Of a DNA stretch of 64,000 bases, positions 1 through 64,000 are shown piece by piece. The notes beneath the pieces were generated by a model. The model ran no database searches. It was not told the DNA's origin and saw only the letters and a program-made list of their open reading frames with translations. Made by a program: the position numbers and the translations under genes. Source of the stretch: Enterococcus sp. 9D6_DIV0238 (lineage in GTDB: Bacteria > Bacillota > Bacilli > Lactobacillales > Enterococcaceae); the NCBI RefSeq assembly GCF_002174455.2, contig NZ_CP147246.1, forward strand, positions 1,267,501 through 1,331,500, read 5' to 3'. Position 1 is the stretch's first letter. Each line of letters begins with the position of its first letter.

Positions 1-769
1 CAATGAAACTGACGGCCTTTCTTCACAAGGAATCGTCTTCGATCAGGTTTCATTCCGTTATCACCCTGATGCCGGCTTAGCTTTACAGAATATTAATCTG
101 ACGATCCCAAAAAATTCAATTTTAGGGATCACTGGACCAACAGGCGGCGGGAAAAGTACACTTACTCAACTGATTCCGCGATTCTATGATACAAGCGAAG
201 GAAATGTCTATGTCGATGATCTAAATGTGCGCGACTGGTCTATAGAAAAACTACGCAAAAAAATTGCTCTTACACCTCAAACAGCAGTCTTATTTACTGG
301 AACGATCCGTGAAAATCTCCAGTGGGGCAAGGAAAAGGCAACCGATGAAGAATGTTGGCAAGCTCTTGCTACGGCTCAATGTAAAGATTTTGTTGAAAAT
401 TTAAGCGAGGGTTTAGACACACTAGTCTATGAAGGCGGAAAGAATTTTTCTGGTGGACAAAAACAACGGCTGACGATTGCTCGGGCTTTGATTCGTAAAC
501 CAGATATTTTGATTCTAGATGACTCATTGAGTGCCTTAGATTACCAAACTGACCTAGATTTAAGAACTGCGTTAAAGAAAGACCTGCAAGAAACGACTCT
601 GATCCTGATTTCTCAAAGAATCAGCTCTATTCAACAAGCAGATCAAATCCTAGTCTTAAATAGCGGTAAGCAAGTCGGATTAGGGACACACGAAGAGCTC
701 TTGAATTCTTCTAAAGAATATCAAGAAATTGTCGCTTCACAAGAGGAGGAAAACGGCCATGATGACTAA
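1..769 (+). CDS. ABC exporter ATP-binding/permease half (5' truncated, degenerate NBD)
   Basis: This is the C-terminal nucleotide-binding domain of an ABC exporter; the membrane domain lies left of the window and the frame is open from base 2. Walker A GPTGGGKST is encoded near bases 131-157, the signature FSGGQ near 448-462, and Walker B LILDD near 512-526. The residue after Walker B is Asp rather than the catalytic Glu, which marks the degenerate site of a heterodimeric exporter. The stop codon overlaps the start of the next gene, which encodes the partner half. The pair belongs to the BmrCD/LmrCD-like multidrug exporters of lactic acid bacteria; the substrate cannot be told from sequence. 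An internal GTG at 227 is not a start, because the domain continues upstream of it. Confidence 0.9.
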   Translation, partial: NETDGLSSQGIVFDQVSFRYHPDAGLALQNINLTIPKNSILGITGPTGGGKSTLTQLIPRFYDTSEGNVYVDDLNVRDWSIEKLRKKIALTPQTAVLFTGTIRENLQWGKEKATDEECWQALATAQCKDFVENLSEGLDTLVYEGGKNFSGGQKQRLTIARALIRKPDILILDDSLSALDYQTDLDLRTALKKDLQETTLILISQRISSIQQADQILVLNSGKQVGLGTHEELLNSSKEYQEIVASQEEENGHDD

Positions 770-2522
770 AAAAAATTCAACTCGTTCTTTTAATCGTTTT
801 CTCCCTTATTTACTAAACTATCCAAAAGAAATAACAGCTGCTACGATTTTAGGTATTTTAAGCGGACTAACGACTGTATTGATGACTTATTATATGGGAA
901 AATCGATCGACACTATGATAGGTTTAGGCAATGTGGATTTTCACAAATTGTTTTATTTACTTAGCTTGCTTGGTGGCATCTTGATCGTGACAGTCATCAG
1001 TCAATGGTTGATCCAGCGTTTAGGTAATCGCGTCGCTTATCTTTCTGTAGCTGAACTTAGAAAAGATGCCTTCGCTCATCTGAATCGCCTGCCGCTCAAC
1101 TACTATGATCAAAATTCACATGGCAATATCGTCAGCCGTTTTACGAATGACATGGATAATATTTCTGTTGCTTGCTCAGCTGTTTTTAACCAGCTATTCT
1201 CAGGAATTTCTGTTGTGATCATTGCCTTCTTTTTCATGTTGAAGCTTAGTCTCCTACTCACGATCGTTGTCCTTGTATCAACACCGATCATTTTTCTTGT
1301 TAATTGGCTAGTCGCAACCTCTTCACAAAAAAACTTTGCTGAGCAACAAAAAATAGTCGGAGAAATATCCGGATTTGTTTCTGAAATGGTTGGAAATCAA
1401 AAAATCGTCAAAGCCTTTCAACAAGAAAATGTTTCTCAGCAACGCTTTGAACAGCTCAATCAACATTTATATGTTCGAGGACAAAAAGCACAGTTTTCTT
1501 CTTCGTTAACAAACCCACTTTCACGTTTTGTCGATCATTTGACTTACTTATCGATCGGTCTTGTTGGTGGATTATTACTTTTGAATGGCAACCATACTGT
1601 AACCGTCGGTGTGATTTCAAGTTTTACGATCTATTCTAGTCAATTTTCAAAACCTTTTATTGAATTATCTGGAATTACCACTCAAATTCAAACGGCTCTA
1701 GCTGGACTGGATCGAACGTTTGATATTATTAGCCAGCCCGAAGAAAAGCCCGATGGCGAACATGCTATTATTTTGACTAGTGCAGTAGGAAAAGTTGTTT
1801 TTGATCATGTTGATTTCTCCTATACTCCATCTAAACCACTGATCAAAAATTTTAATTTGGTCGCTAACCCAGGTGAAACGATTGCTATCGTAGGTAAAAC
1901 CGGAGCAGGAAAGTCCACCTTAGTAAATCTATTGATGCGGTTTTATGATGTAAATAGTGGATCGATTTTAATTGATGGACATCCAATCACACAAATAACG
2001 AGAGATAGTTTGCGGAAAAGTTTCGGTATGGTTTTGCAGGATACATGGCTATTTGACAGTACGATCCGTGATAATCTGACTTACGGCAATGCAGACGCAA
2101 CTGATGAAGAAATCGAGGAAGCCATGAAAAAAGCGTACATCTTTGATTTTGTCACACGTTTGCCACAAGGATTGGATACACTGATCGGTGCAAGCGGCAT
2201 CAAGATTTCAGAAGGTCAAAGACAATTGATGACAATTGCAAGAACGATGATCAGCAACCCGCCTATGTTGATTCTTGATGAAGCCACTAGTTCAGTCGAT
2301 ACTTTGACAGAGAAAAAGATCCAGGACGCATTTTTGCAAATGATGACTGGTCGTACGAGCTTTGTTATCGCTCATAGATTATCAACAATCAAAAATGCAG
2401 ATAAAATTTTAGTCATGGATCAAGGAGCAGTCGTTGAGATCGGTAGTCACGACGAACTGATCGAAAAAGAAGATGGTTATTATCATGCATTATACGAAGC
2501 TCAATTTAAGAATCAATTGTAA
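759..2522 (+). CDS. ABC exporter ATP-binding/permease half (canonical NBD)
   Basis: A full-length half-exporter of 587 residues, with an N-terminal six-helix membrane domain followed by a nucleotide-binding domain. Walker A is GKTGAGKST (about residue 377) and Walker B is LILDEATSS with the catalytic Glu (about 504). The signature is ISEGQ instead of LSGGQ. This complements the upstream half, whose Walker B lacks the Glu, so the heterodimer would have one active and one degenerate ATP site. The ATG at 759 is chosen because AGGAGG lies at 744-749; it overlaps the upstream stop, so the two genes are translationally coupled. Likely a multidrug or lipid/peptide exporter of the LmrCD type. Confidence 0.92.
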   Translation: MMTKKNSTRSFNRFLPYLLNYPKEITAATILGILSGLTTVLMTYYMGKSIDTMIGLGNVDFHKLFYLLSLLGGILIVTVISQWLIQRLGNRVAYLSVAELRKDAFAHLNRLPLNYYDQNSHGNIVSRFTNDMDNISVACSAVFNQLFSGISVVIIAFFFMLKLSLLLTIVVLVSTPIIFLVNWLVATSSQKNFAEQQKIVGEISGFVSEMVGNQKIVKAFQQENVSQQRFEQLNQHLYVRGQKAQFSSSLTNPLSRFVDHLTYLSIGLVGGLLLLNGNHTVTVGVISSFTIYSSQFSKPFIELSGITTQIQTALAGLDRTFDIISQPEEKPDGEHAIILTSAVGKVVFDHVDFSYTPSKPLIKNFNLVANPGETIAIVGKTGAGKSTLVNLLMRFYDVNSGSILIDGHPITQITRDSLRKSFGMVLQDTWLFDSTIRDNLTYGNADATDEEIEEAMKKAYIFDFVTRLPQGLDTLIGASGIKISEGQRQLMTIARTMISNPPMLILDEATSSVDTLTEKKIQDAFLQMMTGRTSFVIAHRLSTIKNADKILVMDQGAVVEIGSHDELIEKEDGYYHALYEAQFKNQL

Positions 2523-2530
2523 TGAATAAA

Positions 2531-2578
2531 AACCCTTGATCTTTTCTGGGATGTAGAAAAGATCAAGGGTTTTTTTAT
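2531..2578. terminator. Bidirectional terminator between ABC exporter and folT
   Basis: A 16-bp perfect stem (AACCCTTGATCTTTTC paired with its complement at 2556-2571) has T runs on both strands. It ends the converging ABC exporter (+) and folT (-) transcripts. Confidence 0.9.
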
Positions 2579-3120
2579 TTAAAATTTGCTAATGATTTAT
2601 TCAAAAGTTGTTTATATGGTACTTTATTGCCTAAATAGTAAGTAGCAACTACTTGAATCGGGAAGAAAATAATGTTCTTCAAAATTCTAGGAATCCACCA
2701 GGCAATATTTGATAGATTCACCCCATACATCAGTCCTAGCCACAATGGTGTTAAAAATAGATGAATGAGTACTGTTACAAGCAATGTTGCTGTAAAGACA
2801 CGTTTCCAAGTCAGCTCCTTTTTATAATAGAAGAAACCGTAAATTGCTCCTGAAATAAACGCATTCAGTGTAAATCCAGGGAAATAAGGTCCCTTTGGAA
2901 ACAACATCATGCCAACTGTGTCAGCAACTGCACTGCCGATCCCTGTCCAAAATGGTCCAAACAAAATTCCCATCAATGATTCTGGAATAAATGTCAGACT
3001 GATCCGTAAAAATTGGGTCTCAAACGAAATAAACCGTGTGAAAACCACCATCAACGCGATCAATAAACTCATCAACGTAATGGTTCGTGCATCAATTCTT
3101 TTTTTCTTCAATACTAGCAT
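2575..3120 (-). CDS. folT: Folate-family ECF transporter S component (FolT-like)
   Basis: A 181-residue, very hydrophobic protein with about six membrane segments, the size and character of an ECF-transporter substrate-binding (S) component. The pattern of a polar N-terminus, an early ISLTFIPESLMGILFGP segment and a GxxxDTxGxxLFPKGPYFPGFTLNAFISG stretch is that of the folate group. It would dock on the shared EcfAAT energising module, encoded elsewhere, and import folates. A THF-type riboswitch in the 5' leader supports the folate assignment independently. Transcription converges on the ABC exporter and both share the terminator at 2531-2578. Confidence 0.85.
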   Translation of the reverse strand: MLVLKKKRIDARTITLMSLLIALMVVFTRFISFETQFLRISLTFIPESLMGILFGPFWTGIGSAVADTVGMMLFPKGPYFPGFTLNAFISGAIYGFFYYKKELTWKRVFTATLLVTVLIHLFLTPLWLGLMYGVNLSNIAWWIPRILKNIIFFPIQVVATYYLGNKVPYKQLLNKSLANFK

Positions 3121-3177
3121 CTCCTCTAAGAGCTGCTACACAAAATATGCAGCGAATGCGAAAACAAAACCGCGTAT

Positions 3178-3280
3178 GATTAGAAAAGCCAGCTCGTGCT
3201 TCTTTTACCTCATACTTCGTCCGAAAGGCAACATCCCATCCTTTCAGCACTTGACGCTTTATTTCCTACTCTGTTTTTAT
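3178..3280 (-). promoter_or_regulatory. THF riboswitch (tetrahydrofolate aptamer) in the folT leader
   Basis: Read on the minus strand, the leader contains GCGUCAAGUGC, then AAAGG-AUGGGAUGUUG-CCUUU, then GGACGAAG, then AGGUAAAAGAAGCACGAGC. This order of conserved blocks, with a P3 hairpin displaying GGGAUGU and a GUGC/GCAC P2 pairing, matches the THF aptamer as I remember it. A downstream hairpin with GCTGC/GCAGC arms (about 3130-3152) sits just before the AGAGGAG ribosome site and could be the expression platform. High THF would then reduce folate import. The boundaries are approximate. Confidence 0.78.
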
Positions 3281-3338
3281 TAGGCCGAAGCCTACTTGAA
3301 ATATAGCATATTCCTTACATTACTGCAATCAATTTTGA

Positions 3339-3761
3339 CTAAAAAGAAAGCGGTTTATTATCTGTTTCATGAACAACATTTCTAAAGTCAGCAAAACCGG
3401 CTTGAAGTCCTCTTAATAAAATCTCTGCCGTACCGATATTTGTTGCTAAAGGAATCTCATACACATCACTTAATCTGATCAACGCTGTCACATCTGGTTC
3501 GTGCGGCTGAGCAGCCAAAGGATCTCTAAGAAAAATAACCATATCGAGCTTGTCCTCTGAAATCATTGCACCGATTTGCTGATCACCGCCTAGAGGACCA
3601 GACTTGAATCGATGAACAGGCAGCCCTGTTGCTTCTGAGATTTTCAAACCCGTAGTTCCTGTAGCAAATAATTCATGTTCTTTCAATATAGGCTGATACG
3701 CCAAGGTCAATTTGACCATCAAATCTTTTTTACGGTCATGAGCAATCAATGCTATTTTCAT
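3339..3761 (-). CDS. mgsA: Methylglyoxal synthase
   Basis: The protein has 140 residues, a normal length for the family. It converts dihydroxyacetone phosphate to methylglyoxal and phosphate, a cytoplasmic bypass of lower glycolysis that relieves sugar-phosphate stress. The diagnostic [11 protein letters not shown] motif carries the catalytic Asp at residue 60; the N-terminal [10 protein letters not shown] and the phosphate-binding ATGTTG (residues 33-38) are also present. It is a monocistronic gene transcribed away from the sugar ATPase gene that follows. Confidence 0.96.
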
Positions 3762-3884
3762 TTTTATCCCCCGATTCTCTTCTTTTTACTATTATAACAA
3801 AGTCTTTTAATAAAAAGTTAGAGGAATGATCACACGTTTTGTCATAATGACGAAAAAAAGCTTTTTTTCTTGTGCAACCTTCCG

Positions 3885-3914
3885 TTGAGTATGTACAGCG
3901 CTTTCATTTATACT
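3885..3914 (+). promoter_or_regulatory. Promoter with embedded cre-like box upstream of msmK
   Basis: A -35 TTGAGT (3885-3890) and a -10 TATACT (3909-3914) are separated by 18 bp. The spacer contains ATGTACAGCGCTTTCAT (3891-3907), close to the CcpA cre consensus TGWAANCGNTNWCA with one extra base. A repressor bound here would cover the promoter core, which fits carbon catabolite repression of a sugar-transport ATPase. Confidence 0.65.
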
Positions 3915-3947
3915 ACATTTATACTAAAAGAGAAAAGAGTGACGACA

Positions 3948-5057
3948 ATGGTGGAAATGGCGTTAAAAAATGTCTATAAAAAATATGATAATGCAGAGAA
4001 TTATTCTGTAACAGATTTTAACTTAGAGATAGCAGACCGTGAATTTATCGTTTTTGTTGGCCCATCCGGCTGTGGAAAATCAACAACCTTGCGTATGATC
4101 GCCGGTTTAGAAGATATCACAGAGGGCGAGCTTTCGATCGGAGATAGAGTCGTGAATGATGTTGCACCAAAAGACCGTGACATCGCGATGGTTTTCCAAA
4201 ACTATGCACTATACCCTCATATGACTGTTTTTGACAATATGGCTTTCGGATTGAAGCTTCGTAAATACGACAAAGCAGAAATCAAAACACGGGTAGAAAA
4301 TGCTGCCGAAATATTAGGTCTGACAGAATACTTAAAACGCAAACCCGCTGCCTTATCTGGTGGACAACGTCAACGTGTGGCATTAGGTCGTGCCATTGTA
4401 CGTGATGCAAAAGTCTTCTTGATGGATGAACCTTTATCCAACTTGGATGCAAAACTGCGTGTTGCCATGCGTGCTGAAATCGCTAAACTACACCGCCGTC
4501 TGGAAACAACGACGATTTATGTTACACATGACCAAACAGAGGCAATGACGATGGCAGACCGAATCGTTATCATGAAAGATGGTTTTATTCAACAAATCGG
4601 AACGCCAAAAGAAGTTTATAATACACCTAGCAACATGTTTGTTGCTGGCTTCATCGGTTCACCTGCAATGAATTTCTTTAAAGTTACATTGAACAATGGC
4701 GTGATCCGAGATGGCCATGGACTTGAATTAAAGATTCCAGAAGGAAAAAACAAATTACTCGTTGAAAAAGGCTATGAAGGAAAAGAAGTCATTTTCGGCA
4801 TTCGACCTGAAGATATCCACAGTGAACAAGTTGCTTTAGACGCAATGACTGATGCAGTCGTTCGTTCCGAAGTCGTAGTTTCTGAACTTCTAGGTGCTGA
4901 AACAATGCTTTATACTAGACTGGGCGATACAGAATTTATTTCTAAAGTTGATGCGCGTGATTTCCACAAACCAGAAGAAATGGTTGATTTAGCATTCAAT
5001 ATCAGTAAAGCACATTTCTTCGATCCTGAATCAGAACAAGTCATTAAGTTACCTTGA
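3948..5057 (+). CDS. msmK: MsmK/UgpC-type sugar ABC transporter ATPase
   Basis: A 369-residue ATPase with the layout of carbohydrate uptake CUT1 ATPases: an NBD in residues 1-240 with Walker [10 protein letters not shown], signature [14 protein letters not shown] and Walker [15 protein letters not shown], then a C-terminal MalK-like regulatory/OB domain with FGIRPEDI. No permease or binding-protein genes are adjacent, as is usual for the shared energiser MsmK, which serves several sugar importers in streptococci and enterococci. ATG 3948 begins the conserved [10 protein letters not shown] region; an upstream in-frame TTG at 3870 would place the promoter and cre box inside the gene and is rejected. 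The substrate range is inferred. Confidence 0.9.
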
Positions 5058-5070
5058 TTTTGTGATCGTT

Positions 5071-5128
5071 AAAATAAGAGGATGAGGTAAAACTAGAAAA
5101 TAGTTTTACCTCATCCTCTTATTTTTGT
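5071..5128. terminator. Bidirectional terminator between msmK and niaX
   Basis: A 24-bp perfect stem (5071-5094 with 5102-5125) and a 7-nt loop, flanked by A and T runs so that it works for both converging transcripts. Confidence 0.92.
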
Positions 5129-5132
5129 CTCC

Positions 5133-5768
5133 TCAACGCACTTGTACTTCTACTTCTTGGGGAAGAATTTGTTGTTTTTCTTTCTCCATTTTTCTAGCCT
5201 GACTAAAAATTGGAAGATCAAATTGTTTGCTTAAAGCATTCGCTACAAAATAAGCAATGTTGTAATCGATCAAGCTATGGATCAACCCGCCCAAACCCAT
5301 CAATAAAAAGATAGAATACATGTACCCTTGTGTATAATAGGTTTCCGGCATATTGCCCATCGTATAAAAAACACTTACTACAGCTAATTCCGCTGCAGAA
5401 TGTATTAAGCCGATCACTAAGTTGAATAATTGAAAACGTCCATTAAAGAAAACAACCTTATGTTTTGATAAAACGATCGTTGGATGCTTCTGTAGATATA
5501 ATGCACCTACTGTTGCAAATAACAAATGTGAAAGTGCCCGTAAAGCAATAATCGGCGTCGCAGAAAGGAAAAATCCAAAGCCCGTCCCCAAACTAACTGC
5601 GATTGCTACACCCGGTGAAAAAAACATTGCTAAGAAAAGCGGTACATGACTTGCTAAGGTAAATGAAGCGGGACCAATCGTGATTCTTGGCATAACCATA
5701 GGGATAATGATACCCATTGCCACTAATAATGCTGCGATCGTTAACTGTCTAACTGATTTTTTTTTCAT
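5133..5768 (-). CDS. niaX: ECF transporter S component, niacin type (NiaX-like)
   Basis: A 211-residue membrane protein with about six hydrophobic segments. Its N-terminus (LTIAALLVAMGIIIPMVMP followed by ITIGPASFTLASHVPLFLAMF) resembles NiaX, the niacin S component of lactic acid bacteria. It would use the shared EcfAAT module. The start at 5768 is chosen because AAGGAG lies eight bases upstream; a longer frame to 5801 would run through the operator. Two palindromes of the NiaR type overlap the promoter, which supports niacin over other vitamins, but this rests on remembered family features. Another S-component specificity is possible. Confidence 0.72.
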   Translation of the reverse strand: MKKKSVRQLTIAALLVAMGIIIPMVMPRITIGPASFTLASHVPLFLAMFFSPGVAIAVSLGTGFGFFLSATPIIALRALSHLLFATVGALYLQKHPTIVLSKHKVVFFNGRFQLFNLVIGLIHSAAELAVVSVFYTMGNMPETYYTQGYMYSIFLLMGLGGLIHSLIDYNIAYFVANALSKQFDLPIFSQARKMEKEKQQILPQEVEVQVR

Positions 5769-5787
5769 TGTTCTAAGCTCCTTAAAG

Positions 5788-5846
5788 GTGTCTTGACACA
5801 TAGAATGAGTTTATTTTACGTGAAAAAGCCTGAGGTGTCAAGACAC
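5788..5846 (-). promoter_or_regulatory. niaX promoter with two palindromic operators (NiaR-type)
   Basis: On the minus strand a -35 TTGACA (5836-5841) and a -10 TAAAAT (5813-5818) are spaced by exactly 17 bp. The -35 is part of a 12-bp palindrome GTGTC-AA-GACAC (5835-5846). A second copy, GTGTC-TT-GACAC (5788-5799), lies between the -10 and the ribosome site. Their centres are 47 bp apart. A dimeric repressor bound at both would cover the -35 and the early transcribed region. NiaR, the niacin-responsive repressor, is the likely candidate. Confidence 0.75.
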
Positions 5847-5858
5847 ATATGCTGAACA

Positions 5859-5902
5859 AAAAAACATTCATGATTTCATTAGATCGATCATGAATGTTTT
5901 TT
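5859..5902 (-). terminator. Terminator of fhs
   Basis: A 15-bp stem (5859-5873 with 5887-5901) is followed by a T run on the minus strand, 33 bases after the fhs stop. It ends the M20 amidohydrolase-fhs transcript. Confidence 0.85.
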
Positions 5903-5934
5903 TAAGTTTATGCACTTGATTATTTTTTCTTATT

Positions 5935-7599
5935 TTAGAAAAGCCCTACAATTTTCCCATCAGAATCAACATCGATTTTCTCATAAGCTGGTTTTTTCGG
6001 CAACCCGGGCATAGTCATGATAGTTCCCGTATAGGCAACGATAAATCCAGCTCCTGCGGATATTTTGATGTTACTGATAGTAACAGTAAAGTCTGTCGGC
6101 CGTCCTAATTTCGTTTGATCATCAGACAGCGAATATTGGGTTTTGGCCATACAAATCGGTAAATATCCAAATCCTAGTTTTTCTAATTTAGCAATTTCAC
6201 GTTCCGCAAGTGGTTCATATTGTACGCCTTTACCGCCGTAAACTTTCTCTACGATCGCACTGATTTTCTCTTTGATCGAATACTCATCTGGATAGGTAAA
6301 AGAAAAATGATTTTCTTGGTCTGCTAAACGAACAACTTCGCGAGCTAGCTCTTCACCGCCTGCACCACCATTAGCCCAAACATCAGAAAGAACTACGTTT
6401 ACCTCTCGTTTTTTACATTCTGCTTCAACTAAAGCTAATTCAGCATCTGTATCCGTCGGAAACTTATTGATCGCAACTACTGTTGGTAAGCCAAAAACAG
6501 TGGTTGTATTTTCGATATGCTTAAGTAAATTCGGCAAACCTTTTTCCAACGCATCGATGTCTTCTGTTCCCAGTTGATCTTTTGGCACACCACCATGCAT
6601 TTTCAATGCGCGAACTGTTGCGACTACAACGACTGCTGAAGGACGAATTCCTGATTTACGGCACTTGATGTCAATGAACTTTTCCGCACCTAGATCTGCA
6701 CCGAATCCTCCTTCTGTCACAACATAATCTGCCAATTTTCTAGCCGTATTTGTTGCGATCACGCTATTACAGCCATGAGCAATATTAGCAAACGGACCGC
6801 CATGGATCAACGCTGGATTGTTTTCTAACGTCTGAACCAGATTCGGTTTGATGGCATCTTTCAGTAAAGCGGTCATTGCTCCTTGTGCATTCAATTCTCT
6901 TACGGTGACTGGTTGATTATCATACGTATAACCAATGATAATATTTGCAAGATTTGTTTTTAGATCTTCAATATCATTCGATAAACATAGTACCGCCATG
7001 ATTTCTGAAGCAACCGTGATCTCAAAACCATCTTCTCTAGGAACCCCATTCACACGTGCACCCAGTCCGTCAACAATATGTCTCAATTGACGATCATTCA
7101 TATCTACTGCTCTTTTCCAAGTGATTCTGCGGTTGTCTATGCCCAGCTCATTGCCTTGGAAAATATGATTATCGATGATTGCCGCCAGTAAGTTATTTGC
7201 CGCACCGATCGCATGGAAATCACCTGTAAAATGTAGATTGATGTCTTCCATCGGGATCACCTGAGCATAGCCGCCACCTGCAGCACCACCTTTGATCCCG
7301 AAAACAGGACCTAAAGAAGGTTCTCTCAATGCAATGATCGTCTCTTTACCAATTCGATTCAACGCATCTCCTAAGCCAACGACAGTCGTTGTTTTTCCTT
7401 CGCCTGCTGGTGTTGGTGTGATTGCTGTAACTAAAATGACTTTTCCTTCTTTATTTTGGGAGATCTGATCAACATCGATCTTTGCTTTGTATTTTCCATA
7501 TAATTCAAACTGATTTTCATTTAATCCAATCTTTTCAGCGATTTCTGTCACTGGTCGCATCGTTGCTTCTTGTGCGATTTCGATATCTGTTTTGACCAT
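5935..7599 (-). CDS. fhs: Formate-tetrahydrofolate ligase
   Basis: The protein has 554 residues, a standard length. It joins formate to THF with ATP to give 10-formyl-THF for purine synthesis and initiator tRNA formylation. The nucleotide-binding loop [10 protein letters not shown] lies at residues 63-72, with the family's [16 protein letters not shown] stretch after it. It is read 31 bases after an M20 amidohydrolase and ends at a strong terminator. The neighbouring folate importer and glycine cleavage operon place it in a one-carbon gene neighbourhood. The start ATG 7599 follows GGAGGG. Confidence 0.97.
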
Positions 7600-7630
7600 T
7601 TTGACCCTCCATTTTTTGATTTGATTTCGT

Positions 7631-8815
7631 TTATTTTTTCAACCAGCTCACTGCTGTATCAAAATAAACTTTTGCTCCTTCTTTTAAAATCGACTCATCA
7701 AAAACGATGGCAGGATTATGCAAATTGATATTTTCTTCTGATGCGACTAAAAGAACCGTTGCTGTTGGAATCAATTGACTGATTTCGCCAAAATCCTCGC
7801 TTCCCATCAATGGTGTTGAGATAGGAATATCTACGATTCGTTCTGCGCCAAACGTTTCTGTCAGTGAGTCTTTGGTAAAGGCTGAAAGTTCAGGATCATT
7901 GACATTGGTGGTACATCCATTCGTAAAGACGACCTCTGCTTCTGCACGAAATGCTTTGGCAATATTTTCTGCGATCGCTATCATTCGTTCTTTGACCTGC
8001 ACACGTACATCTTCTTTCAATGTTCTTAATGTGCCCTTCATCACAGTCGTTTCAGGAATGATATTCGAAGCTCCTGGTGTTCCTCCTGTGAATTCACCGA
8101 TCGTCAATACAAATCGTTCTTCTGAGCCGATCTCTCTTGCAGAAAGCTCCTGTAAAGCAGTATAGATATGCACAGCTACATTGATTGGATCGATCGATGT
8201 TTCCGGTTGAGAACCATGACCGCCCCGTCCTTTAATATTGATCTCAAACCAGTCAGCACTTGCCATGAAGGTTCCCCCTGGCGTCGGCATGATTTGTCCA
8301 ACTTTTAGCGTGCTGAAAGGAAAGACATGCATCATCATTCCTGCATCCACTTTAGGATTTTCTAACACACCATTTTCGATACAAACTTTTGATCCTGAAA
8401 GAATCTCTTCTCCAGGCTGGAACAATAGTTTTACTTGCCCTTCAAGATCATCTTCAAACTCTTTTAGGATTTTTGCGGCACCCAAGAGCATCGTTGTGTG
8501 CATATCATGCCCACAAGCATGCATATAGTCATTTTCAGATTTAAAAGACAAATCAGTCAGTTCCTTAATCGGCAAAGCATCCATATCTCCACGTAATAAA
8601 AATGTTTTTCCCGGCTTTTTCCCGGCAACAACCGTAATTCCTGATTCCCCGCACGATTGGGGGTCATATCCATACTCTGTCAGTTTTTCTTTCACGAACG
8701 CAACGGTTTTAGGTAATTCCAGCCCAATCTCTGGGTTTTGATGCAAATGTCTTCTGATTTCGACCAGTTCTTCTTGTAATCCATCAGCAAATAATGTTTG
8801 TTTTTCTGTTAGCAT
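7631..8815 (-). CDS. M20 family metallo-amidohydrolase
   Basis: The protein has 394 residues and belongs to the M20D aminoacylase/amidohydrolase group. Metal-site motifs are visible in order: [25 protein letters not shown], and a late MGSEDFG. Members cleave N-acyl amino acids such as N-acetyl-diaminopimelate, hippurate or indole-acetyl amino acids; the substrate here cannot be decided. It lies between the gcv operon and fhs with only 31 bases to fhs, so the two are probably cotranscribed, although no metabolic link to folate is known. The start ATG 8815 follows AAAGGAG. Confidence 0.9.
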
Positions 8816-8964
8816 TTATTTTTCTCCTTTTCTTTTGATCCGATGTGACTTTAACTGATATACATAGATCAATCGAGCGACGCATTGATCTTATCGTAAA
8901 CAACCAAAAACAACAGATAAAACGTTAAACCTATCATACCAAACCGATGCGTCATTTTTCCAGT

Positions 8965-10356
8965 CTATTTTTTAGGCATGGTGTGGATACTGTGTCCTGT
9001 TAAAAGCTCATAGGCTTCACCAACGCCTTCATTGTACGTTGGATGAGGATGAATGATCGTCGTCACTTGATCGATGGTCAAGCCATTTGCGATAGCTGTC
9101 GCAAACTCACTGATCATATCTGTCGCACGCTCACACATTAGATGAGCACCGATGATTTTATCACTTTGGGCTTCTGCGATGACTTTGATAAAACCTAAAG
9201 AAGAACCTGCAATGATCGTTTTTCCGTTGCCGGCCATCGGATATTTACCGAGTTTGATCGAAATTCCCTGTTCTTTTGCCTGTGCCTCTGTTATTCCGAC
9301 TGAAGCGATCTCTGGCGTCGTATACACACAAGATGGAACTAAGTCCAAATCATAGACACCTGCCTTTTGATTCATTGCCATCACAGCATTCACTCCTTGA
9401 GCAGAAGCTAGATGTGCTAATTGCATACCACGGCTGGCAACATCACCGATCGCATAAATGCCTTTAACAGATGTTTCAAAGGTTTCATTGACCCAAATCG
9501 CCTGTTTATCAAGCTCAACAGCAAAACCTTCGGCAAACAGTCCATCAAATGCAGCTTTACGACCTGTTGCGATCAGTACGGCGTCCCCTTCTGCACTCAT
9601 TTCTTTGCCTTTTGAAGTGAATGTACAGGTCAACAGCTCATCTTTAGTGAGCGATGCAACACTGGATTTAGTAAAGATCTTGATTCCTTGCTTTTTCAGG
9701 ATCAATGCTAATTTCTTGGAAATCTCACTATCAAAATTTGGTAAAAGCGTGTCAGCAGCCTCAATGATCGTAACATCACAGCCTAGATCATTAAAAATCG
9801 AAGCAAACTCGACACCGATCACACCTCCACCGATAATGACCAACTGCTTATATTGATTTGACTGAGCCAAAAGTTCATTACTCGTCAAAACACCAGGTAA
9901 ATCACTTCCAGGTATAGGCGGAATCGCTGGTTTTGAGCCAGTTGCAATCAAGATCTTATCTGTTTCATAAGTTTCTCCTGAAACTCTGACTTTATCTTTT
10001 GCAATGATTTCGCCGCGTCCCATGATCAAGTCCACTTTGTTTGCCTTGACTAGTGCTTCGACTCCTTGAACCAATTGATCGACTACTTGATCTTTTTTTT
10101 GATAGATACTATCCATGTCAAGAGTGATATTGTCGATGTGAATGCCGATTTCCTCTGACTGCTTGATCGTTCTAACTGTCTCAGCAGAATGCAGCAAAGA
10201 TTTCGTCGGGATACAGCCTCGATTCAAGCATGTCCCGCCAACTCTTTGCTCTTCAACAAGTGCTACTTTCATGTCCAACTGAGCAGCCTTGATTGCTGCT
10301 ACATAGCCTCCAGGTCCTGCTCCAACAACAATTAAATCATACCTCACCCTTTTCAC
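8965..10356 (-). CDS. lpdA: Dihydrolipoamide dehydrogenase (glycine cleavage L-protein)
   Basis: A 463-residue flavoprotein that reoxidises the lipoyl arm of the H-protein and passes electrons to NAD. The FAD motif GAGPGG is near residue 12, the redox disulfide Cys43-Cys48 lies in GGTCLNRGCIPTKS, a second GGGVIGVEFAS dinucleotide motif follows, and HPHPTYNEG gives the C-terminal His-Glu pair. The start is a GTG at 10356. It is the last gene of the gcv operon, 8 bases after gcvPB, so it is probably a dedicated L-protein separate from the pyruvate dehydrogenase enzyme. Confidence 0.95.
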   Translation of the reverse strand: MKRVRYDLIVVGAGPGGYVAAIKAAQLDMKVALVEEQRVGGTCLNRGCIPTKSLLHSAETVRTIKQSEEIGIHIDNITLDMDSIYQKKDQVVDQLVQGVEALVKANKVDLIMGRGEIIAKDKVRVSGETYETDKILIATGSKPAIPPIPGSDLPGVLTSNELLAQSNQYKQLVIIGGGVIGVEFASIFNDLGCDVTIIEAADTLLPNFDSEISKKLALILKKQGIKIFTKSSVASLTKDELLTCTFTSKGKEMSAEGDAVLIATGRKAAFDGLFAEGFAVELDKQAIWVNETFETSVKGIYAIGDVASRGMQLAHLASAQGVNAVMAMNQKAGVYDLDLVPSCVYTTPEIASVGITEAQAKEQGISIKLGKYPMAGNGKTIIAGSSLGFIKVIAEAQSDKIIGAHLMCERATDMISEFATAIANGLTIDQVTTIIHPHPTYNEGVGEAYELLTGHSIHTMPKK

Positions 10357-10364
10357 TCCCTTCC

Positions 10365-11804
10365 TTATTCTTTAGAAAAATCATAACGAACGATTGGATG
10401 CCGCGCCGCTCTCACTTCATCTACACGATGAATTTGAGCATGGAGCGGATAATTATGGAAGTCCTCTGGATTTTCATGCGCCGCTTCATATAATTTGCGG
10501 TAAACAGAGATGGCGTCATCGATCCGTTCTTTTGATTCTGTTTCAGGAGGCTCTACCATCAATGCTTCAGGTACCGTCAATGGGAAATACATGGTCGGCG
10601 GATACATTTTATGATCCAATATTCCTTTAGCAACATCTAAAGCTGTAACACCCGTTTCTTTTTTCAATCGATCTAAGCTGATCACAAACTCATGCATACA
10701 CGTATCGCCATATGGTACTTCAAATATATCTTTCAATTCATGAAGCATGTAATTTGCATTTAAAACTGCTCCTTTAGATGCTGAGGAGATCCCTTCAGAG
10801 CCTAAAAATAAAATGTAAGTCAACGCACGTAAAAAGACAGAAAATTGACCATAAAAGCCTTTGACTTGTCCAATAGAATCTGTCGGTTCAGTAAAGACGA
10901 TTTGTTCTCCTTGTTGAACTGGATAAAAATTGGGTAAAAGTGATTTCAAAATATCTTTACAGCCTACCGCACCAGAGCCTGGTCCGCCACCGCCATGCGG
11001 TGTTGAGAATGTTTTATGCAAATTTAAATGAATGATATCAAAGCCCATATCGCCTGGTCTGGCAACGCCCATGATCGCATTTAAATTTGCGCCGTCATAG
11101 TAATTTAAGCCGCCAGCATCATGAACGATTTTCGTGATTTCTAAAATATTTTTATCAAAAATACCAGCAGTATTCGGATTCGTCAGCATCAATCCGGCCG
11201 TATCTTCACCGACCGCATCTTTCAATGCCTCTATATCCACACATCCATATTCATCCGACGGAATATTGACTGTGATCATACCAGTCATTGCCACACTAGC
11301 AGGATTTGTACCATGAGCAGAGTCAGGAACGATGATTTTATTTCGTTGGGGCTGTCCATTTTTTTCATGGTAAGCTTTGATCATCAACAAGCTGGTAAAT
11401 TCTCCGTGGGCTCCTGCAGCTGGTTGGAAAGTGATCGCATCCATCCCAGTGATTTCTTTCAGAAGCTTTTCAGTCATAGTAAAAACTTCTAAAGAACCTT
11501 GGACTGTTCGTTCCGGCTGTAGCGGGTGGATATTGGCGAAAGCTGGGAATGCCGCCATTTCATCGTTGATTTTTGGATTGTATTTCATCGTACAAGAACC
11601 TAGCGGATAAAATCCATCATTGATCCCAAAAGTCGCATTCGCCAGCTCAGTATAGTGACGGCTGATTTCAGGCTGCGGCAAAGATGGTAAATGTAATTCT
11701 TTTTCTCTTTTCATCGTTTCTGGCAATTCAACAACAGGCACATCACAAGAGGAAATCATTTCGTTATAATAGCCTTCAACACTTCGTTCAAAAATCAATT
11801 TCAT
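10365..11804 (-). CDS. gcvPB: Glycine dehydrogenase (decarboxylating) subunit 2
   Basis: A 479-residue subunit of the two-subunit P-protein typical of Firmicutes. It carries the PLP-binding lysine in NLHKTFSTPHGGG (about residue 264) and decarboxylates glycine, loading the aminomethyl group on the lipoyl H-protein. The ATG at 11804 is preferred because AGGAGG lies 10 bases upstream; the ATG at 11813 is only one base from the ribosome site. Its start overlaps the gcvPA stop (ATGA), so the subunits are coupled for equal expression. Confidence 0.96.
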   Translation of the reverse strand: MKLIFERSVEGYYNEMISSCDVPVVELPETMKREKELHLPSLPQPEISRHYTELANATFGINDGFYPLGSCTMKYNPKINDEMAAFPAFANIHPLQPERTVQGSLEVFTMTEKLLKEITGMDAITFQPAAGAHGEFTSLLMIKAYHEKNGQPQRNKIIVPDSAHGTNPASVAMTGMITVNIPSDEYGCVDIEALKDAVGEDTAGLMLTNPNTAGIFDKNILEITKIVHDAGGLNYYDGANLNAIMGVARPGDMGFDIIHLNLHKTFSTPHGGGGPGSGAVGCKDILKSLLPNFYPVQQGEQIVFTEPTDSIGQVKGFYGQFSVFLRALTYILFLGSEGISSASKGAVLNANYMLHELKDIFEVPYGDTCMHEFVISLDRLKKETGVTALDVAKGILDHKMYPPTMYFPLTVPEALMVEPPETESKERIDDAISVYRKLYEAAHENPEDFHNYPLHAQIHRVDEVRAARHPIVRYDFSKE

Positions 11805-13117
11805 GACTGGCATGCCTCCTTCACTAGTGCTGCTACTTCATCCATCTGCTCTTTTGTATTCATTTCTGTCACACACCATAGCAACCCTTTTTCAGTAGGA
11901 TAGCCACCTAAAATATCGTGTTCTTCTAATTTAGCAAGAACGAGGTCTTCTGAAACAGGTAATGTAGTGACAAACTCATGGAAAAATGGCGCATCATTTG
12001 CCAGCTGAACACCTGCTATTTTACTTAATTGATCTGCTAAATAATGTGCTTTACTGTAACATTGTGTAGCAACTTCCTGAATGCCCTTGGCACCCATCGT
12101 GCTCATATAGGCTGCATTCGTCAATGCACACAAGGCTTGGTTGGAACAAATATTAGAAGCTGCTTTTTCTCTGCGGATATGCTGTTCTCTCGCTTGTAAA
12201 GTCAAAACAAAGGCGCGATCTCCAGCTTCATCTACTGTTTCACCCGCGATTCGACCAGGAAGTTTTCTGATCATTTTTTCTTTCGTCGCAATAAAACCGA
12301 TATAAGGTCCGCCAAAAGCTAGCGGCAAGCCAAATGGCTGTGAGTCGCCTACGGCAATATCTGCATTGACTTCTCCAGCTGATTTTAAAACTGTACTGGC
12401 AACAGGATTTACACTCATGATGAATTTTGCTTTTGCTTCATGAACTAACCCTTCGATTTCTTCCACTGCTTCGATACCACCGTAATAATTCGGCTGTTGA
12501 ACGATAAAGCAGGCTGTTGTTTCATCTAAGGCTTCTTTTAAAGCGGCCAAATCTGTTAATCCATCCTTCTCAGGGATCATCACAAACTCGATATCTCTAG
12601 AGCTAAAATAAGTGATCGCTGTTTGGACGGTCATCAGATTAGTCGTCTCGGAGATCAAGACCTTCAGCCTTTTTTTCTCTAAGCACATATTGATCCCTTC
12701 TGCCGTCGCTGTTGCACCGTCATAAACTGAAGCATTTGTTGCATCCATCCCTGTGATTTCACAAATCATTGTTTGGTATTCAAAAATGGATTGCAGCAAC
12801 CCCTGACTGATTTCCGGCTGATAGGGTGTATAAGATGTGACAAACTCTTCTTTAGCTGCGATTTGTTTGACGATAGCAGGGATATAATGGTTATAAGCGC
12901 CTGCTCCACGAAAGACTTTAGAGAATACTTTATTTTTCCGTCCCATATTCTCTATGATACTGCGTACTTCAAATTCTGATTTCCCAGCAGGAATATCAAG
13001 TTTTTCTACCAGCATTTCCTTTGGGATCGATTGGTACAGTTCGTTCATTGAGTTGAGCCCGATTTTTTCCAGCATGTCTTTTTGCTGTTGCTCTGTTGAT
13101 CCAAGATAATTTCCCAT
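11801..13117 (-). CDS. gcvPA: Glycine dehydrogenase (decarboxylating) subunit 1
   Basis: The 438-residue N-terminal half of the P-protein. It resembles a PLP fold-type I domain but lacks the PLP lysine, which is in subunit 2. Recognisable segments are SFLGAGAYNHYIPA-like FRGAGAYNHYIPAIV, YTPYQPEISQGLLQ, and LTLQAREQHIRREKAASNIC. It lies three bases after gcvH and overlaps gcvPB. Split P-proteins of this size are the norm in Bacilli, so this is not a frameshifted single gene. Confidence 0.96.
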   Translation of the reverse strand: MGNYLGSTEQQQKDMLEKIGLNSMNELYQSIPKEMLVEKLDIPAGKSEFEVRSIIENMGRKNKVFSKVFRGAGAYNHYIPAIVKQIAAKEEFVTSYTPYQPEISQGLLQSIFEYQTMICEITGMDATNASVYDGATATAEGINMCLEKKRLKVLISETTNLMTVQTAITYFSSRDIEFVMIPEKDGLTDLAALKEALDETTACFIVQQPNYYGGIEAVEEIEGLVHEAKAKFIMSVNPVASTVLKSAGEVNADIAVGDSQPFGLPLAFGGPYIGFIATKEKMIRKLPGRIAGETVDEAGDRAFVLTLQAREQHIRREKAASNICSNQALCALTNAAYMSTMGAKGIQEVATQCYSKAHYLADQLSKIAGVQLANDAPFFHEFVTTLPVSEDLVLAKLEEHDILGGYPTEKGLLWCVTEMNTKEQMDEVAALVKEACQS

Positions 13118-13120
13118 GAA

Positions 13121-13504
13121 TTAAGCCTCCTCAGATTCCTCGCAGAATTTCTTATACTCCTCAGCTGTTAATAAATCTTCGACTTCCTTGATTTCTTCGA
13201 CTTCGATCAGCCAAGAATCTAATGGCGCTGAATTGATCAATTCAGGGCTGTCTAAAAGTTCTTCGTTCACAGCAGACACAGTACCTGTCAATGGAGAATA
13301 TGCTTCTGAAACAGCTTTAACTGACTCGATATCAGCAAAGGATTCTTCTTTAGTGACTTCGTCTCCTTCATCTGGAAGATCGATAAAGACGATGTCTCCT
13401 AATTGATCCTGCGCATAATCAGATAAACCGATTTTTACTTTGTCTCCTTCAAAAAGGACCCATTCATGTGATTTTGAAAATTTCAATTCTTCTACTTTTG
13501 CCAT
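13121..13504 (-). CDS. gcvH: Glycine cleavage system H protein
   Basis: A 127-residue lipoyl carrier. The lipoylated lysine is Lys63 in ADIESVKAVSEAYSP. The H-protein shuttles the aminomethyl group from the P-protein to the T-protein and delivers reduced lipoamide to Lpd. The strongly acidic C-terminus and the length are normal. It is the second gene of the operon, between gcvT and gcvPA. Confidence 0.97.
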   Translation of the reverse strand: MAKVEELKFSKSHEWVLFEGDKVKIGLSDYAQDQLGDIVFIDLPDEGDEVTKEESFADIESVKAVSEAYSPLTGTVSAVNEELLDSPELINSAPLDSWLIEVEEIKEVEDLLTAEEYKKFCEESEEA

Positions 13505-13527
13505 TCTAACCGTCTCCTCTAGTCAAA

Positions 13528-14613
13528 TTATTTTTTTACAAATGGAATCTCTACAACTTCAGCTGCAATTTTCTTACCTCTAACTTCAACTTCGATCGAT
13601 GAACCGATTTCTACAAGACCTTTATCCACAAGCGCCATGGCACAGGCTTTATTCACATAAGGACACATCGTTCCTGATGTAGTTGTGCCGATTTCCAGTC
13701 CATTGAAATACACAGGTGCTCCTTCACGCACGATTCCCCGTTCAGTCAATATTAAACCGATGCGAGTGATGCTTGGTTCACCTTTTTCCTCTAAAGCTTT
13801 TTTTCCGATGAACGCTTCTTTTTTCATCTTCACCGCAAAGCTTAGATCTGTTTCAAATGGAGTGATTTCATCATTCATTTCGTGACCATAAAGCGGCATC
13901 CCTGCTTCTAAACGCAAGGTATCACGTGCACCTAGACCGCAAGGAACAAGTCCAAATTTTTCGCCTGTTTCCAATAATAAATCCCATAGTTTAACTCCAT
14001 CTTCAGCAGAGCAATATAATTCATAGCCGAATTCTCCTGTGTAGCCCGTTCTGGATAAGAGGCAAGTGATTCCGCCCACATTAGCATGCTCAACAAAACT
14101 ATAATATTTTTTTGGAATATCTTTTTCAGCAGTCAGCTTTTCAATGATTTCTTTTGAATTAGGACCCTGTAAAGCGATTTGAACGAATGAATCCGACTGA
14201 TCTGAAAAGTCAACTTCACCAAACAAATGCTGCTTCATCCAAGCAACATCTTTTTCTCTGTTCGCTGCATTGACTACAAGTAGATATTTATCCTCACTGC
14301 ATTTATATACCAAAAGGTCATCGATGACTCCGCCATTTTCGTTACACATCAAGGTATAGCGGACCCGACCTATTTCTAAATTAGTAAAATCATTGGTTAA
14401 AACATATTGCAAATTCGCTAAAGCATCTTTTCCTTCATACACGACTTCTCCCATATGGGAAACATCAAATAGACCAACTTGGTTACGAACCGCCAAGTGC
14501 TCTTTGATCACGCCTGTTTTTGCATATTGTACAGGTAACATGTAGCCTGCGAAAGAAACCATTTTTCCGCCAGCTTTTACATGCGCATCATATAAGGGTG
14601 TTTTTAGATCCAT
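13528..14613 (-). CDS. gcvT: Aminomethyltransferase (glycine cleavage T protein)
   Basis: A 361-residue folate-binding enzyme that transfers the methylene group to THF, releasing ammonia and making 5,10-methylene-THF. Typical motifs are FAGYMLPVQY, FDVSHMGE, LQGPNS, SRTGYTGEFGYE and GLGARDTLRLEAGMPLYG. The ATG at 14613 is preferred, since AAGGAG sits seven bases upstream; the ATG at 14619 is too close. It is the first gene of the operon, behind the tandem glycine riboswitch and its terminator. Confidence 0.96.
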   Translation of the reverse strand: MDLKTPLYDAHVKAGGKMVSFAGYMLPVQYAKTGVIKEHLAVRNQVGLFDVSHMGEVVYEGKDALANLQYVLTNDFTNLEIGRVRYTLMCNENGGVIDDLLVYKCSEDKYLLVVNAANREKDVAWMKQHLFGEVDFSDQSDSFVQIALQGPNSKEIIEKLTAEKDIPKKYYSFVEHANVGGITCLLSRTGYTGEFGYELYCSAEDGVKLWDLLLETGEKFGLVPCGLGARDTLRLEAGMPLYGHEMNDEITPFETDLSFAVKMKKEAFIGKKALEEKGEPSITRIGLILTERGIVREGAPVYFNGLEIGTTTSGTMCPYVNKACAMALVDKGLVEIGSSIEVEVRGKKIAAEVVEIPFVKK

Positions 14614-14689
14614 CTTCATACTCCTTTACGTTTTATTTTTTCCATCTGTTTTTCACACTGATTTTATTGACACCTCCATACTGAAATGA

Positions 14690-14740
14690 GTATATAAAAA
14701 CAGAGGAACAGGCACCTTAAAAAAGTGCCTGTTCCTCTGT
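14690..14740 (-). terminator. Riboswitch-controlled terminator before gcvT
   Basis: On the minus strand a 16-bp stem, ACAGAGGAACAGGCAC at 14725-14740 pairing with 14700-14715, is followed by TTTTT. The 5' arm includes ACAGAGG, which is also the 3' strand of the P1 helix of the second glycine aptamer. The terminator and the ligand-bound aptamer are therefore mutually exclusive. Confidence 0.9.
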
Positions 14741-14906
14741 ACAAAACCTGAGAGATTCGTCTTCTCATCGAAGAGTTGCTCCTTCGGTGCCTATGCTTTC
14801 CAGAGTGATGTCCAATTACGGTCCGTTTACCTGAGATCTTCATAATAAAGGGTGCGCCAATTATTATTTATTCCTTCGGTGCTGTCAGTCAGTCTCTCCC
14901 GTAATT
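14735..14906 (-). promoter_or_regulatory. Tandem glycine riboswitch
   Basis: Two glycine aptamers in series are seen on the minus strand. Each has the conserved core CACCGAAGG (about 14872-14880 and 14781-14789) followed by CTCAGG (about 14829-14834 and 14748-14753). Aptamer 1 is closed by TTACGG/CCGTAA; aptamer 2 by CTCTG (14801-14805) pairing with CAGAG (14735-14739). The second P1 strand competes with the downstream terminator, so glycine binding should let transcription into gcvT: an ON switch for glycine degradation. Confidence 0.95.
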
Positions 14907-15023
14907 TTCTTCCATCAAATCTATTTTAACTTCTATGTTTTTAACGTTGAGATAAATAAACGAACGCCTATACTTAAAATTTACCATAGATCCATTTTTT
15001 ATCCCAATCATTCTCCTTTTAGC

Positions 15024-16016
15024 TTAAAACTTTTTTGCCATTGTCTGATACGCATGTTTCATATTCAAAGTAAAATATTGCGGAATCGTTGCCTTCTCTA
15101 AATATTCGTCTAAAGATAATGTTTGAATCATACGATTTTCATACAAATGAATATACATAACTTTTTTCTCGCAATCATAAGCGCTTGTATACTGTGTATA
15201 CTGAACGTCTTTCTCCGAAGTCACTTTCACCACTCCTTTTGGAATATCAAAGCTGTTCAAAAGATGAAAGATTTGTTCGATCACCAGATCATCGCTTACT
15301 GGTGCTGTAAAATGCTTTAAATACGCTGCTCGGATAAAACGTGATTGCGGGGTATAATCTCCTGGCAAGCCGCGCATACCAGAACCTTTACCGTTAGAAA
15401 AAATGTGCAAATCTCCCATTTGAATATCACTTGCCATCTGGTCACTAAGTCCAACATAATTTTGAAGATTGATTAAATGCCAGTCAAATTTAGGGCTATT
15501 TGTAAATACCCCAACTGGATTATCATACACTTCATAACCACCTTCGACGGAAGGTTCAACAACAACAGATGCACCCGTTCCATCTTGGAATACATAATGT
15601 TGAGGAATACCCAACTGATTGTCCACGATCGCGATTGCCGTATCTTGATTCACCCGCTCTTTGATTTCCTGAACAGAGGCATAATTCGTCAACGCATATG
15701 TCACAAATTCCGCACCGGCTAGAGGAAGCTTGCCAGCTGAGCGAATCTTTTCTTCTTCAATATAACGATTATAATTGCCAAAATAAAAGGAACCGCCCAT
15801 CAATCCTTTTTCGTTCACCCCATCTATCAACAATGGATTTTCAGCAAGTGCTACACCCATTGCAGCATAACGGGTCATAAAACGATCAAGTGATACTTTT
15901 ATTTCATAATCTTTGGGAATAATCGCTCCTTCATAATCCAGCAAAAGATTGAATTCCTGCGTACGTCCCCAATAATGATTTCCTTCTTTTGATTCTACCG
16001 AAATTCCTGTACACAT
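15024..16016 (-). CDS. Choloylglycine hydrolase family amidase (PVA/BSH-like)
   Basis: A 330-residue N-terminal nucleophile hydrolase. Removal of Met1 would expose Cys2 (MCTGIS). Other active-site elements are Arg18 in WGRTQEF, Asn in GVFTNSPKF, and Arg in GDYTPQSRFIR. The family cleaves conjugated bile salts, penicillin V or N-acyl amides. The position usually held by Asp21 is Glu here (R-T-Q-E), and the RTQEF pattern is nearer to penicillin-V-acylase-like members than to classical bile salt hydrolases (GRN-D-E). The substrate is therefore open. No signal peptide is present. It precedes an MFS transporter oriented the same way with a 28-base gap, so the two may be cotranscribed. Confidence 0.87.
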   Translation of the reverse strand: MCTGISVESKEGNHYWGRTQEFNLLLDYEGAIIPKDYEIKVSLDRFMTRYAAMGVALAENPLLIDGVNEKGLMGGSFYFGNYNRYIEEEKIRSAGKLPLAGAEFVTYALTNYASVQEIKERVNQDTAIAIVDNQLGIPQHYVFQDGTGASVVVEPSVEGGYEVYDNPVGVFTNSPKFDWHLINLQNYVGLSDQMASDIQMGDLHIFSNGKGSGMRGLPGDYTPQSRFIRAAYLKHFTAPVSDDLVIEQIFHLLNSFDIPKGVVKVTSEKDVQYTQYTSAYDCEKKVMYIHLYENRMIQTLSLDEYLEKATIPQYFTLNMKHAYQTMAKKF

Positions 16017-16044
16017 ACCTTCACATCCTTTTATTTTTTCAAAC

Positions 16045-17238
16045 TTACACTTTTCGTTGAACCATCAGTGTGATGATTCCTGATACAACAAACGATACTG
16101 CAATAAAAATAAATGAACTAAAGAAATTGCCTTGAGACAATTGAATCAGAGCACCAATGATCGTCGGCGCAACGAATCCTCCTGAGACGCCTACTGCATT
16201 GATCGTTGCATATTTTGCAGATACTTCTTCCGACGGGAAAATCTTTAGAGGAATACTCATCAATGTCGCAAATGCCAAGCTGGCTGCTGCTACTGCCAAA
16301 GCCAAAAACAGCATACTTGCTATAAAGCTGCTAACAAGCGAAACAAAAATAGAAAAGACTCCACCGCTTATTGTAGCAACTAAAATCACATATTTTTCTT
16401 TTCCCATAAAGTACTTATTGACCATTACACCGCCCGCCATCGCCGCAACCATTGTGAACAATCCAATAACTGCTGACACGTAAGCTGTTTGAGTCAAAGC
16501 AAGTCCATGCGCTTCTACTAAATAAGTCGCCATCCAGCCGTTTAATCCATAGACAGCTGCATTGATGAAAAAAGCCGCAAAAATCATGACCCATACATTT
16601 CGGTCCTTCAATACTTCTTTAAAAGAAATCGATTGTTTATTCTGCAGCTGCTCTTTGACTCCGCCAAATTCTTTTGGAATCACAAAATACATCATGACCG
16701 CAATCAGCATCACTGCTACACCTAATAAGTAATAGGTTTTATGCCAGCCGACCATTACCAATAGCGGTGCGATCAGCAACGGCCCAATGATCGAAGCAAA
16801 ACCTGATGAAGCAATCATTGTCGATTGCGCTGGCCCACGTTTTTCTAAAGGTAGTTCTTGTGAAATAAATGTACTTACGGAAGATGGATACCCAGAATGA
16901 GCGACCGCTCCAGTCATAAATCGAACCATAATTAGATATAATAATGAAAACCCAAAGCCGAATAAACAAAGAAAAATACCTACTAAAAATACAGAGGTGA
17001 TCATCATTTTTCTAGTACCGATTTTATTCGATAGATACCCAAATGGAATTTGAAAAATCGTGTATCCTAGAAAGAAAGCACTTAAGATCAACCCTTTTTG
17101 CTGCGGATCAAAGCCTAAATCCGTTGCAATCGTTACCAGCGACATACCAATCGTCATCTTATCCACATAGATACAACTATAGCCTAAAAAAATAGCTGTA
17201 AGCATCCAAACAACATTTCTCGGTTCCTTTTTATCCAC
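16045..17238 (-). CDS. MFS transporter
   Basis: A 397-residue, 12-helix major facilitator. The N-terminal region (NVVWMLTAIFLGYSCIYVDKMTIGMSL) and the loop GYLSNKIGTRKM resemble the anion:cation symporter branch that takes up hexuronates, phthalate or organophosphates; the substrate is unknown. GTG 17238 preceded by AGGGGG is the likely start, and a GTG at 17253 is an alternative. It lies upstream of the choloylglycine-hydrolase-family gene in the same orientation, and could import or export that enzyme's substrate or product. A cre-like palindrome covers its transcription start. Confidence 0.88.
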   Translation of the reverse strand: MDKKEPRNVVWMLTAIFLGYSCIYVDKMTIGMSLVTIATDLGFDPQQKGLILSAFFLGYTIFQIPFGYLSNKIGTRKMMITSVFLVGIFLCLFGFGFSLLYLIMVRFMTGAVAHSGYPSSVSTFISQELPLEKRGPAQSTMIASSGFASIIGPLLIAPLLVMVGWHKTYYLLGVAVMLIAVMMYFVIPKEFGGVKEQLQNKQSISFKEVLKDRNVWVMIFAAFFINAAVYGLNGWMATYLVEAHGLALTQTAYVSAVIGLFTMVAAMAGGVMVNKYFMGKEKYVILVATISGGVFSIFVSLVSSFIASMLFLALAVAAASLAFATLMSIPLKIFPSEEVSAKYATINAVGVSGGFVAPTIIGALIQLSQGNFFSSFIFIAVSFVVSGIITLMVQRKV

Positions 17239-17256
17239 AAAATTCCCCCTCACTCA

Positions 17257-17302
17257 AAGAAAGCGCTTTCTTATATTATGCTCGTTATTTGTGAAATGTC
17301 AA
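17257..17302 (-). promoter_or_regulatory. MFS promoter with cre-like palindrome
   Basis: On the minus strand a -35 TTGACA (17297-17302), 16 bp, then a -10 CATAAT (17275-17280). Immediately downstream is the perfect 16-bp palindrome AAGAAAGCGCTTTCTT (17257-17272), which contains the cre core GAAAGCGCTTTC. CcpA bound at the start site would block transcription in the presence of preferred sugars. Confidence 0.75.
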
Positions 17303-17369
17303 TAACTCAAAGCGAATTATTTTGCACAAAGTCACAATTAAATGGTTTTTATAACGCCCTTTATTGTTC

Positions 17370-17420
17370 AAAAAAGAGAGCCAAAAATAAAACGGAATTG
17401 CTTTATTTTTGATTCTCTTT
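17370..17420 (-). terminator. Terminator of rsmA
   Basis: On the minus strand AGAGAATCAAAAATAAA pairs with TTTATTTTTGGCTCTCT, followed by TTTTTT, nine bases after the rsmA stop. Confidence 0.8.
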
Positions 17421-17429
17421 AGTTATCGT

Positions 17430-18909
<1,480 letters not shown>

Positions 18910-18910
<1 letters not shown>

Positions 18911-19677
18911 TAGACTAACCTAAACAAGCGATGGGCATTATCGGTCGTATTTTTAGCAATTTTATCAAAAGACAACTCACGCAGTTCAGCTATTTTTTCG
19001 ACGACAAAACGCGTATAACCTGGTTCATTTCTCTTGCCTCTATAAGGTACAGGTGCTAGATAAGGGGCATCGGTTTCGACTAATAAACGCTCAAGTGGAA
19101 CCTCTTTTGCTACTTCTTGAACCTCTAAGGCTTTTTTGAACGTCACCACGCCGCTTAGTGAGATATGCATGCCCATATCTAAAAATTTCTTCATCCATTC
19201 GGGATCGCCGCTAAAACTATGCATGATTCCGCCGATATCGCGGATATCTTCTTCTTTCAAAATTTTATAAGTATCTTCCATTGCATCTCTTGTATGAATA
19301 CTGATCGGCAAATTCATTTCTTTAGCTATCGCAATTTGACGTCTAAATACACGATCCTGAACCTCTTTAGGATCTTCCATCCAATAATAATCCAAGCCGA
19401 TTTCTCCAAGTGCCACTACTTTAGGTGTGGTCAATCGTTCTTGTAGTTGTCTTTCGATTTCCGGCGTATAGCTCCCCGCTTCAGTCGGATGCCAGCCGAT
19501 GATACTTTGAATCTCTGGATATGTTTGACTTAGTTCTAGCGATTTCTTGATCGTTGCTGTATCAAAACCAACAACTGCCATCTCAGTAACTCCAAGTTCT
19601 TTGGCACGGGCAATCGTTTCAGGAATATCTTCATTAAATTGTTCTGCATTTAAATGGGTATGTGAATCAAATATCAA
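18910..19677 (-). CDS. tatD: TatD family hydrolase (YabD-type DNase)
   Basis: A 255-residue TIM-barrel metal hydrolase. Metal ligands are in FDSHTHLN, in the Glu of [10 protein letters not shown], and in the late [12 protein letters not shown]. Members act as 3'-5' exonucleases on DNA or RNA, and the exact role of this branch is unsettled. It is the first gene of the tatD-rnmV-rsmA operon. Confidence 0.95.
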
Positions 19678-19828
19678 ATAAATTCCTCCTCTGTCTTCTA
19701 TACTTTATCATACTTTTTACAAAAGCTGAACGGACAGTATTTATTCTTTTCTAATTTTTATTATTGATTTGTTTCTCTAAATAGATTATAATATTCGGTT
19801 ACACCATTTGATGTCAGGGGGAGTCGTT

Positions 19829-21997
19829 ATGTCCAACGAAAAAACACAAGAAAACCAGCAGCTTCAGTCGATCTATACTGAATTACTGCAAGCAGAAAAA
19901 ACGTATCAAAAAGCCATCCAGGAAGTCAACGCTGACGGGAAAAGTATCTTAGAACAATTTGGTGGTGATACGAAGGTAAATTTCGACAGCTATCTTGATA
20001 ACCTTGATACCTTCTCCATGTTGGAAATGAAGAACAGAGAAATCGACCAACTCAATATCAAGAATGAAACGACCGCTAAGCAACTAGAAAAAGTCGAACG
20101 TTTACTCAAAGTGCCTTATTTTGGGAAAATCGATGTTACTTTTTTAGATGCTAGTGATGATCAGGACACCTTTTACATCGGGATGAATGATTTCACTAAT
20201 TTAGAAGGCGAAACTCGTATTTATGATTGGCGTTCGCCGATTGCTTCACTTTTTTATAAGAACATTTTAGGAAAAAGCAGCTATACTGCTAATGGATCAG
20301 AAATCCCAGTTCATTTAAATCTGAAAAGGCAATTTATCATCGATAAAGATCAGCTGATCAACTTTTTTGATACAACACTTGCGATTCAAGATGATGTGCT
20401 GCTGCATTCTTTAGAAGCAGATTCTTCTCAATATATGAAAGATATCACAACAACGATCCAGCAAGAGCAAAATGAGATCATTCGGGATGAACGCTCTCCT
20501 CTATTGGTAGTCAACGGTATCGCCGGTAGCGGGAAAACTTCTGCCATTATGCAGCGAATCGCTTATTTGCTTTATAATCATCGTTCTGAGATCACTGCAG
20601 ATGATATTTTACTCTTATCGCCAAATTCAACTTTTATTGACTACATTTCACAAGTATTGCCTAATCTAGGTGAACGTAATCCAATGAATTTGACCTTGCT
20701 GCAATTTCTCAAATTTACGTTTCAAGAGGAACAAATGATCGAAAATGAGATAGACTATTTCACGCGTATTACAGCTAGAGAAGTATCAAAACAACAGCAA
20801 ATCATTCAAAAAAAGGAATTTGTTACCTTTATTCAGGACTATCATGATACAAATGCTATACAGCCTTCATTATTCAAACCGATCATGTTTAAAAGCAAAT
20901 CTTTGTTTTCCGCTAAAACGATTTTTGATTTGTATCAGCAAACCCCTGGCACTTTAACGATCAGAGATCGTATTTCTGCGACAAAGGAGAAACTAGCTAG
21001 CCAATGGAACCGTTACTTGATCAAGCAATCAAAATCGAAACAAATGATCGATCAAATGCAGGACTTGACTGAAGAAGAACAACTACGTTATTTCCATACC
21101 ACCTTTTCTGATCAAGAAGAGCATCAATTGAGTGAATTTGCTTTGAAACGACTGCAGCAAAAGTACCGCACTGTTCAAAAAGCCATTGCTAACTTTTCCT
21201 GGTTCGATCAATGGCAGCTTTTTGAAGCACTTTATAAAAGCTATACAACAACTGATTATGTTCGGGGAACTACAGCTTATACTACTGATGAAATCGTGAT
21301 TTTACTCTTGATCAAAGATATGTTCATCGAAGACATCACAAACCGTCAGATGGCTTTTATTCTTGTTGATGAGGTACAAGATTATACAGAAGCACAGCTG
21401 CTTTTATTATTAAAGCTATTTCCTCAAGCCAGCTTTACTTTCGCAGGAGATGAGAACCAAGCGATTTTCAATACCTCGATCAGTTTTTCAGATTTGGAGC
21501 GTTTATTAAGCGGCTCTCGATCAGTATCAACACATCAGCTGTTGAATAGCTATCGTTCCAGCAAGGAAATCACGCGACTTTTTCAACGGTTAGTCACAAA
21601 CCATGAGTCACTGAATATTATTCCCATCAGAAAAGATGGGGAAAAACCTGTCTTTATCCAATGTACGGATCATGAAGACTATCTAGAAGCACTAACTAAA
21701 CTGTTAAGCACCTTAACGACAGATGAAACAATAGCGATCATCACAAAAACAGCTGCTGAAGCACAGCAATTAACAACCGAACTTTTGCTGGACCCAGAAG
21801 AAAAACAAGTGCAAATTCTCTCTATCGATATGGCTAAAGGGCTGGAATTCGATCATGTGATCATCCATGATCCATCCACACAACACTACGGAACTACGGA
21901 TAGAGAGAAGAAGATTTTGTACACAGCTATTTCTCGTGGGATGAAACAAGTATTCCTTCCTTACATTGCAGAATTGGCAGAGTTACTGACAGATTAA
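19829..21997 (+). CDS. helD: HelD-like UvrD/Rep family helicase (RNA polymerase recycling)
   Basis: A 722-residue superfamily 1 motor. A long charged N-terminal helical region (residues 1-100) precedes Walker A GIAGSGKTS (about residue 232), the DEVQD Walker B box, a late Arg-rich NSYRSSKEI motif and a GLEFDHVII motif. This arrangement matches HelD of Firmicutes, which inserts into RNA polymerase channels and dislodges stalled complexes. The start at 19829 follows GGGGGAG; nearby upstream TTG/ATG codons at 19808-19811 lack a ribosome site. It is monocistronic. Confidence 0.88.
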   Translation: MSNEKTQENQQLQSIYTELLQAEKTYQKAIQEVNADGKSILEQFGGDTKVNFDSYLDNLDTFSMLEMKNREIDQLNIKNETTAKQLEKVERLLKVPYFGKIDVTFLDASDDQDTFYIGMNDFTNLEGETRIYDWRSPIASLFYKNILGKSSYTANGSEIPVHLNLKRQFIIDKDQLINFFDTTLAIQDDVLLHSLEADSSQYMKDITTTIQQEQNEIIRDERSPLLVVNGIAGSGKTSAIMQRIAYLLYNHRSEITADDILLLSPNSTFIDYISQVLPNLGERNPMNLTLLQFLKFTFQEEQMIENEIDYFTRITAREVSKQQQIIQKKEFVTFIQDYHDTNAIQPSLFKPIMFKSKSLFSAKTIFDLYQQTPGTLTIRDRISATKEKLASQWNRYLIKQSKSKQMIDQMQDLTEEEQLRYFHTTFSDQEEHQLSEFALKRLQQKYRTVQKAIANFSWFDQWQLFEALYKSYTTTDYVRGTTAYTTDEIVILLLIKDMFIEDITNRQMAFILVDEVQDYTEAQLLLLLKLFPQASFTFAGDENQAIFNTSISFSDLERLLSGSRSVSTHQLLNSYRSSKEITRLFQRLVTNHESLNIIPIRKDGEKPVFIQCTDHEDYLEALTKLLSTLTTDETIAIITKTAAEAQQLTTELLLDPEEKQVQILSIDMAKGLEFDHVIIHDPSTQHYGTTDREKKILYTAISRGMKQVFLPYIAELAELLTD

Positions 21998-22195
21998 ACA
22001 GTCAGCTTACTAAAATAACACAAGAATCATTAGAATCAATGCTAAAATCTAGAATAGCCTATATCCAATTTCATAATAAGACCATCTCTTTCTGTGGTGT
22101 AGCAGTCTAAACAAATTTATTGTTCATTTTTCGAAAGAAGAAAGTATTTTTTTCATATATACTGCTACTATTCACTAGAAAGGACGGCAATAAGT

Positions 22196-22672
22196 ATGGA
22201 AAATAATTTTTTAATATCAGGATTGAAAAGAAAAGATTTTCTGGCATTAGATTTTTTGACAGCAGAAGAATTAGAAGAACAACATATCAAAAAACAAATC
22301 GTTGATCGTTCTCCAGCATTTCCTTGTAGAATTACGTTAAGAGAAGGTGCTGTCGGTGAAACCATTTATTTGTTGAACTATCAGCATCTAAAAAAACAAT
22401 CGCCTTATGATGCAGCTGGACCTATTTTTGTTATTGCAGGAACGGATGAGGCTGCCCTTGAGATCAATGAGATCCCTGCTATCATTTACAATCGATTCAC
22501 GTCTCTTCGTTGTTATGATTCGTCAGGTATGATGATCGAGGCTTACCTCTATCAGCCAAAAACTTTGACAGCAAAAGACATATGCCATATTTTAACAAAC
22601 ATGAACATTTCATTTATCCATGTTCACTATGCCGCCAGAGGTTGTTACAGCGCTCGAATCGATCGGGTTTAA
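22196..22672 (+). CDS. DUF1203 family protein
   Basis: A 158-residue protein recognisable as DUF1203 by FPCRITLREGAVGETIYLLNY, then PYDAAGPIFV and the C-terminal VHYAARGCYSARI. The function is not established. Conserved Cys and His residues at the C-terminus (VHYAARGCY) could form a small active or metal site. No signal peptide or membrane helix. It stands alone between helD and a membrane protein gene. Confidence 0.85.
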   Translation: MENNFLISGLKRKDFLALDFLTAEELEEQHIKKQIVDRSPAFPCRITLREGAVGETIYLLNYQHLKKQSPYDAAGPIFVIAGTDEAALEINEIPAIIYNRFTSLRCYDSSGMMIEAYLYQPKTLTAKDICHILTNMNISFIHVHYAARGCYSARIDRV

Positions 22673-22786
22673 TCAAAACATATTTACTAGTAAGTTGAAA
22701 ACAAGACTTTAGTCCGATGTATCTCTATTCTCTCCGCAGTAAACTGTAAATCAACCTGATTTTCAATTTTGATAGGAGGGAATCAA

Positions 22787-23380
22787 TTGAATAATTTCTT
22801 TGAGCGTTCTGATTTTTTAAAATCAACGATTCAAAAAAATGTAACGGTCCAAAAAAAAACACAAGGGAATACCGTTTGGCACTGGCTGCTTTTGATTCTG
22901 TTTGGTTTATTAGCATATGGCACGATGACACAGCAAATCTTTTTGATTGCTCTTTTTATGGCGATCGCAGCAATTGTTAAAGGACCTTTGATGATTTTAT
23001 GGGGGACTATTTATTCTGTACTGGTCGCTTTTTTCCCGCCATTGGGAATTGCTTTATCCGTGTTGTTTTTTCTGTTGAACTTAGGAACAGTTGTAAAAAG
23101 TTGGCGCATATCGTTGACTAGTGCATATTTCTATCTTGTTCCATTGATCGGTAGTATCGGTCGTACCATCCTTAAAAACGAACCGGACTATGCTGTCATG
23201 CTTTTCGTTATTATCAGTGTTTTAGGGTTACATTTTCTGCTACACTGGCTTTACAAAAATAATAGTCTGAGCCGCACTCTCGCATGGTCGATCGTGAGTG
23301 TTCCCTATGCATTATTAGTAATGCTTTTACCTACAAGGTTTAAACGGATCAAGACAGCAAAGAAAACAATACGTCGATAA
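22787..23380 (+). CDS. Hypothetical membrane protein
   Basis: A 197-residue protein I do not recognise. After a polar N-terminus of about 30 residues there are roughly six hydrophobic segments (for example LLLILFGLLAYGTMTQQIFLI and FPPLGIALSVLFFLLNLGTV). TTG 22787 is chosen because AGGAGG lies at 22774-22779, eight bases upstream; the TTG at 22769 precedes that site. It converges with a GNAT acetyltransferase gene and shares a terminator with it. Confidence 0.75.
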   Translation: MNNFFERSDFLKSTIQKNVTVQKKTQGNTVWHWLLLILFGLLAYGTMTQQIFLIALFMAIAAIVKGPLMILWGTIYSVLVAFFPPLGIALSVLFFLLNLGTVVKSWRISLTSAYFYLVPLIGSIGRTILKNEPDYAVMLFVIISVLGLHFLLHWLYKNNSLSRTLAWSIVSVPYALLVMLLPTRFKRIKTAKKTIRR

Positions 23381-23382
23381 AA

Positions 23383-23435
23383 AATAGACATGAATAAAAA
23401 CTTGAGCAATCGTTTTTATTCATGTCTATTCATTT
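23383..23435. terminator. Bidirectional terminator
   Basis: A 19-bp stem, AATAGACATGAATAAAAAC (23383-23401) paired with 23412-23430, serves the membrane protein gene (+) and the GNAT gene (-). Confidence 0.88.
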
Positions 23436-23945
23436 TTAAGAATTTATGTTGATTTGATATTTTTGAATCTTTTTATTTTCAACGGAATACTCCGCTAGTA
23501 AACAACCACCGTTTTTTTGTATCGTCTTTTGTGAAGCAAGATTTGTTTTATCGCAAGTCAAAAGAACAGAAGAAAATCCTTTATCCCCAAAACGTAGTAA
23601 AGCTTTCTGCAAGATCACAGAAGCATATCCTTTTCCTCTTTCAGATGGTGCTATGCCATAGCCTATATTCCCACCTATTTTCTGAAGCCCTTCTGTCAAT
23701 TCATATCTTAATTGAACCGCTCCAACGAGCTTATCATCTACCTCTAAAAATAACGTATCTGCAGGCACAAAAGAATTATTTTTCTTCTGTCTATCTTTCG
23801 TTAATTTCTCTAACCAACGTTCAAATGTTAGACCATTCAGATTAGCTGACATTGGCGTGATTTTTATTTCCCCTACATCTGACCATTCCTGAACAAAAGC
23901 TTGATATTTCAACTGATCTTCTATACATAATTCTCTTAATTTCAT
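23436..23945 (-). CDS. GNAT family N-acetyltransferase
   Basis: A 169-residue acyltransferase. The acetyl-CoA loop is in GYGIAPSERGKGYASVIL, and the fold ends with the family's TNLASQKTIQKNGG. The layout resembles ribosomal-protein or small-molecule acetyltransferases related to YcdJ-type proteins; the acceptor is unknown. It follows the HIT protein gene by 17 bases, so the two form a small operon behind metG. Confidence 0.9.
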   Translation of the reverse strand: MKLRELCIEDQLKYQAFVQEWSDVGEIKITPMSANLNGLTFERWLEKLTKDRQKKNNSFVPADTLFLEVDDKLVGAVQLRYELTEGLQKIGGNIGYGIAPSERGKGYASVILQKALLRFGDKGFSSVLLTCDKTNLASQKTIQKNGGCLLAEYSVENKKIQKYQININS

Positions 23946-23962
23946 ATACCAACTACTCCTAA

Positions 23963-24322
23963 CTAATAGGCGTGTTTTGAAGGAATCACTCCTCGTACTC
24001 CGCCCTTTGGCTCAAGCATATCTCCATGATAGCGAGGGATCAAATGAATGTGGCAATGTAATATACTTTGACCCGCATCAACACCGCAATTGGCTCCGAT
24101 GTTATAAGCGTCCGGCTGATATTTTTCGTCAAGCAACTGTTTGCCTTCTTGGAGAAGCTTGTCTATTGCTATTTTTTCTTCTATGGATAAATCAAAATAA
24201 TCTACTTTATGTTTTTTAGGTATGATCAGCATATGACCTTTGTTTACCGGTGATGTATCATAAAAAGCGCCTGCCAGTTCATTTTCCAAAATAAAATTTA
24301 TTTTGTTACAGAATACACACAT
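23963..24322 (-). CDS. HIT family protein (nucleotide hydrolase/transferase)
   Basis: A 119-residue histidine-triad protein. The N-terminal CVFCNKI resembles a zinc/Cys motif and the catalytic HCHIHLIPR triad lies near residue 90. HIT proteins hydrolyse nucleoside phosphoramidates or Ap4A-like compounds; the substrate is open. It has the usual length and overlaps no neighbour. Confidence 0.93.
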   Translation of the reverse strand: MCVFCNKINFILENELAGAFYDTSPVNKGHMLIIPKKHKVDYFDLSIEEKIAIDKLLQEGKQLLDEKYQPDAYNIGANCGVDAGQSILHCHIHLIPRYHGDMLEPKGGVRGVIPSKHAY

Positions 24323-24364
24323 GTCTGTCCCACCGTTCTAATTGTTTTTACTATTCAAAAAAAC

Positions 24365-24412
24365 GACCTCAGCGTTTCCTTATCCAGTCATTTGACTGGA
24401 TAAGAGTTCTGA
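24365..24412 (-). terminator. Terminator of metG
   Basis: On the minus strand a 26-base hairpin, CTTATCCAGTC-AAAT-GACTGGATAAG-like, is extended by an outer CTCAG/CTGAG pairing and followed by GGTCG and TTTTTTT. It lies 30 bases after the metG stop. Confidence 0.75.
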
Positions 24413-24442
24413 GAATCATTCATTTTCGTTACATGACTATGT

Positions 24443-26485
<2,043 letters not shown>

Positions 26486-26550
26486 TTACTCCTAAACAGT
26501 ATACCATACTTGGCTTTATTGAACTAGAAATCCTTGTGTTTTCTCCATAT

Positions 26551-26600
26551 AAAAAGCATCAGATTATTTTCTTTGGACGAAAATGACCTGATGCTTTTTA
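26551..26600 (-). terminator. Terminator of the fumC-malic enzyme transcript
   Basis: AAAAAGCATCAG (26551-26562) pairs with CTGATGCTTTTT (26588-26599), with T runs on the minus strand just after the malic enzyme stop. Confidence 0.85.
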
Positions 26601-26611
26601 CAAGAATTATT

Positions 26612-27790
26612 TTATGAACGGATCACACCGTCTTTTACAGCCGCTTCAGCAACTTTTTTTATGATGATATCGACTAGATCCGGATTAAATGGTGATGGAA
26701 TGATATAATCACTCGTCAGCTCAGATTCAGGAATAATTTCTGCAATCGCTTGAGCTGCTGCCAATTTCATATTCTCAGTTATCTTAGTTGCCTCTGCTAC
26801 GAAAGCACCTTTGAACAATCCTGGAAAAGCTAGAACATTATTGATTTGGTTTGGATGATCAGAACGCCCCGTACCTACTACCGCAGCACCTGCTTCGATC
26901 GCATCCTGGTAATCGATCTCTGATTCCGGGTTTGCCATTGGAAACACGATCGCTCCTTTGTTCATTGATGCGACCATTTCTTTCGATACCAGTTTTGGTG
27001 CAGAGACACCGATGAATACATCTGCTCCTACCATTGCCTCAGCCATCGTTCCTTGAAAATTTTCGGTATTTGTAATTTCAGCGATCTCTTTTTCCAAGAA
27101 GTCCAGCGATCGTTCTGAGTTTTTGCTTAAGACCCCATCAATATTGAAAGCAATCATGTTCTTCACGCCAAAATGGTGAAGCATCTTGATGATCGCACTA
27201 CCGGCAGCACCTGTCCCGGAAATAACGACTTTGATTTCGTCTACTTTTTTATGAACGATTTTTAGTGCATTGATTAGAGCCGCAATCGTTACGATCGCCG
27301 TGCCATGCTGGTCATCATGAAAAACTGGAATATCTAATTCTTCAATTAAAGCTCGTTCAATCTCAACACAGCGTGGAGCAGAAATATCTTCCAGATTGAT
27401 CCCGCCAAACGTTGGCGCCATCGCTTTAATGATTTGAATGATTTCTTTAGGATCTTTCGTGTCCAAACAAATCGGGATCGCATCGATATCTGCAAACTCT
27501 TTGAACAATAATGCTTTACCTTCCATAACAGGCAACGCAGCTTTTGGACCAATATCCCCTAACCCCAGCACAGCTGTTCCATCTGTCACTACTGCAACGG
27601 TATTTCCTTTCCAAGTGTAGTCGTAGATTTTGTCAGGCGTTTCATGAATTTGTCTGCAAGGCTCTGCTACGCCTGGCGTATAGGCTAGAGATAGGTCTTC
27701 CTTCGTTTTTACTTTCGCCTTCGAATGAATATCGATTTTTCCACGCCATTCTTCATGTGCTTTCAATGCTTTTTCATAAATCGTTGTCAT
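26612..27790 (-). CDS. NAD(P)-dependent malic enzyme
   Basis: A 392-residue short-form malic enzyme that oxidatively decarboxylates malate to pyruvate. Conserved parts are [10 protein letters not shown], the metal-site region [13 protein letters not shown], and the dinucleotide-binding [12 protein letters not shown]. It starts 36 bases after fumC. The pair would carry fumarate through malate to pyruvate and CO2 for use of C4 acids. No citrate or malate permease is adjacent. The symbol is left open because maeE and mae variants are not told apart here. Confidence 0.93.
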
Positions 27791-27826
27791 TTATTTTTTC
27801 TCCTTTCAAATTCATACAAGTAAAAA

Positions 27827-29197
27827 TTAAACGTTGTTTCCTAACATTTGTTCTGGTCTCACCCATTGATCATATTCCGTTTCTGTCAATAAACCTGTTG
27901 ATAAAGCTGCTTGCTTTAATGTCATATTTTCTGCAAAAGCCTTTTTAGCAATTTTAGCACCATTATCATAACCAATATGTGGGTTCAAAGCAGTGACCAA
28001 CATCAGTGACTGTTCGACATACTGATTCATTTTTTCCTGATTTGCCTGAATCCCGCTTAAACAATGCTCATTGAACGAACGTAAACCATCTGTTAGCAAC
28101 TCAATACTTTGAATCAAATTATATGCTAATACCGGCATGTATACATTCAATTCAAAATTTCCCTGTGATGCACCGATACCGATCGTTGTATCATTCCCCA
28201 TTACCTGAATGGCGATCATAGTCAACGCTTCGGCTTGTGTTGGATTGACTTTTCCCGGCATGATCGAACTTCCAGGCTCATTTGCAGGAATCGTGATTTC
28301 TCCCAGTCCACTTCTCGGACCGCTAGCCATCCAGCGGATATCATTCGCCATCTTCATGGCATTTGCCGCTAATGCCTTTAATGCACCAGAGGTAAATACT
28401 ACAGCGTCCTTGTTTGCAAGCGCATGAAATTTATTTGAGTCAGCCGAAAACTGACTCTGTGTCTCTTCATTTAGGCTTGCAATAAAAAAATCGACATATT
28501 CTTTTGAAGCGTTCAACCCAGTACCAACTGCTGTTCCGCCGATCGCTAATTGTTTCAACTCAGACAAACTTAGCTCGATCATTTGTTTAGTATGCTCAAA
28601 ACCAGAACGCCACCCGCTGATCTCCTGTGCAAATGTGACTGGCGTTGCATCCTGTAAATGAGTGCGACCGATCTTAATGACCTCTTCATTGGCATGCTCA
28701 AGTTTATTTAGCGTATCGATCGATCGATTCAACACAGGAAACAGTGTTCGTTCAATCAATAAAACTGCAGCAATGTGAATAGCTGTCGGAAATACGTCGT
28801 TTGAACTTTGAGACATATTCACATGATCATTGGGATGAACTTGGATGCCTTCTTTCTCACACAGATGAGCGATCACTTCGTTCACATTCATGTTTGTCTG
28901 CGTTCCGCTTCCTGTCTGCCAAAGCGACAATGGAAAGTGTTCATCAACTATTCCATCGACGATATGATCTGCTGCCTGCTGGATGGCCTGACCGATTGCT
29001 GTATCAAGCTTACCGGTGGCTTCGTTGGCTTTCGCGGCGTGCTTTTTAACTATAGCTAACGCTTGAATCAGGGACAGCGGCATTTTTTCAACCCCGATAC
29101 TAAAATTTTGACGGCTGCGTTGCGTTTGCGCTCCCCAAAGTGCCGTCTCCGGCACTCGAATTTCTCCCATAGAATCATTTTCGATCCGATAGCTCAT
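27827..29197 (-). CDS. fumC: Class II fumarate hydratase
   Basis: A 456-residue fumarase that interconverts fumarate and malate without an iron-sulfur cluster. The superfamily signature GSSIMPGKVNPTQ carries the catalytic Ser, and TNMNVNEVIAH and the TAIHIA helix are present. It is the first gene of the fumC-malic enzyme operon; a promoter lies at 29236-29265. Aspartase shares the fold, but the sequence around the signature and the downstream malic enzyme favour fumarase. Confidence 0.94.
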   Translation of the reverse strand: MSYRIENDSMGEIRVPETALWGAQTQRSRQNFSIGVEKMPLSLIQALAIVKKHAAKANEATGKLDTAIGQAIQQAADHIVDGIVDEHFPLSLWQTGSGTQTNMNVNEVIAHLCEKEGIQVHPNDHVNMSQSSNDVFPTAIHIAAVLLIERTLFPVLNRSIDTLNKLEHANEEVIKIGRTHLQDATPVTFAQEISGWRSGFEHTKQMIELSLSELKQLAIGGTAVGTGLNASKEYVDFFIASLNEETQSQFSADSNKFHALANKDAVVFTSGALKALAANAMKMANDIRWMASGPRSGLGEITIPANEPGSSIMPGKVNPTQAEALTMIAIQVMGNDTTIGIGASQGNFELNVYMPVLAYNLIQSIELLTDGLRSFNEHCLSGIQANQEKMNQYVEQSLMLVTALNPHIGYDNGAKIAKKAFAENMTLKQAALSTGLLTETEYDQWVRPEQMLGNNV

Positions 29198-29235
29198 GAT
29201 ACCTGATCCTCTCCTTTATCTATTCAGTTACTACA

Positions 29236-29265
29236 ACTATACTTTAGTTCAGCCTTTTTTTACAA
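29236..29265 (-). promoter_or_regulatory. fumC promoter
   Basis: On the minus strand TTGTAA (29260-29265), an 18-bp spacer and TATAGT (29236-29241) lie about 40 bases before the fumC start. Confidence 0.55.
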
Positions 29266-29330
29266 TGAAATTTGTAACTTTTCATGCCTAAATGTTTCTA
29301 TCGTTCGCCCTTTGTCCACCTTTCGAAACA

Positions 29331-29376
29331 AAAATAGAGTAAAGCCAACTACTATCATTTGCTTTACCCTATTTCT
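29331..29376 (-). terminator. Terminator of the amino acid permease
   Basis: On the minus strand AAATAGGGTAAAGC pairs with GCTTTACTCTATTT followed by TTGTTT. One G-T pair. It lies within 10 bases of the permease stop. Confidence 0.75.
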
Positions 29377-29380
29377 TTAT

Positions 29381-30769
29381 CTATTTTTCTGTTGTATGTT
29401 CATTACTATGCGTATAGCCATACGTAAAGTAAATCGCTATGCCTAGCACTAACGCAATAGCAAATGCTTTCCAAGTAGCCGCCTGCAGCTGCAGCATCAG
29501 ACCAATACTGACGATCACCAATAAAATAGGTAAAAACGGTACAAAAGGAATTTTAAATTCCCCCGGTTTAGGAGCACCGTCTGTTTTTCTTAAACGAATG
29601 ATCCCTATAGCCATCACGATCAAATACATCAATGTCACGATATTCGTCAGCTCAGCCAACAATTCCATCGGCACTAATCCAGCAAATAGCATCGTACAAA
29701 CACCAGCAACATATGTCGCATTTTTCGGCGTACGATTCTTTTCATCGATCTTGCTCATAAATTTCGGTAAAAGACCATCTTTACTGATCGCATAAATGAT
29801 TCGAGCCAAACTGTACATCATCGAAATCGTCACAGTCAAAAGTGTTAAAATCGCACCGACCGAGATCACACCTGCAACACCATCCTGCTGAACAAAACGC
29901 ATCGCAAATGCCACTGGATCTTTCACACCAAGTGCATCAAATGGCACGATCCCAGTTAAGATCAATGTGACGATCACATATAAAACTGCTGTGATCAAAA
30001 TCGAGCCGATGATTCCTCTAGGGATATCCTTTTGCGGATTTTTGACCTCTTCTGCAGTCATACTCACCGCGTCAAAGCCTAAGAAAGCAAAGAAAACGAC
30101 TGCGGCGCCGCTGATCACACCTGAAAAACCAAATGGCATGAACGGCTGCCAATTATCTGGTTTTACATAAAAAATTCCAACAACTAAAAATAAAGCAATA
30201 ATACCAAATTTCACAAAAACCATGACATTATTTAAGCGTAAAGCGGTTTTAGCTTCTAAAGACACCCAGAACATCACTGCTAAAAGAACAAGCATCGCAA
30301 CCAGATCGACATAAGTGCCGTTCGCTGGGTTGTATGCACCACTCAAAGCCTTAGGCAGATGAATCCCTAAACTGTTCAAAAATCCATGAACATAGCCTGA
30401 CCAGCCGGAAGCAACAGACGAAACGGCCAAGAAAAATTCACAGATCACAAGCCAGCCTGTCATCCAGGCAATAAATTCGCCGAACACCACATACATATAC
30501 GCATACGGCCCGCCAATCACCGGGATACGGGAAGCAAATTCAGCATAACATAACCCTGCTAAAATAATTGCACCTGCCGCTACTAAAAAAGATAAAGATA
30601 ACGCCGGACCAGCATCTCTTTGCGCTGCTACCCCTGTCACCACAAAAATTCCCGTTCCAACGATCGCACCGATTCCTAACATGATCAGATCCATCGTTTT
30701 TAAGTCTTTTTTCATTCCACTAGGTTCGGTAGATAAATCCTTCAGTGCTTTTTTCCTAAATATCGACAT
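29381..30769 (-). CDS. APC family amino acid permease
   Basis: A 462-residue, 12-helix amino acid-polyamine-organocation transporter. The first helix has GIGAIVGTGIFVVTG, and AGLCYAEFASRIPVIGGPYAYMYVVFGE-type sequence follows. The C-terminal half resembles the YfnA/CAT group for cationic or branched amino acids; specificity is uncertain. The start at 30769 follows GGAGGAA; an in-frame extension to 30823 lacks a ribosome site. It is preceded by the glcU gene and its terminator. Confidence 0.92.
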   Translation of the reverse strand: MSIFRKKALKDLSTEPSGMKKDLKTMDLIMLGIGAIVGTGIFVVTGVAAQRDAGPALSLSFLVAAGAIILAGLCYAEFASRIPVIGGPYAYMYVVFGEFIAWMTGWLVICEFFLAVSSVASGWSGYVHGFLNSLGIHLPKALSGAYNPANGTYVDLVAMLVLLAVMFWVSLEAKTALRLNNVMVFVKFGIIALFLVVGIFYVKPDNWQPFMPFGFSGVISGAAVVFFAFLGFDAVSMTAEEVKNPQKDIPRGIIGSILITAVLYVIVTLILTGIVPFDALGVKDPVAFAMRFVQQDGVAGVISVGAILTLLTVTISMMYSLARIIYAISKDGLLPKFMSKIDEKNRTPKNATYVAGVCTMLFAGLVPMELLAELTNIVTLMYLIVMAIGIIRLRKTDGAPKPGEFKIPFVPFLPILLVIVSIGLMLQLQAATWKAFAIALVLGIAIYFTYGYTHSNEHTTEK

Positions 30770-30830
30770 TTCATTTCCTCCAATAAATTCAAGCAACCGC
30801 TTCACTTTGATAATTAATTGCATTTATTTC

Positions 30831-30863
30831 ATAAAAATAAGCGTAAATCATTCATTTACGCTT
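30831..30863 (-). terminator. Terminator of glcU
   Basis: On the minus strand AAGCGTAAAT pairs with ATTTACGCTT, followed by ATTTTTAT. The stem includes the glcU stop codon. Confidence 0.75.
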
Positions 30864-31719
30864 TCATATACCCTAAAAGAATACCACCGACGATCACCAA
30901 TAAGCAACCAAAAATCACATATCTCATTTCCTTCTTAGTTTTGCTTTCACCAAGAATGAAAATACCGCCTAATGTTGAAATGATAATGCCCATTTGAGAA
31001 AGAGAAAAACTGATGGCCAACCCGATTTGACGCATCGTCAAAAGCATGCAAATATTCCCTAGCCCCCATAAAAGTCCGCAGCTCATATTAAACCAAACAT
31101 AGCGATCCACCTTGATTTTCTTGAATGCAAAGAAACTAGCACCAATCAACATACCAATACTTTGCGGCAAAATGATGCCCATCGGATCGAGTCCAAACGC
31201 ATTGATAATGATCGTATAGGCACCATACCCTACTGTTGAAGCAATCAATGCACGAAAACCTTTGTTAAAATCAAGCATAGAATTTGTGGTCTTGACCGTG
31301 CTTTCATCGTCCTGACGAGCAGTCAAATACGCACCTAACACTAATAATCCTAACGCAAGAAAACCTAAAAGATAATCCCTGCTGCCCTGCCACTCATGAA
31401 AAAATACTGCTCCGGCAATCGTATTGACGATCAGCTGCATTCCAGTAGAAACAGGCAATCCAACAGATACACCTAAATATTTCATTCCATGAAATTGCTG
31501 ATTTTGTCCAACGCTCCAAAACAGACCAGACAAAATACCAATGAGGATCATTTGGGCTGTAATAGCCGGCTGAACAACAAAATAGATACCTAGTGAAAAG
31601 ATCAATGCACCGATCGTCATTCCAAGTGTTTGCTGATTCGCACTGCCGCCGATCTTTCCACTGACTAAACCAATGCTGCCCCAGGCAAACATTGGAATCA
31701 ACGCAATCAAAATATTCAT
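30856..31719 (-). CDS. glcU: GlcU-like glucose uptake protein (GRP family)
   Basis: A 287-residue protein with ten predicted membrane helices in a drug/metabolite-transporter fold. IALIPMFAWGSIGLVSGKIGG at the N-terminus and SGLFWSVGQNQQFHGMKYLGVS are hallmarks of the GlcU/RhaT-like family, which takes up glucose by proton symport without phosphorylation. A weak cre-like sequence (GGAAACGTTTTTA on the minus strand, about 31765-31780) lies upstream but misses two consensus positions. Specificity is inferred from family only. Confidence 0.85.
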   Translation of the reverse strand: MNILIALIPMFAWGSIGLVSGKIGGSANQQTLGMTIGALIFSLGIYFVVQPAITAQMILIGILSGLFWSVGQNQQFHGMKYLGVSVGLPVSTGMQLIVNTIAGAVFFHEWQGSRDYLLGFLALGLLVLGAYLTARQDDESTVKTTNSMLDFNKGFRALIASTVGYGAYTIIINAFGLDPMGIILPQSIGMLIGASFFAFKKIKVDRYVWFNMSCGLLWGLGNICMLLTMRQIGLAISFSLSQMGIIISTLGGIFILGESKTKKEMRYVIFGCLLVIVGGILLGYMKA

Positions 31720-31837
31720 AATAAACTCCTATTCAATAAAGTAGATATCTCAGTCTAACAATAAAAACGTTTCCGATACAACCAGAATAGAGAAAAAAGT
31801 TCAAAAGAATTTCTCTCATTTTCCCAAAATCACAAAA

Positions 31838-31872
31838 AAGAAAGCCGAACGAATTCATCCGCTGGCTTTATT
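31838..31872 (-). terminator. Terminator of the sapR-sapS-like pair
   Basis: On the minus strand AAAGCC-AGCG pairs with CGTT-GGCTTT, followed by CTTTTTT, directly after the kinase stop. Confidence 0.7.
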
Positions 31873-31873
31873 T

Positions 31874-32899
31874 TTATCGTCTCTCTTTAAAATAACTCAA
31901 AAATGGAAAGAGCAATTTCATCGTTGTTCCTTCACCTTCTACAGATTCCACCGATAGTTGATGACCTAATTTATCCGCTAAACTCTTTGCCAAATATAAG
32001 CCTAAACCTGTGGAATGCTGCTCACTCGTTCGACCATTTTCACCCGTAAAGCCTTTGTCAAAAATCCGTCCCTGGTCTTCTTTAGGAATCCCAACACCCG
32101 TATCTTTCAACTGTAACCAAGCGCCTTCTTTTGTACGTGAAAAAGTAACAGTGATGTCTCCTCCAGCTGGCGTATATTTGATTGCATTGCTCACCAACTG
32201 CTTGAAGATAAACGCCACCCATTTTGCATCCGTCAACACGAGTTGATCTGTTCCTTCAATTGAAAAATGTAGATTCTTTTGAATAAAATAGCTTCCCTGT
32301 GTCCGAATGACAGATTGAACGATCTCCTTCAACGAATATTCTTGAATAAGATAATCTCTGGAAAAACTATCCAAACGGGCATAATAAAGTACCTGCTCCA
32401 CATATTCATCGATCTTTGTCAGCTCATTTTCGACCAAGTAATATTTCTTCTCTGGAATATCATCTTCCAGAGACTGTAAAATCAAGTTCACTGCAGCCAA
32501 TGGTACTTTGATTTCATGTACCCATGAATCGATATAATCTTTTTGATCCTGCTGGTTATTGATCGCCTGCTGCATCACTTGTTGATGCTCGACCAATAAC
32601 CCATTGATGTATTCTTGAACGAGCTTTTCTTCTGCCCTTGATGCCTCACTTAGATAATGCTGTAAAGAAGGCGGATGCTCTGTTGTGTCCAGTGAGCGCC
32701 ACCAACGTTTTTTTAATGAATAGTCGATCGTTAAAAAGAGCAGTAAAAATAAACCTTCTAATAAGACTAAATAACCAATGATCGAAAAATTCACCGCAGT
32801 ATCTGGAGATAACCAAAGAATAAAACAGGTCAGTGCAATAAATGTCAGCCAGCCAACGAGTAAAAGCCAGTGATCCTTTAAATAATTACGAATCGTCAT
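31874..32899 (-). CDS. sapS: Intramembrane-sensing histidine kinase (BceS/SapS-like)
   Basis: A 341-residue kinase. Two membrane helices near the N-terminus are joined by only about ten residues, the mark of intramembrane-sensing BceS/GraS kinases that read the flux of a BceAB-type transporter exposed to cell-wall-active peptides. The phosphoacceptor is in WVHEIKVPLAAV; the ATP-binding region shows VSNAIKYTPAGG, LKDTGVGIPKED and STGLGLYLAKSLA. From memory, E. faecalis has this pair (SapRS, EF0926-0927) at a comparable place, controlling bacitracin-detoxifying transporters encoded elsewhere. No transporter is adjacent here either. Confidence 0.88.
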   Translation of the reverse strand: MTIRNYLKDHWLLLVGWLTFIALTCFILWLSPDTAVNFSIIGYLVLLEGLFLLLFLTIDYSLKKRWWRSLDTTEHPPSLQHYLSEASRAEEKLVQEYINGLLVEHQQVMQQAINNQQDQKDYIDSWVHEIKVPLAAVNLILQSLEDDIPEKKYYLVENELTKIDEYVEQVLYYARLDSFSRDYLIQEYSLKEIVQSVIRTQGSYFIQKNLHFSIEGTDQLVLTDAKWVAFIFKQLVSNAIKYTPAGGDITVTFSRTKEGAWLQLKDTGVGIPKEDQGRIFDKGFTGENGRTSEQHSTGLGLYLAKSLADKLGHQLSVESVEGEGTTMKLLFPFLSYFKERR

Positions 32900-32912
32900 G
32901 CGTTTCTCCTAT

Positions 32913-33587
32913 CTACGGTACAATGTATCCTTGGCCAACTTTGGTTTCGATGTAGCCTTCCAATCCAGCCTGTTCGATTTTCTTCCGTAAGCGATTGATA
33001 TTGACTGTTAAAGTGTTGTCATCAACAAAACGTTCATCTTCCCATAACGCGCGTAGTAGCTTTTCTCTAGTCAATATTTTTCCATGCTTCTTCATCAAAA
33101 TATAAAGCAAACGATACTCATTTTTACTTAGATCAATGATTTCACCATTGATCTCCATACTGCCATTATCCACATTCAAGGTGATGCCGTTATGAGACAT
33201 GATCTCGCTGCCGACCTCAGAATAATTATACGATCTCCGTAGTAAAGCGTTGATCTTAGCAACCAAAACATCTAATTGAAATGGTTTTGTCACAAAATCA
33301 TCAGCCCCCATATTCATCGCCATGATCATATCCATATTCGTATTACGACTCGAAATAAAAATAATAGGTACTTTAGAAATTTCACGAATCTTTTGACACC
33401 AATAATAACCATCAAATACAGGTAAATTGATATCCAGTAAAACCAACTGCGGATCTTCCTGCTGAAAGTCCTCTAAAACAGTATTAAAATTAGTCACTCC
33501 GAATGTATCAAACTGCCATTTTTGCAGCTCTTCACGAATCAAGTCGCGAATCGTCGTCTCATCTTCCACAATCATGATCTTTGCCAT
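32913..33587 (-). CDS. sapR: OmpR-family response regulator (BceR/SapR-like)
   Basis: A 224-residue regulator with a receiver domain (phosphoacceptor Asp52 in VLLDINLPVFDG) and a winged-helix DNA-binding domain (residues ~130-224, with LSKNEYRLLYILMKKHGK). ATG 33587 is preferred because GGAGGG lies seven bases upstream; the GTG at 33602 overlaps that site. It is cotranscribed with the kinase gene 13 bases downstream. Targets are expected to be BceAB-like transporter genes outside this window. Confidence 0.9.
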   Translation of the reverse strand: MAKIMIVEDETTIRDLIREELQKWQFDTFGVTNFNTVLEDFQQEDPQLVLLDINLPVFDGYYWCQKIREISKVPIIFISSRNTNMDMIMAMNMGADDFVTKPFQLDVLVAKINALLRRSYNYSEVGSEIMSHNGITLNVDNGSMEINGEIIDLSKNEYRLLYILMKKHGKILTREKLLRALWEDERFVDDNTLTVNINRLRKKIEQAGLEGYIETKVGQGYIVP

Positions 33588-33820
33588 CCATTTTCCCTCC
33601 ACTTGTTTCTTCTATTGTACCTTATCAGAAAATGTCCGTCATTTATATAGGACTTTTAGCCGAGATAAAAAAGATAAAATTAACAAATTCGTTTTTCTTT
33701 TATAAAATACCTTAATGTAATTTTTGTCTATTTTTTTCGTACCGTTTTTCTACATCACATTATTAGCCTAGCTTTTTATGATAACCTGACTTACAGATAC
33801 AGTGGAAAGGAGTCTTTTAT

Positions 33821-34393
33821 ATGAAAAAGAAATTACACTATTCTCGTGTGCTATTTTTGACAGTAGTGACTGCAACGGTCACATTAGCAGCCTGCACAGC
33901 AAATGAAGAATCAACGAAAGACAAGACAAAAAATTCGGAAGCATCATTAAAAATCAACTCTACGAGCAGTTCATCAAAGGAGAAATCGTCACCCAGCTCA
34001 ACAAAAAGTGAAGGAAAAACAGGAACCGTCACTTATACAGCCGAGCTGGGCAGTGAAGAAGATAAAATGGAAAAAAAAGTAACCTATAAAAATGGAAAAA
34101 TAATTGCCGAAGAAACGACCGAAGCTATTCCTTACGCTGGGTTTGGTATCAAAGATAAAACAGAAGCTGAATCCTTGATTTCTCAGAAACAAAAAGAGCT
34201 GGAAAATGTTGAGGGGGTCAACTATTCCGTAGAGTATCAAGAAGAACGAGCCATCGAATCCTATAAAATAGATTTCACTAAGGTTGATCGGGAAAAAATA
34301 GGCTTTTTATCTGCGCTTGCTGATCTTTCTACGATAGATGAAGTGGAAAAACTGTTGCTTGAGATGGGGTATAAAAAAATTGAAGAGCAATAA
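33821..34393 (+). CDS. YehR-like lipoprotein (DUF1307)
   Basis: A 190-residue secreted lipoprotein. The signal sequence ends in the lipobox LAAC. A Ser/Thr/Lys-rich linker (residues ~25-65) precedes a domain with VTYTAELGSEEDKMEKKVTYKN and VEYQEERAIESYKIDF, the pattern of the DUF1307/YehR family. The function is unknown. It is transcribed away from the sapR-sapS pair and has its own ribosome site (AAAGGAG) and terminator. Confidence 0.85.
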   Translation: MKKKLHYSRVLFLTVVTATVTLAACTANEESTKDKTKNSEASLKINSTSSSSKEKSSPSSTKSEGKTGTVTYTAELGSEEDKMEKKVTYKNGKIIAEETTEAIPYAGFGIKDKTEAESLISQKQKELENVEGVNYSVEYQEERAIESYKIDFTKVDREKIGFLSALADLSTIDEVEKLLLEMGYKKIEEQ

Positions 34394-34455
34394 TTGACCC
34401 CTTAAATCGGCAATATCGATCAACTTCTATAGTGTTCAACTTTTTTATCAAAGAT

Positions 34456-34498
34456 AAAGGTTCCTCATACTTTAAACGTATGGGGAACCTTTGATTTT
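34456..34498 (+). terminator. Terminator downstream of the YehR-like gene
   Basis: AAAGGTTCCTCATAC (34456-34470) pairs with GTATGGGGAACCTTT (34478-34492), followed by GATTTTT. Confidence 0.8.
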
Positions 34499-34554
34499 TA
34501 GAACAACTAGAATCTATAACATAAGTGCAATACTAAAAAGTGTAGGTGATCGTC

Positions 34555-34801
34555 ATGAACGATTTACCAAAACGAACAGATAAAGCCAATGTCAAAAAAA
34601 TATGTTGAAACTGTGATTCGTAAGTTGAATAATCATCCTAGGAAATACGTAGGCTATAAATGTCTTATGAGACATTTTATAACAAGCTATTATTTTAACA
34701 AAAGTGAGATTACTAAATGGCTGCTGAAATTTTCCCAATATAAACTCCTATATCTGCGAATTAGTCATTTGAATTTCTTTACTTGGTCGCAAGCACCATA
34801 A
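34555..34801 (+). pseudogene. Possible frameshifted small basic ORF (uncertain)
   Basis: An ATG at 34555 preceded by AGGTGAT opens a 17-codon frame that stops just after a run of seven A bases (34594-34600). The next frame continues from ATG 34589 for 70 codons, and removing one A would fuse them into about 80 residues rich in Lys, Arg and Tyr. I recognise no family. The 3' end overlaps the convergent CPBP gene. It may be a broken remnant or no gene at all. Confidence 0.25.
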
Positions 34802-35530
34802 CGTGTAAAGAAGAGGAACTAGACCATATATAATAAGCACATTAGACCACGAACTAACAGAGGCTAAATCTGATGTAGGTGTCCAAGGGGACAGGTTGTT
34901 CATAGAATGGAATAGAGTAGCATAAAATATTGTACCTGTTCTCATTGATAGAACAGAAAAAACCAAGCCCATGAAGAATGTATAAACCACTTGTTGATTT
35001 ACAGCCTCCAAAGAAGGAGCTATTGGCATCAATAAGTTTAAATAGTGTGTCGTACAAAATAGAAAAGAAGTACACAAGGCAATTATTAAAGGTTTCCATT
35101 TTGAATTAGGGAACGAGCTATTAAACCCAATAGTACCAAATCCCCTATCCCTTATTTCTTCAAATAAACCAGCCCCTAATGCACTAGCAAAAGAAACGAT
35201 GATAAGATAGACCGGTTGTCTAAAAACATCAGCAATTCCACCAATAAAATCAATTCCAAAAAGAATGAAAGGAACCACGAAAATCAAGATATTCTTCTTA
35301 GGTTTTGTGATTACTGGAGAGAAATTTATTTCGACACCAAATGAATTTTTAGTCAATCTAACAATGAAGATAGAAATTGCAGTTACGATCAAGAAATAAA
35401 CTAATTCATAATAGGGTTTACTTTGTAAATTTGGTAGAGTATACAAGAGACTTAATGTAACTATTTTATATAGTAAGAAAGTTCCCCACATTACAACAAT
35501 AGTCCTAAAAAAATTTTTCCAATTCATCAT
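34748..35530 (-). CDS. CPBP family intramembrane protease
   Basis: A 260-residue membrane protein of the CAAX-protease/bacteriocin-processing family. The catalytic motifs are FEEIRDRGFG (Glu-Glu-x3-Arg, about residue 120), a Phe-x3-His in FLFCTTH, and LFHSMNN (His-x3-Asn). ATG 35530 with AGGAG upstream is the start; the in-frame extension to 35650 has no ribosome site. Relatives process peptides or protect against self-made bacteriocins. Its base composition is more AT-rich than the core genes around it, suggesting an accessory gene. Confidence 0.82.
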   Translation of the reverse strand: MMNWKNFFRTIVVMWGTFLLYKIVTLSLLYTLPNLQSKPYYELVYFLIVTAISIFIVRLTKNSFGVEINFSPVITKPKKNILIFVVPFILFGIDFIGGIADVFRQPVYLIIVSFASALGAGLFEEIRDRGFGTIGFNSSFPNSKWKPLIIALCTSFLFCTTHYLNLLMPIAPSLEAVNQQVVYTFFMGLVFSVLSMRTGTIFYATLFHSMNNLSPWTPTSDLASVSSWSNVLIIYGLVPLLYTLWCLRPSKEIQMTNSQI

Positions 35531-35702
35531 CAAATCTCCTAATTCAGTAATTTTTTTATTATTTTTTCGTTCACCCACTGGCATTTTATCATAATCAGAT
35601 TTAAAAAATGTGGGATATAAGATTGAATCCTTCAATAGGTTATAATCCACAAATCGAATATTGCACTTAATTAGACAATTCTAGAAGCATATTCGTACTT
35701 CT

Positions 35703-36536
35703 TTAAAAACTTTGATTTCCTAGTGGACTTCTTGGCATCCCCATCTGTATGTGTTCTTTTTTTGATAGTTGAGCTTTCAAATAAGTTAATGGGCTATGTT
35801 CGAATATTTTATTTATTTCACTTTCTAAATAGAAGGCTTCATCATTTCCGCTACACAGCGACTCAAACCATTGTTTAACTTCTAATGGATATAAATTACC
35901 TGAGATAGAAGAAAGTCTATTAAAACCTAAGGCGACTTTTTCTTTTAGTTTATTTTCGCCGCCTGCATAGAAATAAAAGTCTTCCGGCAATACTGATTTT
36001 AACTCAAGGATGCGATTTTCATCTCCTGCTTCCTTCAAGCCTATAACACGACATGTTTCCACTATGTTTAAAAAAGAAGCTGTTTCCAAATTGAAGCCAG
36101 TTCGCTTAGGGTTATTGTACAGAATCATTGGTTTTTCACAAGCAAACGAGATCGCTTCTACATACTTTACCGCTTCTGACTGTGTTGGTAAAATATACGG
36201 AGAAAATCCAACAAGGATACTCGAAATTTTTTCTTTGCTATCAACAGCTTTAGCTAAAGCCACTGCTTCTTTTTGGCGTATACTAGATAAGCCAAAAATA
36301 ATTTCAACATCGATCTCTATCCTATCCTCATTTTCAATCTCATTTAATAACGAGATTTTTTCTGCAAGAGTTAGGCTATGTTGTTCTCCTGTGGAGCCGC
36401 ATACTAAAAATGACCGCACACCAATCGTTTGCAGATAAAGGATATGATCCAACGTTGCTCGTACATTCAGCGCTTCATCCTCATAAAAAGCAGTAGGCAC
36501 CGCTACATGATAGCTATTTTTCAGTTCATCTGACAT
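35703..36536 (-). CDS. DapA/NAL superfamily lyase-aldolase
   Basis: A 277-residue class I aldolase-fold protein. The Schiff-base lysine is Lys168 (VIGLKEAGD) and the Tyr140 of ILYNNPKRTG is the usual proton relay; VCGSTGEQHSL matches the GTTGE substrate loop. True dihydrodipicolinate synthases are about 290 residues and usually sit with lysine genes. Here the partner is a RidA-type deaminase, 48 bases upstream, so a catabolic pyruvate-forming aldolase for a keto or imino acid is more likely. The substrate is unknown. Confidence 0.85.
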   Translation of the reverse strand: MSDELKNSYHVAVPTAFYEDEALNVRATLDHILYLQTIGVRSFLVCGSTGEQHSLTLAEKISLLNEIENEDRIEIDVEIIFGLSSIRQKEAVALAKAVDSKEKISSILVGFSPYILPTQSEAVKYVEAISFACEKPMILYNNPKRTGFNLETASFLNIVETCRVIGLKEAGDENRILELKSVLPEDFYFYAGGENKLKEKVALGFNRLSSISGNLYPLEVKQWFESLCSGNDEAFYLESEINKIFEHSPLTYLKAQLSKKEHIQMGMPRSPLGNQSF

Positions 36537-36584
36537 CTGTATCTCTCCTTTTCACCTAGAACTGGCTGATTCGTTCAATTCTTA

Positions 36585-36983
36585 TTAGTCATTACGTTCA
36601 TTAGAAATTTTATAAACAATGACCTCTATTTCAATATCCGCACCTAATGGTAATTCCAGAACAGCTACACATGTTCTTGCCGGAAAAGGTTCTTTAAACA
36701 TCATTTTATAAACTTCATTCATCGCCTCAAAATTTTTCATTTGTGTTAGATAGACATTGACTTTTACAACATCGTCTAAACTAACATTGGCCGTTTTCAT
36801 CACTTCTTGTAAATTGACAAAACACTGTTTTGTTTGTTCTTCAATACTCCCTGTTTCTTCGATATAATTAGTACTATTTTTAGCAACTTGACCTGAGAAA
36901 AACAGATAATTACCAGCATCGATTGCATGCGAATACGGTCCTGAAACAGATACGTTGTTTCCTGTATAGCTTTTTCTTTTCAT
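36585..36983 (-). CDS. RidA family reactive imine deaminase
   Basis: A 132-residue YjgF/RidA protein. The N-terminal GPYSHAIDAGNYLFFSGQ and the substrate-binding Arg in PFPARTCVAV are conserved, with the C-terminal GADIEIEVI strand. RidA proteins hydrolyse enamine and imine intermediates released by PLP enzymes; some subgroups work inside specific catabolic operons. ATG 36983 follows GGAGGGAGC; a longer frame to 37019 lacks a ribosome site. It is probably cotranscribed with the downstream DapA-like gene. Confidence 0.9.
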   Translation of the reverse strand: MKRKSYTGNNVSVSGPYSHAIDAGNYLFFSGQVAKNSTNYIEETGSIEEQTKQCFVNLQEVMKTANVSLDDVVKVNVYLTQMKNFEAMNEVYKMMFKEPFPARTCVAVLELPLGADIEIEVIVYKISNERND

Positions 36984-37079
36984 ATAAATATTGCTCCCTC
37001 CAATTATTTTTGAGTACAAACTTTCTTTAAGTCTAACATAGCAATATAAAGTTGCTACACCGTTTGCATTTCTTCTAAT

Positions 37080-37928
37080 TTACAGTGAACTTACAGGAAA
37101 TTTTTGCCACATATTGATTTCTTTTTTAGATTTTTGCGGCATTGGATAATGCGTAAATTGGTTCGTAATTATCCTAACATACGTTTCTTGCGTTGAATCT
37201 CCAGACCACAAATACCGTCCTAATAAAAAAGAAAAAGCAACCTCTTCCCAATTATCGTAATTTTCTTTAAGCTGATGAGAGAACTTTTCTAAATAGTGCC
37301 AAGTTTCTTCTTCTGACAAATAGCCCAAATTATAGCAAACTCGCGCCACATTAGCACCGCGAAGGGCGTCCCAAGCAAAGATTCCTTTGCAATTATAAAT
37401 AGCATTTTCATCTATTGTTCGTAGCTCACCATTATCATTATATACCTGGATACCATTTGCAGCAGTAATCAACTGAGTAAGATGACTATCGACCACATAT
37501 CTCGAATCTAATTGACGCAAAATACTGCTTAAATCTATTTCCTTTCGATGTCCAGAATCAAACAACCAGTCAAGTGTATCTATCGTTGTTTGATGATTAG
37601 TGATCGACCAGTCTCTTTTAAATACTTGTCTTCGAATCAATTTAAGAAATGGTTTTTCCAAATCAAAGCTTTTTAAACATATCATTGTCGGATATGGATC
37701 ATGACTATAAATCGATGCTGCAGCTAAATATTTTTGCTTATCAGCTGGAGCCTCATAAGCTTTCACAAAAGAAGCTATTTTCTTATCCGTAACAAATTTA
37801 TAATATAGCCAGTAAATGAAGACAATTCCAACCAACAATAAAAGGATCACTCCAACATAGCCTGCTAGACTTTCTCCATCAGTACGTGAAAACAATCTAC
37901 TCAACAATCTACTTAATACCCTACTCAT
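37080..37928 (-). CDS. DUF1266 membrane-anchored protein
   Basis: A 282-residue protein. A basic N-terminus with a repeated SRLLSRLFSR pattern leads into one membrane helix (YVGVILLLLVGIVFIYWLYY). A cytoplasmic domain follows with the DUF1266 signature FAWDALRGANVARVCYNLGYLSEEE-type sequence (given here in parts: AWDALRGANVARV, GYLSEEETW). Function unknown. It lies 97 bases upstream of the RidA gene in the same direction and is followed upstream by 0.6 kb of AT-rich DNA without a gene. Confidence 0.75.
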   Translation of the reverse strand: MSRVLSRLLSRLFSRTDGESLAGYVGVILLLLVGIVFIYWLYYKFVTDKKIASFVKAYEAPADKQKYLAAASIYSHDPYPTMICLKSFDLEKPFLKLIRRQVFKRDWSITNHQTTIDTLDWLFDSGHRKEIDLSSILRQLDSRYVVDSHLTQLITAANGIQVYNDNGELRTIDENAIYNCKGIFAWDALRGANVARVCYNLGYLSEEETWHYLEKFSHQLKENYDNWEEVAFSFLLGRYLWSGDSTQETYVRIITNQFTHYPMPQKSKKEINMWQKFPVSSL

Positions 37929-38542
37929 TCTATTAACTCCTATCTTTTTTCATTTTACTTCATTATCGCAATCAATTTCATCTATTTAATAACTAAAAAA
38001 TCTTCTTTCTCCTTTCTCTTTTTATTAACTATACAGAACCACATCATTAATTGGAAGAGTATTTTTTCATTTTTTTGTATAAACAGTTGGTTGTATAAAA
38101 GCCTATAAAATATCATTTTAAAGCTTTATTTACTCTTTTTTTACCAAAAATATTTCATCATATTTTTTCGTTTTTTATCAATCATCATTATTTATTTTGA
38201 TAACTAAAACAAAAATATAGGAAATGAAATATAACACTACGAATTAAGAATTGATGCCTTTAAAAACGAAAAACATTAGAATTGATTTAATCATCGTCCT
38301 TTCTTATTTTGCGAATCGATTATTTCAAATCTTCCTATCGCTAAAAAAAAGACAAATGTATGATTCAACAGCAATAAATAGATGATCACTTTCTACAACA
38401 TAATTTCTTTAATTTTTCTCATCACTATACCTTGTTTTCATTAGTATAAAAATATTACCGCCTGATATTTGGATAAACTGATCACAAAAAAAGAGCAAAA
38501 CAAAACTAAAAATCAGTTTTGTTTTGCTCTCAAAATTTGATG
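37929..38542. other. AT-rich stretch without genes
   Basis: About 0.6 kb of strongly AT-rich DNA. I see no frame with a ribosome site and no tRNA-like fold. Only the terminator at its right end stands out. It may be a decayed accessory region. Confidence 0.6.
38491..38532 (-). terminator. Terminator of the small membrane protein gene
   Basis: AGAGCAAAACAAAACT pairs with AGTTTTGTTTTGCTCT, with a T run (CTTTTTTTG) on the minus strand. Confidence 0.85.
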
Positions 38543-38740
38543 CTATTGTTTAACTTTGTTTTTTGGCAATAAAAGACAGCCTAACAAACCAGCGATTATT
38601 GCTGTAATGATGATACAAATGATTCGATCGATCCAAATATTAGTTGGAAACTTCTGAAAAAAGGCTAATGCCCGATTCCCAACACTGATCGACAGATAGA
38701 TGATAACTAGATAAGATATAACTTCTCTTGCACGACTCAT
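38543..38740 (-). CDS. Small two-helix membrane protein
   Basis: A 65-residue protein of unknown family. It has two hydrophobic segments (VISYLVIIYLSISVGNRAL and IICIIITAIIAGLLGCLLL) and a basic C-terminus (PKNKVKQ). AAGGGG precedes the ATG and a strong terminator follows, which supports it being a real gene. Confidence 0.65.
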   Translation of the reverse strand: MSRAREVISYLVIIYLSISVGNRALAFFQKFPTNIWIDRIICIIITAIIAGLLGCLLLPKNKVKQ

Positions 38741-38885
38741 TGCTGCCCCTTCTTTCTCTCAGTACATTTATACTAGCATACGGAAGGTGAGTAAACTACT
38801 TACAAAAGATTCCATAACCTTACATCTATGAAAGCTACATTTGAATCGTCATTGGACTTTCATAACAAACCTAAAAATATTTTTA

Positions 38886-40313
38886 TTAGATGATGACTCT
38901 TTCTGTATCAAAATAAATCGAAAAGCACATTCGCGTCCCTTCTAATTCTTTGAATGAGAAGTTCCACTCTTGTTTATCTAGTATTTGTTTCACAATGAAT
39001 AACCCTAAGCCTGATCCTCCTGTTTCCCGATTCCGGCTGAAATCAGGACGATAGAATGGCTCGAAGATTTGACTCAACTCTTCTTTCGACAAAACTTTTA
39101 CTGCTTGATTCTCGATAACTAATGTATGCTGATCCAAAAACAAATCGATTTGACCATTCGTCTTAGTATAACGAAAAGCATTACTTAAAAGATTATTGAT
39201 TACTTTGCCAAGTTCATCTTTATTTCCTTTGACGAAGCATTCTTCTAAATGTACAATTAATTCTACCTGATTGACTTCTGCAAGCAATCGATAAGTTTTA
39301 AGCTTATCCTCAATGACCTCTTTTAGGGAAAAAACTTCCTGATTCGTTTCCTCCAAAGAAAACATGTCCAACTTTGAAACAGTCAAAACATTTTGGATCA
39401 TGTCTGCTTGCTGCTGTAAAATCTCTTTACATACTGCTAGATAATACTCGCGATCCTTAAATTTTCCAACATTATAAATCATACCGTCAATGATGCCCAT
39501 CAATGAGGCGACCGGTGTTTTTAATTCATGTGAAGTCACGCGCATAAATTCAGCTTTAGAACGTTCGATCCCTTCTACTTTAGCAACCTCAGCTTTTAAT
39601 GCGTCAATTGTGGTAAGCAACGTCTGGTCCAATTGATTAATGTCTTGAGCAAGTAAAGCCAATTCATCTTTTCCTTTGATCTCACATTTTATCGTATGAT
39701 CCAAGCTTAACATTTGATTTGTCGCCATAGATATCTGCTTGATTCGTTTGGTTGAAAAACGGCTATAGAAATAAGCTGCAATACCGCCGATCAAAAAATC
39801 GATCACTAAAAGAAATGGATAAATCTGCAATAATACCGCACTAGCATCTGAAATCGGCTGGAGTGAATACAACCCCGTCAATAGGTAGTGCGTGCCCTGG
39901 TTATCTTTGATTGAACTTGTCATCTCTTTTACTCTGTTCGACCCTGATAATTCCACATCCATCGTGTCTGAAGAATCTACTATCTTCGTTTCTCCCTGAT
40001 CACCTAATTTAATACTAAACGAATCATTTTCCTCGCCAAAATAAGGATGGATGATCTTTCCATTTTGATCCGACAAAATTAGTGTGATCGCTTCTTGCCC
40101 TTTAAATAATTGTTTATCTATTTTTCCCCGCATTTCTTCTAAAGACTTCTTATCCAATTCATTCGTGATCTCACCAAACTCGTGCTTGATTCCATTAAGC
40201 TTTGTATATTCATAATAAATGGGCATCACAAAATATAAAATAGCTAATGAAACTGTCGTTACTGTAAAGATGACAGAGATCGAAAACAAGAAATTTTTCC
40301 ACATGATTTTCAT
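38886..40313 (-). CDS. Sensor histidine kinase of the efflux module
   Basis: A 475-residue kinase. It has one membrane helix near residue 15, an extracellular domain of about 140 residues, a second helix (LLQIYPFLLVIDFLIGGIAAY), a HAMP-like linker, then the phosphoacceptor SHELKTPVASL and ATP-binding GSGLGLFIVKQIL. Its ATG overlaps the regulator's stop (ATGA). It is the last gene of a six-gene block with an adaptor, ATPase, permease and lipoprotein, so it probably senses a substrate or stress handled by that efflux pump. Confidence 0.9.
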   Translation of the reverse strand: MKIMWKNFLFSISVIFTVTTVSLAILYFVMPIYYEYTKLNGIKHEFGEITNELDKKSLEEMRGKIDKQLFKGQEAITLILSDQNGKIIHPYFGEENDSFSIKLGDQGETKIVDSSDTMDVELSGSNRVKEMTSSIKDNQGTHYLLTGLYSLQPISDASAVLLQIYPFLLVIDFLIGGIAAYFYSRFSTKRIKQISMATNQMLSLDHTIKCEIKGKDELALLAQDINQLDQTLLTTIDALKAEVAKVEGIERSKAEFMRVTSHELKTPVASLMGIIDGMIYNVGKFKDREYYLAVCKEILQQQADMIQNVLTVSKLDMFSLEETNQEVFSLKEVIEDKLKTYRLLAEVNQVELIVHLEECFVKGNKDELGKVINNLLSNAFRYTKTNGQIDLFLDQHTLVIENQAVKVLSKEELSQIFEPFYRPDFSRNRETGGSGLGLFIVKQILDKQEWNFSFKELEGTRMCFSIYFDTERVII

Positions 40314-40966
40314 TTTAAGACCTCGATTTTATAGCCCATCCCTTTGATCGTTTGAATGGACAATAAAGGTAATTTCTTTCGCAAATTCTTCATATGATTG
40401 TCGAGTATCCGACTATCTAAATAATCATCATAACCCCAAACTTGATAAACTAATTGTTCACGAGTTACTAAATTACCTGCTCTTTTTGCTAAAACAGCTA
40501 AAATTTCATATTCTTTTTTTGTCAAAGAAATTTCTTTCTCTTCATATGTCACAACACAATCGTCAAGATCGATCAAATAGCCATCGATCTCGATCTGATT
40601 ACTTGGTCTGTTCACTCTCAAAACATTTTCCACACGTTTCATCAAAATGACTGGCGAAAAAGGCTTCACGATATAATCATTGATCAAATGATTAAAGCTG
40701 ACTAACTGAGTATATTCATCATCGATCGCTGTTAGCATAATAACTGGTACATTAGATGTCTCCCTAACTTTTTTTAGAATCTCAATTCCACTAATGGAGG
40801 GCAACATGATATCCAACAAAAGTAAATCAAAATGCTGCAATTCAAATTCCTCTAACGCCTCTTCCCCATCTTTTACAGAGACAACCTCATAGTTTTTTTC
40901 CATCAAAAATTCTGTTACAACCTGATTGATCATTTCATCATCTTCAACGACTAGAATTTTTACCAT
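40310..40966 (-). CDS. OmpR-family response regulator of the efflux module
   Basis: A 218-residue regulator with receiver Asp52 (LLLLDIMLPSISG) and a winged-helix domain (LTKKEYEILAVLAKRAGNLV). It starts 12 bases after the permease stop and overlaps the kinase start, so it is expressed with the transporter genes and may autoregulate the whole block from the promoter before the lipoprotein gene. Confidence 0.92.
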   Translation of the reverse strand: MVKILVVEDDEMINQVVTEFLMEKNYEVVSVKDGEEALEEFELQHFDLLLLDIMLPSISGIEILKKVRETSNVPVIMLTAIDDEYTQLVSFNHLINDYIVKPFSPVILMKRVENVLRVNRPSNQIEIDGYLIDLDDCVVTYEEKEISLTKKEYEILAVLAKRAGNLVTREQLVYQVWGYDDYLDSRILDNHMKNLRKKLPLLSIQTIKGMGYKIEVLK

Positions 40967-40978
40967 GTTTACAACTCC

Positions 40979-42199
40979 TTATTCAAAGCGTAATGCTTCG
41001 ATTGGATCCAGCTTCGATGCTTTCATCGCCGGCAATAACCCAAAGACAATTCCAATTATACAGCAAAAAGCCAGACTAGCAACAACTGAAATAATTGAAA
41101 CGATATACGGATATTCCAACACACGAGTTATTATAAAGCCGCCTAATAAACCGATCAATACACCTAAAATCCCTCCTAGTAAAGTAATGACCACTGCTTC
41201 TACAAGGAATTGCTTTAAAATAACTTTCCTTCTTGCTCCTAAAGCTTTTTTTACACCGATTTCTCTTGTTCTCTCAGTCACTGACACCAGCATGATATTC
41301 ATTACTCCAATCCCGCCAACCAAAAGAGAAATACTGGCAATCCCTGCTAAAAGAATAAAGTTGGATTGATTGAACTGTTCAAGGCTTTTTTGTAGCTCTT
41401 CCATATTCCTCACACCATAAACATAATCGGATTTAGGTATTTCTTTATTTAAAACTTTTGCAACTTTTTTCGCTGCAATTTGTAGTTTATCCGTATCTGT
41501 TGATTGAATGATCACTTTCGGTGCGATATCGATCTCTGAAAAAATCTTATAAGCCTGTTCTAATGGGATATATGCTTCTTTTTCAACAAAGCTATATGGA
41601 CTATCATCCTCTTCTTCAGCTTTAAAAACACCTTTGACTTCAAATGGCACTCCTTTGACCTCTACATATTGCCCGATCCCATCTTGACCTTTAAATAGTT
41701 CCTCATACAAGGTTTGATCCAAATAAATGATTTGCTTATTTTCTTTAAAATCCTTTGAATCAAAGCCCTCTCCTTTTAAGATTTTCAACCTTTTCAATTT
41801 ATCGATATTTGGTGTTACAGCTGATACTTTGCTTTGAGCCTTGCTTGCCTGACGGTAAACATTCGCTTCCGTTTGATACGCTAATCCCGCATCGATCACG
41901 TCTGGAACCTGCTTCACTTTTTTTAATTGTTCTTCACCGATTTCCGGTATATAACTTGGTTTTTGTTCTTCTTTTCCAGAGCGAAGTGATGGATCGAATG
42001 AGCTTTTTTTATCATATTCAACTTCCATCGTATTATTGCTGCCGCCTATCATTTCTTTTTTCATATTTGCTGTATTACCTTCAATGATACTAAAAATCGA
42101 AATAATTGCTGCGATACCAATAATCACACCAAGCATTGTCAAAATCGAACGCATTTTATGTGCCAATATGGATTGGATAGCAACGCCGATTTCCTCCAT
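40979..42199 (-). CDS. MacB/YknZ-type ABC permease
   Basis: A 406-residue permease with an N-terminal helix (ILTMLGVIIGIAAIISIFSI), a large extracytoplasmic MacB-PCD domain (residues ~50-280), and three C-terminal helices in the FtsX-like domain, including GGIGVMNIMLVSVTERTREIG-type sequence. Such mechanotransmission permeases work with an adaptor and ATPase to export peptides, toxins or macrolides, or to protect against them. The start overlaps the ATPase stop (TAATG). Confidence 0.92.
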   Translation of the reverse strand: MEEIGVAIQSILAHKMRSILTMLGVIIGIAAIISIFSIIEGNTANMKKEMIGGSNNTMEVEYDKKSSFDPSLRSGKEEQKPSYIPEIGEEQLKKVKQVPDVIDAGLAYQTEANVYRQASKAQSKVSAVTPNIDKLKRLKILKGEGFDSKDFKENKQIIYLDQTLYEELFKGQDGIGQYVEVKGVPFEVKGVFKAEEEDDSPYSFVEKEAYIPLEQAYKIFSEIDIAPKVIIQSTDTDKLQIAAKKVAKVLNKEIPKSDYVYGVRNMEELQKSLEQFNQSNFILLAGIASISLLVGGIGVMNIMLVSVTERTREIGVKKALGARRKVILKQFLVEAVVITLLGGILGVLIGLLGGFIITRVLEYPYIVSIISVVASLAFCCIIGIVFGLLPAMKASKLDPIEALRFE

Positions 42200-42891
42200 T
42201 ACACCATCACCTCTTTTTGTTGTGAGGTATCACTTGTGATATTGCCATCACGCAAAACGACCGTTCTTTCACATAGCTCGGCGATTTCTGGCTCATGAGT
42301 AATCAAGACGATCGTTTTTCCTTCCAAGTGAAACTTTTTAAATAGCTCCATAATCTGAACACTCGTTTTTGTATCTAATGCCCCGGTAGGTTCGTCCCCT
42401 AAGATAAAACTTGGATCTGTCACTAATGCTCTTGCTATCGCTACACGTTGTTTCTGTCCACCGGATAGTTCCATTGGTTTGAACTCGCTTCTCTCCTTTA
42501 GACCAACCAAATCAAGCATTTTCAATGCACGTTCACGCCGTTCCTGTTTGCTGACTTTACTGTATGTCAATGGAAGCTCTACATTTTGACAGGCGGTCAA
42601 TTTAGGCATTAAATTAAAATTTTGAAAAACAAAGCCGATTTTCTGATTTCTTAAATCGGCTAGCTCATTATCAGATAAAGTGCTCACCCCTACATTTTCG
42701 ATTTCATACTCGCCGCTTGTTGCTTTATCTAAACAACCAATGATGTTCATCAACGTTGATTTGCCAGAACCAGATGGCCCCATAATAGCAACAAATTCTC
42801 CTTCATCCACCTCTAAGTCGATTCCTTTTAATACTGGAATTTCTGTTTGCCCTTGCCAGTAGGATTTTTTGATTTGTTTAAGGCTTAACAT
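42199..42891 (-). CDS. MacB/YknY-type ABC ATPase
   Basis: A 230-residue ATPase with Walker [10 protein letters not shown], signature [15 protein letters not shown] and Walker [15 protein letters not shown] 42891 is chosen since GGAGGT lies eight bases upstream; GTG 42897 is too close. The start lies inside the end of the adaptor gene. It would energise the MacB-like permease. Confidence 0.93.
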
Positions 42892-44143
42892 CTTCACCTA
42901 CCTCCATTCCATCTTTCATGCCTGTTTTTGGTAGTGCGATCTTATCCGTTTGCGCAAGCCCTTCGTTGACTGACATTAAATTTTCACCGACTGGTGTTCC
43001 TTTGATTTCATGGCGCTTGATTTTATTGTTGTCTATTTTCCATACATATTGTTTATTATCTTGTGAAAGGATATATTGTTTATTTAAAATAATTTTGCCG
43101 CTTTCAAATTCTTTGGGCAACACTTTTACATAGACATGAGAACCAATGATCGGCATTTGATCCGTCTTGTCGATTAGGACTTTGTAAGGAAATTTAGATA
43201 AGTTGGGATCTTCGTCTTGTTTCTTGTCTTTTCCTGCTTCATCTGAGCTTAAATTAGCAACTTGAACGATTTTCCCCTGCCACTTCTTATCTTTATTTTT
43301 TCTGTCGATCAATTCTACTGGTTGATTTAGTGACACTTTTTCTCTATCAAATTCATTGATATCACCGTTGACAAATAGATTCGAATCGTCAATGATTTCC
43401 ATAAAACTTTCTTCACGCTGCTTTTCTTTCGATTGGTTGATCAAATCCATATTCAATGATTTGATCGTACCAGCATTATCTGCAACGATCGTATCTGCAC
43501 CTAGTCTCTCCTGTTCATTCGTTTGCATCAACTGGGCTTTTTCCAGTTCGCTTTCTGCGTTCTTTACTTCATTATCTCCCGTCAACCCTTCTGTATACGC
43601 TTGGTCGACTTCACCTTCTAATGTCTTGATTTCACCTTTTAACTCTTCCGTATTCTCTTTATCATAATCTGCCTTTGCCTGGTTCAATTGTGCTACCTTT
43701 TTATTGTAAGTTTCCCATTTGATTCCAGCACTGCTTCTTGCTACTTCAACGGCTCTGGCTTTAGCTTCTGCATCCAGTTCAGCTTCTTTTGTTTTCATTT
43801 GCTGATCTGTTTGATAGGTAAATAGTGCTTGACCTTTTTCTACACGATCTCCTTCTTTGACTAAAACTTCTTTGACGGTTCCTTTATCAGGGTCGATTTT
43901 TATTTTATTAGTGTTATTCGCTGTCACTTTACCAGCTAAGGTCAAATCGCCCGCTTTACTTTCTTCAACTAAAGATTTGACGCTTCTTTCTTCCACTTTG
44001 TTTTCTGGATTAGATGCATTTATATTTTGCTCTTCAGAAGAGCTGAATGCATTTATCACTATAAAAGTAATTAGTGCGACGATCACAATCGCAAAACCTA
44101 TCAATAGAATTTTTTTTCTATTTCTTTTTCCTACGGCTCTCAT
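42878..44143 (-). CDS. HlyD/MacA-like membrane fusion adaptor (YknX type)
   Basis: A 421-residue adaptor. An N-terminal helix (ILLIGFAIVIVALITFIVINAF) anchors a periplasm-facing chain with a split biotinyl-lipoyl domain (LTLAGKVTANNTNKI and GTIKSLNMDL), a long alpha-helical hairpin with coiled-coil character (residues ~115-215), and C-terminal beta domains. In Gram-positives this design (YknWXYZ) exports or neutralises toxic peptides. It precedes the ATPase and permease genes. Confidence 0.9.
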   Translation of the reverse strand: MRAVGKRNRKKILLIGFAIVIVALITFIVINAFSSSEEQNINASNPENKVEERSVKSLVEESKAGDLTLAGKVTANNTNKIKIDPDKGTVKEVLVKEGDRVEKGQALFTYQTDQQMKTKEAELDAEAKARAVEVARSSAGIKWETYNKKVAQLNQAKADYDKENTEELKGEIKTLEGEVDQAYTEGLTGDNEVKNAESELEKAQLMQTNEQERLGADTIVADNAGTIKSLNMDLINQSKEKQREESFMEIIDDSNLFVNGDINEFDREKVSLNQPVELIDRKNKDKKWQGKIVQVANLSSDEAGKDKKQDEDPNLSKFPYKVLIDKTDQMPIIGSHVYVKVLPKEFESGKIILNKQYILSQDNKQYVWKIDNNKIKRHEIKGTPVGENLMSVNEGLAQTDKIALPKTGMKDGMEVGEDVKP

Positions 44144-44219
44144 AATTATTATCTCCTTATTAAAAATGGTTTCAAGAGAAGCTTATTTCCCTTGAAACCT
44201 CCTCATTTTTTATCTAAAC

Positions 44220-44471
44220 TTACTCTGAATCATCGTCTCCACCGACGGCTTCTTCGAGTCCTGCCCCTTGTACTTTCATACCATCTTTCATGGTAAATTC
44301 ATCCATCTCCTCACCGTCAACAGTGATTTTTTTCTTACTCTGAACATTATCTTTGAAATCCTGTTTTGTTTTATACCCTTCTTCTTTCGTCTCTTTTTTG
44401 TTACAGCCTGTCATTGCGCTTAAAGATAGTGCCATCACCATTGCTAAAATAATTTTCGTTATTTTTTTCAT
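44220..44471 (-). CDS. Small lipoprotein of the efflux module
   Basis: An 83-residue lipoprotein. The signal IILAMVMALSLSAMTGC ends in the lipobox and the mature part is short and acidic at its C-terminus (GGDDDSE). ATG 44471 has AAAGGAAAG upstream; the ATG at 44495 is less likely. It is the first gene of the block with adaptor, ATPase, permease and two-component system. I recognise no family; it may be an accessory or sensor part of the pump. Confidence 0.75.
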   Translation of the reverse strand: MKKITKIILAMVMALSLSAMTGCNKKETKEEGYKTKQDFKDNVQSKKKITVDGEEMDEFTMKDGMKVQGAGLEEAVGGDDDSE

Positions 44472-44706
44472 ATCAAATCTTTCCTTTCGATTCATTCGTT
44501 TAATTTATATCTATTTGATAAAACTTATTATAGACAAGTCATCTGTAGTTCTTCTAAAGCTAATCTGTTTTTTATCTATTTTTTTATGTTACAAAAAATA
44601 ATCAGAATTTTGAGCTTTAGATCAAGCCTAATTGCAGTGTTCTTGAATAGAAGACAAAACTATGTTAAGGTTTCTGTAACGAATTAGTGACGGAAGAAGG
44701 GGTTTT

Positions 44707-45627
44707 ATGTTTGTTTTTATTGGTTGCGCAGGTGGTGGAACATCCAGTATGTTTTGCCAACGAATCGTCAAAGCTTCTGAAAATTCTACTTTAAAAACAA
44801 GTTTTGATGATTTTGAAAGTGTGATGCGTCATGAAAAAGAATTATCAGCAGAATCAGATATTATTTTTGCTTATGGTGGGATCGATGCGATTCGCCCTCA
44901 AATCGTCTATGATTTTACTCGTTTATTTGATGTTGTTCTTATCGCACCGCAGGTCCGTTTTAGGACAAAAGCAAAAAAAGAATTATTAGCGGATTATCCA
45001 ATTGTCGTTAAAGACATCGATGCTCGAATATTTGGTTTAATGGACGGAGAACGTGCGCTTGATGGTTTATTAGAGGAATTGATCACAATTGATAATGAAC
45101 GTGGATATCAGTCCAAAAAGAAAGAAAATAATAAAGCAGATGACAAAAATATTGACATCTTTATTTTAGGTGGGGATCGAAAAGAAGTATTTTTTCAGGC
45201 CTTTACAAATGCGCTTAGAAAACTCGGGTTAGTTTTACTTGAGGAAAGCTACTCTTTAGAGCGCTTATATACAGACCCTAGTGAAGAACAATACGATCTT
45301 CGTCTGCTTTATGGCAGTTCTAGCTTGATTACAGAGGAAGAATTTCCTAAATTTGCACGACGAATCGATCTAGTGTTAGAAAAACCTTTTTTGTACAGCA
45401 ATTTCGATAAGAAACGTCACTGGTTAGAGGATTATCAAATTCCTTTACTCTCCTTTGATCCTGTCACATACTCAAGAGCTGAAGGAGAGCTAGAATTAGA
45501 GCGGCTACTTCCAGATATCATAGATGCAAGTCTCTACACAGAATTCACAAAGGAGTTTGACACCCTTTTATCAGAACAGACTGTACCTAAACAAAGAAAA
45601 CACTTCGGTTGGTTTTCTTGGCGCTGA
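44707..45627 (+). CDS. Stand-alone protein with two EIIB-like domains
   Basis: A 306-residue soluble protein. Its N-terminus FVFIGCAGGGTSSMF is a PTS EIIB (lactose/cellobiose family) phosphoryl-binding loop with Cys7 as the likely phosphocysteine. Residues ~150-280 repeat the same pattern (DIFILGGDRKE, then a YGS segment, an FxRRxD segment, DYQIPLLSFD and an LExLLPD end) without the Cys. A duplicated EIIB fold with one dead copy is likely. There is no EIIA or EIIC gene nearby, so a regulatory role is more plausible than transport. This is inference. Confidence 0.65.
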   Translation: MFVFIGCAGGGTSSMFCQRIVKASENSTLKTSFDDFESVMRHEKELSAESDIIFAYGGIDAIRPQIVYDFTRLFDVVLIAPQVRFRTKAKKELLADYPIVVKDIDARIFGLMDGERALDGLLEELITIDNERGYQSKKKENNKADDKNIDIFILGGDRKEVFFQAFTNALRKLGLVLLEESYSLERLYTDPSEEQYDLRLLYGSSSLITEEEFPKFARRIDLVLEKPFLYSNFDKKRHWLEDYQIPLLSFDPVTYSRAEGELELERLLPDIIDASLYTEFTKEFDTLLSEQTVPKQRKHFGWFSWR

Positions 45628-45871
45628 TACATTATCAGAGTGAAAATAACAATCATGTCCCAACATTAGCGGAATACTTTTAAGATAAGTCTCACACATC
45701 CTCATGTTTATAGCGATTTAAACAGCCATAAAGGTAGTTTTTTTATCTCAATAGATTAGGATAAATGACAATAAAAATAGAAAAAGTCCAACGAATGTCT
45801 GATTTTTTTCCAACCCTTTATTGACCCTAAAAGGGTTTTCCTATAAAATGGAAAGTAGATAGAAACGAATA

Positions 45872-45965
45872 GAATAAAAAAAAGCACTTCATAATTTAGC
45901 TACCAACTAAATCATGAAGCCCTGAAAAGTCAGTGAACACCTGACCAATCAAGTTGCTTAAGCCA
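45872..45965 (-). ncRNA. Candidate small RNA (minus strand)
   Basis: On the minus strand a weak promoter (TATAAC at 45969-45974 with TTGAGT 19 bp upstream) is followed by a hairpin GTCAG-N7-CTGAC, then a terminator: CTTCATGATTTAG pairs with CTAAATTATGAAG and is followed by GCTTTTTTTTT. The transcript would be about 90 nt with no frame inside. The terminator is strong; the promoter is not. Confidence 0.45.
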
Positions 45966-46001
45966 ATAGTTATACATTGACATCTTCCATTTTACTCAAT
46001 T

Positions 46002-46110
46002 TTGACAAAAATTTCTAGAGTTTTATACTAGTTTTTTCTGACTTGGAAATGTTTATGCTTGTTTATTGTCCTTACAACGATGTTGGATCTGTGTCCAGCA
46101 TCGTTTTTTT
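46002..46110 (+). ncRNA. Candidate small RNA (plus strand) with consensus promoter
   Basis: A -35 TTGACA (46002-46007), a 16-bp spacer and a -10 TATACT (46024-46029) are followed about 45 bases later by a terminator: AACGATGTTGGA (46076-46087) pairs with TCCAGCATCGTT (46094-46105), then TTTTTT. The predicted transcript is about 75 nt. There is no frame with a ribosome site inside it. Confidence 0.5.
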
Positions 46111-46262
46111 ATGCATTCGTTTCTATCTTAGGGGACGCGTACTTACTTTTTTAATCATCACATATACTTGTCAACCAATCATTGACGCATAAAAGCTGAT
46201 CCCAACCAGCTTTTTCCCATTCTCCTGGATGATGTCATTAAGTAAGTGTCGTTCCTCTAAAA

Positions 46263-46391
46263 CTAATAGTCAATTACTACTCCCAAGTATTCAATAAGAA
46301 AGTACAACAAAATTAACTTCGTAACCTTTTTCAATACTTCCTTTTATATACGACACTCATTATTTGTACTTTCTTCATTGATGACTATTAG
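46263..46391. repeat. Nested inverted repeat, possible MITE or structured RNA
   Basis: Outer arms CTAATAGTCA (46263-46272) and TGACTATTAG (46382-46391) enclose inner arms AAGAAAGTACAA (46296-46307) and TTGTACTTTCTT (46364-46375). A further GTGTCG/CGACAC pair and an imperfect AAGTATTCAA/TTCAATACTT pair allow alternative folds. No transposase is present. Confidence 0.5.
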
Positions 46392-46393
46392 GG

Positions 46394-46430
46394 TTGGAAA
46401 TAAGCCTGATCCGCTTATTTCCAATCTATT
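46394..46430 (+). terminator. Hairpin terminator
   Basis: TTGGAAATAAGC (46394-46405) pairs perfectly with GCTTATTTCCAA (46413-46424), followed by TCTATTTTATT. The transcript it would end is the structured region on its left. Confidence 0.6.
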
Positions 46431-46509
46431 TTATTCTATTCTTGAACTATGCATCTCTTGGTGACATATCATTCTTTTATAAAAAGCATTGTTTTATTTC
46501 TTTAGATAG

Positions 46510-46926
46510 TCAATTCGCTTTTTGGATCAATACCAACCAATTTTGAACTTCTTCTTCAGTTGAGAAAATATAGACCGTTCGCCATTTTCCTAATAACTTT
46601 TCTTGAATAAACACTTTTCGGCCTGCAGAAAATGCTGCTGTCATTTCTTTTTGTATATTCGCTAGTGCAGTCGGATTGCCTTGCTTTTTTTGTGTGATCG
46701 CTTGAAAGATAGTGTTTTGCTGCAGAAAGACTGCCTCCTTTTTTTTAGACTCTCCAAAGACACGATACATTGCTTCATAGGTTGTCAGCCAGACCGTTCC
46801 ACTCTTTTTGATTTCATGTGCTTCAAATTTTTTTCGCAATACAGCTTGACGAATCGTATTTCCTCCAGCAAGTCCCCATTTTTCAGCAGCCTCTGTAAAT
46901 GTTAATACCTGATTCAAATCAATCAT
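46510..46926 (-). CDS. Helix-turn-helix domain protein
   Basis: A 138-residue protein. Residues 5-55 (LTFTEAAEKWGLAGGNTIRQAVLRKKF in parts: TEAAEKWGL, NTIRQAV) fit a helix-turn-helix domain followed by a wing (GTVWLTTYEAMYRVFG). I recall this N-terminal module from small Lactobacillales proteins annotated as HTH domains. The C-terminal half (residues ~75-138) is unassigned. It may be a DNA-binding regulator; the target is unknown. Confidence 0.6.
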   Translation of the reverse strand: MIDLNQVLTFTEAAEKWGLAGGNTIRQAVLRKKFEAHEIKKSGTVWLTTYEAMYRVFGESKKKEAVFLQQNTIFQAITQKKQGNPTALANIQKEMTAAFSAGRKVFIQEKLLGKWRTVYIFSTEEEVQNWLVLIQKAN

Positions 46927-46990
46927 TTATCTGATCCTTTCTACTTCCAGTCTCTTTATTGTATCATGCCATTTGATTAGAAAAAATAGA

Positions 46991-47827
46991 TCAATTTAAA
47001 AATGGCTGTTCAGCTTTTTGAAAATGAGTATTGATGAAATGAGCGATTTCTTGTAACTGCGTAGATTCGATGCGATCTCGTTTAATCAAATAAAATTTTC
47101 TTTGGTAGCCTTGGTCTAAAGAATGCCAGTTTATTTTTTTCGTCAAAGCTTTTTTAGATACAATCGATTGTCCTATTCCCTTATCCAAACAACGGATAAT
47201 GATTTCATTATTTTTAATGATCATTTTTTTCGGACTCAAATTATTTTCTAAAAAATAGCGTTCTGTATAATGATAGACGCCAGAGCTTTCTTCTCGAACC
47301 AACCATAGCTCACTTGATAAATCACCAGCGTGAACTAATTCATCATTCAAAATTTCCTGACGAACAGCCGTTTCTGTGATCAAGGGCTTCTCAATAAAAC
47401 CAAAGTGTGCTTGATGCTTTTCTATTTTCTCCAACACTACTTCTGAATTATCCATCTCTAAAACAAATGAGACCTCTGGAAAATACTGCACAAGTTCTTT
47501 CATCAATTCTGGTAAGTAGTGCACTGCAAACGTATTTGAAGCAATGATCTTACAAGTTGCTTTCGGAATTGATTGTGTTTTTAATGCTTGTAAGATGTCT
47601 TCCCAATCATCCGTTAGATTCAGTAGATGATGATATAAAATGTCTGCCTGTTTTGTCGCAGTCATTTCTTGCCGTCCACTTCGTATAAACAACACGATAT
47701 CCAACTCTTCTTCTAGCTGCTTTACTTGATTAGAAACAGCTGGTTGAGAAATAAATAAGGTCTCTGCTGCTTTTGAAAAATTTTTTGTTTCGTAGACTGT
47801 GCGGAATGTCTTCAGTAATTTAAACAT
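46991..47827 (-). CDS. LysR-type transcriptional regulator
   Basis: A 278-residue regulator with an N-terminal winged helix (FRTVYETKNFSKAAETLFISQPAVS in parts: NFSKAAETLFISQPAVSNQV) and a substrate-binding co-inducer domain. ATG 47827 follows AAGGGGA; the ATG at 47842 precedes it. It is divergent from a YeiH-type exporter gene with 106 bases between starts. This is the common arrangement in which the LysR protein controls the exporter, as with CysL-like or YeiE regulators linked to sulfur compounds. Confidence 0.9.
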   Translation of the reverse strand: MFKLLKTFRTVYETKNFSKAAETLFISQPAVSNQVKQLEEELDIVLFIRSGRQEMTATKQADILYHHLLNLTDDWEDILQALKTQSIPKATCKIIASNTFAVHYLPELMKELVQYFPEVSFVLEMDNSEVVLEKIEKHQAHFGFIEKPLITETAVRQEILNDELVHAGDLSSELWLVREESSGVYHYTERYFLENNLSPKKMIIKNNEIIIRCLDKGIGQSIVSKKALTKKINWHSLDQGYQRKFYLIKRDRIESTQLQEIAHFINTHFQKAEQPFLN

Positions 47828-47933
47828 AGAATCCCCTTCCATTCATTTCTCTTATAGATATTATTTTAACTATTTATTTCTCAAATGCAACTTATTTCGT
47901 TATACTGAATACATAGATAAATGAAGAAAGAAG

Positions 47934-48974
47934 ATGAATACCTTAGTGAAAACTACTAACTCTTATTTAACTCAAGCACTCACGATCCTGCCTGGACTGA
48001 TCACCGCTTTTATTGTTGCTGTGATCAGTAAAGGAATCGCGATTTGGCTGCCAACTTTAGGTGCAGCGACGATCGCGATTTTACTAGGCATAGTGTTAGG
48101 GAATACGTGTTTAAAACATCCTATATTGGATAAAGGAACAAAAATAGCAGAAGGAAAATTATTAGAATTTTCAGTTGTCCTGTTAGGTGCAACAGTGACT
48201 TTTCAGACAATTGCTCATATCGGGATAAAAGGCGGGATCTTTGTAGTGTTACAAATGGGACTAACGATCCTTGCTACTTATATTCTTGGAAAAAAATTAT
48301 TGTTCTCGGATAACATGTCTTTATTGATGGCTGGGGGTAATGCAGTCTGCGGATCTTCTGCGATTGCATCGATTGCTCCTTCGATCCATGCAAAAGAAGA
48401 AGAAAAAGGACAAATCATCACATTAGTCAACTTGCTAGGTACTATCTTGATGCTACTCTTACCTTTGATCGCTTCTATTCTATATGGTACTGATCTATTA
48501 GCAAAAAGCGCTCTGATCGGAGGAATTCTACAATCGGTTGGACAAGTAGTGGCTAGTGCAAGTATGATCAACGGAGAAGTGGTTGAATTTGCTATGTTGT
48601 TTAAGATCATGCGAATCATGTTGTTAGTGGTTGTTGTTTATCTTTTCGGAAAGTTTAAAGAACGGAAAGCGCCAATTGCAACAGCTGCCGAAACAACAGC
48701 TGTTGCTAAAAAAAAGGCTGGTCTGCCTTGGTATGTCGTTGGATTCGTCTTATTTTGTATTATTAATAGCTTGATCCAACTCCCTGCACAACTAAGCCAA
48801 ACAGCTCATTTTTTTAGCGGCTGGTTTGAAATCACTGCTTTAGCCGCGATTGGATTACGTCTAGATTTTCAAAAATTCTTTAAAGAAGGCAAACGTTTCT
48901 TGATCTACGGACTTTCCGTTGGTGTCATTCAAGTTCTTTTAGCGATTGGACTGATTCGGTTATTCATCGCATAA
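47934..48974 (+). CDS. YeiH family putative sulfate/sulfonate exporter
   Basis: A 346-residue membrane protein with about ten helices, of the UPF0324/YeiH family. Recognisable parts are [32 protein letters not shown] and [18 protein letters not shown]. The family is linked to export of sulfate or sulfonates, but this is weakly proven. It is divergent from a LysR regulator gene and ends at a terminator shared with psiE. Confidence 0.88.
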
Positions 48975-48983
48975 TCAAAGAAA

Positions 48984-49020
48984 AAGGCTGCTCAAATCAG
49001 TTATGAGCAACCTTTTTTTA
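48984..49020. terminator. Bidirectional terminator between yeiH-like gene and psiE
   Basis: AAAGGCTGCTCA pairs with TGAGCAACCTTT (one G-T pair), with A and T runs on either side. Confidence 0.8.
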
Positions 49021-49461
49021 GTCTTTTTCGTCTATTTTATTTGATTTGAATCCAGAATACGATTTATTTCCACTCAGATTAAGAACAAACAAAACGATCA
49101 CTAATGCTAAAATCGAAATAGACAATAGTAATGTTTGAACTGCATCTCCGTGGATCACCATCAACTGGCGCAAAATTGCTGTGATACAAATCAAAATCAA
49201 ATAACGAATCGGGATATGATGTCCTTCTTGAATATAACGAATTACCATCATGATAAATTCAAATAACATGAAAAATGCCACGACTTCCTGCATGACGACC
49301 GATAGATTTTTTGGTGTCATCGGTTTATTGATAAATGTACCAATATCGATCAGCTGACGGATCATAAATATCAAAATAAGAATGGCCAACATTCCTAAAA
49401 CAATATCCAGAACCACGTTAACGTATTTTTTCATTATTCCAAACCTTTGATCTTCTTTCAT
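49018..49461 (-). CDS. psiE: PsiE family protein
   Basis: A 147-residue protein with four membrane helices and the PsiE pattern FFMLFEFIMMVIRYIQEGHHIPIRYLI-type sequence (in parts: EFIMMVIRYIQ, HIPIRYLILICITAI). PsiE is phosphate-starvation-inducible in enteric bacteria; its function is unknown and that regulation need not apply here. AAGGGGG precedes the start. Confidence 0.83.
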   Translation of the reverse strand: MKEDQRFGIMKKYVNVVLDIVLGMLAILILIFMIRQLIDIGTFINKPMTPKNLSVVMQEVVAFFMLFEFIMMVIRYIQEGHHIPIRYLILICITAILRQLMVIHGDAVQTLLLSISILALVIVLFVLNLSGNKSYSGFKSNKIDEKD

Positions 49462-49692
49462 ATTTTCCCCCTTTTAATTGATGCAGTAGATTCATTCGTA
49501 AAAATTTTTCACTACATTTCATTATAAAACTAATATATCATTTTTTTTACACGATGTAAAAATCTAAATCTGAAAAAATAGACACATTTCCTGATCATAG
49601 TTACTCAGACCTAGAAGAAAATGCAACTTAAGCCCCCGTTGTTTTGGCTATATCTATGATATGGTTATTTATAGAACTAGGAGGTAACTATT

Positions 49693-50421
49693 ATGGAAAA
49701 AAAACTTACATCGTTCCATCTAAAAATGATTGCAATCATTGCTATGCTGCTCAACCATATCGGTAGCGGCTTTCAGTTGTATCAGTATTCAACTGGACTT
49801 TTCTTTTTTACTGAATTGATTGGAAAACTTACTTTTCCGATCATGGCTTATTTGTTAGTGGAAGGATTCCATTACAGCAGGAACCTTAAAAAATACGCTT
49901 TACGATTGGCTGTATTTTGGCTCCTATCTATTTATCCATTCCATCTCTTATTTTATCCAGGCCATCCTTTTGATCCTTCTGAACTTGTTAATAATATTTT
50001 CTTCACACTTTTGATGGGTCTTCTACTAATTATGGTCTATGATAAAACTAAAAACCTTTACCTGCATGTGCTACTGGTCATTGCATTTTCGTTTGCCACC
50101 GTTATGTCCGACTGGAATTTGATTGGTGTATTGATCATTTTTGGCTTTTATCGCGTAAAGAATGACCGTTTGAAGAAAATCATCCCACCCGTTTATGCAA
50201 CCCTTTTCTTATTTTTATTGTTATTGGTCGCGCGAACGATGGCTCCAAACTCTGTTCCGTTATATGAGCTAGCCTCAACCTTAGGGATCCTTGGCGTTAT
50301 TCCATTGTTGATGAATTATAATGGCCAACGCGGATATTCTCCAACTTGGGTCAAATGGGGATTCTACCTATTTTATCCTCTTCATATGATCATCTTGGTC
50401 TTACTAAGAATGATGCTGTAA
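49693..50421 (+). CDS. TraX family membrane protein
   Basis: A 242-residue protein with about seven to eight helices. The N-terminal FHLKMIAIIAMLLNHIG and the PIMAYLLVEGFHYSRN loop are typical of TraX, first known from F-pilin N-acetylation. Chromosomal Gram-positive TraX proteins have no conjugation partners and probably acylate other surface molecules. None of the neighbours here is conjugative. AGGAGG precedes the ATG. Confidence 0.85.
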   Translation: MEKKLTSFHLKMIAIIAMLLNHIGSGFQLYQYSTGLFFFTELIGKLTFPIMAYLLVEGFHYSRNLKKYALRLAVFWLLSIYPFHLLFYPGHPFDPSELVNNIFFTLLMGLLLIMVYDKTKNLYLHVLLVIAFSFATVMSDWNLIGVLIIFGFYRVKNDRLKKIIPPVYATLFLFLLLLVARTMAPNSVPLYELASTLGILGVIPLLMNYNGQRGYSPTWVKWGFYLFYPLHMIILVLLRMML

Positions 50422-50422
50422 A

Positions 50423-50472
50423 AAATAATCTGGAACCTAATTTTTGAAATCAGGTTCCAGATTATTTTTTGT
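50423..50472. terminator. Bidirectional terminator
   Basis: AAAAATAATCTGGAACCT pairs with AGGTTCCAGATTATTTTT. It serves the traX-like gene (+) and the CPBP gene (-). Confidence 0.9.
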
Positions 50473-50483
50473 ATCAGCTTTGA

Positions 50484-51173
50484 TCAAATCAAACCAAATG
50501 CAATCATTATAGCGCCTAAAATATTATTTAAAAAGTGTATCGCTATACTAAGTTCCAAGCGTTTTGTCTTATAATAAACAACTGATAAAATCAACCCGAT
50601 CAATCCATAGATCAAGAAACTTATCAAATCTGTTGGACCATGCATCAACCCGAAAATAACTGAGCTTAGCGCAATCCCAATAATTGGATAGTCTTTCAGC
50701 CAGAAGCCAATGATCCCTCCTCTGAAAACAATCTCTTCCATGATCGGCGCAGAGATACCGATCAATAGGATGATCAACAATGGATTTTCTCCCGTAAACA
50801 TTGTTTGGATCGCCGCATCGTTGGCAGTAGAATTCGTTCCTTGAGCATTTAACAATAGTGTACCGACAATAGCAACGATTCGAGCCAAAACATAACCACC
50901 AATGATGATGCCTATATTTTTTCCCGTGAGAAAATCAAACTTGATTGTAAAAAAGCCTAATTTCTTTGCTAAAAATACCAGCAGCCAAATGTTTCCAATT
51001 TCCAATAAAATCAAGATGATCGATACCGCTAACGATAAATTTGCTTCACCAGAAGCTTGAGAAAACCCTTTAACAATGCCAAAAACAGTCATACTGATTT
51101 GACTTAATAAAAACAACCCAATTACGATAAAGAATTTTTTAGTGTACATAAAAACCTTTTTCATAACATCCAT
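50484..51173 (-). CDS. CPBP family intramembrane protease
   Basis: A 229-residue membrane protein of the CPBP family, distinct from the one at 34.7 kb. Catalytic motifs are MEEIVFRGGIIG (Glu-Glu-x3-Arg), FGLMHG and HFLNNILG. The first two helices are LFLLSQISMTVFGIV and LAVSIILILLEIGNIW. The role is not known; relatives take part in bacteriocin immunity and peptide processing. AGGAG lies upstream of the ATG. Confidence 0.87.
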   Translation of the reverse strand: MDVMKKVFMYTKKFFIVIGLFLLSQISMTVFGIVKGFSQASGEANLSLAVSIILILLEIGNIWLLVFLAKKLGFFTIKFDFLTGKNIGIIIGGYVLARIVAIVGTLLLNAQGTNSTANDAAIQTMFTGENPLLIILLIGISAPIMEEIVFRGGIIGFWLKDYPIIGIALSSVIFGLMHGPTDLISFLIYGLIGLILSVVYYKTKRLELSIAIHFLNNILGAIMIAFGLI

Positions 51174-51298
51174 ATTTCCACTCTCCTTTTTAATAATAAA
51201 AACTATACCTTTTTATCATATCAAATAATGAGAGCATAGTAAAATCGATAACGAAAACAATCTTATCCTTCAAAATGGATTTTAGATAAATAGACCAA

Positions 51299-52024
51299 TT
51301 ATTTTGCAGAAACTCGTTTTCCATCTTTATATGCATACACTCTTCCTAAAGAATCTTTGGCTACATATTGGTAATTTTTTTGACCGCTAACATTTCTAGG
51401 TGCAGGTGATCCTTTTGGAACCAGTACTACTTTATAAGCTTCTAAACGCTTAGACAAACCCGCTGTTCCAGCTTTATGAGCAGTCGATTTACTATCTTCA
51501 GTTTTTGATTTTGCTTTAGACCAGCCTAACCAGCCATAATCTTGTGCATGAACACAATAATACATATCGTATTGCTGGGCTAAGCTACCTGTTAAAGTGA
51601 ATTCTACCGCTTCTACTCTCAACGCACCTCCAGCAGTTCCCCCTCGACCTGCTTGATAATAAATCGTTGTGTTTCGCCCTTTGATATTTCGTTTAGAGAC
51701 ACCGGCACTTTTTTCCTTAGCTGTTAGTTTTTCAGATAACCAACCGATATTTTCTACATGTGTATTGATCGAAATATCTGTGCTTCCTTTTATGAACATC
51801 GCTTCCATTCGTTTCGATTGTCGCACGGAACCACTACCTGTACCAGAAGGACCCATTTCTGCTATCGTCCTAAATCGTTTGTCCTTACCAAAACCAGTAT
51901 CTCCATAATCCTGTACGTGAGAACCAAAACGTAGATCATTGATAGAAGCCGCTTCTGTATTCACCCCAAATGAACAGACTCCTCCCAAAAAAACAAGCGC
52001 TAACACAAATAGTTTCTTTTTCAC
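51299..52024 (-). CDS. Secreted protein with ChW repeats
   Basis: A 241-residue exported protein. A signal peptide (KLFVLALVFLGGVCSFGVNTEA, cleaved near residue 26) is followed by three copies of the ChW (clostridial hydrophobic Trp) repeat: one from SHVQDYGDTGFG with a long insert to RMEAMFI, one from THVENIGWLS to RVEAVEF, and one from VHAQDYGWLGW to RLEAYKVVL. The first copy lacks the usual Trp. There is no lipobox, LPXTG or enzyme domain, so it is probably released or held by its repeats. Possible roles are substrate or host-surface binding. Confidence 0.8.
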   Translation of the reverse strand: MKKKLFVLALVFLGGVCSFGVNTEAASINDLRFGSHVQDYGDTGFGKDKRFRTIAEMGPSGTGSGSVRQSKRMEAMFIKGSTDISINTHVENIGWLSEKLTAKEKSAGVSKRNIKGRNTTIYYQAGRGGTAGGALRVEAVEFTLTGSLAQQYDMYYCVHAQDYGWLGWSKAKSKTEDSKSTAHKAGTAGLSKRLEAYKVVLVPKGSPAPRNVSGQKNYQYVAKDSLGRVYAYKDGKRVSAK

Positions 52025-52112
52025 TTTTAAACCAGCTTTCTATTTATTATTTTTTTAAATAATTCGATATTATTATACCATCAAGATACATCATTTTGTA
52101 AAAAATAATAAA

Positions 52113-52148
52113 AAAGTTCCCTTTCAATTAAGAAATAGGAACTTCAAA
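52113..52148 (-). terminator. Terminator of rplT
   Basis: On the minus strand AAGTTCC pairs with GGAACTT, followed by TTTTATTATTTTTT, just after the rplT stop. Confidence 0.75.
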
Positions 52149-52154
52149 ATAGTT

Positions 52155-52514
52155 TTATTTAGCTAAAGCGTCTTTTGCTTGGTCAGCTAATGCTGTAAAT
52201 GCTGATGCATCGTTAACAGCCAAGTCAGCTAACATTTTGCGGTTGATATCAATCTCTGCCAATTTCAAACCGTGCATTAATTTAGAATAGCTCAAGCCAT
52301 TCATACGAGCTGCTGCGTTGATACGCGCAATCCATAATTTACGGAAATCACGTTTTTTCTGACGACGATCTCTGTATGCATAACTATAAGATTTCATCAC
52401 TTGTTCTTTTGCTGTTCTAAATAAAGTATGTTTTGATCCGTAATAGCCTTTCGCTAACTTAAGGATCTTTTTACGACGTTTACGGCTTACTACGCCACCT
52501 TTAACACGTGCCAT
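52155..52514 (-). CDS. rplT: 50S ribosomal protein L20
   Basis: A 119-residue, very basic ribosomal protein (start [20 protein letters not shown]). Besides its structural role, L20 represses the infC-rpmI-rplT operon by binding the leader in Firmicutes. It is the last gene of this operon. AGGAGG lies upstream. Confidence 0.98.
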
Positions 52515-52646
52515 GGTTAATTCCTCCTAATAAATATCTATTATCTCTATGAGTGTTTTCATTGCTAAGTTGCTACAAGAAATTCTTCAGCTTTCCTACA
52601 TTCAGCAAGCTTTTTCAGTCAATGCTAATCGAGCTCTTTCAGCTTT

Positions 52647-52847
52647 TTATTTCATTCTTGCTAATTGTTGGCGAATACGTTTGAAATCGCCAGCTGATAC
52701 CATTCCTGCTTTACGCAATTGACGGCGTTGTTTCTTTGTTTTACCGTGGAAACGGTGACTTGTAAACGCACGGAATCTCTTCAAACCGCCTTTACCAGTA
52801 CGTTTGAAACGTTTTGCTGATCCGCGGTGAGTTTTTTGTTTTGGCAT
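52647..52847 (-). CDS. rpmI: 50S ribosomal protein L35
   Basis: A 66-residue basic protein beginning [19 protein letters not shown], the usual sequence and length of L35. It lies between infC and rplT with AGGAGG before the ATG. Confidence 0.98.
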
Positions 52848-52944
52848 GACTAATTTTCCTCCTACATTTTCATTTTCGTCTACCGTTCAACTATTGAACG
52901 AGTATCCTCAAAATCTTTTGTTAACTAGTTATCAGCTTTTCAGC

Positions 52945-53466
52945 TTACTTGTCGTTTTTCGGTGCCAGCGTTAAGAACATGCTGCGTCCGTCCATTTTCG
53001 CTTTTTGTTCAACTGTAGCGATATCTGCAGTTTCTTCCGCTAAGCGATCAAGAACTTTCTGACCAATCTCTTTATGGGTAATGGCACGGCCTTTGAAACG
53101 GATCGAAGCTTTCACTTTGTCTCCTTTTTCCAAGAACTTGCGTGCATTACGAAGTTTTGTATTAAAGTCATTGACATCGATTGTCGGACTTAAACGAACT
53201 TCTTTTACGTTGATCACTTTTTGTTTCTTACGAGCTTCACGCTCTTTCTTTTGCGTTTCGAAACGGAATTTTCCATAATCCATAATTCGCGCAACAGGAG
53301 GTTTCGCAGTAGGTGCTACTAGAACTAAATCCAAATTGGCTGTTTCAGCGATTTTTAATGCTTCCACTTTTGTTTTAACACCTAATTGTTCACCGTCTTG
53401 TCCGATCAAACGTAACTCGCGTGCACGAATGCCGTCGTTCACCATCATATCCTTTGCTATGGTCAT
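52945..53466 (-). CDS. infC: Translation initiation factor IF-3
   Basis: A 173-residue factor that keeps the ribosomal subunits apart and checks initiator tRNA. The N-domain has [15 protein letters not shown], the linker is Lys/Arg-rich ([11 protein letters not shown]) and the C-domain has [26 protein letters not shown] sequence. The start is ATG here with GGAGGTGA just upstream. It is the first gene of infC-rpmI-rplT. Confidence 0.98.
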
Positions 53467-53499
53467 TCACCTCCAAGTTTTTTAAGAGAAAATCAGCGC

Positions 53500-53690
53500 T
53501 GAAACGTTGTTATTCCTTGACGTCCCTGTCATAAAAATGACAATAAAAAACAGGCTCTGTAAACAGATCCCGCGATTTTCGGACTCATATCTTCTGATAT
53601 AAGGAATCCTCTTATCAAGCCCAGTGACAATGTCAACTAAGGCGAGAAGCGGGTGCTTCTGCTTTCATTTCTCAACTTTAATAGTATAAA
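53500..53690 (-). promoter_or_regulatory. L20-type leader of the infC operon
   Basis: About 190 bases of conserved-looking leader. On the minus strand it contains GCACCCGCTTCTCGCC, then a hairpin ATCAGAAGATAT, then TCTGTTTACAGA with a flanking GG/CC and a T run (TGTTTTTTATT) at about 53540-53565, which looks like an attenuator. L20 binding to such leaders represses this operon in Firmicutes. Boundaries are approximate. Confidence 0.7.
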
Positions 53691-53726
53691 CTATCCTACA
53701 GTATTTGTCAAACGTCTATAAAAAAA

Positions 53727-53774
53727 TTTTAAGGCAGTATACAAATGTTTCTCTGTTTATACACTGCCTTAAAG
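53727..53774 (-). terminator. Terminator of the HAD phosphatase gene
   Basis: TTTTAAGGCAGTATA (53727-53741) pairs with TATACACTGCCTTAAA (53759-53774), with a T run on the minus strand. Confidence 0.85.
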
Positions 53775-53778
53775 ACAA

Positions 53779-54579
53779 CTACTTACTTAATAGTTCTTCA
53801 ATCTTAACTAAAACACCACTTTCATCATTCGATAGAATAATTTCATTGGCTGCAACCTTGATTTCAGGCTGAGCATTACTCATTGCAAAACCGTGTCCTA
53901 CATGTTTTAGCATTTCCAAATCATTTCCACTATCACCGAAAGCGGCAATTTCATGATTTTTGATATCCCATAATTGCTGCAGCTGCATCAAGCCATGCGC
54001 CTTATGGATTCCTGGAATAATCAAATCAACATCCTCATGCCCACTGGAAACAGGCGTTACTTTGTCTCCTAATACTTCATTCAGCTGTTTTAACACTCCC
54101 TTAACTTTCTCAGATGGGAAACTCAAGGCAAATTTAAACAGCCTATCCTCTTTTATATCGAATAAATTCGGTACCCTTTTTAAGCGATGATAATATTTAC
54201 TGCCATATGCGACAAATTCATCCGGCTCCTGCTCACTGACATATGCACTATTTTTCCCACAAAGAATCGTATGTGCGCCCTCTACCTCAGATAAAATAGT
54301 AAGAACATCTTTTACACTATCCGGTTGAAGCTCTCCGCAGAAAATTTCGTTTCCTTCGCTAATGACATAAGCACCATTTTCTGAAACAAAGGATAACTCA
54401 TCTGCTATCGTTGGAAAAAAAGATTTTAGCTGATAATATTGATTTCCACTTGCGACTACAAAACGGACATTCTGCTGTTTCATTTTTTGATAGAGATAAT
54501 CAAATTTTTCTCTATCATATTCTTTCTTGCTGTTCAAAAATGTCCCATCCATATCTACTGCAATCATTTTAATTGTCAT
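53779..54579 (-). CDS. HAD-superfamily Cof-type phosphatase
   Basis: A 266-residue HAD-IIB phosphatase. The catalytic DMDGT motif is at residues 9-13, motif II is VASGN, and motif IV is AFGDSGNDLEMLKHVG. Cof-type enzymes dephosphorylate sugar phosphates, FMN or pyridoxal phosphate; the substrate is not clear. It lies downstream of the tldR/guide RNA unit, but the strong terminator between makes it a separate transcript. Confidence 0.9.
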   Translation of the reverse strand: MTIKMIAVDMDGTFLNSKKEYDREKFDYLYQKMKQQNVRFVVASGNQYYQLKSFFPTIADELSFVSENGAYVISEGNEIFCGELQPDSVKDVLTILSEVEGAHTILCGKNSAYVSEQEPDEFVAYGSKYYHRLKRVPNLFDIKEDRLFKFALSFPSEKVKGVLKQLNEVLGDKVTPVSSGHEDVDLIIPGIHKAHGLMQLQQLWDIKNHEIAAFGDSGNDLEMLKHVGHGFAMSNAQPEIKVAANEIILSNDESGVLVKIEELLSK

Positions 54580-54721
54580 TTATTATCTTCCTTTCTTGGA
54601 TCGCCTGATATCCTCTCAAATCAAGTAGCATCGAACCCGAAAATACAAGCGCTTTCTATTTATTTATGCTGTGTCCGTCTAACTATTTCCTTCCACTATG
54701 ATTGTACTACACTTTTACCTG

Positions 54722-54781
54722 CAAATTAAAAAAACTTCGCCAGACTTATTCAAAAATTAAAAGAATAGGTCTAACAAAGTT
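54722..54781 (-). terminator. Terminator of the tldR-guide RNA transcript
   Basis: On the minus strand a 19-bp stem (54763-54781 with 54733-54751), held in part by G-T pairs, is followed by TTTTTTT. It lies about 20 bases after the putative guide and defines the 3' end of the guide RNA precursor. Confidence 0.88.
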
Positions 54782-54799
54782 CTACTTTTTATTTTTCAT

Positions 54800-54812
54800 C
54801 AACTAATAATTA
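54800..54812 (-). other. Predicted guide segment of the TldR guide RNA
   Basis: The 13 bases TAATTATTAGTTG follow directly after the scaffold end (hairpin plus AGTTCAC). Bases 1-8 and 11-13 match the plus strand at 63076-63088 near oppA, where the match is preceded by TTTAA. The guide length is not known, and the first 8 bases are the uninterrupted part. Confidence 0.65.
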
Positions 54813-54940
54813 GTGAACTATTTCTATTGAATAGAAATTTCCTAGAAAAAGATAAATGATCGAATCATCGCTGTATCTACCTTATATTCCCTAGGCTAAC
54901 CCTGTAGTCCCTACAGTTTTTGATAAATGTTTTTAATAGC
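54813..54940 (-). ncRNA. Guide RNA scaffold (omega-RNA-like) overlapping the tldR 3' end
   Basis: On the minus strand after the tldR stop come three nested structures. The first is CTGTAG-GGA-CTACAG (54902-54916). The second is a larger arm closed by CCTAG/CTAGG (54891-54895 with 54841-54845) that contains ATGAT-TCG-ATCAT and AGATA/TATCT. The third is the perfect hairpin ATTTCTATTCAATAGAAAT (54820-54838) followed by AGTTCAC. A final hairpin plus TTCA-like end resembles the right end of IS200/IS605-type elements, where TnpB guide RNAs stop and the guide begins. The 5' boundary within the gene is unknown. Confidence 0.75.
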
Positions 54941-56045
54941 TTAATCCTTTGTTCAAAACATGGATACTCGCTGCTGTTTCTGGATCAGAAGCTCCTTTTT
55001 GTTTGTCGATATCTTCAAGAAAGATCTTACTTTGTTTTTTATTTTCTGAATGTTCAGAACATTCATTGCAAGCAGAAACCTTGATCAATCTTTTATTATA
55101 CCAAGAAGCTTTATATTCTAATTTTGAAACAAACAATGCCCAAGATACATCTGAAATTCCTCGATGAAGTTTTCTATTTCTATAAACTTCTGTTTGATGA
55201 ATATCTTCAATGCATATGACATCATATTTACGAACGATTTCTGTTGTAATTTTATTTAAAAAATCTGTTCGCTGATTCATTAATTTTTCCCGCATTTTAG
55301 CTACCTTCAATTTTTGTTTCTGATAGTTTTTTTGCTGGGATAGTTCTATACCTTTTACTTTAGCAATTTCTTTACGCCTGACTAGTTTTCTTTCTTCACG
55401 TGCAAGCCGCTGCTCGAATTCTCTGGTGTACTTATCATTATCGATACGTCTACCGTTTGATAGCACCGCAAATTCAGAGGTACCTAATGTGATCCCTATA
55501 GCAGAGTAGGTTTTCTCTACTTCCGGAACTTCCTCTTCACAAAGGATCGAAATGAAATACTTATGACTAGGTGTTAAAGAAATCGTTGCTGACTTTATTT
55601 TTCCTTTTATCGGACGATGCATTTTCACTTTCATTGGCGTTTTTAATTTAGGAACCTTTATACATTTATCATCGATGATTTTGATCGTTCCATTTTGATT
55701 GTTGGTCGTATAAGATGAAACAGAATCTTTCTTTTGTTTCAACTTGGGGAAACCCACGCCTTTTTCTCTATGAAATTTTTTAAATGCTCGATCCAGATAA
55801 ACTTGTGCATTCGCTAAGGCCAAACTATCTACTTCTTTTAAACAAGGATGCTCTTTTTTATATTGAGCAGGTGTCGGTAGTTTGACAGTAAGATCGGGAT
55901 TTTCTTTCAATGCTTTATAAAGAGCGATCCGATCCTGAAGCAAAAGATTATACACAAGACGAACACAAGAAAAAGTTTTTTTTATAAACTCCTCTTGAGC
56001 GGAGGTAGGATAAAGCCGATACTTATAAGCCTTTAAAACCCTCAT
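54933..56045 (-). CDS. tldR: TnpB-like nuclease-dead protein (TldR, oppF-associated)
   Basis: A 370-residue TnpB homologue (N-terminus RVLKAYKYRLYPTSAQEEF). Catalytic residues are lost. RuvC-I reads AIGITLGTSEFAVLSNG, with Thr186 where TnpB has Asp. RuvC-II keeps Glu280 (VICIEDI). RuvC-III reads SDPETAASI instead of DxNAA, so the Asp is out of register. Only one CxxC (Cys326/Cys329) of the zinc ribbon remains. The reading frame is intact, so the protein is kept under selection as an RNA-guided DNA binder rather than a nuclease. No tnpA or left end is present. It lies downstream of oppF in the same direction; I recall oppF-linked TldRs described in Enterococcus. ATG 56045 is chosen because AGGGTGG lies seven bases upstream (ATG 56051 is too close). 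Confidence 0.9.
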   Translation of the reverse strand: MRVLKAYKYRLYPTSAQEEFIKKTFSCVRLVYNLLLQDRIALYKALKENPDLTVKLPTPAQYKKEHPCLKEVDSLALANAQVYLDRAFKKFHREKGVGFPKLKQKKDSVSSYTTNNQNGTIKIIDDKCIKVPKLKTPMKVKMHRPIKGKIKSATISLTPSHKYFISILCEEEVPEVEKTYSAIGITLGTSEFAVLSNGRRIDNDKYTREFEQRLAREERKLVRRKEIAKVKGIELSQQKNYQKQKLKVAKMREKLMNQRTDFLNKITTEIVRKYDVICIEDIHQTEVYRNRKLHRGISDVSWALFVSKLEYKASWYNKRLIKVSACNECSEHSENKKQSKIFLEDIDKQKGASDPETAASIHVLNKGLSY

Positions 56046-56062
56046 GAACATACCACCCTACC

Positions 56063-56530
56063 AATAAAAAGCTGATTGAGCCGGTTAGCTCTGACCGAAA
56101 AATAGGAAAATACGACTGAGGCGCTCTTTGCCTCATTCTCATTTTATCTTTTTTCTGAAGAGCTGGCTCAAGAAGCTAGATTAAATAAAAAGCTGACTGA
56201 ACCTATTAGCATCGATCAAAAATAGGAAAACATGAGAATGGCGTTTTTTGCCATAATCAGGTTTTATCTTTTTTGCGAGATGCTGGCTCAAGAAGCTAGA
56301 TTAGATAAAAAGCTGATTGAGGCGTTCAGCTTTTGAGTAAGTTAGGAAATGACTAAAAAGATGCTCTTTATCTTTGTAGTCATTTATCTACTTACCGAAA
56401 AAGTTACCTCAAAAAGCTGGATTAAATAAAAGCTGATCAAGCCGATTAGCTCTGACTGAAAAATAGAAAATATGACTGCTACTTTTTTGCCTCATCCTTA
56501 TTTCATCTTTTTCAAAACAACTCATTACTT
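56063..56530 (-). repeat. Four tandem ~120-bp structured repeats between oppF and tldR
   Basis: Units begin at 56063, 56184, 56304 and 56425 with (A/G)ATAAAAAGCTGA, a period of 120-121 bp. Read on the minus strand each unit is one long hairpin: an outer stem AGCT-TTGAGCC with GGCTCAA-AGCT, and an inner stem around the loop AAAGAGC. Unit 1 has TGAGGC/GCCTCA inside, unit 2 ATGGC/GCCAT, unit 3 a long AAATGACTA/TAGTCATTT. The outer stem of unit 3 changes GAGCC to GAGG with a matching change on the other side, and unit 2 uses G-T pairs. Unit 4, nearest oppF, is decayed. They follow the oppF terminator and precede the tldR ribosome site. Confidence 0.85.
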
Positions 56531-56540
56531 GTTAAAAATC

Positions 56541-56575
56541 CTAGCTAAGAAAAAAGTATTTTTTCTTAGCTAGTC
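56541..56575 (-). terminator. Terminator of the opp operon after oppF
   Basis: CTAGCTAAGAAAAA (56541-56554) pairs with TTTTTTCTTAGCTAG (56559-56573). On the minus strand it is followed by GATTTTTAAC. It separates oppF from the repeat array and tldR. Confidence 0.8.
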
Positions 56576-56592
56576 TTTTCTTTACCAAATGC

Positions 56593-57552
56593 TTATCCTA
56601 GATTCGCTCTGGCTTTTTTCTCTTCAATTTTTTTACGATAGACATCCACTTCGTCTTCCGAGCAATATACGTAATGTTCAGGAGTGATTTCTCTCAATTT
56701 ACGTTCTTTATTGTCTTCTGGCTGTGGTTTATAAACGATACGTTTACGTGTGCGTTCATAATCTGGATCTGGTAATGGGATCGCTGATAATAAACTTTCT
56801 GTATACGGATGAACGCCAAAATTATATACATCATCACTTGAGCCCATTTCCAATAATCTACCACTGTGCATCACACCGATTCTATCACTGATATGTTTTA
56901 CCATTGATAGATCATGAGCGATAAACAGATACGTCAATCCAGCATCTTTTTGCAGATCCTGCAGCAAGTTAACGACCTGTGCCTGAATCGATACATCCAA
57001 TGCCGAAATCGGCTCATCACAAATGATGAAACGAGGATTCACAGCTAATGCACGGGCAATTCCGATCCGTTGACGCTGACCACCTGAAAACTCATGCGGA
57101 TAACGCGTACCGTGACTTGGATCAAGTCCTACGACTTTTAAAAGCTCATTGACCTTCTCTTCACGCTCAGCAGGTGTACTGGCTAAATGATTGATATCGA
57201 TTCCTTCAGCAATGATGTCATTGACTTTCATTCTTGGATTCAGTGAAGCATAAGGATCCTGAAAGATCATTTGAACTTCGCGACGGAATTCCTGCATTGC
57301 TGATTTTGAATGAATTTTACTGATATCTTCCCCATCAAAAATGATTTCACCATCTGTTGGGTTATATAAGCGAATCACGCTACGGCCAGTCGTTGATTTT
57401 CCACTACCGGATTCTCCAACTAAACCAAATGTTTCGCCTTCATAGATATGAAAACTAATATCGTCAACCGCTCTGACTTCATCAGGACGGCCCACGTTAA
57501 AGTATTGTTTCAAGCCTTTAACATCTAAAAGTACTTTTCTTTTTTCACTCAT
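56593..57552 (-). CDS. oppF: Oligopeptide ABC transporter ATPase OppF
   Basis: A 319-residue ATPase with Walker A GESGSGKST, signature FSGGQRQRIGIARAL and Walker B FIICDEPISALDVS, plus the C-terminal oligopeptide/dipeptide extension (PLPDPDYERTRKRI). It pairs with OppD to power peptide import. The start overlaps the oppD stop (TAATG). It is the last opp gene and is followed by a terminator, then the repeats and tldR. Confidence 0.97.
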   Translation of the reverse strand: MSEKRKVLLDVKGLKQYFNVGRPDEVRAVDDISFHIYEGETFGLVGESGSGKSTTGRSVIRLYNPTDGEIIFDGEDISKIHSKSAMQEFRREVQMIFQDPYASLNPRMKVNDIIAEGIDINHLASTPAEREEKVNELLKVVGLDPSHGTRYPHEFSGGQRQRIGIARALAVNPRFIICDEPISALDVSIQAQVVNLLQDLQKDAGLTYLFIAHDLSMVKHISDRIGVMHSGRLLEMGSSDDVYNFGVHPYTESLLSAIPLPDPDYERTRKRIVYKPQPEDNKERKLREITPEHYVYCSEDEVDVYRKKIEEKKARANLG

Positions 57553-58613
57553 TACTTAACGCCTCCTGTTGCTGTCTTATGACGTTCAGCATAAATTGCC
57601 CAACGTCTAACGATTTCTGCTGGAGGTGTGATTTTTGGTGCTTGTGGCGCCAATAACCATGTCGCAGCTTTATGAGTTGGTGAAACTTCAAAATAAGGCG
57701 GCGCTTCTTCTGCATCGATTTTCATTGCGAACTCATTACGCGGATAAAAAGCATCTCCTTTTGGCGGATCCAATAAGTCAGGAGGTGAACCTGGAATCGC
57801 ATATAGCTTATCTTCTGTTCCTTCCATCGTCGGCATTGAGCCAAGTAAGCCCCACGTATAAGGATGTTGAGGATTATAGAAAATTTCTTCTGATGTCCCA
57901 ACTTCTACTAAACGTCCGCCATACATTACGGCTACACGATCAGCAACATTGGCAACGACCCCTAGATCATGGGTGATAAAAATGATCGATGTGCTGATTT
58001 TTTGTTGTAAGTCTTTTAATAATTCTAAAATTTGTGCTTGGATCGTTACATCCAATGCAGTTGTTGGTTCATCGGCAATCAGAACTTCTGGGTAACAAAT
58101 CAAAGCGATCGCAATAACGATCCGTTGACGTTGTCCGCCTGAAAATTGGTGAGGATAGTTTTTCAAACGTTTTTCGGCATTTGGAATCCCTACTAATTTC
58201 AATAGTTCCAGTGCTTGCTCTAATCCTTCTTTTTTCGATACTTTATTATGCTTGATCAACGATTCAGCTACTTGTTTGCCAATCGGCATCGTCGGATCCA
58301 ATGACGTCATCGGATCTTGGAAAATCATTGCGATTTCTTTCCCGCGAATCGTTTGCATTTGTTTTTCTGTTTTCTTAACGATATCTTCGCCTTTGAACAG
58401 GATTTCTCCATTATCAATGTTTGCATTACTACTCAACAAACGCATGATACTTCTAGTCGTTACTGATTTACCACTACCAGATTCTCCTACGATCGCAAGT
58501 GTTTCACCTTTGAACAATTCAAAGCTGACACCGCGAATAGCATTTACTTTTCCAGCAAACGTATCAAAAGAAATCTGTAGGTCTTTTACTTCTAATACTT
58601 TTTCCATAGTCAT
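57552..58613 (-). CDS. oppD: Oligopeptide ABC transporter ATPase OppD
   Basis: A 353-residue ATPase with Walker A GESGSGKSV, signature FSGGQRQRIVIAIAL and Walker B VLIADEPTTALDVT, and a C-terminal extension with AIPGSPPDLLDPPKGDAFYPRNEFA-type sequence. Peptide ABC ATPases carry a Cys-containing or similar tail here. The start ATG 58613 lies five bases after the oppC stop; ATG 58607 is an alternative. Confidence 0.96.
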   Translation of the reverse strand: MTMEKVLEVKDLQISFDTFAGKVNAIRGVSFELFKGETLAIVGESGSGKSVTTRSIMRLLSSNANIDNGEILFKGEDIVKKTEKQMQTIRGKEIAMIFQDPMTSLDPTMPIGKQVAESLIKHNKVSKKEGLEQALELLKLVGIPNAEKRLKNYPHQFSGGQRQRIVIAIALICYPEVLIADEPTTALDVTIQAQILELLKDLQQKISTSIIFITHDLGVVANVADRVAVMYGGRLVEVGTSEEIFYNPQHPYTWGLLGSMPTMEGTEDKLYAIPGSPPDLLDPPKGDAFYPRNEFAMKIDAEEAPPYFEVSPTHKAATWLLAPQAPKITPPAEIVRRWAIYAERHKTATGGVK

Positions 58614-58618
58614 TCACT

Positions 58619-59671
58619 CTACTCTTTCATCTTAGGATCGAAGGCATCACGTAGACCATCAGCTAGTAAGTTGAAACAAATCATTACTATCGATAGTGTT
58701 ACGGCAGGAATCCACATTAAATATGGAAGGAAACGGAACGTTTTATATCCTTCATTCAACAAGGTTCCAAGAGAAGCGGTCGGCGGTCTTAATCCTAAAC
58801 CGATGAAACTTAGAAACGCTTCGAAGAAAATTGCCGACGGGATACTGAACATCATTTGGACGATGATCACGCTAGAAATATTCGGCAAAATATGTTTTAC
58901 GGCAATCTTCAAACGAGATTCACCTAATGTTTGAGCGGCTAGTACAAATTCTTGGTCTTTCAGCTTCAAGGTCTGTGCCCGAACGATTCTGGCCATTGAA
59001 ATCCAGTTAGTGATAACCATCGCCAAAACGATCGATAAGATACCTGGATCAAACACTGTCAGCATCAAGATCATTACAACTAAGTTAGGGATTCCTGAAA
59101 GAACTTCAAGAATACGCTGCATCACTGTATCGACACGTCCGCCTAATAATCCTGAAATCAAACCATACGTAACACCGATCGTGATATCAAGTAAAGCAGC
59201 AATAAAAGCGATCAATAACGAGATACGTGTTCCCATGAACAAACGGCTTAACACATCACGTCCTAATCCATCTGTTCCTAAATAGAAGTTCACATTATCT
59301 GGAACATTAGCTTGTGCATACTTATCAACCACTTGTCCAGCTACTGTAGCTGTCCCATTGAAGCCGTTGATGCTATCTAAAAATGGAATGCGTGGCGGTA
59401 AATTGATATATGCAACGTTTTGTTGAGTTGGATCATGTGGTGAAACCCAAATCGTAATAATTGAGATAAAGATAATGATCCCTAAAAAGATCAAGGAAAC
59501 AACAGCAGCTTTATTCTTTTTCAAACGACGCCAAGAATCTTGCAAAAAGCTTAGTGACGGTGTTGCGATTCGTTCCCGCTCTTTTGTTGTTGAAGTATCT
59601 AAAGGCTGGAATTCACCAGCAGGAATATTTTTGATTTTATCTGGTACATTGTTTAAATCAACTGTTTGCAT
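58619..59671 (-). CDS. oppC: Oligopeptide ABC transporter permease OppC
   Basis: A 350-residue permease with a long cytoplasmic N-terminus (about 50 residues), six helices and the inner-membrane EAA loop (SRLKIAVKHILPN, with the following Gly-rich part). The first helix is VVSLIFLGIIIFISIITIWV. It forms a heterodimer with OppB. The start overlaps the oppB stop (TAATG). Confidence 0.96.
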   Translation of the reverse strand: MQTVDLNNVPDKIKNIPAGEFQPLDTSTTKERERIATPSLSFLQDSWRRLKKNKAAVVSLIFLGIIIFISIITIWVSPHDPTQQNVAYINLPPRIPFLDSINGFNGTATVAGQVVDKYAQANVPDNVNFYLGTDGLGRDVLSRLFMGTRISLLIAFIAALLDITIGVTYGLISGLLGGRVDTVMQRILEVLSGIPNLVVMILMLTVFDPGILSIVLAMVITNWISMARIVRAQTLKLKDQEFVLAAQTLGESRLKIAVKHILPNISSVIIVQMMFSIPSAIFFEAFLSFIGLGLRPPTASLGTLLNEGYKTFRFLPYLMWIPAVTLSIVMICFNLLADGLRDAFDPKMKE

Positions 59672-60612
59672 TAGCCACGGTCACCTCCTGAAACACGAAT
59701 TCTTGGATCGATCAATCCATAAAGTAAGTCTACGACTAAAATAACAAATACTAGTAAAGCAGAATATAAAATCGTTACAGCCATGATCGTTGGATAATCA
59801 TTGGTCATGATCGATTTTACAAACTGTTCCCCGATACCAGGGATCGCGAAGATATTTTCAACAACTAGAGACCCTGTCATCAAACCGACAGCTAAAGGTC
59901 CTAATAATGTGATCAATGGAATCAAACTATTTCTAAGTCCATGTCTAACAGCAACTTGCCAACGGCTCAAGCCTTTAGCACGTGCTAATTCTACATAATC
60001 ACTATGTAATACCTCGACCATTTCCGTTCGAATAAACCTGGCGGAATCTGCCATTGGACTCATAGCTAGTGCAATAGTTGGAAGAATCGTGTAAGCAAAA
60101 CCATTCCACATTGCAATTGGCAACACTTTTAATTTCATTGCAAATACATACTGTAACAATACGGCAAAGACGAAGTTAGGAATCGAACGTCCTAAAATAG
60201 CCATTAACGTTGCCAGTGTATCCACCCAAGTATTTTGGCGCATCGCAGCAATGATCCCTAAAAGAATCCCTACTAATGTACCGAAAATAATCGCTTGTCC
60301 ACCTAATTGGACGGATGGTCCGATACGGCCTGCTAAAAGTTTTGCTACTGGTTGGTTTTTGAATTGGAATGAGATCCCAAAATCACCGACTAGCAGATTT
60401 TTTAAATAAATTCCATATTGAACGATGACTGGTTTATCTAAGCCAGATTGTTTATTCAACATAGCAATTGTTTCTGGACTAAGTTTTTCTTGGTTGGTAT
60501 AAGGAGTACCTGGTAATAATTGCATCAAGAAAAATGTAATAGTCGCGATCAACCACAATGTGATGATCATAAAAAAGACCCGTTTAAGAAAATATTTTCC
60601 AAAACTGTTCAA
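59671..60612 (-). CDS. oppB: Oligopeptide ABC transporter permease OppB
   Basis: A 313-residue permease. TTG 60612 is taken as the start, because GGAGGTG lies six bases upstream and the protein then begins with the family's LNSFGKYFLKRVFFMI; a longer frame to 60741 runs into the region opposite another gene. The EAA motif is AVRHGLRNSLIPLIT. The promoter for oppBCDF must lie within the short divergent interval 60613-60694. Confidence 0.94.
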   Translation of the reverse strand: MNSFGKYFLKRVFFMIITLWLIATITFFLMQLLPGTPYTNQEKLSPETIAMLNKQSGLDKPVIVQYGIYLKNLLVGDFGISFQFKNQPVAKLLAGRIGPSVQLGGQAIIFGTLVGILLGIIAAMRQNTWVDTLATLMAILGRSIPNFVFAVLLQYVFAMKLKVLPIAMWNGFAYTILPTIALAMSPMADSARFIRTEMVEVLHSDYVELARAKGLSRWQVAVRHGLRNSLIPLITLLGPLAVGLMTGSLVVENIFAIPGIGEQFVKSIMTNDYPTIMAVTILYSALLVFVILVVDLLYGLIDPRIRVSGGDRG

Positions 60613-60694
60613 GAATGACACCTCCGAGATTATTTTGACTTCATCAGCTTTTTTCGATAAAGTAAGGATAGAAAATTTAGATAAGGATGAGCAC

Positions 60695-61042
60695 ATGAAT
60701 AAACTAAAATGGCCTCTCATAACTTCAGCGGTCTCAAGCATCGGTATTTTTACTTACCTATTAATAAAACAGTCATTGACTATCCGTTCCATATCAGATA
60801 CCTTTTTCATCGTTTCTTTATTCTTTTTAATTATCGGATTGGCCCTTTGGGTCATGTCCTCAGAATTTTTTGATAATTTCCAACGTTTTATGAAAATGCA
60901 TTTTCGTTTTAAAAAGAAAAATGAACCGAAAGAATTTATCCCACTTTCAGAAATCGGTAAAGCACATCAGCTTTACTGGCTTGAAACAGGCGGTATCTTA
61001 CTGATCGTCTCTATTGTTTCTTTATTATTTTACTTTTTATAG
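60695..61042 (+). CDS. DUF3899 family membrane protein
   Basis: A 115-residue protein with three membrane helices (LITSAVSSIGIFTYLLI, TFFIVSLFFLIIGLALWVM and GGILLIVSIVSLLFYFL) and a charged loop (RFKKKNEPKEF). I assign it to DUF3899 from memory. It lies on the opposite strand inside the opp locus, between oppA and oppB, and starts 83 bases from oppB. AAGGATG precedes the ATG. Function unknown. Confidence 0.72.
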   Translation: MNKLKWPLITSAVSSIGIFTYLLIKQSLTIRSISDTFFIVSLFFLIIGLALWVMSSEFFDNFQRFMKMHFRFKKKNEPKEFIPLSEIGKAHQLYWLETGGILLIVSIVSLLFYFL

Positions 61043-61049
61043 ACAAAGA

Positions 61050-61100
61050 TAGCAAGAGTGAGGAAAATAATTTCCATTGATTCTTGCTCCTTGCTTTTAA
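61050..61100 (+). terminator. Likely terminator of the DUF3899 gene
   Basis: GCAAGA and GGAAA on the left pair with TTTCC and TCTTGC on the right; the T tract after it (CCTTGCTTTT) is weak. Confidence 0.5.
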
Positions 61101-61147
61101 ATCAAGCTTCTATCGTAACAGGAACTCGATTTCATTAAAAACAAGCC

Positions 61148-61273
61148 GAGATTCACGAAAATTACAAGAACAGCTGCTAAAGGAACAGTCATGCTCGCGC
61201 AAAGAGTATTCGCACGAGCAATCACATCTGTTACTTTCAGCCTCAATGTTTCTTGTCAATTTTCGTGAATCTC
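61148..61273. repeat. Long rod-like hairpin in the oppA downstream region
   Basis: GAGATTCACGAAAATT (61148-61163) is the exact complement of 61258-61273. Going inwards, ACAAGAA pairs with TTCTTGT, GCTG-AAAG-AACAG with CTGTT-CTTT-CAGC, and TGCTCG with CGAGCA around the tip. Nearly all 126 bases can form one rod with few interruptions. On the minus strand it is followed by TTGTTTTTAA. It may act as a bidirectional terminator or mRNA 3' shield for oppA; no family is recognised. Confidence 0.7.
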
Positions 61274-61278
61274 TTCTT

Positions 61279-61320
61279 ATTACAATTGGAGGCAGGCATT
61301 CAGTCCTGCCTCCATTTTTT
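61279..61320 (+). terminator. Terminator-like hairpin next to the oppA end
   Basis: GGAGGCAGG pairs with CCTGCCTCC, followed by ATTTTTTG on the plus strand. On the minus strand it lies 30 bases after the oppA stop but has no T run there. Confidence 0.65.
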
Positions 61321-61348
61321 GACAAACTCAGCTCAAATGTTTTCAGAC

Positions 61349-63022
61349 TTATTCTGAAATGTATGTCCATTTGAAATCATATTGCGCACCAGCTGGGTGG
61401 AAGCCAACATCTTTGACTTTTTCAGCACGTAGATGTGCTTCTGCTTTTTGGTAAAGCGGAATGACACCCATGTCGCCCATGATTGTTTTCTCTGCGTTGA
61501 CCATGTCATCCCAACGTTTTTCAGGATCATTTGCATTGGTTGTTGCAGCAGATTTCACTAATTTATCATATTCAGGGTTGCTATAACGTCCACGGTTATA
61601 TGGTACGCCTGTTTGGAATAGATCTAAGAAACTACTTGGATCTACATAGTCAGCTCCCCATCCACCGATAACAGCTTTAAAGTCTCCTTTGTTTGAACGA
61701 TCCAAACGTACAGAGAATGGCACCGGACTAACAGTGACTTTCACGCCATCAAGTGCTTCTTCGATCGCACCTTGTACATATTCAACTGTTTTCTTAGATG
61801 AGTCAGCATCAGAAGATAAGATGTCCATTTCCAATGAATCGATCTTCAATTCTTTCTTCGCTTTTTCCCAATATTCTTTTGCTTTTGCTTTATCGTATTC
61901 GATCTTATCGCCTGCAGCCGCTGTAAAGTCTTCTTTTCCATCAGGATCTTTAGACATATCTGCTGGAACAAGTCCTTTAGGTTCAACTGAGCCATCACCT
62001 AAGATATTTTCTACTAATGATTTACGGTCGATTGAATAAGAAATTGCTTTTCTTAAGTTTTCGTTTCTATATGGTGAATTTTCATCGATTTGATTCAATT
62101 CCATATATTGTGTTGATGCTTCTTTTTGAATAACTAATGCTGGATCGTTAGCTGCTTGTTGTGCAAGCTCACCAGTCAAGATAACATCGTCTGCTTGACC
62201 GTCTTGGAATAAGTTATAAGAAGTTGGTGCTTCTTTTACAACATTTGTTTTCACTTCGTCTAGCTTCACAGTGTCAGCATCCCAGTAATCTTTGTTTTTC
62301 TTGTAAGACCATTCAGTATCAGTACCTGGTCCGTCAAAGTCAGCTAAAACAAATGGTCCGTTATAAACAGCATTGTCGCTATTTGCAGCGTATTCTTTAC
62401 CATATTTTTCCACAATATCTTTTCTTTGCGGGAAGAATGAAGGGAATGCTAATAGATAATCAAAGTATGGTGTTGCTTTTTCTAAAGTAACTTCTAATTC
62501 GTAGTCACCTACTGCTTTGATTCCTAGCTCACCTTTGTCTTTTTTACCTGCTGCGATATCTGCTCCGTTTTTAACAGACTCGAACAAGTAAGCATATTCT
62601 GAAGCCGTTGCTGGATCAACTGTACGTTGCCATCCATAAACATAGTCTTCTGCTTTTACAGGTTGACCGTCAGACCATTTCGCATCTTCGTTCAACTTGA
62701 TTTTGTAAGTAACCCCATCTTCACTGACTTCAGCTTTTTCAGCCGCACCAGCTGGTTGTGGATTATTATCTAAATCCAAACGATAAATTCCTTCATACAC
62801 ATTATTTAATGCTGTAAAACTGATCGTATCTGTTGCTAGTGATAAGTCAGCACTTGGCATTTCTTGTAAAACGTTCACTCGGAATACTTGCTCTCCACTT
62901 GGTTTTCCACCAGTTGATGCAGCACTGCCTGAGTCGTCTGTTTTTCCACCATTGCCGCACGCAGCAAGTGATAAACTAAATAAAGTGATGAATCCAAAAG
63001 CAAATGACTTCTTTAACTTCAT
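61349..63022 (-). CDS. oppA: Oligopeptide-binding lipoprotein OppA
   Basis: A 557-residue substrate-binding protein. The signal peptide ends in the lipobox LAAC with Cys22. Characteristic SBP family 5 segments are YKIKLNEDAKWSDGQPV, NENLRKAISYSIDR-like ENLRKAISYSIDRKSLVENIL, and VIGGWGADYVDPSSFLDLF. It captures extracellular peptides, and in enterococci Opp-type uptake also brings in signalling peptides. It is separated from oppBCDF by a gene on the other strand, so it has its own transcript. Its promoter region contains the predicted target of the TldR guide RNA. Confidence 0.96.
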   Translation of the reverse strand: MKLKKSFAFGFITLFSLSLAACGNGGKTDDSGSAASTGGKPSGEQVFRVNVLQEMPSADLSLATDTISFTALNNVYEGIYRLDLDNNPQPAGAAEKAEVSEDGVTYKIKLNEDAKWSDGQPVKAEDYVYGWQRTVDPATASEYAYLFESVKNGADIAAGKKDKGELGIKAVGDYELEVTLEKATPYFDYLLAFPSFFPQRKDIVEKYGKEYAANSDNAVYNGPFVLADFDGPGTDTEWSYKKNKDYWDADTVKLDEVKTNVVKEAPTSYNLFQDGQADDVILTGELAQQAANDPALVIQKEASTQYMELNQIDENSPYRNENLRKAISYSIDRKSLVENILGDGSVEPKGLVPADMSKDPDGKEDFTAAAGDKIEYDKAKAKEYWEKAKKELKIDSLEMDILSSDADSSKKTVEYVQGAIEEALDGVKVTVSPVPFSVRLDRSNKGDFKAVIGGWGADYVDPSSFLDLFQTGVPYNRGRYSNPEYDKLVKSAATTNANDPEKRWDDMVNAEKTIMGDMGVIPLYQKAEAHLRAEKVKDVGFHPAGAQYDFKWTYISE

Positions 63023-63070
63023 TCTTATTTCCTCCCTAGAAACCCTAAAGTATTTTCTGAAAAATCAGAA

Positions 63071-63088
63071 TTTAATAATTATTTATTG
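63071..63088 (+). promoter_or_regulatory. Predicted TldR target site with TTTAA motif upstream of oppA
   Basis: TTTAA (63071-63075) is followed by TAATTATTTATTG (63076-63088). Bases 1-8 match the first eight bases of the predicted guide at 54812-54805 exactly; positions 9-10 differ and 11-13 match again. The site lies between the oppA promoter and the oppA start, so bound protein would block elongation or start-site access. Confidence 0.6.
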
Positions 63089-63100
63089 TATCTGAGGTAT

Positions 63101-63129
63101 AGTTTACAATTTTTAAATTAAAAAATCAA
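63101..63129 (-). promoter_or_regulatory. Predicted oppA promoter
   Basis: On the minus strand TTGATT (63124-63129), a 17-bp spacer and TAAACT (63101-63106) lie about 80 bases before the oppA start. An alternative with TTGTAA, 17 bp and ATAAAT would place its -10 on the guide target itself. Both are moderate matches. Confidence 0.5.
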
Positions 63130-63320
63130 GAAAAATCTTATCTTCTCCTCATATTCGCATCATCAAATTATATTTACATTAGAAGAATAATCTTAGAAAT
63201 AAAATGAAAAAGCAATTGTCTTCTACTTAAATAGTGTGTTAGATTAATAGAGAGGATATATTTTTTTCAGGACTTTAAAGATCTGAAAAATGATTATCTT
63301 AAAAGTATAGGAGGAATTAG

Positions 63321-64000
63321 ATGGAGAGTTCATCTTTTTTTAAGGAGTTATTAGTAATTCACAAACCACAAAAAGCGCCCTTCCGCCTAGTTGGGGCTGG
63401 AATTTGTATGGCGATCCCATTATTTATTGGTTATTTCTCAAATAATTTATTGATCGGCAGTTTTGGTTCTCTAGGTATCTTTACTTTTCTTTATTATCAA
63501 ACATTGCCTCTCAAGGATTTAATGATTCGTTTAAGTTCTGTAGGTAGTTTTTTACTTTTAGGAAATCTACTAGGAATGCTCAGTACACATATTCCCTGGG
63601 TCATTCCAATCACGATTGCATCGATTGCTTTTTTAGCTAGGATCATTTTTAGGTTGTATGCTATTGCCAAGCCAGGGGCTTTTTTTATTGTCATGGTTAC
63701 TGCAATGGGCAGCGGAACAAAAATTCCGCTTGATAGGATACCGATCATGATGAGTTACGTGTTCTTGGGCGTGATGACTTCTTTGATAATCGCAGTTATC
63801 CTTTATTTTGTTGAAGGTCCTGTTGAAGCGGAGCCTGTAGAGAAGAAGATTTCTTTACAAGAACGGTTGTACACTGATCCTGCTGCGCTTTTAGATGCCT
63901 TGCATTATGCTGCAATTTTATTTTTAGCTACTTATATCAGTCAGTCCTTACAGCTGACCAATGCATACTGGATGATCGTTTCCTGTGCAGCTGTTTTACA
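63321..64000 (+). CDS. FUSC family membrane protein (3' truncated by window end)
   Basis: The frame opens at ATG 63321 (AGGAGG eight bases upstream) and runs in phase to the end of the window, 226 residues. It has about six hydrophobic segments in two sets, an N-terminal AGICMAIPLFIGYFSNNLLIGSFGSLGIF and a second start ALHYAAILFLATYISQSLQLTNAYWMIVS; the layout fits the fusaric-acid-resistance/aromatic acid exporter (FUSC) family. It is transcribed away from oppA. The function is a likely exporter or envelope protein; the C-terminal half is not visible. Confidence 0.75.
   Translation, partial: MESSSFFKELLVIHKPQKAPFRLVGAGICMAIPLFIGYFSNNLLIGSFGSLGIFTFLYYQTLPLKDLMIRLSSVGSFLLLGNLLGMLSTHIPWVIPITIASIAFLARIIFRLYAIAKPGAFFIVMVTAMGSGTKIPLDRIPIMMSYVFLGVMTSLIIAVILYFVEGPVEAEPVEKKISLQERLYTDPAALLDALHYAAILFLATYISQSLQLTNAYWMIVSCAAVL

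What the first reader, a model, noticed from the sequence alone, without database searches (positions are those of the whole stretch)
54933..56045. A TnpB homologue with a dismantled nuclease site kept beside oppF
RuvC-I Asp is Thr186, the RuvC-III Asp is out of register (SDPETAA), and one zinc CxxC is missing, yet the frame is intact over 370 residues. No transposase or transposon end flanks it. Loss of several catalytic elements together with an open frame points to exaptation as an RNA-guided DNA-binding repressor (TldR). I recall oppF-associated TldRs in Enterococcus from 2024 work on nuclease-dead TnpBs. This copy has its own guide and target.
Basis: partly seen in the sequence, partly recalled or inferred. 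Interest (0 to 1): 0.95.

Follow-up and report, generated by a model that had tools for sequence, protein, structure and literature searches.

The report
Dead TnpB repressing its own operon
This Enterococcus gene is a relative of transposon RNA-guided nucleases that has lost key cutting residues but is kept intact by selection beside a conserved RNA, its predicted guide; it is predicted to land on the promoter of the neighbouring peptide-uptake genes and would likely switch them down, a natural counterpart of CRISPR interference.

Summary
Confirmed and sharpened. The ORF at 54933-56051(-) is a TnpB homologue with the RuvC-I Asp replaced by Thr, the RuvC-III Asp by Glu, and a broken zinc finger. 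It is single-copy and uninterrupted in 21 of 22 genus genomes, median dN/dS 0.07. Directly 3' lies a structured RNA (11 of 25 pairs with two-sided changes) that matches Rfam's Ref70, described there only as 'Enterococcus sRNA 70'. Intact IS relatives give the scaffold end (AGTTCAC|guide) and the TAM TTTAA. The guide starts TAATTAT. TTTAATAATTATT lies in the oppA promoter in 23 of 23 loci of this clade, antisense, just past the predicted start site; a second, more eroded oppF-linked clade has the same guide seed but TTTAATAATTA on the sense strand inside the promoter spacer (16 of 16 genomes); genomes without the gene lack it (0 of 5). Best reading: an RNA-guided repressor (TldR) closing the operon it represses, a feedback loop. 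Binding and repression are inferred. TldRs are known (Wiegand 2024, not readable here): a new member of a known kind.

The parts
54933..56051 (-). tldR: nuclease-dead TnpB homologue, 372 aa (370 from the second Met)
   Evidence: ORF; Pfam PF12323, PF01385; motif losses; dN/dS; model and fold
54801..54922 (-). guide RNA (scaffold plus start of guide), matches Rfam Ref70 RF02841
   Evidence: 124.1 bits against cut-off 115; covariation
54792..54812 (-). guide: TAATTATTAGTTGATGAAAAA, seed TAATTAT at 54806-54812; its 3' end is not known
   Evidence: starts after AGTTCAC, the right-end boundary of 18 intact IS copies; conserved
54733..54781 (-). hairpin followed by a T run after the guide, likely terminator
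   Evidence: read by eye; loop too long for the scan, which did not list it; similar hairpins in many relatives
63071..63083 (+). predicted operator: TAM TTTAA (63071-63075) and target TAATTATT (63076-63083), antisense to oppA
   Evidence: 23 of 23 loci of the clade
63101..63129 (-). likely oppA promoter: TTGATT (63129-63124), 17 nt, TAAACT (63106-63101)
   Evidence: read and conserved; only 8 of 12 consensus letters, and the generic scan found no site
61349..63022 (-). oppA, peptide-binding protein, first gene of the operon
   Evidence: PF00496
59671..60741 (-). oppB permease
   Evidence: PF00528
58619..59671 (-). oppC permease
   Evidence: PF12911, PF00528
57552..58613 (-). oppD ATPase
   Evidence: PF00005, PF08352
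56593..57552 (-). oppF ATPase
   Evidence: PF00005; position next to tldR
56541..56573 (-). terminator-like hairpin between oppF and tldR; tldR would be reached by read-through or an unknown promoter
   Evidence: like hairpins follow oppF in most of the gaps printed (read by eye), not in G024 or G015

Best explanation
The gene is a TnpB homologue that has lost two of its three cutting residues and is likely domesticated as an RNA-guided repressor (TldR) which, with the predicted guide RNA encoded directly downstream of it, would bind the oppA promoter and likely turn down the opp operon that it closes. Shown by sequence: catalytic Asp residues replaced, frame under purifying selection, a covarying RNA with the ends of a TnpB guide RNA, and TTTAA plus 8 matching guide letters (7 in one species) in the oppA promoter of every genome of the clade examined. 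Inferred: the protein binds this RNA, opens the TTTAA site, and its R-loop at about +11 to +23 blocks initiation or early elongation. Inferred too: because tldR lies after oppF, read-through gives a negative feedback loop on peptide uptake. In the sister clade the same seed points at the -35/-10 spacer, where it would block RNA polymerase binding.
Against: No binding, expression or repression data. The match is 8 nt (guide positions 9 and 10 mismatch in most species; 7 nt in L015). Genome-wide TTTAATAATTATT is not enriched: 1 to 4 sites per genome in 6 genomes, against 1 to 5 for the same letters backwards. TTTAA is shared by all aligned IS copies, and no empty site was compared, so that it lies outside the element rests on analogy with known IS200/IS605 insertion. 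In four divergent clade members (G005, G012, G017, G022) the Ref70 model scores under its cut-off (66.6-78.6 bits). A terminator-like hairpin between oppF and tldR leaves co-transcription unproved. In the sister clade 6 further oppA-like hits in the same stretches lack the site. A Glu at the RuvC-III position and the kept RuvC-II Glu leave residual metal binding conceivable.
Confidence: 0.8

Rival explanations
1. Same repressor, but read on the other strand: target TAATTATTA (9 nt) on the sense strand with a changed TAM (ATAAA).
For: Nine guide letters match, and the ninth letter is A in 23 of 23 guides.
Against: The 5 letters before it vary (ATAAA, GTAAA, ATTAA) while TTTAA on the antisense strand is invariant in 23 of 23; the sister clade has TTTAA on its site; in L017 the antisense target pairs over 12 of 13 letters; the candidate second site shares the antisense TAM, not the sense one.
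Confidence: 0.15
2. Ref70 acts as an ordinary small RNA that pairs with the oppA leader, and the protein is only its chaperone.
For: The target lies in the predicted oppA 5' leader and holds a palindrome (AATAATTATT), so the guide could also pair with the mRNA.
Against: In the sister clade the match lies between the apparent -35 and -10, outside the transcript; the TTTAA beside both sites is the TAM inferred from intact IS relatives, which RNA-RNA pairing does not need.
Confidence: 0.07
3. A decaying transposon relic without function.
For: Two catalytic residues and the zinc finger are lost; the C-terminal end is relaxed (dN/dS 0.23); a truncated form exists in a relative (P0124, 209 aa).
Against: Overall dN/dS 0.070 is like that of intact TnpB (0.067); no inner stop in 21 of 21 genus copies; compensatory changes in the RNA.
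Confidence: 0.02
4. A still weakly active nuclease with a Glu in the RuvC-III position.
For: RuvC-II Glu kept; Asp to Glu is a mild change.
Against: The RuvC-I Asp is Thr in 19 and Ser in 3 of the 22 genus sequences, and Cys in the E. faecalis-like copy L025; cutting a conserved chromosomal promoter of the host would likely be harmful (inference).
Confidence: 0.02

Closest known systems
TldR, TnpB-like nuclease-dead repressors (Wiegand et al. 2024, Nature 631:439; seen only as a citation and through PMC13418256, of which I read the introduction and passages)
   Same: Inactivated TnpB, adjacent guide RNA, promoter target, association with a non-transposon gene; a short seed suffices (6 nt in PMC13418256).
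   Different: The flagellin TldRs are prophage-encoded and act on host flagellin; this one is chromosomal, at the end of the transporter operon whose promoter it matches. I recall that the 2024 paper lists oppF-linked TldRs of Enterococcus; I could not check whether these targets are in it.
Rfam RF02841 Ref70, Enterococcus sRNA 70
   Same: Window match over the curated cut-off, full length.
   Different: The Rfam output gives no function; here it is the predicted guide RNA of tldR. Other 'ref' RNAs were named by Fouquier d'Herouel et al. (passages of PMC3166299); that Ref70 is from the same work is my inference.
IS200/IS605 TnpB of the E. columbae/E. cecorum type (L022-L024, L026-L029)
   Same: 53-57% identity, alike RNA scaffold ends, TTTAA at the left end.
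   Different: Intact RuvC motifs and zinc finger; several copies per genome in G033, G046 and G030; unlike guides.
Short oppF-linked TnpB-like proteins of other enterococci (L256, L258-L263, L265, L267-L270, L273-L276)
   Same: Same site after oppF, same guide seed TAATTAT, same predicted target gene.
   Different: 37-46% identity, RuvC and zinc motifs not found, site on the sense strand within the promoter spacer.

Membership tests
TldR | TnpB homologue by sequence and fold | tested here: met
TldR | RuvC catalytic residues lost | tested here: met
   D to T in RuvC-I, D to E in RuvC-III; RuvC-II Glu kept
TldR | Open frame kept by selection, not a relic | tested here: met
   21 of 21 genus copies without inner stop; dN/dS 0.07
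TldR | Uncoupled from transposon, linked to another gene | tested here: met
   one copy per genome in 21 of 22, after oppF in 23 of 23 loci, no left-end match, no transposase neighbour in the window
TldR | Adjacent guide RNA with conserved scaffold | tested here: met
TldR | Guide matches a promoter next to a TAM | tested here: met
   TTTAATAATTATT at oppA in 23 of 23; TAM inferred from IS copies
TldR | RNA-guided DNA binding without cleavage, repression | not testable with these tools
   needs ChIP-seq, reporter and cleavage assays
oppF-linked TldR clade of Wiegand et al. 2024 | Falls in the published clade | not testable with these tools
   paper not held
Rfam Ref70 (RF02841) | Score over the curated cut-off | tested here: met
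   124.1 against 115 bits
IS200/IS605 TnpB nuclease | Intact RuvC triad | tested here: not met
   NCBIfam IS200_TnpB 342.9 bits, cut-off 425

The most novel reading that the evidence does not exclude
Enterococci run peptide uptake through a built-in, RNA-guided feedback loop: the last gene of the opp operon makes a dead TnpB whose guide (the orphan sRNA Ref70) shuts the operon's own promoter. It is a core circuit shared across many enterococcal genera, in which the guide seed stayed fixed while its operator moved from the promoter spacer to just past the start site and flipped strand between two lineages.
Probability: 0.55. Interest if true: 0.8.

Novelty: new member of a known kind. Interest (0 to 1): 0.66.

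Why it matters
It suggests a function for a small RNA family that the Rfam output lists without one, and names guide, TAM and operator exactly enough for a simple reporter test. It places an RNA-guided transcription factor in the stable gene set of a whole genus, and in a genome that is very likely E. faecalis, controlling nutrient uptake rather than a phage trait. The two lineages with one guide seed and differently placed operators offer a natural experiment on how an RNA-guided regulator and its target co-evolve: the operator moves, the seed does not.

Tried and rejected
Decay as a relic: rejected on dN/dS and intact frames. Two independent domestications at the same site: suggested at first because this clade is closer to intact IS TnpB (up to 57%) than to the short oppF-linked proteins (37-46%). 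The tree joins both TldR clades only weakly (82/50), and the AU test rejects neither alternative (p 0.28 and 0.52). Shared RNA features (CGCCTAGGG...TTTCTAGGAA, read by eye) and the same seed favour one origin, but this is unresolved. The ~120-bp repeats between oppF and tldR as part of the system: rejected, as they are a dispersed family in 18 of 60 genomes searched, one genus only, and also in G007, which has no tldR. The generic promoter scan found no sigma-70 site at oppA; the promoter is read from conservation. Rfam hits to microRNA families at 56317-56412 are below their cut-offs and lie in the repeats. TAM plus 9 guide letters (TTTAATAATTATTA) occurs in 3 of 22 genus genomes: at oppA itself in G015, elsewhere in G004 and G022; the latter two were not followed. 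The window itself holds TAATTATTA at three places, the third at 44143, not followed. Grad-seq and RNA-map papers of E. faecalis (PMC10117718, PMC7724050; searched for terms only) do not hold Ref70 or the gene names I asked for in their main text. The word ref70 alone gave 9 papers, 8 listed; none of those titles concerns Enterococcus.

Rows dropped: in the first tree five near-duplicate genus TldRs were left out; for the second one row in a wrong frame (otherTnpB_G025) and eight near-duplicates were removed. The 21 short TldR-like genes were chosen by hand out of a longer list. dN/dS used 105 of 231 pairs; its per-segment values used 66 to 99 of those. One search covered 13 of the 30 loci then held: 6 passed the Ref70 cut-off; the other 7 (four divergent clade members L018-L021 and three intact IS copies) did not. 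Of 18 IS copies, L203's left end could not be aligned. For G031, G032, G045 and G087 I did not confirm by gene order that the oppA found is the same operon.

Full report
OBSERVATION. The ORF at 54933-56051 on the minus strand encodes 372 aa, or 370 from the second Met. Pfam finds the OrfB_IS605 helix-turn-helix and transposase domains, with the C-terminal TNB domain below its cut-off. Aligned with seven intact TnpB proteins of other enterococci, RuvC-I GIDLG is GITLG and RuvC-III DRDINAS is DPETAAS. The second CxxC and a segment before the first are missing. The RuvC-II Glu is kept. Across the 22 genus sequences the RuvC-I position is Thr in 19 and Ser in 3 (L018, L019, L021); in L025 it is Cys. 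That the second Asp of DRDxN is the catalytic one is recalled, from Cas12a and ISDra2 TnpB.

SURROUNDINGS. Upstream on the same strand lie oppA, B, C, D and F; downstream a HAD hydrolase and infC. In all 22 further clade loci examined, oppF lies directly upstream. The gap from oppF to tldR is 40 nt in G024 and up to 896 nt elsewhere. G024 is very likely E. faecalis: its mevalonate diphosphate decarboxylase differs by one residue from PDB 6e2s in the aligned core, an E. faecalis protein by recall. A terminator-like hairpin lies after oppF in the window.

GUIDE RNA. Directly 3' of the gene, Rfam's Ref70 matches at 54801-54922 (124.1 bits, cut-off 115). Across 147 relatives this model passes its cut-off in 18 genomes, each time directly 3' of tldR (positions), and in none of 14 controls. 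Four divergent clade members score 66.6-78.6 bits, below the cut-off. At lower scores it also finds places behind other TnpB and TldR genes. So Ref70 is the tip of a TnpB guide-RNA family. On 23 sequences, four helices hold 99.3% of cells paired, with two-sided changes at 11 of 25 pairs (shuffled mean 4.1; 0 of 500 as high; slid controls at most 4). Intact IS copies end in GAGTAGTTCAC followed by unlike flanks (18 of 18). Here AGTTCAC is followed by TAATTATTAGTTGATG, so the guide starts at 54812. Its first 7 letters TAATTAT are the same in 23 of 23 clade members.

TAM AND TARGET. The IS copies show TTTAA at the left end in 17 of 18 cases (one could not be aligned). That TTTAA is target DNA and not element is by analogy; no empty site was compared. 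In the oppA promoter of the window, the plus strand 63071-63083 reads TTTAATAATTATT: exact TAM and 8 guide letters. It is present in 23 of 23 loci of the clade at -56 to -62 from the oppA start (for 21 of them), just downstream of the conserved TTGATT-17-TAAACT. In L015 the guide itself differs at position 8. In 4200 shuffles of 21 of these promoters even TTTAATAATTA occurs only 26 times. In six genomes searched whole, TTTAATAATTATT occurs 1 to 4 times each, no more than the same letters backwards (1 to 5); but one of the true sites is always at oppA, and in G024 it is the only one. A recent study of a TldR found 6-nt guides sufficient and a 6-nt seed (PMC13418256, passages), so 7 to 8 letters plus TAM are enough in principle.

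A SECOND CLADE WITH A MOVED OPERATOR. Other enterococcal genera carry shorter, more eroded relatives (37-46% identity; no RuvC or zinc motifs found). I fetched 21; 16 lie directly after oppF. All 21 have a guide that begins TAATTAT after CAC. In 16 of 16 of the oppF-linked genomes an oppA promoter holds TTTAATAATTA on the sense strand, as in TTGATT-TTTTAATAATTATTAAT-TAAAAT, inside the spacer; 9 of the 16 match 7 or more guide letters, 7 match 6. Six further, oppA-like hits in these stretches, two of them second oppA genes of the operon, lack it. So guide seed, TAM and target gene are shared, but position and strand of the operator differ between the clades. This also argues for the antisense reading in the window's clade. 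Against it, nine letters would match on the sense strand with a non-family TAM.

CO-OCCURRENCE. Genomes without an oppF-linked copy show no site: 0 of 5. Only for G034 did I confirm by gene order that this is the same operon: there tldR and its RNA are absent and the site is diverged. G007, the one genus genome without tldR, has no oppF match at E 1e-130 either.

ONE ORIGIN OR TWO. The tree (57 rows) groups both TldR clades with weak support (82/50); alternatives are not rejected. Shared guide, locus and RNA features favour one ancient domestication.

MECHANISM. Most likely: opp transcription, with some read-through, yields TldR and its guide. The complex finds TTTAA at oppA and opens an R-loop at about +11 to +23. 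It hinders initiation or escape and so damps the operon. Steps after 'guide matches promoter' are inferred.

NOVELTY. TldRs are known. The 2024 paper is not held, and I recall that it names oppF-linked TldRs in Enterococcus. Not found in the held library: Ref70 as a TldR guide. The operator shift was not searched for by itself.

Noticed in passing
window 56067-56530: About four tandem imperfect ~120-nt palindromic repeats between oppF and tldR. The unit is a dispersed, often tandem family in 18 of 60 genomes searched, all of one genus, with 15 to 36 matches in 17 of them and 2 in the other (counts may be low, as only part of the candidates was scored); its nature is unknown.
   Followed up: partly
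L228, L230, L231, L234-L236, about 66-69 nt before the ATPase gene: AATAATTATTAAA (antisense TTTAATAATTATT) upstream of another peptide-transporter ATPase gene in 6 of 19 genomes, a candidate second TldR target; related species, so perhaps one event.
   Followed up: partly
L264, L277: Further short TldR-like genes with the same guide seed, at the end of another ABC peptide-transporter operon in L264 and after a similar oppD-like gene in L277.
   Followed up: no
L266, L271, L272: TldR-like genes with the same guide seed but with no opp hit in the fetched stretch; in L266 beside genes that look like an acetyltransferase, RlmN and FtsK.
   Followed up: no
P0124 (relative of L025): A 209-aa truncated form, 48 member sequences, beside 867 of the full-length cluster P0121: tldR may be broken in some strains of the E. 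faecalis-like species.
   Followed up: no
window 3148-3275 (-) and 14809-14911 (-): THF riboswitch and glycine riboswitch.
   Followed up: no
window 51299-52024 (-): Protein with clostridial hydrophobic W (ChW) repeats.
   Followed up: no
L255 (G034), 13000-13568: The opp operon is present but tldR, guide RNA and operator are not found, perhaps a natural loss of the whole circuit.
   Followed up: yes
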